Shown: positions 1 to 64,000 of the stretch, in pieces
How the letters are laid out: each line of letters opens with the position of its first letter
Numbering within the stretch: position 1 is the stretch's first letter
Origin: Hyperoplus lanceolatus
Lineage: Eukaryota; Chordata; Actinopteri; Uranoscopiformes; Ammodytidae
Reading direction: 5' to 3'
DNA length: 64,000 nucleotides
Assembly (NCBI GenBank): GCA_026929865.2
Contig: CM049414.1
Span: forward strand, 248,001 to 312,000
Notes under the pieces: generated by a model
Database searches by the model: none
What the model was told of the DNA's origin: nothing
The model's input: only the letters and a program-made list of their open reading frames with translations
Translations under genes and position numbers: made by a program

Positions 1-859
1 ACTTAGCGATGTTGTCGCTATATTTACCGACTTTTCAGACACCTCTGGCGACGTTTTCTTCAAAAAAGGGACCAGAGACAAATCTAGCTACTTTTTCTGG
101 TGTTATTGGTGACTTTTTTGCTCAAGTATCGCTCTTTACTCTAATCAACGATCAGCGGTGCCTCCCCTGCCTCTCCCCCTTCCCAGGGCACTGACAGGCG
201 GCAGAGTCCTCGCACAGCAGTCCCTCCCAGCTGCGGACAGAGCAGGAGATATACACCTCTCTGCTCTAGTGTTCCTTTAGCATCCCAATTAGCAGTTGTA
301 GTACGCCTCTTTTAAAGTCTATGAGTAGTGCTTATTGAAACTGTGAGCATGTATGATTACTGCTAGACTTAACATTATCACGTCGGTTTTCTATGCAATT
401 GTCATGTGACTGTATAAAAAGTAAATAGCCTTCAGTCGCTAATAATATTATAAGAGACTGAAGTATTATTAAATTATAATAATGTTATATATAGGCTATA
501 AGTATTATTAATATTACATCTCACATGCTTTTCCATACTGATTGTATGTGCATAATGCACTTTTTCTTGTAAAGTGTCTTAAGTATCTTAAAAAAAAAAT
601 ATTATTTTGATGAACTGTTCTGCTTTTATTGTTGTGTAGTCAGACACTTTCCCAGGTTCTTAAATGATGGACTTCAATGACAAACATATTCAAATAGTTT
701 ATTTACAGCCAAAACAATTATGAATATATTTTCTCAACAATGATATGAAAATGAGTTTTGTTTTAAAAATATGTTGAAACATTGCACTTTGTGGGAAATC
801 ATCAAATGCACATGGCAATATGTCCTCATCAGAGTATCTGCTTGCGTTCAGAGTCATTC

Positions 860-1690
860 ATCTGAAAATCTTGAGTGGACATTTTCAAACAGCTCCAGCT
901 CTTCCCTACATGCAATCATCACAATAAAAAAAAGTACTTTTTGGGTCGCCAAGGTTGTTGGCCGTATGTTCAGGGGGCTGCCTTTTATTTAATATTTCTT
1001 AGTTTAAAATAACACGTTTTTTTTCTGTCCCAGAGAGCCTGAGAATCCTTTCAAATCAAAGATGTCACTGACCAAGTTAAGGCTCACACTTCCGCTCTTT
1101 TTCCACCCGAAAGGTTTACGGTTAATTGACACTGAAGCTTAACTTGTATGTTCATGTAAACAGACTAGTATTCATTTGTTTGTACCTTGACATGTTTCGA
1201 CTACTTCCTGCAGTCTTTAACATCAGCTGACACAACGCGCGTCATAGCAACAGCTGACGCTTCTGAAGAAGACAGCAGGAAGTAGTCCAAACATGTCAAG
1301 GTACAAACAAATGAATACTAGTCTGTTTACATGAACATACAAGTTAATTTACCAAGTTAGACTAAATTAACCTTTTTGACTCTAAAGCTTCTTTTAATTG
1401 GTCCATTTCCACAGCAGGCAAAGTGTAGCAAAAACAGACAAGAAGTTTTTGACACTGAATATGGCAGACCCATTGGTCAGTGACATCTTTGATTTGATAG
1501 GAATTGCAGGCTCTTTGGGACAAAAACACCTTCGTTATCAGAAAATACACAATATATTAAATAAAGGCAGCCCCCAAACCTGCGGACAACCACCTTGGCA
1601 ACCCAGCAAGTACTGTTTAATTGTGATTACTGCACGTATGGAAGAGCTGGAGCTTTTTGAAAAAGCCCACTAAATATGTTCAGATGTATA
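860..1690. repeat. Large imperfect palindrome (fold-back)
   Basis: Bases 860-1078 match the reverse complement of about 1470-1690, including segments coding on opposite strands for the same short peptide pieces. The inner arms 1139-1211 and 1275-1347 are nearly identical (AACTTGTATGTTCATGTAAA and its complement) around a ~60-base core with CAGCTGAC motifs. The zone between inner and outer arms has decayed. It looks like an inverted duplication inside the surrounding transposon. I do not recognise a coding function. Confidence 0.7.
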
Positions 1691-2555
1691 GCTCTGAGAC
1701 TCGCTATGTGGAACAGAAGCAGAGTCTCTCATGAGGCTCATTGCAATCAAACAAATATAACTGCCCTTAATCCATTTCTTCTGACTGAAAGGTATTTTTC
1801 CAAGAGGGTATAAGTATTTTTTCAGCGCTCAGACAGTACGGACAGGTAGCATATTGTGAGGAGATATTCATTGATTTTGACAAAATGTTGTACAAAGTTC
1901 ATGTGCACCTAAAAATAGAGAAAAACAGTCACTTAATTACACTGATGTATTTGAGGGGACTGAGTCGCTAGTTTAGCCTTTAAGTCTACACAAATGCAAT
2001 GACATCTTGTTTATGTATTATAACGTATGTAACTACCAACAAAGCACCATTGAAGGACGTGCAGGTGTGACAACTTAATTTCTTTAGGCAGCTGATTTGG
2101 CTATGGAGACCCAGACCATTTTGTTGATGCAAAGCTCCAAAATGTCATCAGGTGTTCGTAGCTTGCCAATCTATTCACAAAAGACACATCACATAAAAAT
2201 CATGTTAGTCATTAATTAACATAGTCAAATAAATTATACATTGCCACCAAAATAATGTTAACAGTAACACCTAACCTGTTACCTCATATGCTGACCAGAT
2301 GCCAGTCTAATTTAATATATACAAACAAACACATGTTAATCATTTTTATCATATAGGGGAAGGTGGGGTGATTTGTGCAACTTTTTACTCAAAGTGATTT
2401 TAAAGTGAGGCCTTGACAGTTATGTCTCCAACTCAAATATGTACATATATTTCAGGATGTTGTGCATCCCTGGCAATAAAAACTTTGGATCTGGAATAAA
2501 CTGTTTAAGAAATATAGCTTTCGGAAAAAAAGTTGTCTTGTCGATTTGTGCGTCA

Positions 2556-2738
2556 TTGTGTCACAATGACAAAGTCACCATCATCATCTTTCTGGCCATC
2601 TGAACTCTCATCAGTGGTGTCGTTAAGTGGAATTGAGATGTCACTCTCTTCTGAGCTACTGTAGACAATCACTTTCTTTTGGTGACCAGCGTATACAGCC
2701 ATGCCACTGGCACAACTCTCAGAAATGTACTTTGCACT
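2556..2738 (-). pseudogene. Possible transposase C-terminal remnant
   Basis: About 60 codons on the minus strand end with an acidic, Ser-rich tail (SSSEESD, then DDDGDFVIVTQ) before the stop at 2556. Acidic tails like this occur at the end of some pogo-like transposases, and the host element has TA target sites, so a transposase remnant is plausible. The upstream part of the open frame is antisense to an inserted LINE, so the apparent start is an artefact. No catalytic motif is visible and the family call is weak. Confidence 0.25.
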
Positions 2739-3049
2739 AGTTGCTCCGTGCTTGTGGAACCAACTGCCACCTGACAAATGTGATTCCCCCTACATTTCTG
2801 CCTTTAAATCAAGGCTCAAAACCCATATGTACACCCTGGTGTTTCCTCCCCATTAACCTCTGCACTACTTACTTACCTCTGCACTACTATCTGTGTTTAT
2901 GTGGATGTATGGGCTTTACGTCTTTTATTTTGGTTATTGTTATTGTACCTTCATTGTTTACCTACTGAATGCACTATGTACAGCACTTTGGACAGTGCAA
3001 ACTGTCATAAATGTGCTTTTATAAATACATTTTACTTACTTACTTACTT
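2738..3049 (+). mobile_element. 5'-truncated LINE 3' end (CR1/L2 group)
   Basis: The plus strand reads VAPCLWNQLPP, then FKSRLKTHMYTL, the typical last residues of a CR1/L2-type reverse transcriptase ORF. A 3' UTR follows with GCACTTTGGACAGTGC, and the piece ends in an ACTT microsatellite tail. Everything upstream of the last ~45 codons is missing, as expected for a truncated insertion. It sits inside the TA-flanked transposon. Confidence 0.7.
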
Positions 3050-4025
3050 ATAACTCACCCAGGCCCTTGCGCACAAATCACCCCATCCCCAGAATTTTGG
3101 ATAATAGGCATGATGCAGCAATTTAGGGTTGACATTGTGCTAACTATATAGACTCAAAGTGTAGCATACCAAAGCACTAAAACATGTGTCAAATGTTTTC
3201 AAACGTGTCTATAATTGTTCAGACACAATAATCAAAAAACCTTGATCATGGAAATTTTACTTTGAAAGGCAAAACACAGTTTTTTGAGCTTAAATGTGCT
3301 TATATCTTATTCCTTGTGTCTCCCTTCTTTACAGGATGAGTCAAATGGATGGCTCTTCTTAAATATGTGGTCACATTTCCAATTTCTTCCACGGTTTTCT
3401 AGAAACAAGGGGTTTTGCAACTTCCAAAACGCACAAATCACCCCACCTTCCCCTACCAATTATCATTCAGATAAGACTTATAAAGAAGCTATTTGGTCTG
3501 TAACGTTAAGCTATTTTCTAACCAACAAAAACCTTTGAATAGCACAAACATAACATTAGGTAACGAAGTAGGCGAATAAAACATTTGTATTGACTTACCA
3601 GATATAGAAGAGCAGGGGGGTGTCTGTTTCAGCCCCAGCTAACTGTTGTAATCCATACTCTCGCTGGAGACGTAACTCCTGTACTATGAGCACTTAGTAT
3701 TCATGTTTAATGTAGCGGATGCTGATTCTCTTGTTTTTAACTGTGCTGTAATGTCCTGTTTTAAACATTTTGCTGGTGAAATGGTCTCAACATTGACGGC
3801 AGCAAGAGCAGCTAGCTGGCCAGCGCGATATTAACCAACAGAACGGAACAGGAAGAACGTCTCACACAGCTTAGTGCAGAGCAACCATAGCAACAAGCTG
3901 TAGGCGTGTTTGGCCGATATGGGGGTGTTTGGCCGAGCTGCACTGGCAAGTGGCAGTGGCTGCATCTGGACCCTTCTCGAAAAGTCGCTAAATATAGCGA
4001 CAAAATCGCTAAGTTGGCAACACTG

Positions 4026-4674
4026 CCCTGCTGCACTGCAGTCCGCTCAGTGTAGAGGTGAGGCAAGGGGGCGGTGCCTGTTGCTATCCAGTTGCCATGA
4101 GGGAACCTGACCAATCACTGCAGACCCGGTCTGCTCTTGAAGAGATTTGTGTTTACGCTCTAAACAGAATGTTTTCGCAGAGAGGCTAAACTGCAATGTG
4201 AGTTTAGACCACAAACATAGCATGATATGTGCTCTTAAAGCTATATTACTAGAAGAAGCCACACGGCTGCATAGAAGCTGCAGGTCTTTAACTTTGCTGA
4301 ATGCAATCGAGATGGTCACGCAGTAAGACAAAATAAAAAAAAATGTGGTCACTGGCGGTGGGACAAAGCTAAACCTGAGGCCATGGACAAAAGGAGAAAG
4401 CTAGAAGAGGGGTGAACATGAGGAGCACCTACACAGGTGACATCCTGTAGGTCCAATAGGATGAGACCAAAGAGAAGGCTACGTGTTCAACATGGAACAT
4501 ACACAGAGAGTAACAGGCAGTAGCTTTCACAAGCTGGTTAGACGTTAGACACATCGGTTAAAAATAATACATAGTTTACATGTACAATCAACAGAGTTCA
4601 CTGTTCCAGCAGTCATGTGGGGAAGGAAAATGGAAGACCCTGCACGCCAACATAACGTGAAAGAAATGCAGAAA
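4026..4674. other. Unassigned spacer
   Basis: No gene, RNA or clear repeat end is recognised here. Short open frames lack homology that I can see. Confidence 0.4.
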
Positions 4675-6368
4675 CAGTGTTTCCCGAAGGATTTCTTTCA
4701 GCAGCGGTGGCGTGGTTTGTACCCTTTACATTTTAATGCATTGATCTAGTGCACTTTGAGAGGAGAATATGCACTAATTACTATTCAAATAGATGGGATT
4801 GTTGGTGTTGCAAGTTTGCCTTTTCTGTCTTTATTTACAGATTTTGACATTTTTGTATAGAAATGAATATTTAAACACAAAATGCCACAACGCAGAAACT
4901 TATTTGAACAATTTATTTACAGTTCTTGCTTAATGCTTAAACCAAACCTGCAAACTCATAAGAGGTGAAAAAGGTGATAAACACCCGACCCCTTTAGACG
5001 ACACGGTAAATTGGGGGGGGGGGGGGGGGGGGGTTTCCTTTATTTGATTTTTTGGGGACATGGAACCAGACATGGACATTGGGTGCTATGAATGGGAAGA
5101 GGTTCAGTAATATCCAACACAGAAGTAGGCCTACTGGTTATTATGAGCAATTGATAAGCAGGACCTAAGACTTTAATTTAAAATAATGTGATAAAAATTA
5201 CAAAGTATCCTTATACAAAGGCCTATAGATACAAATAAAACAAAACAATTCATGAATTTCAAGGGTGTAGGTTGTGATTAAACCTTGGTTTGGGACACAT
5301 TTTAATGTGGGGGTCTGGGGGTGTCCCCCCATTCATTTGTTAGCATTCAACACTTCATTTCCTGCATTCTGGTGAATTTCTATGCATCAAATGTATGTAA
5401 AGTAGGCTAATTGACAACATTTAGGTTCCTGGTGACAAAAATAGAATACAATACAATGCAGTAATATCATGCATTCTGTATTGCTTTCAAATATTTATTC
5501 TCCTGTATTGTTCAAATATTTTATTTAAACTGTAAGAAAAAAAGGTAATTATTCGTCTCTATCATTGAGAATGTAGTGGCTGGTGGTATTTTACTTGCCT
5601 GCAATCTTCTAATATTTAAAAATAATAAAGTGCAAAATGAGGGTATAATCCTCCTTCTGCTTCCTTAAAACTAGTGGTAGTGACTAAGTGTGCAGTAGAG
5701 AGAAATATAGGCCCTATACAGACAGATAGAGGGAGGAAGAAATAGCTTTATTTATAATTTAGCTTTTTGATTTGTGAGAGTGATCATCGCTGACTTTAGA
5801 CTGACTCCCGCTGTCTGCTCCGTGAGGCTCTAGCCCATCAGCTGAGCAAACAGCTGTCCAACACGGAGATGAAAAACGAAACTGAAACTTAACTATCCTG
5901 TCCTGCCTGGACTGGTGGAGCAGCCAAATATAGCCTAAATGAATACATATTGTACTAAACTGTAACACAAGTAATGAGTTGTGGTTTTTGCACCAGTAGC
6001 CTACAGTAGTCCACATTCTTTGCTCAGCCACTAACTGTTTCGTTAGTGAATGTTCCACGATCTGTTTGTATGTCTCGAGCCCGGATACACAGAGCCCTGA
6101 CGAAAAACTGACAGCGACTAAAGGGACTCTACAGTGAGCCGCTCCCCTCCGTTAGTTTCCTTTTTTCCGCCGAGTAAGTTACTTTCACCTCCGACGCATG
6201 GTCAGCGTTTATGTTAGGCATTGCCCCGTTTCTAAAATGAGCTACGTACCAAAAAAAAAGAAAGTAAAAAAGTAGAATAATGTGGAGGAGGAGGATTTTA
6301 ATAGCAGCGGCGGACAAAAAATATAGCAGCGGTGGCGCGCCTGCTGTGTGAACGTGGGGGAAACACTG
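4675..6368. mobile_element. Non-autonomous DNA transposon with CAGTGTTTCCC ends
   Basis: It begins CAGTGTTTCCCGAAGG followed by a CAGCAGCGGTGGCG subterminal motif. It ends with the complement (CGCCACCGCTGC region, then GGGGGAAACACTG at 6368). A 5-bp direct repeat AGAAA flanks both ends. This tip is widespread in fish hAT-like elements. No transposase is visible. A related fragment is seen at 24000-24095. Confidence 0.6.
5013..5033 (+). repeat. Poly-G tract (21 nt)
   Basis: There is an uninterrupted run of G inside the 4675-6368 element. Shorter G runs occur near 10550 and 15550. It is a likely site of length error in assembly. Confidence 0.9.
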
Positions 6369-7508
6369 AGAAAATACAAAGCCACTGTTAAGAAGTTGAT
6401 TTTCTGAAAAGGTATCTTAAGTCAAATGAGTTGGTTCATTTATGGTAATTAGCATTACATTTTATCTGGAGGCTTTGTCAGCACATTAGTTTATTACATC
6501 ACAGTTACAATGGTCAAATGACATGAAGCTGAAATTCTCACAGTATGACTCTGATAGATCTGATACTTAAATGATATATTGTGTGATAAACTCAGTATGT
6601 ACCAGGTTTTCCTTCTAGAAATCTGCTCACCATAATTATCTATATGCCTAGAACAACTTTAGCAGATGGATTTAGGAAGATGGATGTGGATACATTGTTT
6701 GAGTTTGAAACGGCCTCCAGCGGTGTTTCCAATCCTCTGGATCCTCCATGCATCTAGCTGGTTCTCCAGTGCTTTCTGCCCCCACATATTTCTGAACGTA
6801 CATATTTACATATTTCTGAACGTATGTTGTTGTGTGACTTCCTCTTGACTTCCTCTTGATCGACGCCTGTGTGTTAGTTCCCATAGCACCAGCATGCTGG
6901 CTGGGAGCTCGCAGTGTCTCTGGCAATGGCCGACCAGTCTCTTTCTTCTCACTCAGCCCTGGTAGACCCCCATGCAGATGCCTTTTGGTAACATGCACGT
7001 TCTGATCGATGTAAGGTACTACACGAAGCAGTAAAAGCGGCCTCGATACTTCACTATTTGAAGGACGGCACTCAAATCTTTCATTACCAAGAAAGAGGAA
7101 TTCTCTTTTTTGCCGACCGAACAGGGCAACATTTTAATTTACCAGTTAACCCCGATGTTCGCTAAACAAACAGGGCTTAATACGTCACCTTGTTCATTGC
7201 TTTGATTGGTCTTAGTGCTATCCAATTGAGTGAAGGAGTATTTGAAATGCACGTGTAGGTGTCGCTCCTTGAGTTGAGAAGGTATATTGATCGCGGCCAG
7301 ACCCTATATGGTTTTAGATGTGGGTCTGGATTTCCAGGCTAGCATAGCGTGCCTTTTTTACCGGACATTCAACAGCGTAAACCAACATACCTCCGGTAAA
7401 ATGGAATGATTATCCCCATAAACACACATGCACAGAAAATGTACCAACTTTATTTTAGCTCTGGCACTTGCTATAGACATATTTGTCTCCGTCTCTCTGC
7501 TCTTCATC
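6369..7508. other. Unassigned spacer
   Basis: No coding exon is recognised. Small open frames on both strands look random. AT-rich and GC-mixed patches suggest old repeats, but I cannot name them. Confidence 0.4.
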
Positions 7509-7939
7509 CTAACGCCTCGTTTCCACATACGTATGTCACTTGTGTCAGTGCATCCGTTAATTAACGAATGGTGCTTCTAGTGTCCAATGGAAGGAAATGT
7601 GGGAGTCCGTGTCTCTGGTGATGCAGAGCAATCGCAGGCACTCGGACTCGTGTCATTAAACTAATAAACTGACTATTTCATCCGACTGTATATACAGTAT
7701 CTCACAAAAGTGAGTACACCCCTAACATTTCTTCAAATATTTCATTATATATTTCCATGGGACAACACTGAATAAATGACACTTTGATACAATGTAAAGT
7801 AGTCAGTGTACAGCTTGTATAACAGTGTAAATTTACTGTCCCCTCAAAATAACTCGACACACAGCCATTAATGTCTAAACTGCTGGCAACAAAAGTGAGT
7901 ACACCCCTAAGAAAAAATGTCCAAATTGGGCCCAAAGTG

Positions 7940-8860
7940 TCAATATTTTGTTTTGCCATCATTATTTTCCAGCACTACCTTAACCCTCTTGGGCATGTAG
8001 TTCACTAGAGCTTCACAGGTTGCAACTGGAACCCTCTTCTACCCATTCATGACGACATCAAGGAGCTGGTGGATATTAGAGTCCTTGGCTCCTCCATCTC
8101 CCGTTTTAGGATGCCCCAAAGATGCTCAATAGGGTTTAAGCCTGGAGACATGCTTGGCCAGTCCATAACCTTTACCCTCAGCTTCTTTACAAGAGTGGTC
8201 GTTCGGAGGGGTGTTTGGGGTCGTTATCATGTTGCAGTACTGCCCTGCGGCCCAGTTTATGAAGGGAGGGGATCATGCTCTGCTTCAGTATGTCACAGTA
8301 CATGTTAGAATTCAATGAACTGTAGATCCCCAGTGCTGGCAGCACTCATGCAGCCCCAGACCATGACACTCCAACCGCCATGCTTGACTCTAGGCAAGAC
8401 ACACTTGTCTTTGTACTCCTCACCTGGTTGCGCTCCACACTCTTAACACCATCTGAACCAAATACATGTATTTTGGTCTCATCAGACCACAGGACATGGT
8501 TGCAGTAATCCATGTCCGTAGTCTGTTTGTCTTCAGCAAACTTTTTGTGGGGTTTCTTGTGCATCATCTTTAGAATAGGCTTCCTTCTGGTTTGACAGCC
8601 ATGCAGACCAGTATGATGCAGAGTGCGGCGTATGGTCTGACACTGACAGGTTGACCCCCCACCCCTTCAAGCCCTTCAGCAATGCTGGCAGCACTCATAC
8701 GTCTATTTTCCAAAGCCAACCTCTGTGTACGACGCTGACCATGTGCACTCAACCTTCGTAAACTGGGCCGCAGGGTGGTATTGCAACATGATAACGACCC
8801 CAAACACACCTCCAAGACGACCAGTGGCTTGCTAAAAAGCTGAGGGTAAAGGTTATGGCT
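7940..8860 (-). pseudogene. Tc1 transposase, minus-strand copy, broken
   Basis: Read from the minus strand, the frame passes through a decayed N-terminal DNA-binding part (RTQRLALENRRMS around 8700), then the catalytic-core motif NHVLWSDETKIHVFGSDG (8346-8567). After a frameshift it reads the C-terminal part SPGLNPIEHLWG-like sequence near 8110-8180. In Tc1 enzymes the DETK aspartate is a catalytic residue and the last acidic residue lies in PIEHLWG. Several frame breaks separate the pieces, so no working protein is expected. Confidence 0.85.
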
Positions 8861-9102
8861 GGCCAAGCATGTCTCCAGACCTAAACCCTATTGAGCATCT
8901 TTGGGGCTTCTTAAAACGGAAGGTGGAGGAGCGCAAGGTCTTTAATATCCACCAGCTCTGTGATGCAGTCATAAATGGGTGGAAGAGGGTTCCAGTTGCA
9001 ACCTGTGAAGCTCTAGTGAACTCCATGCCCAAGAGGGGTAAGGCAGTGCTGGAAAATAATGGTGGCCACACAAAATATTTACACTTTGGGCCCAATTTTT
9101 AA
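8771..9102 (+). pseudogene. Tc1 transposase C-terminus, inverted duplicate
   Basis: The plus strand reads MSPDLNPIEHLWGFLKRKV, then CEALVNSMPKR and LENNGGHTKY, the normal end of a Tc1 transposase, up to the stop at 9102. It duplicates, in opposite orientation, the C-terminal region at 7940-8250. There is no N-terminal or catalytic-core sequence on this strand, so it is a partial gene made by the inverted duplication. Confidence 0.9.
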
Positions 9103-9333
9103 ATTTTTTTAAGGGGTGTACTCACTTTTGTTGCCAGCAGTTTAGACATTAATGGCTGTGTGTCGAGTTATTTTGAGGGGACAGTAAATTTACACTGTTT
9201 TACAAGCTGTACACTGTCTACTTTACATTGTATCAAAGTGTCATTTCTTCAGTGTTGTCCCATGGAAAGATATAAAGAAAAATGTGAAGAAATGTGAGGG
9301 GTGTACTCACTTTTGTGAGATACTGTAGTGTAT

Positions 9334-9336
<3 letters not shown>

Positions 9337-9394
<58 letters not shown>

Positions 9395-9396
9395 TT
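9337..9396. repeat. (AT)n microsatellite
   Basis: There is a continuous AT dinucleotide repeat directly after the TA at the right end of the Tc1 element. Confidence 0.95.
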
Positions 9397-9597
9397 TAGT
9401 AGAATAATATTACTCTGATTCAAAAAGGGCTCAAACTATATGAAGGTATGTTACGTGCATACCGGACAGAAATATTATAGAGGGGAGGAGTTTTTGAGGC
9501 ACAATGGACATAATAGAGATTCACATAGTAATGAATGGACATCTGGTTGGATGGCATCAGAGTATGTACGTGTGTGGAAACAAGGTGTAACGAACCC

Positions 9598-9723
9598 GTG
9601 ACATCACAGAAAGAGAAATATAGGGTTAAAAACACCGCACTTTGTAAATATTACTGTGATGTCACAGTAATATTTACAAAGTAAGTTTTTTTTAACCCTA
9701 TATTTCTCTTTCTGTGATGTCAC
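9598..9723. repeat. Near-perfect palindrome, ~126 bp
   Basis: GTGACATCACAGAAAGAGAA and onward from 9598 is mirrored by the complement ending at 9723. The centre lies at TACTGTGATGTCACAGTA near 9650-9668. A third, direct partial copy (GAGAAAGAGAAATATTGGGT) follows at 9724-9746. It would fold into a long hairpin. It may be a MITE. Confidence 0.85.
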
Positions 9724-10194
9724 GAGAAAGAGAAATATTGGGTTAAAAAAAACACTCTTTCTGCCTTTTCTCAGGCTAGGATGAACCGATTTTTTTTTTT
9801 TTTTTGCACATTTATACTACATAGGATCTCAGAATTCAATACACCTTCATATTCAAACCGGTGAAGTAGGCCTTTAAGGACTCATTAGGAGAGGCCAAGT
9901 GCAAATAAAGGGAATGTTTACTTCTATATAACTCCACTTGTAATGAAAACAGGAGGGTTTTTGACCTGTTAAGGATAATTTTATTTTTTAATATGAATTA
10001 TTTATTTATTAATAGTATATTATTTGTTGTAGCCTATCCAAAGGTGGGTTATAATAAAAAAAAATATATTATTATTATTAATTCAAGCTTTCTTTAAATT
10101 GACAAATACAAAAGTCAATCTGCCTAAGAATAAAATAATCAGGCCTCACTTTTCTGGGTCCTCATCACTGGAGACCGTTGGACCAGCCGACCTG

Positions 10195-10500
10195 AAGCAT
10201 TAACATTTTTATTTGATGGATTCTATCTAATAAAAGATTGTACTAACTTCATATGGCACAAAAAATACACTGAGAGATGTACTGTATTTCATCACATTTA
10301 TTGAGGTGTGGAGGAGGCCTGTTCAGCCTAACCCTCCAAAGGAGTCCCAATGGTGTGTGAGCTGCTCCAGTAGTACCACGGGGGCGGCTTTCTGATGTCG
10401 TCTGAAATGAGTTAAGAGAGAGATAAGAACAATAAGACTTAAAGCTTTTATGGCAGTGAAAAAGAAGAGAGAGAAAGCGAGAGAGGCATTACAGACTTAA
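10195..10500. repeat. Tandem duplicate unit, copy A
   Basis: This stretch (GAAGCATTAACATTTTTATT and onward, with GGAGGCCTGTTCAGCC in the middle) matches 11455-11770 in the same orientation at roughly 80-85% by eye. It lies just 3' of the recombinase-like exons on the minus strand, so it probably represents their 3' end. Confidence 0.8.
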
Positions 10501-10504
10501 GGTT

Positions 10505-11450
10505 TTAGCTTACTTGGGTTTTTTCCTCCTCTGAAGCTGTGTTTGTGTGTGGGGGGGGGGGGGAGGTGCCTGGTAAAGGTGCTTGTTGAGGAGGAGGCGG
10601 TGGAGTCGGCAGCTTTTCCTGCAAATGATCTTCTTGCCTGATGGCCAGGCAGACTAAAAGCTCCCTCATCTGCTTTGTTCGATCCAATGTTTCCAGCACG
10701 TAGAAGTGCTCCTGTGTCTTTATAGAGTGACACATGTACTCAGAGAGGGTTTTACGAACCACAGAGTCGTTGGTTTCAAAGTTCTACGGAACAGAAAGAG
10801 AGGCATTGATGAACAAGAATGTGATGGTATCAAATGTGTGGAACAGAAGCAAAATTCCCCAAATTGCCTTGTCATGTGTTTTTGATACTCACGTAGGTGG
10901 AGACGGCGGTCCTGACGTCCGTCAGGCTTGGGTTGCATGTGAGCCCCATCTCCGCCCAACTTCCGACAGATGTAATGAATAAGGTATTTGGCCTCCCCAC
11001 GGCCTAAGGAGCTGAAAAAATATGAGTTTGTTGGCAGGGAGCGCTGCTGCATGCGCAGCCATTCCCTGCACCACCCTGTGGAACAGAGGGAAAAGGACCC
11101 AAGGTGAGTGAAAGGACACTTACGTTGACCAAGTAGCCTGACTCGGGGCCCCGATGGCCTCCTTCACCTCATGCGGGTAAAAACACCGGAGCGGTGCCCG
11201 TATATAGCCGATAGGTATGCGGCCAGGTAGTATCTGGTGACCGGGTCCTGGGCCGGGGCTGCCTTCATGTCCTCTGTAATGCCGCCAGCTTTTTCTGCAG
11301 AGGGAAAAACAAACAGCGAAAGAAAACCGGAATGCAAATTGATAGAATGTCTAATTGCTATGTATTTTTCATTCACTCACGTTGAGCTCTTTGAGGCTCG
11401 CCCTAAGGTCCAGCAGCTCCAAAGCCTGGTCTTTAATTTTTTGTCTTGCT
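10505..11450 (-). pseudogene. Tyrosine-recombinase-like gene, 3' exons
   Basis: Minus-strand exons can be joined by good splice sites. The exon at 10893-11003 starts after TTAG, ends before GTGAGT, and reads GRPNTLFITSVGSWAEMG, then SLTDVRTAVSTY. The next exon starts at 10783 after GTAG and continues in phase with NFETND, then SEYMCHSIKTQEHFYVLE. The DVRTAVSTY box and the H-x(7)-FY end resemble the arginine box and tyrosine nucleophile of tyrosine recombinases. An upstream piece (11164-11290) reads YLSAIYGHRSGVFTRM, also typical of the Crypton-like fish family. The last exon ends in a Pro-rich tail near 10505. The N-terminus is absent and a stop follows FTRMR, so it is probably a fragment. 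Confidence 0.6.
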
Positions 11451-11454
11451 GAAT

Positions 11455-11770
11455 GAAGCATTCACATTTTTATTTGATGGATTGTATCTTATCTTTAAGA
11501 CTTTACAAACTTCATACCAGTAAAATAAATATACACTGAGAGAAGTACTTCATTTTATCACATACATTGAGGTTTTTGAGGAGGCCTGTTCAGCCTCTCC
11601 CTCCAAAGGTGTCCCAATGGTGTGTTAGCTTCCCCAGTGGTACCGCGTCTTGGGGTCCTCGGGGCGGCTTTTTTGATGTCGTCTGAAATGAGAGTTAAAA
11701 AGAGAAAATAACAATACTACTTAAAGCTTATATGGCACTGAAAAAAAGAGAGGCCGTACAGACTCACCGA
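11455..11770. repeat. Tandem duplicate unit, copy B
   Basis: This is the direct repeat of 10195-10500. It lies upstream, on the minus strand, of the recombinase-like exons, showing that at least two copies of the gene's 3' region sit in tandem. A short segment at 11770-11850 continues with degraded sequence. Confidence 0.8.
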
Positions 11771-12159
11771 GTAGAGGGGCGTTTTTCCCAAAGTTTTTAA
11801 CAAGGGACTGGTGACCAAGGACTGTCCTGCTCATGTCCTTGAGGAGTTATTTCAGCTTCCGGATGACCACCGTCAGGTGCCCGTTTGATATCCTTGAGTA
11901 TTTCTTAGTTATTTTACATGTATTTTTATTGTTTGTTAGAAGAGATGTACAATGTCTCACAGGTTGTAATATTTCACAATGGTTTACATTTCTTTTGGCG
12001 ACAATGTAACAAGAATTGTAGCATTTTGACAATTTACATTTTTTTACAAACCCCATCCAACCTTAACAATCCCTGTGCCGATGTAAAAAATGAAATAAAT
12101 AAATAAATCAAAAATAAATAAAGTGTGTGTGTGGGGAGGGGGTCTCCTAAGATGAAAGT

Positions 12160-12620
12160 GTCTGCTTCATGTTAAAGAGAACCTATTATGCTTTTTCAAC
12201 TTTTATAGCCTATAAATGTTGTTATAATGATTTATAGTCATGTTTAACTAAGTCATGTTTTACTAAAGTGACATGTAATGACTTACATGCATTTAGACAT
12301 ATTCCCTGCTGACCTTCTGGGGTGGCTGTGCAGAGCGCAAAACACAAGGACAGCCGGTCGCGATTCACTCTACGTAGTTCAATCCGGATCTTTCCATGTA
12401 TGGCAATACTGCAACGTGCTCAGGCACGCTCCTGCCATGCCCCCACCTGCCTGCTCAAATCTGCCCGCGCCTGCTGGAAGTCTTCCGGAAGGTAACCAAT
12501 CACAACGGAGTGGGATTGGCAGGGGGGCGAGGGGGTGGAGACTAGTCTTGCAAACCCCCCCCCGTGTCCCTGTGCCCAGGCCATGTAAAAACTCACAGAA
12601 GCTCTCCTTTAAAAGTTAAA
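12160..12620. mobile_element. MITE-like repeat with TTAAAGAGAACCTATTATG end, copy 1
   Basis: The left end TTAAAGAGAACCTATTATGC (12171 on) is a common fish repeat tip. The interior shares GGTAACCAATCACAACGGAG with the copy at 18600-19068, in the same orientation. The right end decays to CTCTCCTTTAAAAG. No coding capacity is recognised. Confidence 0.55.
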
Positions 12621-12972
12621 AAAAAAAAAAGTCAAAGTTTTCATTGTTTCGTTTGTGTTTTTAAACTTATATACAGTCTATTGTTAATACCAGAGCCTTT
12701 TTTTTTTTCAGCTTGAACTGTTAGCTATGCTCCCCATGCGATTTACGGTGGTACTGCAACGTTTGGTCCGTATTCGCAAGCTTGTAGAATACATGCAGAA
12801 ATACAGACAAACTGTACGTAGAGTACTTACAGAAGGCTCCGTCCGTATCCGTATTTGATCTCATTGAGCACAAACCCCAACCTCAGCGATTTTTACCAGC
12901 ATCCAATAAGGAAGTTTCTTCTCTCTTCTCATTGACTCCAATGTTAAACATGCCGTTTTCACAGCATTATTA

Positions 12973-13865
12973 CACTGTGTGCACAATTATTAGGCAAGTT
13001 GTATTTTTGAGGATTAATTTTATTATTGAACAACTACAGTGCTCTCGGTCAATCCAAAATGTTAATGAACCTAAACCTGAATGTTTACGAAAGTAAAAGT
13101 GAGGTGTTGTCTTTCTTACGAGAATATATATATGTTTTGCTATTATTAGGCAACTATTAGTGTGCAGAATTATTCTGCAACTAAATAAAAAAATAATTAA
13201 TTTTCCCATCTCACTTGTTTATTTTCATCTGTTAAAGTGAGAATTATAAAATACAAATTTCCGACATGTCAAAAAAAAACAGTGACCAATATAGCCAACC
13301 TTCTTTTCAATAACTGTCACAAGCCTTCCATTCATGGAGTTTGTCAGTTTCTTGATTTGTTGACGATCAACTTTTTGTGCTGCTTAAACGGGATATTTAC
13401 AGTTAAGGAAATCAGTACACCTCTCGGAACAGTGTCTGGGAGGCTGTGGTTGCTGCTGCACAAAAAGTTGATCGTCAACAGATCAAGAAACTGACAGATT
13501 CCATGAATGGAAGGCATGTGACATTTATTGAAAAGAAGGGTGGCTATATTGGTCACTGTTTTTTTTTGACATGTCGGAAATTTGTATTTTATAATTCTCA
13601 CTTTAACAGATGAAAATAAACAAGTGAGATGGGAAAATTAATTATTTTTTTTTTTAGTTGCATAAAAATTCTGCACACTAATAGTTGCCTAATAATAGCA
13701 AAACATATATATATTCTCGTAAGAAAGACAACACCTCACTTTTACTTTCGTAAACATTCAGGTTTAGGTTCATTAACATTTTGGATTGACCGAGAGCACT
13801 GTAGTTGTTCAATAATAAAATTAATCCTCAAAAATACAAATTGCCTAATAATTGTGCACACAGTG
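12973..13865. mobile_element. Fold-back IS630-Tc1-type transposon
   Basis: The element starts CACTGTGTGCACAATTATTA at 12973 and ends with its complement at 13865. Both ends touch TA. Arms of ~410 bp (12973-13384 and 13451-13865) are almost exact reverse complements around a ~66-bp spacer. Each arm codes for the same transposase C-terminus, so the element is a palindrome of one 3' half. No catalytic core is left. Confidence 0.88.
13419..13610 (+). pseudogene. Transposase C-terminus in fold-back element
   Basis: The plus strand reads NSVWEAVVAAAQKVDRQQIK, then KLTDSMNGRHVTFIEKKGGY, before a stop near 13610. The DSM-x-GR-x(3)-IEKKGG pattern resembles the end of IS630-Tc1-mariner transposases (DSMPRR and xKKGGxTxY). 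The mirror copy on the minus strand (13240-13384) ends at the spacer. The upstream catalytic part is missing on both strands. Confidence 0.65.
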
Positions 13866-13867
13866 TA

Positions 13868-14516
13868 AACCTATTGCAGGCCTGGATTAAAAAACATTAT
13901 AGTCTGTTTGTTTAGGTCATATCTCCATGACAACACTGAGGGGGGTGAATTTTTTTGGACCACGCTAGTTTTTATTCTTTTGGAAGTTAAAATGTATTGC
14001 CGCGATCTCTTGAGTGACAGCTCTCCGCCCGTTGTCCCTCACTTTGCTTTGGAGGTATATGTCAGCTATCTCCCTCCCCCCGACGTGAGGCGGAGTACAA
14101 ATCTCACAAAATGGCGACACGCATAAACCAGGATTATTGGATGCCGTGTGAATAACTGAGGTCAGCCCGGATGCTACATCCATATTATTTATTATCTATG
14201 GTTGAGCATAAAGGAGCCTTAACGGGCCTCCATTGTAATGGTATAACGACAATTTGGAACTGTGGTATTCGTTTTATGAACAACGGGCCGTTTGACTAAT
14301 CACTAAAGACCCCTACACATGATGATTGTATCAGTGCCTGCACCAAGAGTGATGGGCCATCACTGCAAAGCTGACTGACACCAGAACATAGGAGCTGAAT
14401 TATGAGCACTGGTAAACAATTGAGTCTATGCTTCCTGGGCTGGATTCCCTCTAAAGTGCCAGTATTGCTCTGTCTGGTGAGCCATAAATTACGTATCAAT
14501 GTCAATAGTGTTCCCC
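13868..14516. other. Unassigned spacer
   Basis: No gene is recognised. The open frames on both strands lack conserved motifs. Confidence 0.4.
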
Positions 14517-15636
14517 CAGTGTTTCCCCCAGAAAATGTCTTTCAAGATGGTCACTGTCCAGGGTCATGGGAGGCAAAAATGTTGGTGGTATTTTGCTCAA
14601 AGATGCCAATGCGCAGTAAAGAAATAAACAACTGCTTATTTGAATACAAAAATACAACAGACCACTAACCTTACAGTTGTGCAATTTTGTTTGCTATGTG
14701 CAGGTACACATTTTGTGCAAAAATGCAGATAGTACAAAGCACAAATAAAGAAAACTTCTACTGTTTTGGTGCAATACTGTGCACCAAAACACTATACACA
14801 CTAAATCCAAATAATTGACGATACACTTAATATGTGTATGCACATCAAAGTGCTTTTTGGATGGGGGGGCTGTTGTGCTATTATTGTGGACAATAGGCCT
14901 ACTGTGATGCGATAGCCTATAATTCATTAATGGTTATTTAGAGCCTACTTGCTTGATTTCTTTTTAAATACAGAGTTATTTCCCAATTTAAAACATAAAA
15001 ATAAAGCAGCATTGAAAATTCAGAAAATAAATCTTCTTGGCCTACACTAGCATGCTGTTTTACAAATAACTCAATAGTTTAAATATTAAATACAATGTGT
15101 TTTCCTGCCTGGTCCATCACTCTCATGCATTCATCAAACTTTTCTCTGCGCTGTCTGAGCTGATAGATAGGTTGTGTTGCCACGGTGATGTGGAGTCTTA
15201 AACTGTTCTAGCTTTACAGAGCACTTCTTTCTGTTCAGCTAAATATCCCCATAGAGCCGCACTGCGTTTATTATCGCCACCAGTTAAATGTCGGTTTGCT
15301 TCTGCTCGTTTAACTCTCCTGTGTGCATGCCGTAGTCGTGCACGGTGCGGTACAATCGCGCGCGCAGAGCCGCAGACACAGATCAGCTGATAGAGAAACA
15401 CTTGGAGACACATGCGCACATTTATTTACCGCAAATCGTGGCCTTTCGCGCAGTTATGACCATGCACAAGCACACATCACGCTTGCCAGTACATTAATTG
15501 TGCAGCACAAAAAAAAATATATTAAATTATTATTATTATTATTTATTTTTTGGGGGGGGGGTCGGTCGGTAGTCAAGGCGGGGGGCTGGCGTTGCTAAGG
15601 CGGCCACCTTAGCCATAAAGCGCTGGGGAAACACTG
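14517..15636. mobile_element. Non-autonomous element with CAGTGTTTCCCC ends
   Basis: It begins CAGTGTTTCCCCCAG at 14517 and ends CTGGGGAAACACTG at 15636. A 7-bp direct repeat GTTCCCC flanks it (14510-14516 and 15637-15643), which supports a real insertion. Inside are AT-rich stretches and a G-run near 15550, but no transposase. It shares its tip with the element at 4675-6368. Confidence 0.65.
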
Positions 15637-15793
15637 GTTCCCCATCACCATGATTTTGTTGAACAAGTAGATGAATAAATACGGTACAGAAAAAGAGTAA
15701 ATGTCATTTAAAGGATTTGTATGCACACATTTTTTGTTTGGATATGACAATGACAATAACAAAACAGATACACAAAGGCCTACTACTTTCAAT

Positions 15794-16060
15794 ACGTCCA
15801 TTCAATTATCTCCACTATGCATCTCAACTAAAGCTACATGTGTGGCGCTGCTTGCCTCTGCCCTTGATCCCCGCCACAAGCACCTCAGCTTTCTACACAT
15901 GGACATGCAACAGGCTGTAAGAGAACGACTGCCACAGGCCAGGCCTCTTCCTGGGCTGGATCAACTCAACCAAACCAGAGGACAAACTGCTTGATGACTT
16001 TCTTTGGAGTTGGCTATGGAGAGGCTGCAGAGATTAGTGACAAGCTGGAAAGTTAAAACT
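15794..16060 (+). pseudogene. hAT transposase fragment
   Basis: The plus strand reads CVALLASALDPRHKHLSFL, then QQAVRERL. This matches the well-known ALDPRxKxLxFL segment near the C-terminal part of hAT (Ac/ZBED-type) transposases. A frame change follows, with KLLDDFLW. Neither the BED finger nor the dimerisation domain is attached, so this is a relic. Confidence 0.7.
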
Positions 16061-16110
16061 GCATTCACTGTAAATCTCCACGTGTTGTGTGTTAGTGTGA
16101 CGTTGTCTAC

Positions 16111-17386
16111 TAGAGATGTGGACATTTTACCATTACAAGATGCAGCGCGATAGATTCTGCATCAATGCAGAGACAGGGTATAATCGATGATTAACTGTCA
16201 ACTCAAAACAATTGATAAAATGAGGTCTAGCCTATATGGAATTTAATGAATATGAAAGTGGGTGAAAATTTGGGAGACATGTCCCCGGTGAAGATTCCAC
16301 TCAGAAGATTTGGGCTGAAGCCCTGGTAAAATGACCTGGAGAGGGAACTGTAGCTCTCTGCCAGGTTTCTGTCAGGAATATTACAAACAATGCACATTTC
16401 CCGATCTATTTTGTTTAAAAAGCATAAAGTAAAATGTACTACCTTTTACACTTAAAACCTCTTCCCTGAAAAAGTAGTCATGTACACTGTGCAGAAATAT
16501 AGAAACACATTGCAGATGCATGGAGAACCGTTTTTTTATAATCTAATCATTGGTGAATAGTGTTGTACGGTGTACCGATACTAGAACGGTACTGAGATGC
16601 CACACCGTTAAAAACTGTACTTTTGCAGGTTTTATCAGTATCATTACTTAAAACACAATGTTTATAATGGCTTTATTTCTGAGTTACATCAATTAGCTAC
16701 AGCGGGCAGCATGTCACTGTGTACTGAATGCAGGTAGGGTGGGCGGGGTTTATTTTACGAACACACACGTATGTTCTTCAGCGTTTACAGGGACCGTAAG
16801 AGAGTGACATGGCTGAAAGTTATAAAAGGAGACGCACGGATCAATATATGGAAATAATTTGCTTATGTTCAGGACAGTCAGGGCATAACAAACCAACGGA
16901 CACGTTCAGGCATGTCAGCAAACAATGTTTCAAAGCTAGGCAGACCAAGGGAGCAAACACCTTGCTGAAAGACACGTTGACTTGTTTAGAGAATTCAAGG
17001 AATGACAGTTAGTCGTATGTGGTAGATGAATTTAATGCCTTCAGATATATTTTTATTTATTCAACCCTTTTCATTCTCAATAGAAGTGAAACAAGTGCTT
17101 ATTTGTGACGAGTGAATTTGTGTCACGTTTGACGAGGCAATTAGGGGCAAGACGGCTTACACCTCAAATACACTGTAAATCTCTGAAATACTCTGAAAAT
17201 CATTTGGTTGGCCACACTGGCATTTCTCAGCGCCATTCGCCTCCGAAGCCATGGGTTAGTAACAACCTCATGAATGCTTAATTGAACACATTAAAACCTT
17301 AATAATATTGTATCTAAGTGATTATTTTGGTATTGTGAATACTCGAAATAATCGAATTGTTTGGCCAATAAAGATTCACACCTCTA
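16111..17386. mobile_element. Probable hAT-type element with TAGAGATGTG ends
   Basis: TAGAGATGTGGACATT at 16111 and the complement of ATTCACACCTCTA ending at 17386 form imperfect inverted ends of the common fish TAGAGGTGTGAAT type. Within it, 16560-16620 (TGTTGTACGGTGTACCGATA) is the end of another common repeat. The Harbinger-like coding segment begins only 9 bases after the right end. Confidence 0.4.
16809..17012 (+). pseudogene. Possible BED zinc-finger relic of a hAT transposase
   Basis: A 67-codon frame starts MAESYKRRRTDQY and later has KQCFKARQTKGANTLLK, which recalls the TKGxNTxNLLKHL segment of BED fingers in hAT transposases. The second Cys and the His pair are not in frame, so the domain would not fold. 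The flank contains the fish repeat tip TGTTGTACGGTGTACC. Confidence is low. Confidence 0.3.
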
Positions 17387-17394
17387 GTGTCTGC

Positions 17395-17660
17395 TTTTTA
17401 CTGGATAGTGGATGAGGTGACAGAGGCCATTAAGGAAGCTCTCCTCCCTACCTGCATGTCTGTGCCCAGAAGAGAGGAGCAGCTAACCATTGTGGAGGAT
17501 TTCCAGAGCAGATGGAATTCTGCAGGCTGCATAGGAGCTCTTAATGGAAAACGTGCAACTGCTTCTGGGTCTGCATACAACGTTATAAAGGCACCCAGTC
17601 CATTGTGCTGATGGCCTTAGTAGACGCCAACCACATGATCTGTGTAATTAAGGGGCCACT
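17395..17660 (+). pseudogene. PIF/Harbinger transposase fragment (HARBI1-like)
   Basis: The plus strand reads VTEAIKEALLPTCMSVP, then DFQSRWNSAGCIGALNGK, and after a frameshift GTQSIVLMALVDANHMICV. This is the CIGALDGKH region of Harbinger-type nucleases, where the Asp of GALDGKH is catalytic. Here it is Asn (GALNGK), followed by a small frame break, so the copy is dead. About 85 codons remain. Confidence 0.8.
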
Positions 17661-17974
17661 CACACTAGGGCCGCGGCCCCGTGCCCGAGCTCATTTGCAT
17701 ACTAGAGTCTAGAACGTTTGGCTAGTGTGACCACTCCATCCGTATTCCAGCACGGAACAGCCCCATGGGAACAGCCCCTTGGCCATGGCACACTTGGGAG
17801 AGGTGTGCCGTGGCCAAAGTACAAATGCTAATGAGATGACACGCGCACAAGCAAGCGCACAGGCGCCATTCCTGACGTGAATTTATTAAGGATGCATTGT
17901 CCGTTAACGTCCGCTGCCTTTCTAGTCGGCACCAGAATTGCCCACCACTTGGACTGTAGCTACATACAATGGGT
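17661..17974. other. Repeat-like spacer
   Basis: It opens with GGGGCCACTCACACTAGGGC, a tip seen in some fish MITEs, and is GC-rich to about 17880. No second end is identified. Confidence 0.3.
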
Positions 17975-18625
17975 GAAAAAAAATGAATGGGAGTCTATGG
18001 AAAGTAATCTACTATTTTCTGGTACCATTCATTAAATGCCCTGGATTACATATATGTTTTGTATGGGTCTAAATGATAATTTTTCCTGTTAAGAGTTTGA
18101 CGGTATGTTGTATGATTATTCGTCTAACGGCTTTTGAAAAAATGTTACGAGAACAACTACAAGTCTTGTCGCCTCTGTGACGTCACCTCAACACATTCCC
18201 TCCACTGCTCGACTGACAGTGCAATGCTAATGGCTGGCGTGGACAACGCCAACAATCTCCCCATTCAAGAAATTGAAACTCTACACATGTCCACTTGTGT
18301 GGTGGTTTTTGCCACGCTGAAGACTTTTGTCTTGTCATTGAAAGAAAGCGGTAAAGTGCATTAAAGACACAGCCATGTTTCTGAGCTAAGCGGGTGCCAG
18401 TGGTGGTGACGTATATCATAAGTGTCAAGAGCAGCGAAGAGCTGTAGTCCACAAAAGCGCTCTGCACAAAACCTCACCGTATCCAGCTTCTACTCGCTAA
18501 ATTGTTCCATTCTTTGCACGAAAAAATACCATCTAAATCCATACAAACCATATGTGTAATCGAAGGCATTTCATGACTGGGACCAGAAAATAATACATTT
18601 CTTTACATTGACTACCGTTGTAATT
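17975..18625. mobile_element. MITE with ~100-bp inverted arms
   Basis: Bases 17980-18083 (CTACTATTTTCTGGTACC, then TACATATATGTTTTGTATGG) match the reverse complement of 18522-18622. The ~440-bp interior has no coding motif. Confidence 0.6.
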
Positions 18626-19074
18626 TTTCCAGCCGATAGGCCCCATGCCCTGGAAGTAAGGGACTTCCGCTTAACAGCTCTATGGCAGCCGGTCGAGCCG
18701 AACTCGTTCAAATTTCCTGATTGTTTCTGTCACGCTCGGGTCGTTTCTGTCATGTTTCCATGTATAGTAACGCTGCCGCTCAGGCAAGCTCCGGCTGCAT
18801 GCCCCCACCTTCCTGAAAATTTCCCGCCGCTGGAAGGAAGGTAACCAATCACAACGGAGTGGGGTTTGCAGCAGGGGGGGGAGGGGCGGAGAAGCTCAAA
18901 GCAGTGTGTAGAGAGAGACTGCTGTGCTCGCTAGGGTAAGAAGAAGAGTGTCCCGAAAATCTACATAGTTTTTTGTGATGTGATTCGTGTCAGGTTGCTC
19001 TATAGCAGTTTTTAACAAGAAATGAAGACCTGAAAAGTAGTATAATAGGATCTCTTTAATAATAAACAGCGGGT
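18626..19074. mobile_element. MITE-like repeat, copy 2, inserted in the R2-like ORF
   Basis: It shares GGTAACCAATCACAACGGAG with copy 1 at 12160. The right end reads AGTAGTATAATAGGATCTCT near 19060, the complement of the TTAAAGAGAxCCTATTATG tip. The R2-like reading frame loses its family resemblance at this border, so this element probably truncated it. Confidence 0.55.
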
Positions 19075-20628
19075 CACCCCTCAATTGATCTTTCGAGGTT
19101 AAATAAAGGAAAATTAACTTGCCGGAGGGTAACCTTTGAAGGTGACGTTGTGCGCGCATACACTTTGTGGGGCTAGACTTTCCTCCCTGAAGCAGGTCTT
19201 GCAAGTAACTGATCTCACTGTTGGTCCAAGCCGCCTTGGACCCCTTCGCTGCCTTAGTCTTACATTCCTCCATGTAGGCCCCGCGGTGCTTCACCCGCAT
19301 ATGTTGGCTCAGCCCTCTCTGAGATCCAAAGGTTTTCACGCACAGTCCGCACGGCTGGCCCACCTGTTGTTCTCCTTTTCTGAACACAGTCCCGCATTGG
19401 GCTGCATGGTGCACTGCCGAAGCTGCCAGTCGACATGAGGTTGCACATCTTCTGCATATGTACAATGTCTTTCTCGGTCGATGTACCTTTCTGAAGTGGT
19501 CTGCAGCCTCCTTCAGAGTAGCAAGGGCTATTTCGCATAGGGTACAAGTTTGCCCTAGCCACGGTACCCTTATGCCGAGGATCACGGTGTTGGGCAGGGC
19601 CTTCTTGGTGGCCCAAGAGTTCTTCCAGTCCTTATCCCAGCTCATCAGGAGTAAGCTCTCTTTTGCCTTAGACGTGGGGAACAGGACACGCTTGGCCATG
19701 CACCTGTTTTTCGCTTTTGTAGGGCTTGACCTACTCACTGTTCCTGGTGCCAAGCCCAGGGCTCTCACTGCCAACAAGGCACGATCACGGATCGTCGTTT
19801 TCCTTAGGCGGCCCGGACTGAGGGACAGAGAGCCTTCCCCCAGCCTGGATCGGACGAAACCCGGAGGTACTCTCCGGGACGGAGTGGTCATTTTGGGAAA
19901 GTGCAGCCCAAAATTCCTAGTGTAAGCGCTGTTGCGGGAGTATCACTGCCAATTAACTGCTCGTTTGGAATCCTCAGATAGTTAAGTAATTATGGTCTCC
20001 ACATTCAACATTTCCCGCCACCTGGATACAGTATCGAAAATTGATCATCATTGCAAGGTCTTTAGGATATCGGCATATCCACGCTGTCAGAAGGGCGACC
20101 AGCGTTCCACTTGAACCAATTGCTGGTATGGTATCAAGTGACAGCATCCACTCCCCCAGGTTAAAGCAGTTTCGGGGACAATGTCCCCTCATGGTTTGCA
20201 TGTAGTTGTTGCCTGGACTGCCAGAAAAACAGGCCCTGGGTCGAGAAGGCAATCCCTGTCCATTAGGCACAAAATCGAGGCAATCAGCTGGAAAGGTCCC
20301 CTCAAAAACGGGTTCGGTTTCGGAGTGGTCCCCAAGGTGCGCGCGTCCCTAGCCCGCTCAGGCGTCCCCTATCCACAGGGCCCACAGTAGTGGCAGCCCC
20401 AGGGGGTGATGTCCCCTCATTGCTCACATGTGGTAATTGGGGGTTCCCTGTTGGCCCACGCACCCACCCCAATGCTTCCAGTATACCGGGCTTGTCCCTT
20501 CCAAATCGGAACCATGGTTGTCTTTCAACAGTCATCCAAACGTTCTTGGTATCATCTCATCTGTCTGCTCAGATGGACCTCCTCGTGGCGCCACTTAGCT
20601 TGATGCCGGCTTATCGGCCGAGAGGCAA
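19075..20628 (-). mobile_element. R2-type non-LTR retrotransposon, 5' part
   Basis: The minus strand runs from an 18S rRNA junction near 20628 through ~740 nt of untranslated sequence to an ORF starting at 19891. The ORF has the finger arrangement of three-zinc-finger R2 elements. The reverse transcriptase and endonuclease parts are missing, lost at or before the repeat beginning near 19074. The leader repeats the motif ATGTCCCCTCAT (plus strand, 20182 and 20411). R2 leaders normally carry an HDV-like self-cleaving ribozyme; I cannot confirm one here by eye. Confidence 0.72.
19089..19891 (-). CDS. R2-like retrotransposon ORF, N-terminal fragment
   Basis: This is the N-terminal DNA-binding part of an R2-type polyprotein. 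Counting from Met at 19891, the first finger is C116-x2-C119-x12-H132-x4-H137. The second is C146-x2-C149 with H162 and C166. The third is C181-x2-C184-x12-H197-x4-H202. A Myb-like stretch follows at W222 (WTNSEISYLQDL). The order CCHH, CCHC, CCHH plus Myb matches what is known of three-finger R2 elements, whose fingers and Myb read the rDNA target. An open frame continues to 18896, but residues past ~260 look like read-through into a MITE. The start is the first ATG; R2 proteins may also start without a standard AUG. Being next to 18S rDNA supports the call. Confidence 0.75.
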
Positions 20629-20860
20629 CCCCGCATGGGTCTTGGGTCTGATAAATGCACGCATCCCCGAAGGTCAGCGCTCGTTGACATGTATTAGCTC
20701 TAGAATTGCCACAGTTATCCAAGTAACGTTGGAGCGATCAAAGGAACCATAACTGATTTAATGAGCCATTCGCAGTTTCACTGTACCGGCCGTGTGTACT
20801 TAGACTTGCATGGCTTAATCTTTGAGACAAGCATATGCTACTGGCAGGATCAACCAGGTA
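20629..20860 (-). rRNA. 18S rRNA, 5' terminal fragment (~232 nt)
   Basis: On the minus strand 20860 begins TACCTGGTTGATCCTGCCAG, the universal 5' end of eukaryotic 18S rRNA. It continues through GCATATGCTTGTCTCAAAGA, GCGAATGGCTCATTAAATCA and CTAGAGCTAATACATG to about ACCCATGCGGGG near 20629. There it leaves the 18S consensus. Small differences from the vertebrate consensus (for example AACGTTACTTGG) suggest a non-functional or diverged copy. The rest of 18S is absent. Confidence 0.95.
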
Positions 20861-21250
20861 GCCCCTCGCTTCGCGGGGGGTGGCCGGACATCCGGCGCAC
20901 CCGCCAACCGCGCGCAGAGGTGCGGGGGCCCTGCCGTGGACTCCCAGCCCTTGCGGGCGTGGAGGCGTCAGGGCCTGATATCGATTAGTGGGGTCCCGTG
21001 GGTTGCGGGTAGGGTTTGAAAAACATTGTGTTCACCGGAGGCCCCGCCGCAGTACGGGTGGGCTTCCCCGGGAGGAAGCCACCACCCAGCGTCGGGGTCC
21101 GTCGTAGGACATCTGGGGGAGACTTGATCCCGCTACCGAGCGGTCGACCGTGAGGAGACGGGGGGCCGCTAACCCGCAGGCCGGAGGAACCGTCCGCCCG
21201 AACACCAGCTGGGCTGGCCGGCGGAGGCCCTCCGATGGCGGGTCACGTAT
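20861..21250 (-). other. 5' external transcribed spacer of rDNA (probable)
   Basis: A strongly GC-rich block lies immediately upstream of the 18S 5' end on the minus strand and stops abruptly near 21250, where AT-rich DNA begins. Position and composition fit a 5' ETS fragment. No RNA polymerase I promoter can be recognised by eye. Confidence 0.6.
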
Positions 21251-22570
21251 GCCAATCGATCATTTGCTTGTCATTTTGACGTATTGTCTAGCTCACTCGC
21301 TTTTTTTATTTGTATCTATTTTAAAATGGCTAGATAAGCGTGTCTGTTCTTTATTTTGTTTTGCCATTTGGACAGCTTGTCTAACTCACGCCTTGTTCTT
21401 TTTTTTGTATTTCGAATTTGTTGGGTGAGCACGGTTTGTTTGTTTAGTGTGTTGTCATTTTGACAGTTTGCTGGATTGTTCATAGTGTTACTAGCTGTTA
21501 TGGGGTGAATTGTACAAGACTTATGTGGGAAGCTAGCACAGGTTACACGAAAAAAATTCCGTCGTGTACACGGTTAGACATTTTTGTAAACGTTCACACC
21601 CCTACTTTACAATAAGTCAGTCATCTTGGCTAACGTCTACGCGCCTAACGTCGATGATGTAGGGCCTTATGATTTCCGCTATAACGAAAACGCGGACGGA
21701 ATCGGGCAATAAAAATGGAATCTGCTTGTTAACACGGAATGTCACGAAATTCGCCATTATTTTGGTGAAATTCAATTTCCAAGGCAAAGGGAAACAACAC
21801 GGTTGAAATTAAAGCAGAACTAGGGAGGAATTTTGGTTTGGCGACATCTAAAGACCAAACTACTGCCGTGAAAAGTAGAGCCTTGCTGCAGGATCGCTAA
21901 TGTAACACACAGCGCCAAACCCCTTTCACAAATCTGTCTATTCAATGTTTACTTATGAATGTATCCATGTACGTAACTCTGACATGTACATAACTTAATT
22001 TATTGTTAATAATATGGTCTGTTTATAAATTCGGCATATGATTAAAGCATCTAAAAGCACGTAATCATGTTAAACGTTTACTGTTTTTAAGTTATTAATG
22101 CCACTCGCTCCCGCAGATACGGGAGTGTTGTATTATGGAACGGCCGCTGTGGTACGAAATTCCAGTCTCAACAATGTTTTCTACACGCAATTCGAGGCGC
22201 GCTTGTACGACTGTTCAACACCCACTCACATTCGCAGTTTCACAGACTGATCGCTCTCTATGTCAAACTATTTTTGAACGGCATCGCAATTAATTTCTTT
22301 TTGTGAATGACACAGGTTTTAGCAACATTGTCATGCATGTATTGGTCCCTTGCAGGCTGACCATGACGCAGTGGCCGCCTGCATTCATTGTGTGGTAACG
22401 CTCATCACTGCTTTATAACTGCTCTCCCGGTTACACGGTAGAGTCCAAATCCATACCGTAGGGCAACTTCATACCCGTGTACTTCCTATACCGTTTAAAC
22501 CGTAGACCTCTACATTTACCCCTGAACCATTCATATCAATTGTCTCTTTGCAACTTTTCACTATGTGGTT
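21251..22570. other. AT-rich repeats, with a tiny LINE endonuclease fragment
   Basis: At about 21617-21655 the plus strand reads SVILANVYAPNVDDV, resembling the LxNVYAPNxDD motif of L1-type endonuclease domains. Immediately after comes TAGGGCCTTATGATTTCCGC, a common fish repeat end. The rest shows no gene. Confidence 0.4.
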
Positions 22571-23640
22571 TTTAATTCCTGTCTATCTTGTTCCAGGTTG
22601 ATATAGGGGAGGGTTACTGGGAAAGAGAACAGGCAGCAGTTCTGGGATCAGTTTCCTCCTCTGATGAAAGAGCGCCTGTCGGTCTGCTACGGTGTTTAAC
22701 CCAACCTCCCCCTGGTCCACACAGGACACCGATAGGTATGTCAAGCAAACGTCCCTTCATCACACACGTACACACTATCATCACATCTGGACGTGATGAA
22801 ATCGCGAGCATTTGATATACAATGATTTGAATATTTTCTGATCCAGAATCCCCCAAACCAGGGCATTCTTTTACCCCTGAACCATTCATATCAACTGTCT
22901 TTTTGAAACTTTTTCCTATGTGGTTTTTAACCCATTGATGACGGCTGCTGCGCGATGCCACATTGCCTCTCCTGCCTGATGCTGCATCGCGCAGCATTGT
23001 TACTTTATCTAATTTTCATGGCATGCGCAGCATAGAATGCACTGTCATTGGTTCAAATACACATGAGGTGGGTTTTGTTGATTTTTTAAGACCACGTTAT
23101 CACCCAAAAGTTGTGTGGTTTAAGCGAAAATCACATCAATCAAAAAAATAAAAAATAAAACAAAATAATAAAAAAAATAACCGGGGGAGGTGAGTTGGGG
23201 TGGGGGGCGAAAAATATTAAATATTTTAAATTATTTATTCTTTTTTTCTCCCCCATCTAATTTTGACGATTTTTAGAAAAATTTGTTGGTGTGTAAGCGC
23301 TAAAGGAGCATGTTTAAATAAGACCTGTGAACCTTAACTTTTAAATGTATTTTATTTCATGTTTCTATGTGCTACACAGGCTTAGATATTAAGGTTTTGG
23401 TAGATTTGACAATTCGTACTATTTTTTCAGAAAACCCTCAGGCATTAAGTACATGCATCCTAGATTGCCATAGTCATCAATGGGTTAGTCCCCCCATTCC
23501 TGTCTGTTTTGTCCCCAGGTGCACTGCCCAGATTGAGGGGAGACAGGAGAGCTGGAGGGACGTGTCTGGCCTTGATCCTGGACTCTTTGGATGGCCCCCG
23601 TTTCGCCCCTGTGTCTCTGTAAAGGCGCTTTCAGTTTGCC
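22571..23640 (+). repeat. Degenerate copy of the transportin-exon repeat
   Basis: Bases 22600-22850 and 23510-23640 align with parts of the 2.53-kb tandem units. They carry the transportin last-exon sequence (22625-22699), the CACACAGGACACCGATAGGT segment, and the CCAGATTGAGGGGAGACAGG block. Unrelated or diverged DNA separates them, so this looks like an older copy. Confidence 0.7.
22625..22699 (+). pseudogene. Transportin last-exon fragment, copy 0
   Basis: Only the second part of the exon is present. It corresponds to the [17 protein letters not shown] segment, broken by a 2-nt deletion near its start. It ends with the same CYGV-stop as the intact copies. The splice acceptor and first ~12 codons seen in the tandem copies are missing. 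It is non-coding in practice. Confidence 0.7.
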
Positions 23641-23999
23641 GACATGGCTCTGTGTATTTAGTCTCGAGACATACAAACAGATCGCGGAAGCCGTTCCCGT
23701 AACGGGCAGGATATCCTATCATTTTAGAATTTTTTTCTGCAGGGCGGCTCAAGTGACTCGCTCACACTGGATTGGTCTCCCAGCGATTTTCACCGTCACA
23801 GCGATCGACTCGCTGCTTTGCTCGGGTGGAGGCTTTGCGTGAAGGTGATTTAACATCACGGTCGTAGATGAATGTGATAACTTTATGCTGCATATTTTGC
23901 ATTGCACTGTTGACCACACAGGACTCTTAAGTGAAGCTGACATTTTAATGAGCGCACATTGCAGAAATGAAGCACCTGCAGTGCGCTCACAATCAGAGC

Positions 24000-24095
24000 C
24001 AAATGATTAGTTCACACATAATTCCTCAGATCCACCCGACCCCCCTAGAAGGTTCGGGTGTTTGTCACCTTTTTCACCTCCTATGAGTTTGCAGG
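24000..24095 (-). mobile_element. Fragment of the CAGTGTTTCCC-type element
   Basis: CCTGCAAACTCATAGGAGGT on the minus strand, then GTGAAAAAGGTGACAAACAC, matches 4945-4990 inside the larger element almost base for base. Confidence 0.6.
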
Positions 24096-24378
24096 TCTGC
24101 ATCTTTTCCAGAATAAATCTGCGATGTTCTGAACTTGACGCCATCTCCTTCTGTTGTAGCAGTCATCCTGACTGAACATTCCTGGAGGTAAGAAGGGCTT
24201 TGTCCTAAGCAGTAAGAGATAGTTTGGTGTAAGGGGTTCCCGATCCAGAGGGTCATTTGATGCTTTGGTGATACGTCTGTCATTTACAATTGCTTCCACT
24301 TCACAGAGCAATGTGTTGAGTCCTTCTTCATCCAGGGTTTATTGGTGCATGAGTGCACTGAGAATCTGTCTGATGGTT
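24085..24378 (-). pseudogene. BEL/Pao LTR-retrotransposon integrase fragment
   Basis: The minus strand reads QILSALMHQ, a stop, then TLDEEGLNTLLCEVEAIVND, then DPLDREPLTPNYLLLLRTKP and PPGMFSQDDCYNRRRWRQVQ. This run (LLCEVEAIVNxRPLT, LTPNHLLLL, RRRWRQVQ) is typical of the integrase end of BEL/Pao polyproteins in fish. There is an in-frame stop, and neither LTRs nor the rest of pol are present. Confidence 0.85.
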
Positions 24379-25714
24379 CAAACACAGGACACCGATAGGT
24401 ATGTCAAGCAAACGTCCCTTCATCACACACGTACACACTATCATCACTTCTGGACATGATGAAACGAATCTCCCTTTGATATACAATGATTAAAAACATT
24501 TCTGATCCAGAATGCCCCAAACCAGGGCATCCTTTTACCCCTGAACCATTCATATCAACTGTCTTTTGCAACTTTTTCCTATGTGTTTTTTTATTACCCC
24601 CATTCCTGTCTGTCTTGTCCCCAGGTTAATATAGGGGAGGGTTACTGGGGAACTCATTGCACTGCCCAGATTGAGGGGAGACAGGAGAGCTGGAGGGACG
24701 TGACTGGCCTTGATCCTGGACTCTTTGGATGGCCCCCTTTTCCCCCTGTGTCTCTGTAAAGGGTAAAGGTGGGAGGAGGGTGGTGGGTGTGGAAGGGTTA
24801 ACTGGGGATATTATTATGTACAAATATTAACGTGAGACAGTGTTATGTATAGATATAGCATCATATCAATAATACTAAAACAGAACTGTAGTAATCATTA
24901 ATGATGTGTACAGATAAATTATCACACTGAAGAAATATTGCTGGTTAAATTATATTTTAAATAGGGCTGTCAAGCGATTATAAAAAATAATCTAATTAAT
25001 TACAGGCTCTGTGATTAATTAATCTAAATGAATCCCATACTTTTATGACACTTTTATACCTGTTTATAAACAGCTGTATAGCCTGCTACAGTTTGTTTCT
25101 CTCTCTCTCTCTCTCTCGCTCTCGCTCTCCGTCTCTCGTAACTTCTGTCTCCACAACAGACAGCGCTGCACTGCCACAGATGCCTATGCCGATTCATTCA
25201 CCATTGTCGTAGCCTACTCATAGGCAAAAATATTTACACACACACACACACGGGGCGGGTGTCCGTTTACGCGGGAGACGAGACAGCTAGCAAACAAAAT
25301 TGAGACACACAGAGGAAGATTGAGAGATACTTTTGAACCTACATTGTTGCACCCACTAAATCAATAATGCACAGACACTGCGGAGAATAAAGTAAGATGT
25401 CTTCCTACCTTCATGCTTATTTGCCCGAAGCATCCCACTAACCGTCCCCAAGGTCTAGTCTATTGACTCAGAGTGTGTGAAACTCTGAGGGAGGAGTTCT
25501 ATATTGGCCTTTTTTTTGTTGCAGATTTTTTATTTTATTTATTTTTCATTCAAGCAATCATGTTGAGTGAAATGTATTGCTGCCATGGAGGTAGCCTAAA
25601 TAAATAGCATTAAGGCCTATTTACAGCAGTAGCAGTAGTGTTATAATACATTTGATTCATTTACACTTGACAGTTCCTCCTTCAACCAATAGCAGAGGCA
25701 TTGGTCATCGCTTG

Positions 25715-25990
25715 ACTGTTAATAATAATAATAATAATAATAATAATTGATACAATTTATATAGCGCTTTTTTGGAGGTCACTCAAAGACACTTTACATC
25801 ATAGAAAATCATGCATGTAGAAAAAGAAAACAAAATACAGAAATTTAAAAAAAATAAGGTTTGGAGTGGAGTCAGGTGTCATTATGCTTTCTTAAAGAGG
25901 TGAGTTTTGAGTTTATTGTGTCTGAGATGCTGATGTTTGGAGGGAGGGTGCTCCAGAGGTTTGGTTGCAGTAATGCCTTGTCCGGTTATT
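25715..25990 (-). mobile_element. LINE/SINE 3' tail in unit 1
   Basis: On the minus strand it ends with AAAAAAGCGCTATATAAATT followed by an ATT trinucleotide repeat, a CR1/L2-like tail. It is repeated at about 28236-28511 and 30760-31045 in the other units, with a longer TAA run in the third. Confidence 0.55.
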
Positions 25991-26029
25991 TTGGCTTTCC
26001 ATTTGCCAAAAGTTGGGTAGGGTACGGAT

Positions 26030-26640
26030 ATAAGCGAGCCTAACCGCTCTAAGCCGCTCCCATTTTCGGTACTCCTCCGTTGGGGTACCAGCCGCCTGAA
26101 AGGGTGCGGAAAAGGTGGAGCTACACACTGCCGTCCGTTGATTGGTCGAAATAGTAATTTCCACCGTGTGTAGTCACCTCGGCAAGAGTGAAGAGAGTCT
26201 TGTGTTTTGGTGAAAAATGTCAGCGCAGCACTGTTTATTGTGTGGTGGTTTTCCTCGTCATTAAATTAATCAGTGGGCTACACTGTGTCCCACTGCTACG
26301 ATGTCACATAGCTGCCGCAGCCAGCCCTGTTCGCTCACAGTCTCTGTCGGCTTGCACCGAGCTGTCTCTGTGCATTTACCGGTGTAATACGCTCACAACA
26401 CGGGGGGAAAATAAAAAAGTGCCTGGTTTGACCAAGCAAAAAAGAGAGACCGCTGGCTTGACCACAGCCCGATAGTTTGACCCATATTCTGGCTGCGGCT
26501 ATCGCAGTCCAGCCTAAACCCCGCCCTACCAGTAAGGGTAGGGTCGGCTGTGAAACACCACCGAGATTCTTAAAAGCAAGCTGTCCCGCTCTGAGCCGCT
26601 CCGACCCGACCCGCTCTGCTCGGTGGAAACGAGGCATTAG
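26030..26640. mobile_element. MITE with GCCTCGTTTCCAC end, in each unit
   Basis: The segment from AACCGCTCTAAGCCGCTCCC to GCTCGGTGGAAACGAGGCAT has inverted GC-rich ends. It recurs in units 2 and 3 (about 28560-29163 and 31098-31693). Confidence 0.5.
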
Positions 26641-26787
26641 TAACATAAACAGGAACGGCCAATGGGCACATTCAGCTCTACTTAAAGCAATACTTGGAGT
26701 TTGAAGGGCTGTCTTAGTAGTTATTTTGTATTCATGTAAAGAGCTTGGTCAGCCTCCATGATTGTTTTCTCTTCTGCTTCTTCCAAG

Positions 26788-26895
26788 ATCTTGCACGGCT
26801 TCAAGGAGCAGGTCTGGGGAGAGAACTGGCAGCAGTTCTGGGATCAGTTTCCTCCTCTGATGAAAGAGCGCCTGTCGGCCTGCTACGGTGTTTAA
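26788..26895 (+). CDS. Transportin (tnpo1/2) last coding exon, copy 1
   Basis: A pyrimidine-rich acceptor (TTCTCTTCTGCTTCTTCCAAG) precedes 36 intact codons: [14 protein letters not shown], then [15 protein letters not shown] and a TAA. Vertebrate transportin-1/-2, nuclear import receptors for M9/PY-NLS cargo, end with a very similar ILHGFKNQV...FYGV sequence, so this is their C-terminal HEAT-repeat exon. Flanking intron is retained, so it is not a retrocopy. No other transportin exon is seen in the window, so the exon has been duplicated away from its gene, or the gene lies outside. It is unlikely to make protein on its own. Confidence 0.85.
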
Positions 26896-29313
26896 CCCAA
26901 CCTCCCCCTGGTCCACACAGGACACCGATAGGTATGTCAAGCAAACGTCCCTTCATCACACACGTGCACACTATCATCACATCTGGACATGATGAAACTA
27001 AGGTGGCTTTGATATACAATGATTAAAACATTTTCTGATCCAGAATGCCCCAAACCAGGGCATCCTTTTACCCCTGAACCATTCATATCAGCTGTCTTTT
27101 GCAACTTTTTCCTATGTGTTTTTTTATTCCCCCCATTCCTGTCTGTCTTGTCCCCAGGTTAATATAGGGGAGGGTTACTGGGGAACTCATTGCACTGCCC
27201 AGATTGAGGGGAGACAGGAGAGCTGGAGGGACATGACTGGCCTCGATCCTGGACTCTTTGGATGGCCCCCTTTTTCCCCCTGTGTCTCTGTAAAGGGTAA
27301 AGGTGGGAGGAGGGTGGTGGGTGTGGAAGGGTTAACTGGGGATATTATTATGTACAAATATTAACATGAGACAGTGTTATGTATAGATATAGCATCATAT
27401 CAATAATACTAAAACAGAACTGTAGTAATCATTAATGATATGTACAGATAAAGTATTGCACTGAAGAGATATTGCTGGTTAAATTATATTTTAAATAGGG
27501 CTGTCAAGCGATTATAAAAAATAATCTAATTAATTACAGGCTCTGTGATTAATTAATCTAAATGAATCCCATACTTTTATGACACTTTTATACCTGTTTA
27601 TAAACAGCTGTATAGCCTGTTACAGTTTGTTTCTCTCTCTCTCTCGCTCTCCGTCTCTCGTAACTTCTGTCTCCACAACAGACAGCGCTGCACTGCCACA
27701 GATGCCTATGCCGATTCATTCACCATTGTCGTAGCCTACTCATACGCAAAAATATTTACACACACACACACGGGGCGGGTGTCCTGTTACGCGGGAGACG
27801 AGACAGCTAGCAAACAAAATTGAGACACACAGAGGAAGATTGAGAGATACTTTTGAACCTACATTGTTGCACCCACTAAATCAATAATGCTCAGACACTG
27901 CGGAGAATAAAGTAAGATGTCTTCCTACCTTCATGCTTATTTGCCCGAAGCATCCCACAAACCGTCCCCAAGGTCTAGTCTATTGACTCAGAGTGTGTGA
28001 AACTCTGAGGGAGGAGTTCTATATTGGCCTTTTTTTTGTTGCAGATTTTTTATTTTATTTATTTTTCATTCAAGCAATCATGTTGAGTGAAATGTATTGC
28101 TGCCATGGAGGTAGCCTAAATAAATAGCATTAAGGCCTATTTACAGCAGCAGCAGTAGTGTTATAATACATTTGATTCATTTACACTTGACAGTTCCTCC
28201 TTCAACCAATAGCAGAGGCATTGGTCATCGCTTGACTGTTAATAATAATAATAATAATAATAATAATTGATACAATTTATATAGCGCTTTTTTGGAGGTC
28301 ACTCAAAGACACTTTACATCATAGAAAATCATGCATGTAGAAAAATAAAACAAAATACAGAAATTTAAAAAAAAATAAGGTTTGGAGTGGAGTCAGGTGT
28401 CATTATGCTTTCTTAAAGAGGTGAGTTTTGAGTTTATTGTGTCTGAGATGCTGATGTTTGGAGGGAGGGTGCTCCAGAGGTTTGGTTGCAGTAATGCCTT
28501 GTCCGGTTATTTTGGCTTTCCATTTGCCAAAAGTTGGGTAGGGTACGGATATAAGCGAGCCTAACCGCTCTAAGCCGCTCCCATTGTCGGTACTCCTCCG
28601 TTGGGGTACCAGCCGCCTGAAAGGGTGCGGAAAAGGTGGAGCTACACACTGCCGTCCGTTGATTGGTCGAAATAGTAATTTCCACCGTGTGTAGTCACCT
28701 CGGCAAGAGTGAAGAGAGTCTTGTGTTTTGGTGAAAAATGTCAGCGCAGCACTGTTTATTGTGTGGTGGTTTTCCTCGTCATTAAATGAATCAGTGGGCT
28801 ACATTGTGTCCCACTGCTACGATGTCACATAGCTGCCGCAGCCAGCCCTGTTCGCTCACAGTCTCTGTCGGCTTGCACCGAGCTGTCTCTGTGCATTTAC
28901 CGGTGTAATACGCTCACAACACGGGGGGAAAATAAAAAAGTGCCTGGTTTGACTTGACCAAGCAAAAAAGAGAGACCACTGGCTTGACCACAGCCCGATA
29001 GTTTGACCCATATTCTGGCTGCGGCTATCGCAGTCCAGCCTAAACCCCGCACTACCAGTAAGGGTAGGGTCGGCTGTGAAACACCACCGAGATTCTTAAA
29101 AGCAAGCTGTCCCGCTCTGAGCCGCTCCGACCCGACCCGCTCTGCTCGGTGGAAACGAGGCATTAGTAACATAAACAGGAACGGCCAATGGGCACATTCA
29201 GCTCTACTTAAAGCAATACTTGGAGTTTGAAGGGCTGTCTTAGTAGTTATTTTGTATTCATGTAAAGAGCTTGGTCAGCCTCCATGATTGTTTTCTCTTC
29301 TGCTTCTTCCAAG

Positions 29314-29421
29314 ATCTTGCACGGCTTCAAGGAGCAGGTCTGGGGAGAGAACTGGCAGCAGTTCTGGGATCAGTTTCCTCCTCTGATGAAAGAGCGCCTG
29401 TCGGCCTGCTACGGTGTTTAA
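29314..29421 (+). CDS. Transportin last coding exon, copy 2
   Basis: The codons are identical to copy 1, 2526 bp downstream, with the same acceptor and stop. It is the second unit of the tandem array. It has an open reading frame but no upstream exons between copies, so splicing into a complete transportin mRNA from here is not expected. Confidence 0.85.
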
Positions 29422-30763
29422 CCCAACCTCCCCCTGGTCCACACAGGACACCGATAGGTATGTCAAGCAAACGTCCCTTCATCACACACGTGCACACTAT
29501 CATCACATCTGGACATGATGAAACTAAGGTGGCTTTGATATACAATGATTAAAACATGTTCTGATCCAGAATGCCCCAAACCAGGGCATCCTTTTACCCC
29601 TGAACCATTCATATCAACTGTCTTTTGCAACTTTTTCCTATGTGTTTTTTTATTCCCCCCATTCCTGTCTGTCTTGTCCCCAGGTTAATATAGGGGAGGG
29701 TTACTGGGGAACTCATTGCACTGCCCAGATTGAGGGGAGACAGGAGAGCTGGAGGGACATGACTGGCCTCGATCCTGGACTCTTTGGATGGCCCCCTTTT
29801 TCCCCCTGTGTCTCTGTAAAGGGTAAAGGTGGGAGGAGGGTGGTGGGTGTGGAAGGGTTAACTGGGGATATTATTATGTACAAATATTAACATGAGACAG
29901 TGTTATGTATAGATATAGCATCATATCAATAATACTAAAACAGAACTGTAGTAATCATTAATGATATGTACAGATAAAGTATTGCACTGAAGAGATATTG
30001 CTGGTTAAATTATATTTTAAATAGGGCTGTCAAGCGATTATAACAAATAATCTAATTAATTACAGGCTCTGTGATTAATTAATCTAAATGAATCCCATAC
30101 TTTTATGACACTTTTAAACCTGTTTATAAACGGCTGTATAGCCTGCTACAGTTTGTTTCTCTCTCTCTCTCGCTCTCCGTCTCTCGTAACTTCTGTCTCC
30201 ACAACAGACAGCGCTGCACTGCCACAGATGCCTATGCCGATTCATTCACCATTGTCGTAGCCTACTCATAGGCAAAAATATTTACACACACACACACGGG
30301 GCGGGTGTCCGTTTACGCGGGAGACGAGACAGCTAGCAAACAAAATTGAGACACACAGAGGAAGATTGAGACATACATTTGAACCTACATTGTTGCACCC
30401 ACTAAATCAATAATGCACAGACACTGCGGAGAATAAAGTAAGATGTCTTCCTACCTTCATGCTTATTTGCCCGAAGCATCCCACTAACCGTCCCCAAGGT
30501 CTAGTCTATTGACTCAGAGTGTGTGAAACTCTGAGGGAGGAGTTCTATATTGGCCTTTTTTTTGTTGCAGATTTTTTATTTTATTTATTTTTCATTCAAG
30601 CAATCATGTTGAGTGAAATGTATTGCTGCCATGGAGGTAGCCTAAATAAATAGCATTAAGGCCTATTTACAGCAGTAGCAGTAGTGTTATAATACATTTG
30701 ATTCATTTACACTTGACAGTTCCTCCTTCAACCAATAGCAGAGGCATTGGTCATCGCTTGACT

Positions 30764-30805
<42 letters not shown>

Positions 30806-31843
30806 TGATACAATTTATATAGCGCTTTTTTGGAGGTCACTCAAAGACACTTTACATCATAGAAAATCATGCATGTAGAAAAAGAAAACAAAATACAGAA
30901 ATTTAAAAAAAATAAGGTTTGGAGTGGGGTCAGGTGTCATTATGCTTTCTTAAAGAGGTGAGTTTTGAGTTTATTGTGTCTGAGATGCTGATGTTTGGAG
31001 GGAGGGTGCTCCAGAGGTTTGGTTGCAGTAATGCCTTGTCCGGTTATTTTGGCTTTCCATTTGCCAAAAGTTGGGTAGGGTACGGATATAAGCGAGCCTA
31101 ACCGCTCTAAGCCGCTCCCATTTTCGGTACTCCTCCGTTGGGGTACCAGCCGCCTGAAAGGGTGCGGAAAAGGTGGAGCTACACACTGCCGTCCGTTGAT
31201 TGGTCGAAATAGTAATTTCCACCGTGTGTAGTCACCTCGGCAAGAGTGAAGAGAGTCTTGGGTTTTGGTGAAAAATGTCAGCGCAGCACTGTTTATTGTG
31301 TGGTGGTTTTCCTCGTCATTAAATGAATCAGTGGGCTACACTGTGTCCCACTGCTACGATGTCACATAGCTGCCGCAGCCAGCCCTGTTCGCTCACAGTC
31401 TCTGTCGGCTTGCACCGAGCTGTCTCTGTGCATTTACCGGTGTAATACGCTCACAACACGGGGGAAAATAAAAAAGTGCCTGGTTTGACCAAGCAAAAAG
31501 AGAGACCGCTGGCTTGACCACAGCCCGATAGTTTGACCCATATTCTGGCTGCGGCTATCGCAGTCCAGCCTAAACCCCGCCCTACCAGTAAGGGTAGGGT
31601 CGGCTGTGAAACACCACCGAGATTCTTAAAAGCAAGCTGTCCCGCTCTGAGCCGCTCCGACCCGACCCGCTCTGCTCGGTGGAAACGAGGCATTAGTAAC
31701 ATAAACAGGAACGGCCAATGGGCACATTCAGCTCTACTTAAAGCAATACTTGGAGTTTGAAGGGCTGTCTTAGTAGTTATTTTGTATTCATGTAAAGAGC
31801 TTGGTCAGCCTCCATGATTGTTTTCTCTTCTGCTTCTTCCAAG

Positions 31844-31910
31844 ATCTTGCACGGCTTCAAGGAGCAGGTCTGGGGAGAGAACTGGCAGCAGTTCTGGGAT
31901 CAGTTTCCTC
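31844..31910 (+). pseudogene. Transportin last coding exon, copy 3, truncated
   Basis: The acceptor and first 22 codons match copies 1 and 2. The sequence then leaves the repeat at 31910 (after GATCAGTTTCCTC) and enters unrelated DNA. This marks the right break of the array. Confidence 0.85.
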
Positions 31911-32460
31911 TTAAATCAAAGTTTTTAATTTTAAGTGTTTTATTTCAAACGGATATGGATTGAACGGAAGGTACACGGATTTGGAAGCAAGGTAAAACGT
32001 ATATATTTCCTTCTGTACATTTCCATTCATCAAGGCTGTCTTTTTTTTAGTCATCCAGATCAACATTTATTGGAAGTGCAGATATGAATTAATTGAGTAT
32101 AGTATATTTTTTTAGTAAATAGGCAAAAACAAATACATAATACATTCATGCATTTTTTCCAGGAGCCAATATTATCTCCCATCCCTGTTAAAGCATTAAC
32201 AATAGCTATCAATTCCACATGTACAGTACTTATATTTGAAAAAGAAATATCCTAACTAGTAGCCTACTAGGCTACTCATCAGTGTTGGTTGATTGTATTG
32301 TTTCATGGTGTCAACACAACGGAGACCATTGTTATACACTATAGTGTTTTTCGTAATCAGAAGTATATCCTTAGCGGGTCTCAAAACATGATCTGATGTA
32401 TTGTTAAGGACAAAAGAGCATGAGCAGCATGCGTGGGATGATATAAGTCACTGTTTACAA
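31911..32460. other. Unassigned spacer
   Basis: AT-rich DNA right of the array. No gene or repeat end is recognised. Confidence 0.4.
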
Positions 32461-32609
32461 CTTAAAGGGCATGTCTCATATTAGGAAGCTTACGGCCCTC
32501 GTATAGCGTCCATGATTGATTCTGTAATGATGCAACAGAAAGACGTCTGTGTCTAACCTTTGTGTTTGATCGATATCTATCATTCTCTCTCCCTTCCCTC
32601 CCCCACTCA

Positions 32610-32785
32610 TACAGGAGCTGTTTGTCTTCGTGATCGGCTGACGTGCCGTTTCTGTCAGACTCTCCGCTGAAAACCGGCCGTTGCCGCACTTGACGTATGC
32701 GGGGACAGTGCTGCAAAACCTGCAGCCAGCGTTCTCGCTCCATCAGCAGCAGCACGTCTGGCCGCTGAGGTGCAACAAAGTTCAT
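32610..32785 (-). other. Unidentified open segment, possible exon
   Basis: On the minus strand an ATG at 32785 in a GCGATGAAC context opens MNFVAPQRPDVLLLMERE, then LQVLQHCPRIRQVRQRP, and reaches a possible donor (CTGTATGAGT) near 32616. On the plus strand the same place has a strong acceptor-like tract (CTCCCTTCCCTCCCCCACTC, then ATACAG). The strand is therefore ambiguous. I do not recognise the product. The block is more GC-rich than its surroundings. Confidence 0.25.
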
Positions 32786-32799
32786 CGCTCACACAGGCC

Positions 32800-35700
32800 C
32801 AATCAACAGGAACACTGATTGCACCACTGAACACTGAAGTATTAAATCATCATGTAAACATCAACAAACTGAGCCCTGATTTCCTCACCACTACAGACTC
32901 ATTATGAATGCGTCCCACTCACTCACTAAAGCTTTACAGGTGTGTTGGTGAAATGTTAGGGTTATAATGAATTGGAAATGTAACAAGCGTAGCATCTCTT
33001 ATCAGAACAATGAGAATGTAAATATTTGTTTGCACTTTTTGTTATTATCATTGTATACAGTTTTTTACCAGGATGACATTTTTGGAATCAAGACTTTTGT
33101 AACAGATGTGGGGTCTCCTTTTAAATGTAACATCTTAATTATGCATTATTATTACACATGTAGATAAACCACTCCTCATTGCCCATATGGTTGGTACAAT
33201 GCTGTCATTTTTTGGATGGCAGCACAAACTAAAGAGATTCAAATAGACACTCAGCTATATGGTTTCACATATATGATGTGGTACAACTGTTATGAAGCAA
33301 CGACAACGAAATGGTGCTCAAACGCTTCATGTGATATTTACAAATAACTGACCATTTGCTAAATCCTTACCTCCGGCCTCTTTACCGTTTCTACACCTTT
33401 TCAAGCTTTAAACACATGCCGTTTACAATTATGTTGTTAGGTGTAGGCCTACCATACAAATTCTTTAACAAATGAATTAACTTGATAGAGGTAGACAAAA
33501 GCAGCCTTCTCAATTCTCAAGTCTGGTGGTTTTCCAACCTAGAAAACAAATGTTGCTGGCAGATTATATCTGTCAAAGCTACCTAACAAAGCTTATGCCA
33601 ACTCCACACTTTAAAAAGTCAACCTAACTTTTTTAAGATTTTGCAAATGCTTGTTTTATGAAAAATGTGACCTAAATGGAAACCCACAGTCCGAATATAT
33701 ATATTTTTTATATATAGAGAACAGCTAATTGTATGCTAACTTGTGGCATTGGTAGTAATCTAGTTATGCCAGGTTACTATGGATAGCTCTAGTTCACCAG
33801 ACATGCTAACGTTACATTAGAGCAGACAAACACTGTTACATTTCATTTTTACACTTATGTTCTTGTGTTTTTGGCTTTATCAAGGAAAAAGGGTTTAGCA
33901 ATAGGTCGGTTGAAATGTTTAATGTCCACAGTGGTTAGCAAAAAGCCCTTTTGCAGTAGCATAGTTTTATAACAGTAATTTCACACTTTGGCTTTACCAA
34001 AAACAGTTTTAAAAGTAAAATGTTAAATGTGAAAAATGAAGATGCAGGAAATACTTGGTGCAAGAGGCCACACAGGCTCTATACAGTTTGGGTCAGGTAT
34101 TGGCAGGCCCAGTGCCTTATCTACTTGAATACTGGATCATTTGTTGTCTCATTTTTTAATGAACCACTACATTGACATGCTAGTCACATTCAGCATTTCC
34201 AGAGTGAATGCTCAATGTGACTGGCATTTCTATTATTCTGATGTTTTCTTTTTTTTAAGTAATAGGAAATTGCTCAAAATTGAAGGAGTTATTGGAATAA
34301 TGTCAGCGTCATATCAAATTAGGTTTAATATGGTGTATTGAATGACTTGGGTTTACATAATATGTTATACTTTTGCTGTTATCTATATATTTTGGAGGAA
34401 CCAAACTCACTGAGACACGCTCTTTGTCTTCTCTGCATGTAAAATAGTTGTTTACACTGGCCTTAGTCTACATTAACAGGCTGCAGGAGTTTATTCAGCG
34501 GGAATTGGAAAGCAGCTCAATGTTATCAGTGCATTCAGCCCAACAGCTGCAGTGACATCATACCCTACTGTATTACTTTATTCTGTTCAATGTCCTATTA
34601 AAAATAATTTTTAATATTTTGATATTCTAAACTAAAAATAAATCATATAAGTAAAAAAAAAAATCAGGGGAAATCCATCCATTAAGATGTTTTCCATGCT
34701 TTAAAAAAAAGAAAGAAGAAAAACCTGTAAGTTGAGGTAAGGCGCCTACAGTGTATAGATCGTCTCGTAAATAAGGCAGTTGAATGAGCTCTGCAGGTAT
34801 ATTTAAATACATTTCTTTGCTGGAAGAGTGGAACATTAACATGCCTCTGGAATTGTGTTTTTTATACATAAAATCATTTTGTTGATGGTGATCTATTCTT
34901 ACACATTGCAAAACGTTTTGTTGAGATGTTTTCCTCAGGCACAAAGTTAAAAGTTATGGATTATTATTATTAAAGTTATTATTATTTGATAAGGCAGAGT
35001 TTAAAAAACAAAACCTGCCTGTTCTACATTCTTTCCTTAACATTAAAGTTTACAGGTAGGTGTTGTAAACAAGTAGTTTAAGTAGTGTTCATATAATGAC
35101 TTGCTCAGTTTGATATCTCAAAATGACATCCATTTGAAATTGATCATTTGATTAGCCCCTCCTTCCTTGGTTACAGTTACGATGCCATCCAAGCTTTTAC
35201 CCAGCACAAGTGTTTACTGGGATAACAGAGGCAGAATAAAAATACAGACCTTTAATTGTTAATGAATGACTACTGACTTTACCGGCTGTCTGACAAAATC
35301 AAGCTTGATTTTAGTAATAGTATTTGATTGCTCAAATTTATCCTTAAAGAAAATGCATTGGGTGGCTAAACTCTGGCCCTCTTTGTGACCTCAGACCTCT
35401 CTATAACGATCTGGTCACATAGCATTCCCTATGCAACCCTCAGTGGAAATGTCAAAATTGTATCTTTTTGTCTGTTATGCAGCAGCTGGTTTGTACCTCA
35501 AAAGTTTTTTGGTCCCAGACAAATGAAATGTGTTTCCTAGGCAAAAACAAATATTTAAAACTAGTATTTATTTACACAGACTAAGTGTTCTGGCATGGAT
35601 ACCGGTTTGGCAAATGTATCTCTGGTAAATTCCTTCCAAAGAGCCGGAAAACAACACTTGAGCTTTGACTTGGTAGCATCTGGGAGCAGCTAACACACGT

Positions 35701-36870
35701 GCCATCTCACTGAGCACAGGGATTTAAGGTTACTTCTAGACAACTGAATAATGTAGCCAGCTAATGCTTTAACACCTCCTCAGCTGTAGTAGTAATGTTA
35801 ATGTATAACTATGAGAGTAAGCAAGTTTGTCAATATGCTACTGTTAGCAGTTTACCTATGAGCAGTTAGGCCTTTTTTACAGCAGCTGTATAGAGAAAGG
35901 CACAAGTGTTCACAGACATTGTAAATGTTCTTCCATATAGGCTTTTAAGACAAAGTTCTGTTTGTAAAATGTTTTTTCCCCATCCCGTTTATTAAGCCAA
36001 AAATACTACTTGTTCACCATATTTCTTTTGACAATGTAAAAGTATTCAGAGCTTGACACGCCTGCCATGCCTTATTACTAATAATGACCACTAAACTGAT
36101 TGGATAATCAGAGGAGAAGTCTAACCATTTGTAACTGACCAGGATGCATTAATTTAATTTGACATATTCCCACATTGACTGCAGGTATCATGCAAGCCTT
36201 TAACTAAGAAGAATTGTTCTTTTTCTAAATGCAGAGTAATGCACTTTTTTCTGTTTTGAAAAGATTAATTTTGTACATTTGGTAATGTGTGGTTTCAAGC
36301 ACAACATCAGACTCTAGCCATGTGGCTAATGTGATGCTCATGCCCACAGTTACAATGAGAAGTATTCATCAATTAGAAAATGACAAATGCTGCAGTTGCA
36401 GACTGATTGCTTCATGCAAAGCAATCAGTCCAACAGTAGAGTTGATTTAATTTCACTGTTGTCAACAATTAAATGTTTTTTTTGAGAAAATGTTATTCAT
36501 ATGTATGAATATATTTATATATAAGCACATACTCAAAATAAAAATTCAATGTTCATAAATGTCAAAGGCCTGACAATTATGATTACAGGACTTAAAATGA
36601 AGAACGTTAGGGTTGACTATATTGATATCGATTTTAAACCAATTAACTAAGAATGTTCATTCATCAGCTTTTATCATGGGAATTTAGAAGGAACAACATA
36701 ATTCAATAGCCTACTGATGTATAGAAAGTTGACAGTGTCAGATGACGAGAAACTACTTAAAGGTGGGGTAAGCGATCTCCAGATAACGTTTGTTAATGTA
36801 AATAATAGGCCTATAAAGCTTTTATCAAACTTTAAATTCAAATGAATGTGGAGGGTAAGGCTTGACAGAA
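32800..36870. other. Long AT-rich stretch without recognised genes
   Basis: No exon, RNA or repeat pair is evident. A fish repeat tip AAAGGTGGGGTAAGCGAT occurs at about 36760. Open frames are short and biased to hydrophobic or Lys codons, as expected by chance in AT-rich DNA. Confidence 0.4.
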
Positions 36871-36874
36871 AACG

Positions 36875-36880
36875 TTTATT
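36875..36880 (-). promoter_or_regulatory. Poly(A) signal AATAAA for the calml4-like gene
   Basis: AATAAA on the minus strand lies 160 bases after the stop codon at 37040. This is a plausible 3' end for the gene. Confidence 0.45.
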
Positions 36881-37039
36881 GAGAATCTTGATGGTTTTAA
36901 ATACTGATCCCATCAAGGAAAAACATGCAAAGCCAAATCATACAGTGTCAGTTAAAAAACAGTAGGCTATGAGAGCAGTGCTCAGTGGATGTAAAGTCCC
37001 CATCATGGCTGTTGTCTTGAAGTTTTTTATCTTGATATA

Positions 37040-39159
37040 TCAGTAATCGACAGGTGGCAGCGTAACCATCTGGGTGAACTTTTCATAGTTGATCTTCCCA
37101 TTTGACTTGACGTTTGCGAAGAGCTCATCCACTGGACAAAGAAGACGAGAAAGAAAACATTGATAGTTCTGCAAAAATTAATTTGTCTACCAACAATTAT
37201 CCAGAAAATAAATTGTCGTGAAATACAGTTTGGGGTTTAGAGGGCCCCTGCTTGTCTGTGTCTGTGGGAGATGTTGGCAACAACCATAATCTGCTGATCC
37301 AGACAGTGAGAGTGTGTGTTAGTCCCGGAGTTATCATTAGCTAAACTGAAACGATTCATCTTATTATTTAGGATTTTCACGTAATTTAAAAGCTCATACA
37401 TGTTTTTAACTAAAACAGCCGAACTCTTAATAAACCTTTTATCAGTAGTATGAGTGCTCTCTGTTGTTATTTTAAGATGTGTAACAGAGTACTGGAATGT
37501 AACTAGGTATATTAAGGCGTTTACTTGAACTTATATTTTAGATAGACCTACTAGTACTTTTGAGTGCCTGCATTTTATGCTACTTATTCTTATACTTCAC
37601 TACAGTACAAGTTACTGGTTACTTTGAAAATTGTACATAACAATGTATGATCCGTTTTTATAGATTTAACCACAAAATGTTCAAAAGGTCAAATTAGTTC
37701 CACCTGAAAAAGCTACAACAGTAATGTCACCTGATCGGACTGTTGTCTACCGATTGAATCGATGTGAATATGGCCCTTGGCCACCCACCAATTAGGGTGG
37801 GGAGAAGGGCCATACCTGCGCTACTAGTAGGTTGATATCGACCATTCAAGGTTGATCCAATGCGCTTCTATGGGGTGATAGGGGTCATTGTGACTATTCA
37901 ATGTGTAGACAACAGTTTGATGAGGTGAAAATGTCAAGTAGGCCTAATGCTTTAGAATTATTAATTGAACAGTACAATATATAAATATTAACTCACAGGG
38001 ACAATGTGTTTTACTTTTCAGCTATAGGTTTCTCATTTATAAAAAAAACATTTTTGCTTCTTTTTTTTTACCTTCTTTGTGAGTGAGTTTCTCCTCCTGG
38101 TGAGCTGGCCGGAGCTCAGATGCCTGGATCTTATCCTTTCTTCTGTTTGTCTGTCATCCTCAGGCCTCCAGGATTTCTGCCTTAGGGTCTTCCTGTTGCA
38201 TCTGTCTGTGCATCATTGTCAGGAGCGATAAGTCCAGCTCACCTGTCTTTTTCTAAATGAATGTGCTAAATATTAGGTCAGTGCCACATTTAGCAAATGA
38301 ATCATGAAAATGAGATGAAAATCATGACAAGAAATAACATGATATGGTAGTAAGGCCACTTGGGGATAGAGACCATTTCTCATTTAAGGTTTCTTTGTGG
38401 AGTTTTTTCATGAATATTTCGATGGTCTAGGAACAGTAGCTGTGATAATATTATGTTATATATTTTTTCACAATCCGCTATCCGGTGGAAAAATTGTGTT
38501 AATACACAGGGTAGGCTCTGTTAACTGGTAGGTAAACAAAGGGTATGTGAACAAAGGGACTCAACTGACCCAGCAACATGCGAGGCTGTGTATTAACACT
38601 GGATTTTCTTTACAGCGCAGACACAGTAAGTACAGATAGATGATATCGAGCAATAGAATAATGTTTATTGTGCTCTACCAATTTTGTGAACTTGTAGGTG
38701 CCTTTCGACTTCCCCGAACGTGGGGCTAGTACCCAAACATCATAACTGTGATCAGATCTTTGCATCAATCTTTCCCTTTTGCTTCTTGTCGTACAAGGAG
38801 AAGCCTCCTTGAACTCTGCCAGGGAAATGGGAAAAGCATTGAATTACATCAATGCATTACTTATTTCATTTAATTTTCTAATAAGGAGCATTTTCAGTGT
38901 AGTGTATATCCAACCTACAATGGAAAGTTTGTCAGAGAACTACTAAGACTAAACATAAACAACAATCGGCTTTGGTCATATGTGCTTAAAAAAAACAGTT
39001 TTTTCTTTTTCAAGCTGTATTGGTAATTATTATTATTATTGGCATATTAGTCAATGTCGAACACCAATACACCGATAATAACAGAAGGAAAAAAACAACA
39101 CACAGTGCTGTAGAATAGTCCTACCATTGATTTGAACTGGTGTGAAGAATTTATGCCAT
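37040..39159 (-). pseudogene. calml4: Calmodulin-like protein 4 gene, exons with frameshifts
   Basis: Four minus-strand exons with GT donors: 39159-39125 (start ATG; MAKFFTPVQIN after removing one extra T), 38815-38679 (EFKEA, SLYDKKQKGKI, LGTSPTFGEVERHLQ), 38242-38072 (GELD, then HRQMQQEDPKAEILEA, TDKQKKG, EKLTHKE) and 37131-37040 (VDELFANVKSNGKINYEKFT, then TLPPVDY and stop). This matches CALML4, an EF-hand light chain of brush-border and stereocilia unconventional myosins, including its VTLPxxDY end. Exon borders keep phase (GAAG/TG, AATG/AG). But single bases are lost or gained in the first three exons (GAGGCC-TGAGG, GAGGCTTCTCC, GGATAAGATC). Either it is a unitary or duplicate pseudogene, or the sequence has indel errors. 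Start at ATG GCA fits the family. Confidence 0.82.
37733..37925. mobile_element. Short MITE in a calml4-like intron
   Basis: GGACTGTTGTCTACCGATTG at 37737 is mirrored by the complement of ATTCAATGTGTAGACAACAG at ~37898-37917. The interior is GC-richer and has no coding sequence. Confidence 0.6.
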
Positions 39160-41427
39160 TTGACAAGGCACATCATCACTTGGAAGATAAGTGCATAGAT
39201 ATTTGCTGTTACGTAAGAAAATACAGATAATATAAAGAAAAGCTTAATGAAAAGAATGCATTGCTCTTACCATTTTTGCAGTGTCTTTGTGTGTCTTTCC
39301 AGGAAGGAGACTTCTCCGTAGCCCGTCACTTGTGTCTCCACCTCTGTTTAAGTCCACCACCTGAAGGCCTCTAGTGTAATTTAATATGTGTTGCTGTGGA
39401 AACGCAGATAGGACCTCCACAGTGCTTCATTGTCCTTTCCCTTTCCACACTTCCGATAGAAAGGGTAAAACCATATCATACCAGTCTGGGATGATAAAGG
39501 GAGACACACAAAACCATATAAATAGCAAGCTTTTAAATTATTTACTTAAGAGACAAATTGGAGTCAAACAGCAATTGGAAGTTCAATTTCATATTTTTTT
39601 TATTTAGATCAACATTTACAAAATGTAACCAGTAACTTAAAAGTATGACCTTAAGCAAATAAACAACACGTTACAAAACATTAACAAACACAATTTTACA
39701 TTAAGAACAATAACTTTAAAACACCAAGACGTCCATTCAACCTGTTATAACAAAATCCACTAGTAGAATGTATCATAAACTCGTATACCTTTTATCTGTA
39801 TTGCAAAAGTCCTCTGCTAATATTTCCTTGACCAATAATGAGTAATGTAAAAAGCATCTGTGCAATAATTCCCATCCTGTGAAAACTAATGTTGTAGTAT
39901 GTTGTCAATGAGGCTGCCGGTTTAAAATTCAGGGCTAAATGTTGCCTCGCCATCTAATACTATTATGACCGCATATGAAAATATAACAGTTCACAGCTTT
40001 CATGTCTAACAGGACGAAATATACATTTCGCCACAACTCTGAAACCTCCACCTTTTGCCTACATTTGAAATATGTAATACTCCTTCTGCTTATTCAACAG
40101 ATCCTGTTAACATACTACTGCCTATTATGTATGTCTTTGTGAGTATTTAAAAAAATAACTTTTGTTAATTAATTTAGTTTTTAATCTTGCCGAGAATCAT
40201 AACATTCCAGCAGTTTTAACAGATTTGATTTCATGTACAAAGTCAGAAAAAAAGGGCAAAGTTTCATATAAATACACAGAGAATACAATCCTCTTCTGAA
40301 CGTATGGCTAAAGCCGGCAGAACCGTGTGTTTTAAAGTGAACTTCAATAAAACTCATTTATCCTCATCGGTGCCTGAGTGCAGCCACTTTCTCTGATGCG
40401 GGAACTCTTTTTTCATACACACTTAAGTCGCTTCTGAGGGCCAAGGCAGTCAGGAATACTTTCTTCAACACGCTGTCTTTAACAGACCTTGCAAGATGAC
40501 AGATACCTTTGTCGCGCCTAGATAAAGAAAGGCATATCTCATTGGCTAAAAGTTCCACAAAAGTATCTGTCTATTTTCCTGTAACCCAGTCCGTTTTCCT
40601 ATTTCTAAAAATCCTGGATCAAGTCATTTCACGTGTGGATAGAAGGAGAGAGAAGATTAAAGCTCGTGCTTGTTGCATGTCCGCCCGTCTATCACGGTGT
40701 TGTGAAAAACACACACACCGACTTCCCCTCTGCTCGCCCTTTTTAAGACAAGGGGCGTCCCTTTCCTGAGAAACCTCCTAGGAGGAGCCTACTTCGTCAT
40801 GGTAGGCGTATACAAATCCATTCATCTAATACTTCTAGTAAATACACTCAGTCACACTCGTAACCTTTTTTTAAACAACAATACTTCCATGGGTTTTTCA
40901 CAATAAAACCGGAACCCAACCTTACTCACTACCGATATCACAATAAAACAATTTTTTTTTTTTTTCTTAGACCTATAATGTACGAATGGAACAGTTTTAT
41001 CATACTTAATTATCAACATACGTTACACTGTCTAGGCTGTTCTTATAAGAACATTGAACAAAATTAACTGATGTTACTTAACATGTAGCCAAACTACTAC
41101 ATTGTGATATATTTATTTAGCCTACAATATTTTTATCATAATCAGGAACATTATCCAGTACAATGACATCATTTAATTGTTTTCTTGTTTTAAAACCTTT
41201 TCACAGCTGGATTGTTACTTTATTATATTTAATATTACATTGAACCTGGCATACAAGTCAGCTTGTTTCTTTTTCCATTTCTACAATATGTTCCAGACAT
41301 ACAGAGGAATTGAAATAACTTTTCTCTCCGACCCACGGTGCAATAAGTACAACAGGTTAAGATAAGATGAAACAAGTAATATACTTATACAATGGTCTAA
41401 ATATTGCAAAAGGAAAGGCAAAACCAA
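39160..41427. other. Upstream region of the calml4-like gene, no gene recognised
   Basis: Around 39290-39390 a conserved-looking block ends in ATGGTAAGAG on the minus strand and may be a 5' UTR exon. At 40364-40558 a minus-strand open frame of 65 codons begins at GTG, not ATG, and has no recognised homology. The rest is AT-rich. Confidence 0.35.
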
Positions 41428-42000
41428 ACGACGAGTCCAAGTTTGAACAGTTTTGCAACAGGCAAAGAGTGTATGTTCTATGGAGGGAGGGGGAGTGATA
41501 GAAATGCGTGTCTCTTGCCAACACTTAAACATGGATGGGTAGTATTATGGTGTGTTCCATTTCAAATTCAGGAACGGGTGACTTAGTGGAAGTAGATGGC
41601 ATCATGGATTAGATAGTATACCACAACATTCTGGTGAGGCACAGAGTACCATCTGGGAGTCGTCTTATTGAACCTGGATTTATTTTTCAAGAGGACAATG
41701 AACCTAAACATTCTTCTAACTATAGTATTGCCAGAACAACCTGGGACAGAAGGAATCTGCTGGAACATAGAAAAATATGGACTGGACCCCTCAAAGTCCA
41801 GACCTCAACCCCATTGAGCTAATTTGGGGCGAGTTGGAAAATAAACTTGACAGATGTATTGTATATTCAAAGGAAAGCCTTTGCTTTGAGTTGTAGAAGG
41901 CATGGGATAACATTAGTGTTGAAGTTCTAAGGAAATATGCCAGAGAGATGTGCTGCTGTGATTGCTGCAAGAGGTGGACATACCAAATATAAAAGTTAAA
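41428..42000 (+). pseudogene. Decayed Tc1-like transposase
   Basis: Plus-strand pieces in shifting frames: DESKFEQFCNRQRVYVLW (41430), LRHRVPSG-like SGSRLIEPGFIFQEDNEPKH (41650), a decayed SPDLNPIEL equivalent near 41800, and CAAVIAARGGHTKYK at 41950. The order and motifs (DESKF, QxDNxPKH, PxxNPIE, GGHTKY) are those of Tc1 transposases. There are many stops and frameshifts, and neither TIR is clear. An old copy. Confidence 0.8.
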
Positions 42001-42129
42001 AGTGGATAAAAACAGCAGGACTCATCCGATATTTGTTGAACTCAGAGCAACCATCTGCATATTTCATGATCATTATGAAATTAAATCGTGTTTTTAAGTA
42101 AAAAAAACCTTTACCGGGATTTTTTTTTT

Positions 42130-42640
42130 AAATTGAGAAGTCTCAGGGAGAGATTAAAAACCACATAGGAAAACGTTGCAAAGAGAAAGTTGATATGAAT
42201 GGTTCAGGGGTAAAAGGATGCCCTGGTTTGGGGCATTCTGGATCAGAAAATATTCAAGTAATTTTATCTCAAATGGGCGTCCGTTTCATCATGTCCAGAT
42301 GTGATGATAGTGTGTGTACGTGTGTGATGAAGGGACGTTTGCTTGACATACCTATCGGTGTCCTGTGTGGACCAGGGGGAGGTTGGGTTAAACACCGTAG
42401 CAGGCCGACAGGCGCTCTTTCATTAGAGGAGGAAACTGATCCCAGAACTGCTGCCAGTTCTCTCCCCAGACCTGCTCCTTGAAGCCGTGCAAGATCTTGG
42501 AAGAAGCAGAAGAGAAAACAATCATGGAGGCCGACCAAGCTCTTTACATGAATACAGAATAACTACTAAGACAGCCCTTCAAACTCCAAGTATTGCTTTA
42601 AGTAGAGCTGAATGTGGCCATTGGCCCTTCCTGATTATGT
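42130..42640 (-). repeat. Inverted partial copy of the 2.53-kb unit
   Basis: Read on the minus strand, intron, last exon and 3' UTR of transportin follow the same order as in the tandem units, from ~42640 down to ~42180. The copy is more diverged than the three tandem units are from each other. It lies ~10 kb from the array. Confidence 0.85.
42388..42495 (-). CDS. Transportin last coding exon, inverted copy
   Basis: Thirty-six intact codons ([14 protein letters not shown] ... ERLSACYGV, stop) follow a CTTCCAAG acceptor on the minus strand. The protein is the same as in copies 1 and 2, with a silent change at the PPL Leu codon (CTA). Protein identity with DNA differences in the flanks could mean selection or just recent origin. 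No other transportin exons are seen upstream (higher coordinates). Confidence 0.82.
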
Positions 42641-43250
42641 TACTAAGCTATAATTGGACTATCCTGGTTGATTGGAGGGGTTTGGTTTACAGTCAATTAT
42701 CACCATTCACTGACAACACTGGTTGATTGTCCACTTACAAAGGAGGAGTGCTGCTGTATTTGAACCTGTTCTGACTTTAAAGCTGGAGTCAGCGATTCTG
42801 GAGAATGCTTGTTGTCAAATCACTTTGGTCAAAATTAATGAATATCTCTCTCACTATCAGCTTTCTGTCTGTACTGTGTGCTGAAAAACGATCTGGTGTT
42901 ACAGTTTTTTACAATTGCGCGAACACTAAAATCAAAAGTACTGTTGCTTCACCCAAAACTCTAACCTGAAGAAACACAAGTGTGTTAAAACCTGGACCGA
43001 TCAGACCATGATGTGTGAATTCCTGAGTGAATTTCATTTTATTTAAGAACTCACTGAAGAAACGCAGTGTCACATTTGATTTATGAATTTATGAATGACT
43101 CCGAATCATGGCAGAGCAAAATGGCAGCCTTCATGAAGGGGTGACCTATGTAGATATAAAAGGCTCATTCTAAGGAAATAAAAGAAAAAAAAACTTTTAT
43201 TTCCAAGCAGTTATACACTAATAAAAACATACATGAGAATATTATATTTA
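42641..43250. other. Unassigned spacer
   Basis: The repeat-like tip AAGCTGGAGTCAGCGATTCT is at ~42780. Nothing else is recognised. Confidence 0.4.
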
Positions 43251-43596
43251 GGGCTGTCAAGCGATTAAAAATATTAATCTAATTAATTACAGGCTCTGTG
43301 ATTAATTAATCAAAATTAATCGCATACTTATATGACACTTTTATACCTGTTTGTAAACAGCTGTATAGCCTACTACAGTTTGTTTCTCTGTCTCTCTCTC
43401 TCTCTCGCACGCGCGCTCGCTCGCTCGCTCTCCGTCTCTCGTAACTTCTGTCTCCTCCCCTCAGCCAGCTTTATACATGAACTAGCGCCGAATTTTCTCA
43501 AAAAAAACAAGCAGACTAAATGACGACTTTCCATCTCCCACAACAGACAGCGCTGCACTGCCACCATTTCGTAGCCTACTCATAGGCAAAAATATT

Positions 43597-43629
<33 letters not shown>

Positions 43630-44014
43630 GGCGGGTGGTAGACAGCTAGCAAACAAAATTGGAGGAAGATTGAGAGATAGGCCTACTGTTTTGAACCTAG
43701 CCTACATTGTTGCACCCACTAAATCAATAATGCACAGACACTGCGGAGAATTAAGTAAGATGTCTTCCTACCTTCATGCATCCCATAAACCGTCCATAGA
43801 GCCCTCGAGTCGGCCTCTTTCCCCTGCTTCTCTCTTTACCTTTCTCCCTTTAACCCACGCGCCCGCACCGGCGAGCTACAGGTGCAGCTCCGCACAACTT
43901 TAGCACCGGGTCAAAGGGCATTATAGAAGTGCGATTAATTTGCGTTAATTTTTTTAATTGCGTTAATTTTTCTGTGATTAATTAATCGAAATTAACGCGT
44001 TAATTTGACAGCCC
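43251..44014. mobile_element. DNA transposon with GGGCTGTCAAGCGATTA ends
   Basis: GGGCTGTCAAGCGATTAAAA at 43251 is matched by the complement of GCGTTAATTTGACAGCCC ending at 44014, with TA outside each end. It contains CT/CG and CA microsatellites (43385-43430 and 43597-43626). A 5' truncated relative is part of each tandem unit (for example 24965). Confidence 0.75.
43597..43626. repeat. (CA)n microsatellite
   Basis: An uninterrupted CA run. The same position in the tandem units has a shorter run. Confidence 0.9.
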
Positions 44015-45658
44015 TAATTATATTACATTTATATGTTCTGATAGATTAATTCTACACACTACTCCTTTTTATAAGGCGAAATAAAAGGTTGGAAAAAGTT
44101 CCTGTTTCCATTTATAAATCTAAGATTTTTAAGATGTAAACTTTTAGTTTAGTTTAAATATGAATCATTTTCTGCCTTTGATTTCATGTGTGAGGCTTTA
44201 AATGGTTAAATCTTGTGTTCACACAGAGGTGAGAACTCGACTTAATAGATTCAAAATGACTTGCAGCAACTCCAACTGAAAACTCAAATTAAACTGTAGC
44301 ATCAATTTCTTTCAATTATTAACAAATCTCGCTCTTTGTAAGGTCACAGAGATCAGCATGGTTTGATATGATTTAAGTGACACTATTATTATGCTTGTCT
44401 TCATAGTTGTTCATTTTGGATCAGCTGAAATAAAATAATTACAAAAAAAGACTTTGAAGTTGATGTTCTAGCTTTTTCTCATGGACCCAAAGTAACCGAT
44501 GTTTTGGTTTTTGAAATGTTTTTATTCATTTTTTTCACATTTAGAATGACCCTGAAGCCAACACTGTATTAGTATATAATCATCTTTCTCGACTTATTTT
44601 TTGACTTGTGAATGTTTGCCTTTAAAAATATCGTCAAAGTTGCTTCTTGCTTTAATCACTTTTATAATGTTCAAAACCATTTATTAGATTTTTCATTATT
44701 TTGAATCAATTCAAAGTTTTGTTGTATTTAATAATCCGTTTGTTCATTCTCATTAGAAACTGGTTTATTTAGATATTTTTATAATCACTCTCACTCTCTT
44801 GTTAACGAACAGGTTACACATTGTTGTATCACTGCTGACAGTTTTGAGCTGTTTTTGCATTTTATTAAAGATTGGACTGAATAAATAAAGTACATTTAAG
44901 GTTTGTTTCTGTAGAACAGATGAAACACAGAGACACTTCTGTATTTCACATGCATTTCATTATCAGAGTTATTAAGGCATCAGCAAACAATAATGTACTT
45001 TTTCTGTTTGTCATGTAATAAAACATTTTGGGGATAGAATAACCCTAACCCTTTCATTGTATAGGGATAAACCATTTGAGAAATGGAGAGGAACCCCATT
45101 TTACGAGTTAATCTGATCCCATTAGATAACTATGGAGAAACTGGGGCGTTGGGATGGTTAGGAGTTTGAAAACAAATCTACATAATTTTTTATTGGATTA
45201 TTTTTTTGCACTGTTCATGCTTCATTTGACAGACAGAGATGATATGGGGTGGAGAAGGGTTCCCATGCAGAGAATGATGATTGATTCTGCATGGTTTCCT
45301 GTTAAGCCTTTGTTTGTGACAAAGGCTGTTTTCGAAACGGCCTACAGACGATCAATTGTGGATGCGAGGTTTATCGGAGGGTTTAAACTGAAGTATACCG
45401 AAGCAATAAAGAATTCAAAATTGAGCGGTTGAGTAGGAAAAGTAACCTATCGATCCATACACAAACGCATCGAGTGCAAGTGTGTTTTTGTCAACTGTGA
45501 ACTGTTGATCAGATATTTTCTAAGACGTGACGCAACAAGTTGAGCCACTTCTGGTAAACAGCTTTCTTTTTTAAAGATGACACAACATGAACCCAGCTCC
45601 TCCACATTATTGTGGAACCAAAGTCACAAAAAACAAAGATTAAAAAAATAATATTCAA
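44015..45658. other. AT-rich stretch without recognised genes
   Basis: A 93-codon plus-strand frame at 45154-45432 (with SLKTNLHNFLLDYFF, then VFETAYRRSIVDARFIGGF) starts at ATG, but I do not recognise it and it has no supporting splice or poly(A) context. The rest appears non-coding. Confidence 0.35.
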
Positions 45659-45838
45659 GGGGCACTCTGGTGGTGCAGTGGATAGAGCGCGTACCATATT
45701 GGCTCCGGCCTTTGTTGCAGTGGTCGTGGGTTCGAATTCGACCCGTGGACCTTTACTGCAGGTCCTCACCCCTCTCTCTCTGTCTCCCCATTTCAACTCT
45801 GTACTATCTAATAAAGCTTGAAAATGCCAAAAAAAATA
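45659..45838 (+). mobile_element. tRNA-derived SINE
   Basis: The head GGGGCACTCTGGTGGTGCAG, then TGGATAGAGCGC, gives a pol III A box (about 45671-45682). GGTTCGAATT at 45729-45738 is a B box. The body CCTCACCCCTCTCTCTCTGT and tail AATAAAGCTTGAAAATGCCA, then A-rich, are those of a widespread teleost SINE. Full length by eye. Confidence 0.9.
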
Positions 45839-46173
45839 TATATATATATTCATCCTAGTCTGAAACTTAATGGCTTTTTCATTTCATTTAAGAAAAGGTT
45901 TATCTGCACGAGCTTTACATATGTACTAAGAAGATTGCTTTACAGGTCAAGAAAACATCAACAGACAGACAGGACATTCAATGGAGTGACAAAAAATAGT
46001 AAATGTCATGTAAAAATAAAGTTACATGTGCAGTATTGTCAGAAATCAAAGAGCAAAGTGCAAGAGATGTTCTCTCCAGAGTTCAAGTCTTTTAAAATCA
46101 AGCTGATTATTTGTTTATGCGGCATGTAAGAGGATAAATACAGCGGATGGGTAGCAGACACAGGCATGTACAG

Positions 46174-46510
46174 TATACAGTGTTGCTTGAAAGTATGTCA
46201 ATACCAGTATTTTTATATGAAATAACAGATGTTTGTTTATCAATTCAACATTTTTCCTTTCCGGAAATCAATTGTTGAAACAGATAAAACAAATGATTTG
46301 CATTGCTTAAATTGAGCAGGTAAACACAATCAGATGGGCCAAATTGAGGGATGAAGTGGACCAATGTAATGAGAGATCTTTAGGGAAGAAATTGGGCGGC
46401 ACTAGATAAAACAGAGATAAAACCAGGTTAGGCTCACCAAAGTGACCCATACAGGCCAGCCATGCCAAAGGGCAAAGAAAATCTCAGAGGATCTCAGGAA
46501 TCCCTGATGA
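46174..46510 (+). mobile_element. Tc1-like transposon left end, truncated
   Basis: TA followed by CAGTGTTGCTTGAAAGTATG at 46174 is a known type of fish Tc1 tip. Decayed leader sequence follows, to a MPKGKENLRG-like start near 46460. No right end is found before the SPRY gene. Confidence 0.45.
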
Positions 46511-46669
46511 TAAATTAACTTGAAAAAACAGCTGCCGCTGAGTCTGGCTCCTCCCACCGCAGGTCCGTCCCTGTCCTATCTCACGTCCGGAGAGAAGCTT
46601 TGAATACTGGCTCAAGTCATTCTCAACTAATTGTTTCTCTTTAGAGCCGAAACCTTTTATAATAGGATC

Positions 46670-47368
46670 ATGGCTGAATCTAGTGACGCAACGATGTCTG
46701 AACGAGAAACCTCACTACCGGACCATGACACGGAGGTTTTAATGACTGAAGAAGTGGAGTATTCAATGCTTGACTGGCCTATTGCGGACATGCCACCACA
46801 GCCGCAGGCACAGAACAGAGATGACTTTTTACTGCATTATTTTCCAATCTCACACGATTTGAACACAGTCAACAAACAGCTGTTGTTATCCGACGAGAAC
46901 CAAGGGACTACCTTAACAACGGGAGAAGAACAGCTCTATCTTAGCCACCCGGACCGCTTCATTAGGTGGCGTCAGGTCCGGAGTACACAAAGTTTGACTG
47001 GCCGCTGTTATTGGGAGGTGGAGTGGAACCATAAACGAGTGAAAATAGCATTGACCGGGAAGAGAATCGCACCAAGTATCGAGTCCGTATTCGGATTCTT
47101 CGGCACGTCGTGGGAATTGGAGCGCACCAGCAAGGGGAATGTAAAATTCCTAACTGGCGGCGTCGAAACACACGTGTCGGATCCTCAGACAGAGAGATTG
47201 GGAGTGTACCTGGATCACGTTGAAGGCGAACTGTCATTCTACAAGGTCTCCAAAAACGGCATGACTCTCCTCCACACACTGCAGAACACGTTCCCGCTGC
47301 CCCTCTATGCTGGACTTTGGTGTAATGGTTATCACGGAGCCTCTGTTGAGTTTTGTGAGTTGAAGTAA
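46670..47368 (+). CDS. PRY-SPRY (B30.2) domain protein
   Basis: An intact 232-aa product. Residues 1-60 are acidic and Pro-containing with no recognised domain. A PRY-like segment at ~65-118 has LLLSDENQGT, LSHPDRF, LTGRCYWEVEWN. SPRY is at ~119-231, ending RLGVYLDHVEGELSFYKVS, then LYAGLW and ASVEFCEL. In fish such domains are protein-interaction modules at the end of TRIM, NLR-B30.2 and related immune proteins; here no RING, B-box, NACHT or coiled coil precedes it. The start at 46670 (ATCATGGCTG) fits Kozak. A splice acceptor (TTTCTCTTTAG) lies just upstream at 46644 and the frame is open back to it, so this may instead be the last exon of a longer gene. The expected WSLxC core is replaced by GTSWELE. 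Confidence 0.82.
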   Translation: MAESSDATMSERETSLPDHDTEVLMTEEVEYSMLDWPIADMPPQPQAQNRDDFLLHYFPISHDLNTVNKQLLLSDENQGTTLTTGEEQLYLSHPDRFIRWRQVRSTQSLTGRCYWEVEWNHKRVKIALTGKRIAPSIESVFGFFGTSWELERTSKGNVKFLTGGVETHVSDPQTERLGVYLDHVEGELSFYKVSKNGMTLLHTLQNTFPLPLYAGLWCNGYHGASVEFCELK

Positions 47369-47742
47369 AAAGGCGCTGGTTTGTGTGGCAGAAAAAAAAA
47401 ACATGAAACTGCATACTCACTAGTAGGCCTACGTCATCTGTTGACTGACATAATGTGGGATCACACTGTTAGTTGATATTTCTTGATGTGCACATAGGCT
47501 ACGCTATTGTATAGACGTGTCACGAGGCGGAAGTTAATTTTACTGTAGCATGCTTTTACTTTGTTTTTATTTTAACTCATTTATTTGCTGTGATTTTACC
47601 TCTGGTTTTACTGCATGCTTATTTATTTATTTTGAAAGTTTGTGTTTGACTGTTTTTGACTTCCGCTCTCGAAGCCTAATCATCCCCTTGTACAATGCAC
47701 AACTGCCTGATCTACAGTTTGATCTAATGCGGGGATACAAAT

Positions 47743-47748
47743 AATAAA
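47743..47748 (+). promoter_or_regulatory. Poly(A) signal AATAAA after the SPRY gene
   Basis: AATAAA lies 375 bases after the stop codon, in an AT-rich context. Earlier candidates are not seen. Confidence 0.45.
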
Positions 47749-48154
47749 ATGCATCTAAAAAAAGGAACATCAAATTTAGTTTCCTATATCGGTAAAATGT
47801 GTTTGTCACTGTCACGTTTTGTGGCTTGTAGCCTACGGTGTGAAACATATCATTTTCACGGTTCATTTTGCTGCTGGACGCGCGGCTCGCGAGAAGAATA
47901 TATTCTGAATGAGCTCCGAACTGAAACCTGGATAATATTAACCATAGATGTGTTGTTCTAGATATCTACGGTCTTAATGGTCTAACCCGTTTACAAGCAA
48001 AATAAAAGCACGCACATCATGCAAAGCGCAGCGTGAACCTGTTGGCAATGTGCAGGATACACCCCCCTCTCCTTCATCTGATCGCTGTGTAGCCTACACA
48101 TTCAGCATTTTTACGCTTCCTCTCGATCAAATCAATGTAATATACTAGGCTCGT

Positions 48155-48335
48155 TTGAGAAGGAACCGTCTTGCTCAGACCTTCGCAATTATGATGCGCG
48201 TCTTGCTGAGCGCACAGCAGAAATGCTGCAAAAATGCTGTGCGCTCAGCAAGACGCGCGTCATAATTGCGCAGGTCTGAGCAACACTTCTCCTCACCGAA
48301 CTGGCCAGTCTGAGCAAGACGGTTCCTTCCGAAAA
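48155..48335. repeat. Long hairpin, near-perfect ~50-bp arms
   Basis: TTGCTCAGACCTTCGCAATT from ~48170, through GCGCGTCTTGCTGAGCGCAC, is mirrored from 48231 to ~48285, with a 15-base loop. An outer pair (GAAGGAACCGTCTTGCTCAG and complement near 48310-48330) continues the palindrome. It lies ~190 bp before a TTF-type exon. Confidence 0.85.
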
Positions 48336-48519
48336 TAATTGACCAATCAGGTGAGGACACTGCCCTCCTGTGATTGGTCAGGAGGGTGCCAAGGGAAGCC
48401 ACTCGGCCTTTGGCTTCACACCAATCAAATCATCATTATCAACGTCACTGAAATTTAATAACAATAACAATAGCGGGAGATTAGCATGTTTGCATTGTTA
48501 TCATATTAGCAGAACAGTT

Positions 48520-48723
48520 ATGGAGGGTGGAGATTTTGAGTATTTAGTAAAAAATTATTTTACCAAACTGCCAATTGAGGAGACATTAAAAATCAAATCT
48601 GACGGCAGGCCAATGCGTGTGGAGAGAAAGAAAGTTTATCGCACTTTCCGTGAGGAGAACTATGTCTGCACCGAGTGGCTAGCTGGTAGCGGCAATCTTC
48701 AGCTAATGGCCTTCCTCTACAAA
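48520..48723 (+). pseudogene. TTF-type hAT/ZMYM-like first exon
   Basis: The plus strand reads MEGGDFEYLVKNYFTKLPIE, then IKSDGRPMRVERKKVYRTFR and CTEWLAGSGNLQLMAFLY, up to a donor AAATA/GTGAGT at 48724. The pattern FEFLVxNxF, xIxxDGRPxP, EWLxGS resembles the N-terminal TTF-type region of hAT-derived fish proteins, where the WLCGS and FCWPC residues follow. The continuing exon with the FCFPC box is not found downstream. It is probably a lone exon. Confidence 0.5.
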
Positions 48724-49651
48724 TAGTGAGTAAAATACACACCTACTCCCGGCGCGGGTTAACTGTTCCCTTAACTGTCTGTGTAGCTATGTGTGTTGTG
48801 TTTTGTGTTATTTTATTGCTAATTGTGCCTTGATTGCCTGGATTAAGTTGCATTGGTAGGCCTACTGTATATCCACTGAAGTTGTTCTGGGTTGTCTTAA
48901 GTAGGCTATAGTGTTGTAATGAATATTTTGCCTAGTTCTTAAACGAAAAGGATGTCTCGAAAGTATGTGTGCATGCCAAGTCGTGTCTCACGTGAACGTG
49001 AAACTTAAAATAGCCTAAAACGTCCCCTAATTATATTGTGTATGAATTCGAATCTGCATTGGGCATTAAGCGGCTAGTTGTGCATTCCGGTCGGGGTGGG
49101 GGGGTGCATTTATAATAAAATGTATAATTTATTAAGACGATAAGGAGGTGTGTGAGTGAGTGAGTGAGTGAGTGAGCGAACCAGCGGTGTCGGACAGATT
49201 ACAGGCGTGTGTAAATCCTGGTAAAGTGACCAGGCGCTATAATAGCTCTTGTAGTTACATTAAATTCAAGCTGCGACGTAGCCTACTCTTTTCTGTCCCC
49301 CACCTTCCAATAAACATGTAGATAAAGGTGTTGTCTCACTTGGCTTCCTCAAAAAAATCCCCACGCCACGCCACTGAATTACACAGGACACAGAAAGTGA
49401 AATAAGCTAAAAATACAGTTAAATAAACACATACCTCGTTGGCTGCATGCTATCTACAGGGACTTAAACTGTAATTCTTCTTCTTAACAATGCGTATCAC
49501 AGCCATGTGTATGCTCTGCTCATGCCGCATATCTGTCTGTCAAAGAGTAATCAATAAACGTATTTTTCCTCGCTCAAGAGCACAATCCGCCTTCCATGTG
49601 ACCTATTTTAACAGATTAATTAACAGATTAATATAAACAAAAATTAATTCC

Positions 49652-49699
<48 letters not shown>

Positions 49700-49834
49700 A
49701 AACAACAATGCAATAGGCTACTTCAAAACCATGGCCACGGGAGATGTAAAGATGCAGAGGGCTGGCTGATTATACTGTAGGCCTACATGATGGATTTAGA
49801 AATGTTATCAATAAGATATAGGCCTAAATGAATA
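48724..49834. other. Spacer with microsatellites
   Basis: (GTGA)n at 49152-49176 and (GA)n at 49653-49698. No gene recognised. Confidence 0.6.
49653..49698. repeat. (GA)n microsatellite
   Basis: About 23 uninterrupted GA units. Confidence 0.95.
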
Positions 49835-50699
49835 TATTTTATAGTCAGCTTTCATTTCCAGGTATTTACATCTGGATCTGAAACACAACTGACAAGATAA
49901 CATTATTTGAAAAGCAACACCACATTTTTAGGTGAGCAAAAGTATTGGAACAGATAGACTTAAAATAAATGTAAGTGAATAAGACTTAATATTTTGTTGC
50001 ATGTGCTACATCATCAATGAAGGTTAATGAGCCCATCCGAGAAGAAGCCATGCAAGCCCAAGCCATGACATTGCCTCCAATGTGTTTCACAGATGAGCTT
50101 ACCTAGGGGGCAAAACCCCCTTTTTTTTTTAAAACAGACATGGAGCGTTGTAAAAGGTTGTTCACCAGAAATGATATCCAGGACCTTCCAGAATCCCAAC
50201 CTGGGTGGACAACCTGGTCAACAAGCTGCTGGAAAGCTACAGGGGGCCGACATAGAGCAAATCAGAACCACTGTTTAAGTGAATGGGGATGGGCTAATAG
50301 GGAATTTTTTAAACCTATAGATATCATTATGAAACTTTGCAAGTTGATTACTGACATTAAAACAAAAACTCTTTGTATTAGAGTATTTTCCAAAATGTTT
50401 AAATAAATATGAAAAATCATCAATATCTTACTAATGATGCGTACATTTGCATATCTGCAAAGCCCCAAAATCTAGATGTCGGACAAAAGCAGAGTCAATT
50501 TGTTTTTAAATTTTGAAAACAAAACAAGTGTCCAACTGCCTGAAGCTTTCCTAATCACAGTTCAAATTTGATCAATAACCCATAGAAAATAATTTTTTAC
50601 ACAGTTACACTTCATGTGCCATGGACCTCCAGCTGGTATTTTAGGAAACGGCTAGACATTCCCTTGGAAAAAACAGTGTAAAAAATTCATTCATTCAGC

Positions 50700-51090
50700 C
50701 TCTTTCAGTTGTTGTTTGTTTTGGGGGGTTACTCTTTTCAGTCTCCTCTTTAGCAGGTACAATGCATGCTCTATAGGGTTTAAGTCTGGAGATTGACTTG
50801 GCCAGTCAGAAACCTTCCATTTATTGACGCTGATTAACTCCTTTGTTGTGTTTTGGGTCATTATCTTGCTTCATGGTGAAGGATATTCCAATCAGTTTGG
50901 TTGCATCTTTCTTTATATTGACAGACAAAACGTTTGTGTAAACTTCTGAGTTCATTTTGCTGTTGCCATCATGTGTTACATCATCAATGAAGATTAATGA
51001 GCCCATCCGAGAAGAAGCCATGCAAGCCCAAGCCATGACATTGCCTCCACCGTGTTTCACAGATGAGGTTGTATGTAGCCTTTCCATCAC
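50700..51090 (-). pseudogene. Tc1 transposase, minus-strand copy
   Basis: From 51090 down: [57 protein letters not shown], then a stop and the decayed C-terminal sequence (complement of TATAGGGTTTAAGTCTGGAG near 50775, the SPDLNPIE site). The residues QxDNDPKH and GGGxVMAW are Tc1 core motifs. The N-terminal helix-turn-helix is missing. Confidence 0.82.
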
Positions 51091-51117
51091 TTTGGTAAAG
51101 GTTCATCTTGACAACGA

Positions 51118-51470
51118 CATAGTAACACATGATGGCAGCAGCAAAATGAACTTAAAAGTCTACAGAAACATTCTGTCTGCCAATTTAAAGAAAGATGCAA
51201 CCAAACTGACTGGAAGATCCTTCATCATGCAGCAAGATACTGATCCAAAAAAACGGCAAAAACAACAAAGGAGTTCATCAGGGGCAAGAAGTGGAAGGTT
51301 TTAGACTGGCCAAGTCCATCTCCAGACTTAAACCCTATAGAGCATGCATTTTACCTGCTAGAGAGGAGACTTAAGAGAGTAACCCCCTAACACAAACAGC
51401 AACTGAATGAGGCTGCGGTGAAAGCCTGGAAAAGCATAATAAAATAATAATGCAAAAGTTTTGTGATGTC
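51118..51470 (+). pseudogene. Tc1 transposase C-terminal half, plus-strand duplicate
   Basis: The plus strand reads VTHDGSSKMNLKVYRNIL, KKDATKLTGRSFIMQQDTDP, then after frameshifts WPSPSPDLNPIEHAFY-like sequence at ~51305-51350. It repeats the minus-strand segment 50700-50990 in mirror orientation. Not functional. Confidence 0.82.
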
Positions 51471-51781
51471 AATAGGTCACAGGCTTGATGCGGTTATTGC
51501 AAGGGAAGGATTTGCGACAAAATATTAAGTCTTATTCACTTACATTTATTTAAAGTCTATCTGTTCCAATACTTTTGCTCACCTAAACATGTGGTGTTCC
51601 TTTACAAATAATGATATCTTCTCAGTTGTGTATCAGATCCAGATGTTAATACCTGGAAATGAAAGCTAAAATGTTGAGCTATTGTCTCATATTCATCTTT
51701 TGGTGTCAAACCCAAATGTTTCCAGTCTACAGCAAAAATAAAGGAATTGGCCTCACTGTTCCGATACTTTTGGAGGGGACT

Positions 51782-52600
51782 GCATATATTTTTTGGCAAG
51801 TGTCGAGACATGCCTTCAGATGTGGAAAACTTGTGCTGCAGACAAGTTCCACCCTGGTGCATTTCCATGCTGCCACACATGGACGCCTACATTTTCTCCC
51901 CAGGCGTCCTGCAGCTGGCTGTGGGGATATGGAACGACCTTTAGTTGAATATTTGTTAAAACAGCATTCACACTAGCATTCTTTTGTAATTGTTCCAATT
52001 GTGTGATTTATATTTTTTAATAAAAAAAACGTTTTTAGGTTAATCACATTCTCAGTTTGGTTATTCCTTTATCATAGAACGAAGCATTGTCCCTAACAAG
52101 CTATACAAAGTCCTGAAAAAAATAGAAAGTATGAAAAATTTGGTACTGGTGTATTAAACAATAACAGCTTGTGTTGTTGTAGACCTTATATACAATCTAT
52201 GGTGCAGACCCACTTGGTAGCATTTTTTTGTTGGTGTCGAGAATAAAGTTCAGATTGAGGGATGATCTCATTACCCATGTTGTTGTCCCTAGGTGCTTTC
52301 AACAAGCAGTATTCACCTAAAAGCAAATCTGGTCAATAACAATTGGTCTGGGCAAAATATGTTATTTTTAAGATTTAAACTGCGCAGAAAACCTGGTATT
52401 GATTTGATTTATCTCACATATTCAGATAATCATTGCACTGAAAAACAATCTATAAAGTAATAGTAGCACGGGTAAGTGCTGTGTAAATCATATTGAACAC
52501 TGAATATAATCACAACTAATCAAGTTTTTATTAAGAATTGTTATGTATTTTTTTTAACAATTACACAGTCTCCAGGGGCAAAGAGTCAAAGTGGAAGCTG
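51782..52600. other. Unassigned spacer
   Basis: No gene recognised. The last exon of the minus-strand DDE-family gene may begin near 52650. Confidence 0.4.
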
Positions 52601-53368
52601 GAGGCTAGTTTTGGTTCTGTGGCCAGGATTGTCCTTTTGAATAAAGAGAAAAGTAATTAGTTCAAGTGCATCACTGTTTAGGAAAAGTTCACTCAAAACA
52701 CAAAATACACAAGTTGTATGACTCACCTATTCCTCTGCTGGCATGTGTCTGCAACAACTCCTCTGTGGGTGGTGCAGGAATACCACAGAGAACACCCAGA
52801 TATCTGGGATAATCAGGTCTCCTCGCCCTCACTGATGGCATACCACCTGAGGAAAGCCTTTTATGGAGAACAGCTCTCTGTAGTGCCGGAATGTAGCTGT
52901 AGCTCTTTGTTTCTTTGAGTGTTCGCAGTGTCCACTTCCTCGACTTCTTATTATACAGCTTACAGTACCTAGATAGATGTAAGTCAAGTATTTATACTTT
53001 AAGATCAATCTTATAGCCCAAACAAACACTGCCACGATAATTCATTTGAATTTCTCTTAAACATCAGGTGGCTTCATGTTGAACTTACTCATATTCTCCT
53101 GCTGCATTTCTCTTGGGCGATCTGCTCAGGTGATGGTTGTAGTCGAGGGCAGCCAATAGCACTCGTGCTCCATAGACAGGGGGTGAAAATCCAAAGTGCT
53201 TTCCCGCATACATAAGTATGTGGTTGTGGAAAGACTCAAGCTCTGCAGTTGACCTGTAACATATGGAAAGCAGAGAGTAAAGTACTTTAGAAGAGTGATC
53301 AAGAGCTCACATTTCAACTTGACAGTTATTCAGATGCAAGAAAATAAAATATAAAATTGCAGGCTATA

Positions 53369-54838
53369 TTGGCCCTCATTTATCAACCGTGCATAGACCA
53401 GAAAAGTGGGTGTACGCACATTTCCACGCAAACTTCGGCATTTATCAATATGGACGTGAGCGTAGGATACACTCAAATCCCACGCCAGCTCTCAGCTCGT
53501 GTACGCAAGTTTGTAAACAGCATGGACTCGCAGTACAAGCTGTGCCGGGTAGCCGATGACTTTGCTGGACAATTATTAGAAGACAATACAAATGCAGTGT
53601 TTGCTCAGACCGAAATAATGATATTAATTACTTAAAAATGTGCAGCTTATGGTGTGCAACTGAGTAGGAGAGCTGATTCAATAGTGCGCACACCGGCCAC
53701 TTAGGAGCGCTGCATGGGACTGCGTAAGGGCAGTTGTCTCCATCTTGGAGCAGCTGGGGGGACACTGAGGCACGAGGGCTGCATTCATTCAAAATGTTAG
53801 CCTAAGTATTAAATATGTAGTAGGCCTACACTGCTCTTTATGATAAAAAAATACACGGCACAACATTCAGCTTAACATTTTATTTATTTTACGCACTTTT
53901 TAGATGTTAGTTCCTCTTTTAATGTGTCATTGATCGCTTAAGCGAGCGATTTATTTCCACCGTTAACCGGAATGTTTTTCCGATCTGCTGGTGGAGCAGG
54001 ACAGTGGGCGCTCTCACAGCTGATCGTTGCCGGGTCGGCTTGTGCAGCTGACGGCCGGCCTGACCACTCGTGCCAAGCGCATGCTGTCATACAGTAAAAC
54101 GCAAAATGTGTTATTTTTAGTTTTTAAACCCCTTTTGAGTAGTACTATCTAAAAGGGCCAATACATGCTAATCATTCAAATCTCTGCAGACGTGTATTTA
54201 TTTTATGGGGACCATTATCGGACAGTTGGTGCGTCTTTTTCTCCTCGACCACTATACATATTATTCCCGCACCCCCAGTTGGTTGCATTTCAGAACAGCA
54301 ACACGCTTTTTTATTGGCGATTTTTGAGTCAGACCACTTTTTCTTCATCTATGTAAAGAAATGGCGACATATAATTGCATATGCTGTTTTATAGCATTTG
54401 AGCGATAGCCTACTGATGTAAACCTCAAATGCAAAATCCTCAGTTGTCAACATCAACGCTGTTGACCGCAGCAGTTATTTCCTTCCTAACTGCTGCCTTC
54501 TGTCGTTCTTTGATGCCGCTTGTAATGCTCCGAAATGAAACTATTTTTTTTCTACTTTCGCTGTTATTCTGTCAATTTCTACTTCAGAGAAGTTCCTCTT
54601 CTGTGCCGTAATGCGCGTATCCATGTCGTAAAACCTCTGGGCGAGGCCTCTAAACTGAGAAAATATAGGGGCGTGATACAATTGTTTTCAGCCGCCGCAT
54701 TCATCAATAATGGCCTGGCGTACGCCGAGATTGGCGACATACGACTGTTTGATAAATCCCACGCGATACCTGGCGTAGGGAGGTATTTGCACCAGAATCT
54801 GCACCAGTTTCCACGCAAGTTTGATAAATGAGGGCCAA
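53369..54838. mobile_element. Non-autonomous element with TTGGCCCTCATTTATCAA ends
   Basis: TTGGCCCTCATTTATCAA at 53369 and its exact complement ending at 54838. Subterminal sequence (ACGCAAACT, GTACGC) is also partly mirrored. It sits in the intron between E4 and E5 of the DDE-like gene. The superfamily is not certain (Harbinger-like in style). Confidence 0.8.
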
Positions 54839-55429
54839 TGTCTCCAAATAGATAATTTCATCCTCTTTTTAGAAAATGTTGAGACTTGGAAGTTCTCCCT
54901 CAAGTAAATGTGAAAGAGTTACAGGCATTTTATGTGTGAGGTAGTAAACATATCAAATAATGGCAGTATTGTTTTGTTTATTTGTTTATGCAGCCCAGCT
55001 CAGATTGATTCTCAGTCTCAATGATGTACAAAAGCCTAAGTTATAGTGGGCTGGCAGACAACAAAATGACGGCAACCACTCAATGGACTGACCTGAAATG
55101 CAGATACTTTCTGACAGACTTGAGCCACCGTTCATTCAGGACAATTTCTGCAAGCTTCTGATGAGCTTTGGATTCGTTCTGAATCAAGTGCTTGTCTCTG
55201 TTCTGCCAGGGGGGTGTGTTCACAGGCACCAAAGACCAAGAGTGTTCTCCCGTCACATGGTGTAAAACCCCAGTCCACATATCCTACAGGTAAACAATGA
55301 CCAAAAATCAGGAAAACACACAATATTATATCACAAAACATGAGCTATGCAATTCACTCTAACCAAAACACTCAGTATAAAGAGCTAAGCCTTATGCTGT
55401 GAGCTACTGAAAGGTTTGACTCCAAAGTA

Positions 55430-56180
55430 ACCTTGAGATTGAGATTTCTTTATTAGAAGGGACAGCACACATTGATAAACATGAGCACCAAAGTTCAACA
55501 TGTAAATGTGCCAGATTTAGCCATGCAGGCTCATTTTCACCTGTAGTCCCCGGCAGGTTGATCGCTTAAAAGAAAACATTAAAAAACTACAAAAATACAA
55601 CACATGAGCACAAAAACAAAATGACACAAGCACAGACAAGTAAAATGACACAACCATTTTTCCAGCCCATAACAGGTTGGTGATGTATGAAAAACATGAA
55701 GCAAGTAGCATACAGACACAGATAAAAGTGCATGAACATATAGCACGATTAAAACACATAAGCATTTAAAGAAAGACAAAAAGCACAGACTAGGAGCATA
55801 CAAGTGGCATGAATGCAGACAAAAACACATAAGCACAAACAAGGGCATACAGACAAGGAGCATAAACTCAGACACAAACACAATTAGTAAACACAAAGAC
55901 AAACACACTATCCCAGATTATTATGGACACATATTTGATTTGTCAGTAAGCAGTTTTTTATAGATTTTGAGAAGGATTTGAGTGATGTAATGTTGATTTG
56001 CTGACAGGCTTTGCTCTCGCTTCTCCATGATGTTAGCTTTGTGATGTAGTTCAGAGTTATCAGGCTTCTCTTTGTTGTTTTACAATAATCATTGATTTTA
56101 ACTGGTAATAGAACTTGAATAAACAAACAAATAAAAACATATTTGTGAATACGGGGGTCAAAAACTATTTGCCCTCCCGG
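55430..56180. repeat. Repeat-like region with a common fish tail
   Basis: GATTTCTTTATTAGAAGGGA with CAGCACACATTGATAAACAT is a frequent fish repeat end (its complement reads like a LINE 3' UTR with an AATAAA). It is followed by a CA-rich, AAACACATAAGCA-type quasi-repeat. No protein match is seen. Confidence 0.4.
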
Positions 56181-56667
56181 GTCAAACACCCGTTAATCAT
56201 CAATTACTATCTAGTTGTATACCTGTGGATAGTTAAGATTAGAGCCCCATCTAATGGCCAAACATAAAAAAAACAGACAACACAAAACTCACATGTGGCT
56301 CCTACAGCAATCGTTATTGAGGGTATTTCTCTGATTAGAGAATTTGTTCCTCAAAATTACAGTAACTTTGGGTGCCTGCTTTGTCAAAAATGTTCCATAC
56401 TAATAGTTTTGGTGATAGCACTTAGTTTTGACAGGGGTTATAAAATGCACTAAAATATGTAAAAAAAAAATTGTTGACATTTACAAGGTTTACAAAATAT
56501 TCACAAAAAAATAGTCAAAGTCGTCTGTCATCTTGCAACAGTGCCAAAAGTGATCGCAAATGTCCTTGTTCCACTCATGGAGGATTGTGCAGTCCTTCTG
56601 CTGAGCTGCCTGCAATCGCAACAGAACATATAGTTTTATTATGTATGTTTATGGTAGTTGGCCTCCT

Positions 56668-57965
56668 GAGCCCTGTTTCAGGTAGCTGGTTTTGAGGCAA
56701 CCCAGAGATTGTTCGCTCTGAGTTAGTGGAAACTCTCGGTTTTCCATTTCAGGTAGCAGGTTCAGCGCAACCGAGAGTCAGTTACTGCGGCAACATACAC
56801 CGTGGCTCTAACCTGCTCGGGAGGTGGTTAGTCCTACCCTGAGTTTGTTACGCTGCAGCTCTGACTGAAGAAAGAGTGTCACTGTTACAACGCGTCCCTG
56901 TACAGTTTAAAGCAAAATCACTCCATAGAAATCTCCATCGGGATGTTTTTATCATTTACTGATGATTTTACGTTTGATCGATCATTTATCTGATCAGTAG
57001 CCTTGTTCTCAGCCATTGTGTCGTTAATATAGGCGGCCACCTTACACATCGTAAACAGGCTATACATTCAGATTAATAAACCTATTTGTATTGTATGAAT
57101 ATTTTTATTAATAGGACATTTTTTAACGTCTGTGCCACTGAACAGATTTCTGTCAGGTTGAAATGTAATTCTGCGGCTGCATGCGATCGTTACTGTTCAC
57201 TTGTGTCATCCCAAAGTCACAGACGAGCTTCGTTAAATAACCTTATATGAATATAGAAATAATATAATAAGTTAAGCTGTGATCACTTGAGGACAATGGA
57301 TCTGGTAATAAATCAATCAAGCTCTACAATGGAAACTGTCATCTAATGTGTCAAACGTTAATGTCTTTCACTCCCCAATTAAAAGAAGCGACAGTCTGTT
57401 TACTGCACAGTAGGCCTATTATAGCTTGCCTACATAATACAGCGAATATAAAACTGTCAGCAATGCTGTGCAGCGCAAGCTTAATAGCCTACTTTTGCTG
57501 CTGCTGATATGCGTGACTTAAGTCTTAAAATAGATTGCTTCTCATATGGAAGCGTAATGATTCTATTGAGAATATCTTTTCAGAATGGCCGAGGTGATTA
57601 GATCAGAGTTATGAGATAATATCCCCGTTAATTCTTCTCCATACCGTAAACCCATTTGTTAATATTTCTAACTCTAGTGGGAGGTGCGGAGAAGTTTTTT
57701 TTTTTTTTTTGAGAAGTGGGAGGATCAAGCATTTGTTTCTTCTGTTTCCATGGTGAATCATGTTATCAGCGATCCATTGACGATGGCTTTTACGCACGCG
57801 CTCAACCCAGAGTGAACACGCTCAGAGTTGATAAACCCAACGCTGATCCACTGTTCTGAAACCCAAAACCCAGAGTTGCTGATCAACCCTGCGCTCTGAG
57901 TTGGTCAACTCAGAGCGCAGGGTTAAACCCAGAGTTTGTAAAACCTGCTACCTGAAACAGGACTC
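56668..57965. mobile_element. Non-autonomous element with CCTGTTTCAGGTAGC ends
   Basis: GAGCCCTGTTTCAGGTAGC at 56668 is mirrored by GCTACCTGAAACAGGACTC ending at 57965. Further subterminal inverted motifs (AACCCAGAG, CTCTGAGTT) occur near both ends. No transposase is found. It directly abuts a Tc1 fragment on the right. Confidence 0.7.
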
Positions 57966-58581
57966 TGGAAGGTGAACCTCCAACCCACTATCAACTATCG
58001 ATAGGCAGATGGATGGAGCCAAATACAGGACAGAAAACCTGTTAGAGTCTGCAACAGACTTGAGACTGGGGTGGAGGTTCACCTTCAAGGAGGACAACCA
58101 CCCTAAACATACAGCCATATCTACAATTGAATGGTTTAGATCAAAGCATAGTCATATGTTAGAATGACCCAGTGAAAGTCCAGTCATAATTACAATTGAA
58201 AAGATCTGGAAAGACTTAAAAATTGCTGTTCACAGACACTCTCCATCCAATCTGATGCCAAATCTGAAGCTCAAGCTATTTTGCAAAGAAGAATGGGCAA
58301 AAATGTCAGTGTTTAGATGTACAAAGCTGGTGGAGACATACCCAAATAGACTTGGAGCTGTAATTGCAGCGATAGGTGGTTCTACAACATTTTGACTCAG
58401 GGTGGCAGAATACTTATGCACGCCACATTTTGCAGTTTTTTTATTTTTAAAATTCACAATTATGCACCACTTTGTGTTGGTCTATCACATGAAATCCCAA
58501 TATAATAAATGTACGTGTGTGGTTGTAACGTGACAAAATGTGGAAAAGTTCAAGGGGTAGGAATACTTTCGGAAGGCACTG
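57966..58581 (+). mobile_element. Tc1-like transposon 3' part, decayed
   Basis: The plus strand retains degraded transposase sequence (for example the QEDNxPKH site as FKEDNHPKHT near 58085 after correcting frame) and a 3' UTR. It ends GGAATACTTTCGGAAGGCAC, then TG, at 58581 followed by TA. This tip is common in fish Tc1 elements. The left half is absent. Confidence 0.7.
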
Positions 58582-60213
58582 TATATTCCCAGAGATGTTG
58601 TACTTTATCTAAAAAAGGATGAGGGCAAAACAAGATGTAAGTGCATATCAGTGCGTTTGATGACCTTGTTCTAAAATCTTGACAGGTTCAATTCATTCTC
58701 CAGTGGACACAAATGTCACTTATCTTTTTAAGTTTTTGGCTCCATGTCGAGTGAATGATGAACTCCACTGTCTTTGTATTTGCCCTTTTCTGAAAACAAC
58801 AAATAAAAACAATGTGGATAATATTTGGAACACTATTTCCAGGTTCTAATCCAAACCATTCAAATGATGCTTGCTTTATTAGTTAAGTCTGGAACATTTA
58901 AGCAGCATAACAAAATACAATCATTAATTGGCTTACCAAAAAAGAGACATGGACATGGGCGTCTGTGCAGAACTCCTTCAGCTTTAGTTCTTCATGCAGC
59001 ATGTCAAACGTGCGGATGAATGCCTCCCTCTCCATGATAACAGAATGTCTTGCCGTCTCTCTATTGTCAATGTTGACACGCTGATTATTTCTTTGGTGTC
59101 TTTGTCCATGGTGGTGTAAGTGCAATATTGTGCACAGAAACCTGGACTGTCCATTCGAGCATCACTCAATAAAAAAGGCAGAAAAGAAAAAAAGAATTGG
59201 TAAAAAAAATCAGATTTATTTATAAATATTATTCAGAGAAGCAATTATTTCAACAATGTGAACTGATCAAAAGTATAATTATATTTCAATTAAGTTATAT
59301 TCACTCAGATATTCTGTGCTACACCCATCAAAATGAATTCACCCTGCTTGACTTTACACTAATAATGAATAAGAGTTGTATAACCCAAGGAAGCTTTACA
59401 AAAGGTAGAGGAGGAGTAATGGGAGACAAATAAAGACACCTACCCAGGGCCACAACACTGTCTTTCTGCTTTAGTCGAGTTATTATCTCACTTCTCCTTG
59501 TGTTCCAGACGTCTTTGATTGTGTCAATGCAGTAGATGTCTTGGATCTTATGGAAGGTCGACTTGTTCACCATGCCCATATTCATGAACTTGAACAGGAG
59601 AGCGATCTTGGCATAGTTGTTTCCTGAGATGAGGACATTACAGGACAAAAGGAAGTCTCTTACCAGCATTCCGAAATTTAGAAAGGGCTGGGAAGCCCAC
59701 TTCCACACGGTGTGACCACTGGCACAAATCTGCAAATCATATACAGCAAATTAATACCAGAAAAACACCAAGATTAAAAATGCATGCATATTCAAAAGAA
59801 CACCAGAGCATACTGATAATCTCAAATAAGCAATACAAACGTACCGATTCAATGATGGCCGATGTACCCCTTGATATTATCCGCACTGTAAAAGGTTTTG
59901 GGGCTCCACATTTTGCCACAGTGTTGGGATCAAAGACTGAGCTCTGGTAGCTCAAGGTGGTCCACGAGTCGTTGTAATGACATGTGGTACCCAATTGATG
60001 CCGGATGACCAATGACGTCATCCTCATCTGGACATCAGGAGCTGAATCCGGGTCTGGGATGTAGTCAGGGCCATCTCCTCCCCCATCATCATGGACATTG
60101 ATCAATGCTGACTTCTGGAACATTATCAATTGTAACACTGCTGAAATTGGCAAACTGTCGATCACATTCCCTGAGCCAATCAAATCCCCTGAGCCAATGG
60201 AACCTACCCCCAT

Positions 60214-61104
60214 TCCCCAGGTGAACCGAATCAGTTAATTAAGCATTCAGGCAGCAGGACACAGTTAAAACCCCAGTCCATGAGAACATTTGGAGGAGAA
60301 ACACAACAAAGGAACACAGGAGAGACACAAAACTAAACTTACCAACTCTGGAAACAAAACGTAGTTACCTGGACTGTGACTGCAAACATGGAGGAGCTGA
60401 TCTGCTGATGAGGAGGACTCTTTCAACACTGAACACTGGTGAGAGCTCCAAAATGGAAAGCTTAATTAAAATGCTGCTCCCAAATTGAGCAGACATGTAA
60501 ATCTTACCTGTTTGCCTAAACAGGTCAGGCCCTATTGCCGGACCAAGATGATGGCGAGCTAAAGGAGAAGAACAAACTCAAATCCAATTCCCTCAAAAGG
60601 CAGGCCTCAAGCCTGGCTGCCTGGAGTGTGGTAGGATTCCCCCTACCCAAACAAACACTGACCTCATTGAACATTCTGCACCCACAAACACATCTAACCT
60701 GCAGTGAATGATTTGTGTGGGATGCATCGTTTTATGTTTAGTTGGATCAATGTGTGAATAGAACTGGGAACTGTTGATTTAAATGTATGGAGTAAAAGGT
60801 GCCCATACTGAGTGCGAATATTTAAGATAATTGAATTGAAGGCCTATTTTCTATTTATGTTTATTTATATTTCCTTGATTGATTCAAGTGATTATTATTT
60901 AAGTGAAATACAAAACTGGTTACCAACATTCTGTGTCGTGTCATTAATTCTCCACCAGCTCCAAGAGTCAAACCTACTTATTAGCCCAGTACTCTGTTAC
61001 AGCTTGGTTTTGATAACATATTATTTATAAACATATTTAATTTAAAGTAAAATTGTGTATCCTAGTGTTACACAATGTTCACTGTTGAGCTCAGTACACC
61101 ACCA
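60214..61104. other. Upstream region of the DDE-like gene
   Basis: No exon is confidently identified. Possible splice-like motifs occur near 60340-60370 on the minus strand. The block is otherwise AT-rich. Confidence 0.35.
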
Positions 61105-63195
61105 GAGGGGTATACTACGAAGCGAGGTTAAGGGCTGAGCGAGGTCTGTTGAGTCTAAAGCCAGAGTTCAGTATCACGAAAGGTGGCTCTCTTTCTACCT
61201 GGCTAGATCACCGTGGTAACAGGCTGCACGGCTAACCTGACCCAGACCAGTTTTTGTTCTAGAGTTTGAGATTAAATTCGGCTCTTAGAGCGCTGCCCTT
61301 TAAGGAAACTACACCTTTTGAAATCCCACGGAGGCGTGGACCTGACTATATTGTCTGAGCGATACTTCTCACTGAGTAAACTAGTTAAATCAGTAAACTT
61401 ATTGATCAGTAAGTTAATGAACGAAACGAAGCCGTGACATAAGGCTTACATTAGAGTGAACTGTAACATCGCGCTGCGGCTTTTTGCCACATGCATAGTT
61501 ATTGATGCAGAAAATGTAAAATAGCTTAGACCTACTGTATGCAGCGCCATGCTCTCACCTCAAATGATTTTACCTGGCGATCTACACACACTGGCTCTTA
61601 ATGAAGCGTTCTATAAAATCACAGGTTGCAACATTATTTCACTGTAGGCTTCTTTCTTTTCATCAGTAGCGATTACAGTTTTGACGTGACAGGTGACAGC
61701 TGTCACAGTTCGGACATCGCTGCAGACTCGCAGGTTAAGCTTCTCACAGTAGATTCATATTTGTCCGGAAAATACAGACTAGCCTACAGGTTTTGTATCT
61801 AGGCTATTTATTTTAATGGTATTTATAAGATGCAAATAAAGGGCTATTAGCCTAAATCAAAATCAAAATTGTATTAATTTTGATGTGGCCCAAAACTAAT
61901 GTGATTTTCCACATAGGCTATGCTATTCATAACAGTGTAGGATTATCAACTAGGCTAAATGGTGTACTGTTTAAATCCAAGTTCAACCTTTAATTGCTTC
62001 ATAATGTCATTTAATGTCATTTATACCATAGTCTGTGTGAATACTCTATTCTGATTGGCTGGAGAACATTCCATGGGTGTGGATTAACCCCTGATGTATG
62101 GACACCTAGATGGAACTGTTTACATTCTGTCCACTTAAATGCGTCGCCGGCTCGCCGCTGTTTAAACAGTGTTGATAAGGGATTTATAAAGCCTAAAATA
62201 TCCTGCCGTGCAATAGCCTTTGGACACCACAGGATGGCGCTCATAACACAAGAGCTGTAGTAACGATAGTAGTAAAATAAAGTGGCTAAACTTAATGTCC
62301 TCTGGCTAAACGTCAATGGTGATCTCGTTAAAAAGGTGAGTAAGACTCCTGTTTAATTTGAAAAAGGTTTGTAACTGAGTTTACATGTGTAGCCACCAAA
62401 GCCCGGCTGCACTGTCTATCTGGACACAGGCTACTGCTGTCAGTCACTGCCTCACGTAACTTCAGGCTGTAGCCCGTAATACACATGTTCGCCAGTCATA
62501 TTCTCCGTGAAATGCGTTATTTATTTTGGGGGAAATGCATTGTTAGCTCGGTGGAACTGTTGTTAAACATGTTGGCTGATTACATTTACTGTTTGTACAG
62601 CGTGCGCAATGTTTTTTGACTTTGTATCTTCTTGCTAGCATAACAGTAGCTCTGGTGCTAACAGCTGCCGCAGTCTCCCGTTGCTCGTATCCTTGGTCCG
62701 ACTCTCAGTACAATTTGAATGCACCGTTAAAGCCAAATTCGTGAAGGCAACTGTCCTCCGCTGCGCGTCGGACAGTTCTAGCCTCCACGGTGTCCATTAA
62801 CCCCTGATACCTGGACACCTCGTCGGGCATTAACCCTTACTTATTTTACAAATCGTTCTCACTGCGAGAACGATCTGTAAAATAAATCAATCAATTCAGT
62901 AGCCCAATATTCCACTCTCCTTATTTGCAGTATGAGTTTTTTTCGGCTCTCTGTTTTCTGCTGTTCTGTGATCATTCAGACTGACAAACTCTTGTGAAGT
63001 CAGCGAAGTCAGCTGCTCGCAATCAGTCCGTTAGTGTAAAGTTAGCGGCACAAGATCAGTCCAGTCTGTGCGGAAGCAGAGTCAAATGACGGCCAAACGC
63101 CCCCTCTCATGGGGACGCGCACAGAGCCTGAAGCTGAAACCCTCGTTCAACATAAGAGGTTGATAACTGCCTTCGTGATACCGGTTAGCTCTGAG
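61105..63195. mobile_element. Probable DNA transposon with GGGTATACTACGAAGC end
   Basis: GAGGGGTATACTACGAAGCG at 61105 is a known type of fish transposon tip, and AACTGCCTTCGTGATACCGG near 63165-63185 is an imperfect complement of it. The interior has no recognised transposase. The LINE tail begins immediately to the right. Confidence 0.4.
62841..62885. repeat. Short perfect-style hairpin
   Basis: TTATTTTACAAATCGTTCTC and its near-exact complement are separated by ACTGC. One mismatch in 20. Confidence 0.75.
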
Positions 63196-63203
63196 CGAGG
63201 GTA

Positions 63204-64000
63204 AGGCAAGGCAAGGCAAGGCAAGGCAAGGCAAGGCAAGGCAAGGCAAGGCAAGGCAAGGACAAGGGCAAGTTTATTTATACTAGCACAATTCTAGAAC
63301 ACAAGGCCACTCAAAGTAGCATATACAAGGGCAAGATTCCAGAATACATAAAACACATTATAAAACATTTAAAAGCGAATAAAAGAAGCAAATAAAAAAT
63401 TAAAATTGCAGGTTAAAATGGAAACAAAAAAGTCTTTAAACTCGATTTAAAAGAACTGAGAGTTGCAGCAGACCTCAAGTTTTCTGGGAGTTTGTTCCAG
63501 ATTTTTGGTGCATAATAACTAAAAGCTGCTTCTCCTTGTTTAGTCCTAGCTCTAGGGACTGTAAGTAGACCTGTCCCAGACGACCTAAGGGCTCTGGACG
63601 GTTCATAACGTATCAGCATATCAGTAATGTATTTTGGCCCTAAACCATTTAGTGCTTTATAAACCAACATCAGTATTTTGAAATCAATTCTTTGAGTGAC
63701 AGGAAGCCAGTGTAAAGACCTCAGAACTGGGGTAATGTGATCCACTTTTTTTGGTCCTAGTGAGGACTCGAGCAGCAGCGTTCTGAATTAGCTGAAGCTG
63801 TCTGATAGATTTTTTTGGAAGGCCAGCAAGGACACTGTTACAGTAGTCAAGTCTACTAAAGATAAATGCATGGATAAGTTTTTCTAAATCTTGCTGAGAC
63901 ATAAGCCCTTTAATTCTTGATATGTTTTTCAGGTGGTAGTAGGCTGATTTATCAATTGGTTTAATGTGTTTCTTGAAATTCAAGTCGGAGTCTACGATAA
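63204..64000 (-). mobile_element. L2-like LINE, 3' end, runs out of the window
   Basis: On the minus strand the reverse-transcriptase ORF C-terminal region enters at 64000 and ends with a stop near 63413. A ~150-nt 3' UTR follows, then a (CCTTG)n tail (63204-63262). Such CTTGC/CCTTG tails next to AAGTTTATTTATA (plus strand) are typical of fish CR1/L2-group LINEs. Confidence 0.88.
63413..63983 (-). pseudogene. LINE reverse transcriptase, C-terminal part, one frameshift
   Basis: The minus strand reads IKGLMSQQDLEKLIHAFIFS, RLDYCNSVLAGLPKKSIRQL, QNAAARVLTRTKK, then in another frame DHITPVLRSLHWLPVTQRID, KILMLVYKALNG, and finally KIWNKLPENLRSAATLSSFK before the stop. This is the thumb/C-terminal region of an L2-type reverse transcriptase. 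The frames join if one A is removed from a seven-A run at about 63746. Upstream domains lie outside the window. Confidence 0.88.

What the first reader, a model, noticed from the sequence alone, without database searches (positions are those of the whole stretch)
19075..21250. R2-type retrotransposon joined to the first ~232 nt of 18S rDNA
On the minus strand the order is 5' ETS, then 18S positions 1 to ~232, then a ~740-nt leader, then a three-zinc-finger plus Myb ORF of R2 type. Known R2 elements insert in 28S. Insertion in 18S by an R2-related element is, as far as I recall, described for hydra (R8), and for mosquitoes by R1-clade R7. A vertebrate R2-like element in 18S would be new. The alternative is an rDNA rearrangement or template jump that produced a chimera. 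The truncated 3' end prevents reading the second junction.
Basis: partly seen in the sequence, partly recalled or inferred. Interest (0 to 1): 0.86.

Follow-up and report, generated by a model that had tools for sequence, protein, structure and literature searches.

The report
R2 retrotransposon fused to ribosomal RNA
In what is likely a fish genome, a broken copy of R2, a mobile element that lives in ribosomal genes, is joined to the first ~240 bases of the 18S ribosomal RNA, likely because its copying enzyme jumped from its own RNA onto ribosomal RNA rather than because the element learned to insert into the 18S gene.

Summary
On the minus strand: 5' ETS (21262-20861), 18S nt 1 to ~240-243, a ~730-nt leader, and an open R2-type frame of 258 codons (19891-19118) with three zinc fingers (CCHH, CCHC, CCHH) and a Myb-like stretch; R2 homology then stops beside another repeat. 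The 18S-target reading is not supported. The only two 28S R2 sites found in this genome (≤3 mismatches) lie 3' of R2 copies C2 and C4, behind the 28S-like 3'UTR known from fish R2; copy A, a close relative of the window copy, is sister to C2 in the tree. No 18S was seen 3' of any copy examined. Five of 11 R2 copies carry pre-rRNA 5' sequence upstream, ending at ETS 102, 106, ~117, 18S 82 and 18S ~240. Four of them, and within ~4 nt an R2-free rRNA pseudogene, begin at one ETS base beside unrelated flanks, as reverse-transcribed pre-rRNA would. The three ETS joints lie within 15 nt of each other and may not be separate events, so this support is moderate. Best reading: template-jump chimera (R2 RNA to pre-rRNA), a new acceptor for known R2 behaviour (U12 snRNA, tRNA in Drosophila). 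Main rival: large deletion inside an R2-bearing rDNA unit.

The parts
20861..21262 (-). 5' external transcribed spacer (ETS), starting at TGATCGATTGG, the base at which three other R2-linked loci also start (one R2-free rRNA pseudogene starts ~4 nt in); putative pre-rRNA 5' end
   Evidence: same sequence before 18S in other loci; sharp common 5' boundary beside unrelated flanks. That it is the transcription start is inferred.
20618..20860 (-). 18S rRNA nt 1 to ~243 (nt 241-243 could belong to either side)
   Evidence: Rfam, E 1.1e-41; end set by comparison with L038:8567-8645
19892..20617 (-). R2 leader (5' UTR), 5' extent unknown; stretches recur in copy C2 and, inverted, beside two 28S fragments
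19118..19891 (-). N-terminal part of the R2 ORF, 258 codons, no stop; truncated before the reverse transcriptase
19481..19546 (-). zinc finger 1, CCHH (CTLC...H...H)
   Evidence: read from the translation
19394..19456 (-). zinc finger 2, CCHC (CRRC...H...C)
   Evidence: read from the translation
19286..19351 (-). zinc finger 3, CCHH; weak Pfam C2H2 matches below cut-off
19133..19237 (-). Myb-like stretch (AWTNSEISYL...)
   Evidence: by position and sequence; no Pfam Myb match
19060..19117 (-). unassigned sequence between the R2 break and the next repeat
18752..19059 (.). dispersed repeat near the broken 3' side, also at C20:207547-207848, 205228, 189887 and 2111430

Best explanation
The window holds a 3'-truncated copy of an R2 retrotransposon joined to nt 1 to ~240 of 18S rRNA and 402 nt of 5' ETS, and the joint likely arose when R2 reverse transcriptase jumped from R2 RNA onto the 5' part of a pre-rRNA, not by insertion at an 18S target. 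Shown: the joint itself; the kinship with copies at the 28S R2 site; five R2 copies with pre-rRNA 5' sequence upstream; a shared ETS start base beside unrelated flanks. Inferred: that this start base is the pre-rRNA 5' end; that the enzyme copied R2 RNA first, then switched to an 18S/ETS stretch, either of a separate pre-rRNA fragment or of the same R2/pre-rRNA co-transcript, and ran to its 5' end; that the 3' part was lost later or never made. The chimera would be a dead by-product, as it lacks the reverse transcriptase.
For: (1) Relatives use 28S. The 28S R2-site pattern (≤3 mismatches) occurs at only 2 places in the 807-Mb assembly, each 3' of an R2 copy (C2: ~1.7 kb, C4: ~3.2 kb behind the ORF end) with a homologous 3'UTR end in between. 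By eye C2 carries a diverged 28S-like stretch before the canonical site, as described for one fish R2 lineage in PMC5035012. 28S sequence also stands upstream of C3. (2) Copy A, by DNA identity close to the window copy, is sister to C2 (SH-aLRT 99) within an 18-row set of fish R2 and metagenome proteins with Labrus and Sparus (98), itself in a 21-row set with Beryx (99) (the window copy has no reverse transcriptase and is not in the tree). (3) Joints differ: window 18S ~240 | leader; A 18S 82 | ORF interior; C1 ETS 106 | leader; C69 ETS 102, then 62 nt, then R2 3'UTR-like sequence; C2 ETS ~117 within its leader. A fixed 18S target would not give these. (4) Window, C1, C2 and C69 (twice, one tandem array) begin at the same ETS base, the R2-free pseudogene L008 ~4 nt in; flanks are unrelated. 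By a count entered by hand, 5 of 11 loci that start inside ETS fall in one 5-nt bin (corrected P 1e-5); with 7 further loci, 5 of 18, P 2e-4. (5) R2 template jumps in vivo to U12 snRNA and tRNA are published (PMC3414825, passages); vertebrate A-clade R2 proteins jump templates in vitro (PMC12180492, passages).
Against: The joints of C69, C1 and C2 lie at ETS 102, 106 and ~117: they may be one inherited event, or jumps to one RNA end. If C69 and C1 count as one, the start-base P is 0.004; with only window, C1 and L008 independent it is 0.08. All 9 merged R2 copies on C20 below 2.2 Mb lie on the minus strand (sign P 0.004), which fits remnants of one old rDNA array better than scattered cDNA insertions. 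The window copy and A are broken at the 3' side, so target-primed insertion is not visible there; no target-site duplication was seen by eye. A begins 61-64 nt into the ETS, not at the common base. In C2 the ETS lies inside the leader, and in C69 R2 3'UTR-like sequence precedes it. No R2 ribozyme was found at the joint, so it is not shown that the jump left from a mature R2 5' end. No intact rDNA unit was found, so the transcription start could not be mapped and the spacer is unknown.
Confidence: 0.52

Rival explanations
1. DNA deletion inside an rDNA unit that carried R2 in its 28S gene: the gene order ETS-18S-...-28S-R2 collapses to ETS-18S(1..240)-R2 when everything between is lost, by repair or as a large upstream target deletion at R2 insertion.
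For: All five joints have rRNA sequence upstream and R2 downstream in the same sense, as the order in the unit demands; upstream of C3 stand separate 28S pieces (model ~1740-1950 and ~2340-2390) and then an R2 leader; all 9 merged copies on C20 <2.2 Mb share the strand of the 28S fragments. Deletions of upstream 28S at R2 5' junctions are known (PMC2718515, passages).
Against: A rDNA unit would bring its spacer and promoter; instead the ETS begins at one base beside flanks that differ between window, C1, C2 and C69. The window's 5' flank matched nothing else in the held loci; a genome-wide search for it did not complete.
Confidence: 0.33
2. An R2-clade element with 18S specificity (R8-like) inserted at 18S ~240; the window copy lost its 3' part.
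For: A clean 18S nt 1-~240 | leader joint; three zinc fingers as in R2A, the clade in which hydra R8 lies (PMC5035012).
Against: Only one place has this joint (18S-site pattern, ≤2 mismatches: 2 hits in the assembly, the other an 18S fragment without R2 beside it); kin sit at the 28S site; copy A breaks at 18S 82; no 18S was seen 3' of the copies examined.
Confidence: 0.05
3. Assembly artefact or a patchwork of unrelated repeats joined by later rearrangement.
For: No intact 18S or 28S was found in the assembly and such regions misassemble; the region is dense in broken repeats.
Against: Four further R2/pre-rRNA joints in the same genome, one of the same plan ~50 kb away, on a 29-Mb contig.
Confidence: 0.08

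Closest known systems
R2 template-jump chimeras in Drosophila (R2 with U12 snRNA or tRNA at the 5' end; PMC3414825, passages)
   Same: A cellular RNA fused in sense to the 5' side of R2; for U12, its 5' end
   Different: Acceptor here is pre-rRNA (ETS plus 18S); the 5' flank is not 28S; some joints are inside 5'-truncated R2; the window copy is 3'-truncated
Fish R2 lineage with 28S-like 3'UTR and moved 5' boundary (R2Gs, R2Bs, R2Sb; PMC5035012)
   Same: Three zinc fingers; kin C2 and C4 at the 28S R2 site behind a 28S-like 3'UTR; tree position near Beryx and Labrus proteins
   Different: The window copy has no 3' end, and its 5' side is 18S, not 28S
R8 of hydra (R2-clade, 18S target; PMC5035012, PMC7650587 passages)
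   Same: R2A-like zinc fingers; 18S upstream of the element
   Different: No 18S on the 3' side, single copy, kin at 28S
LINE-mediated chimeric retrogenes (L1 with U6; tripartite pseudogenes in Magnaporthe, PMC2104539, listing only)
   Same: Template switching between RNAs during reverse transcription
   Different: A different element family; details not compared here

Membership tests
R2 clade, R2A type | Three N-terminal zinc fingers, two CCHH and one CCHC | tested here: met
   (spacing read from the translation); definition from PMC5035012
R2 clade, R2A type | Myb domain after the fingers | tested here: inconclusive
   AWTNSEISYL... at the expected place; no Pfam match
R2 clade, R2A type | Reverse transcriptase of R2 lineage | not testable with these tools
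   absent from the window copy; kin A and C2 have it and fall among fish R2
R2 clade, R2A type | Insertion at the 28S R2 site | tested here: not met
   the window copy has 18S on the 5' side and an unrelated repeat near the 3' side; kin C2 and C4 are at the site. It is therefore filed as R2-derived, not as an R2 insertion
R8-like 18S-specific element | 18S on both sides of one site in several copies | tested here: not met
   one copy, no 18S on the 3' side
R2 template-jump chimera | Foreign part is a cellular RNA running to its own 5' end | tested here: inconclusive
   common ETS start base at several loci; the start as pre-rRNA 5' end is inferred
R2 template-jump chimera | Jump leaves from R2 RNA and the product is inserted by target priming | not testable with these tools
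   3' side lost; no ribozyme or mature R2 5' end found

The most novel reading that the evidence does not exclude
R2 elements of this fish carry in their leader a ~25-nt stretch complementary to the 5' end of 18S rRNA, with looser complementarity on into the ETS (copies C1, C2, C3), which would hold R2 RNA against nascent pre-rRNA and steer the reverse transcriptase to jump there, so that R2 repeatedly captures the very start of the ribosomal transcript as a new 5' end.
Probability: 0.14. Interest if true: 0.7.

Novelty: new variant of a known kind. Interest (0 to 1): 0.43.

Why it matters
If true, pre-rRNA is an acceptor for R2 template jumps in a vertebrate, more than once in one genome. That bears on how R2 ends its copying and on by-products to look for when R2 proteins are used to insert transgenes in rDNA. 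It also removes a tempting false case of an 18S-specific vertebrate R2.

Tried and rejected
Rejected: an 18S-targeted R2 (see rivals). Ribozyme: Rfam on both strands around the joint (E up to 5) gave no HDV-type match; a hand-made descriptor found none at the window joint; it gave hits in the ETS of C1, and one hit in 1 of 5 shuffles, so not used. The fold of the joint is no better than shuffles (z 0.34). Searches of phages and of viral and bacterial contigs found no fish R2 with flanks: only two distant matches in bacterial records (29% identity). The question of an empty site for the window's flanks, and a genome-wide list of ETS starts, stayed unanswered because the genome search machine was busy.

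Print: searches listed (2 of 2, 12 of 12, and 20 each of 150, 36, 53 and 110 papers) no title or abstract start on a vertebrate R2 in 18S or on R2 fused to the pre-rRNA 5' end; the library lacks most subscription journals. PMC13188248 (2026 R2 survey: outline with abstract, section 5, passages) has no occurrence of '18S' in its main text. PMC5035012 was read in parts 1-4 of 5; PMC3414825, PMC2718515, PMC3774820, PMC12180492 and PMC7650587 in passages only; all others as listings.

Mended on re-check: joints first counted in query numbers (ETS ~113, ~119, ~130) are ETS 102, 106 and ~117; since they lie so close together, confidence was lowered from 0.60 to 0.52 and the deletion rival raised from 0.27 to 0.33.

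Full report
What is there. The window is C20:248001-312000 of an 807-Mb genome in 527 contigs. On the minus strand, ETS runs from 21262 to 20861, 18S from 20860 to ~20618, a leader follows, then an ORF from ATG 19891 with 258 open codons. The 18S part is nearly intact: over the 116 positions covered by at least four other fragments of this genome it differs from their majority at one, where the fragments are split 8 to 7. Between the window copy and copy B, over 206 codons, dN is 0.14 and dS 0.73, as expected of elements that kept a working protein for most of their separate history.

Relatives in the same genome. A DNA search with the window piece gave 47 matches and one with the reverse-transcriptase part of copy A gave 10; both are lower bounds. 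With the finer BLAST of the fetched stretches they merge to 11 R2-like copies: A (C20:213-216 kb), the window copy (267 kb), B (591-593 kb), 1.62 Mb, 1.94 Mb, C4 (2.12 Mb), C3 (2.127 Mb), C2 (2.133-2.137 Mb), C1 (2.149-2.152 Mb), C69 (an array) and C360; two fragments of 82-83 nt are left out. The copies at 1.62 Mb, 1.94 Mb and C360 were not fetched and the 5' end of C4 was not resolved.

3' ends. The 28S pattern at the R2 site, with up to 3 mismatches, has 2 hits in the whole assembly, one 3' of C2 and one 3' of C4, with a homologous 3'UTR end before them. In C2 a diverged 28S-like stretch is followed from the R2 cut site by clean 28S (Rfam). This is the anatomy reported for one fish R2 lineage (PMC5035012). 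The window copy and A are broken at the 3' side; B ends in non-rDNA. Rfam on the fetched 140 kb shows one 18S fragment, on the other strand and without R2 beside it.

5' ends. Five of the 11 copies carry sense pre-rRNA 5' sequence: the window copy to 18S ~240, A to 18S 82, C69 to ETS 102, C1 to ETS 106, C2 to ETS ~117 within its leader. 28S pieces stand upstream of C3. B has neither. The window copy, C1, C2 and C69 begin at the same ETS base, and ~4 nt in so does L008, a rRNA pseudogene without R2, while A begins 61-64 nt in. The clustering is significant if most of these are separate events and weak if they are not; the nearness of the C69, C1 and C2 joints makes their independence doubtful.

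Mechanism. R2 enzymes jump templates in vitro (PMC12180492, passages) and in vivo to U12 snRNA and tRNA (PMC3414825, passages). R2 RNA is made as part of a pre-rRNA co-transcript (same source), so the acceptor is at hand. A jump from R2 RNA to 18S or ETS, copied on to the transcript's 5' end, gives ETS-18S-R2 in one sense with a fixed start. Joints at ETS 102-117 could then be jumps to one short 5' fragment of the pre-rRNA, or one inherited event. The route does not by itself explain why all 9 merged copies on C20 below 2.2 Mb share a strand, which speaks for an old rDNA array there. Both may be true: jumps at an array that later decayed.

A lead. Copies C1, C2 and C3 hold in their leaders a stretch complementary to the 18S 5' end, with looser complementarity into the ETS (16-mer core with 1, 1 and 0 mismatches; 0.12 matches with up to 2 mismatches expected by chance in the 234 kb searched). 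It could hold R2 RNA on pre-rRNA. The window's own leader lacks it, so it cannot be invoked for the window copy without loss of that part.

Limits. No intact 18S was found at the site tested and no 28S R2 site outside those of C2 and C4; no spacer, no reads, and the search of the genome with the 18S family did not complete.

Noticed in passing
C20:2153504 (L042), 2137100 (L041), 2129564 (L040), minus: R2 leaders of C1, C2 and C3 contain a stretch complementary to the first bases of 18S and, more loosely, the end of the ETS.
   Followed up: partly
window 20578-20588 (+): CCTCCTCGTGG, the most conserved R2 ribozyme stretch according to PMC5035012, lies antisense to the ORF ~33 nt from the 18S joint; the only exact match in 234 kb (0.11 expected). 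No ribozyme match on either strand.
   Followed up: partly
C20:2115711-2115938 and 2131130-2131226: Behind C2 and C4 the 28S stops at the same place (...AAGCGCCCGG or AAGTGCCCGG) and an inverted R2 leader follows, so either a duplication or a recurrent joint.
   Followed up: partly
C69:27001-37000 (L044): Tandem array of R2 ORF pieces, R2 3'UTR-like sequence and ETS 1-102.
   Followed up: partly
L005, L006, L007: A family of three closely similar loci that by eye resembles a piggyBac-type transposase gene carries ETS plus 18S nt 1-120 inside.
   Followed up: no
L017, L019, L020, L025, L027, L028: A minisatellite-like repeat family carries 18S pieces between nt ~4 and ~106; other short 18S 5'-end fragments are dispersed in the genome.
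   Followed up: no
window ~46631-47365 (+): An open frame of 245 codons that by eye resembles a SPRY/B30.2-type domain.
   Followed up: no
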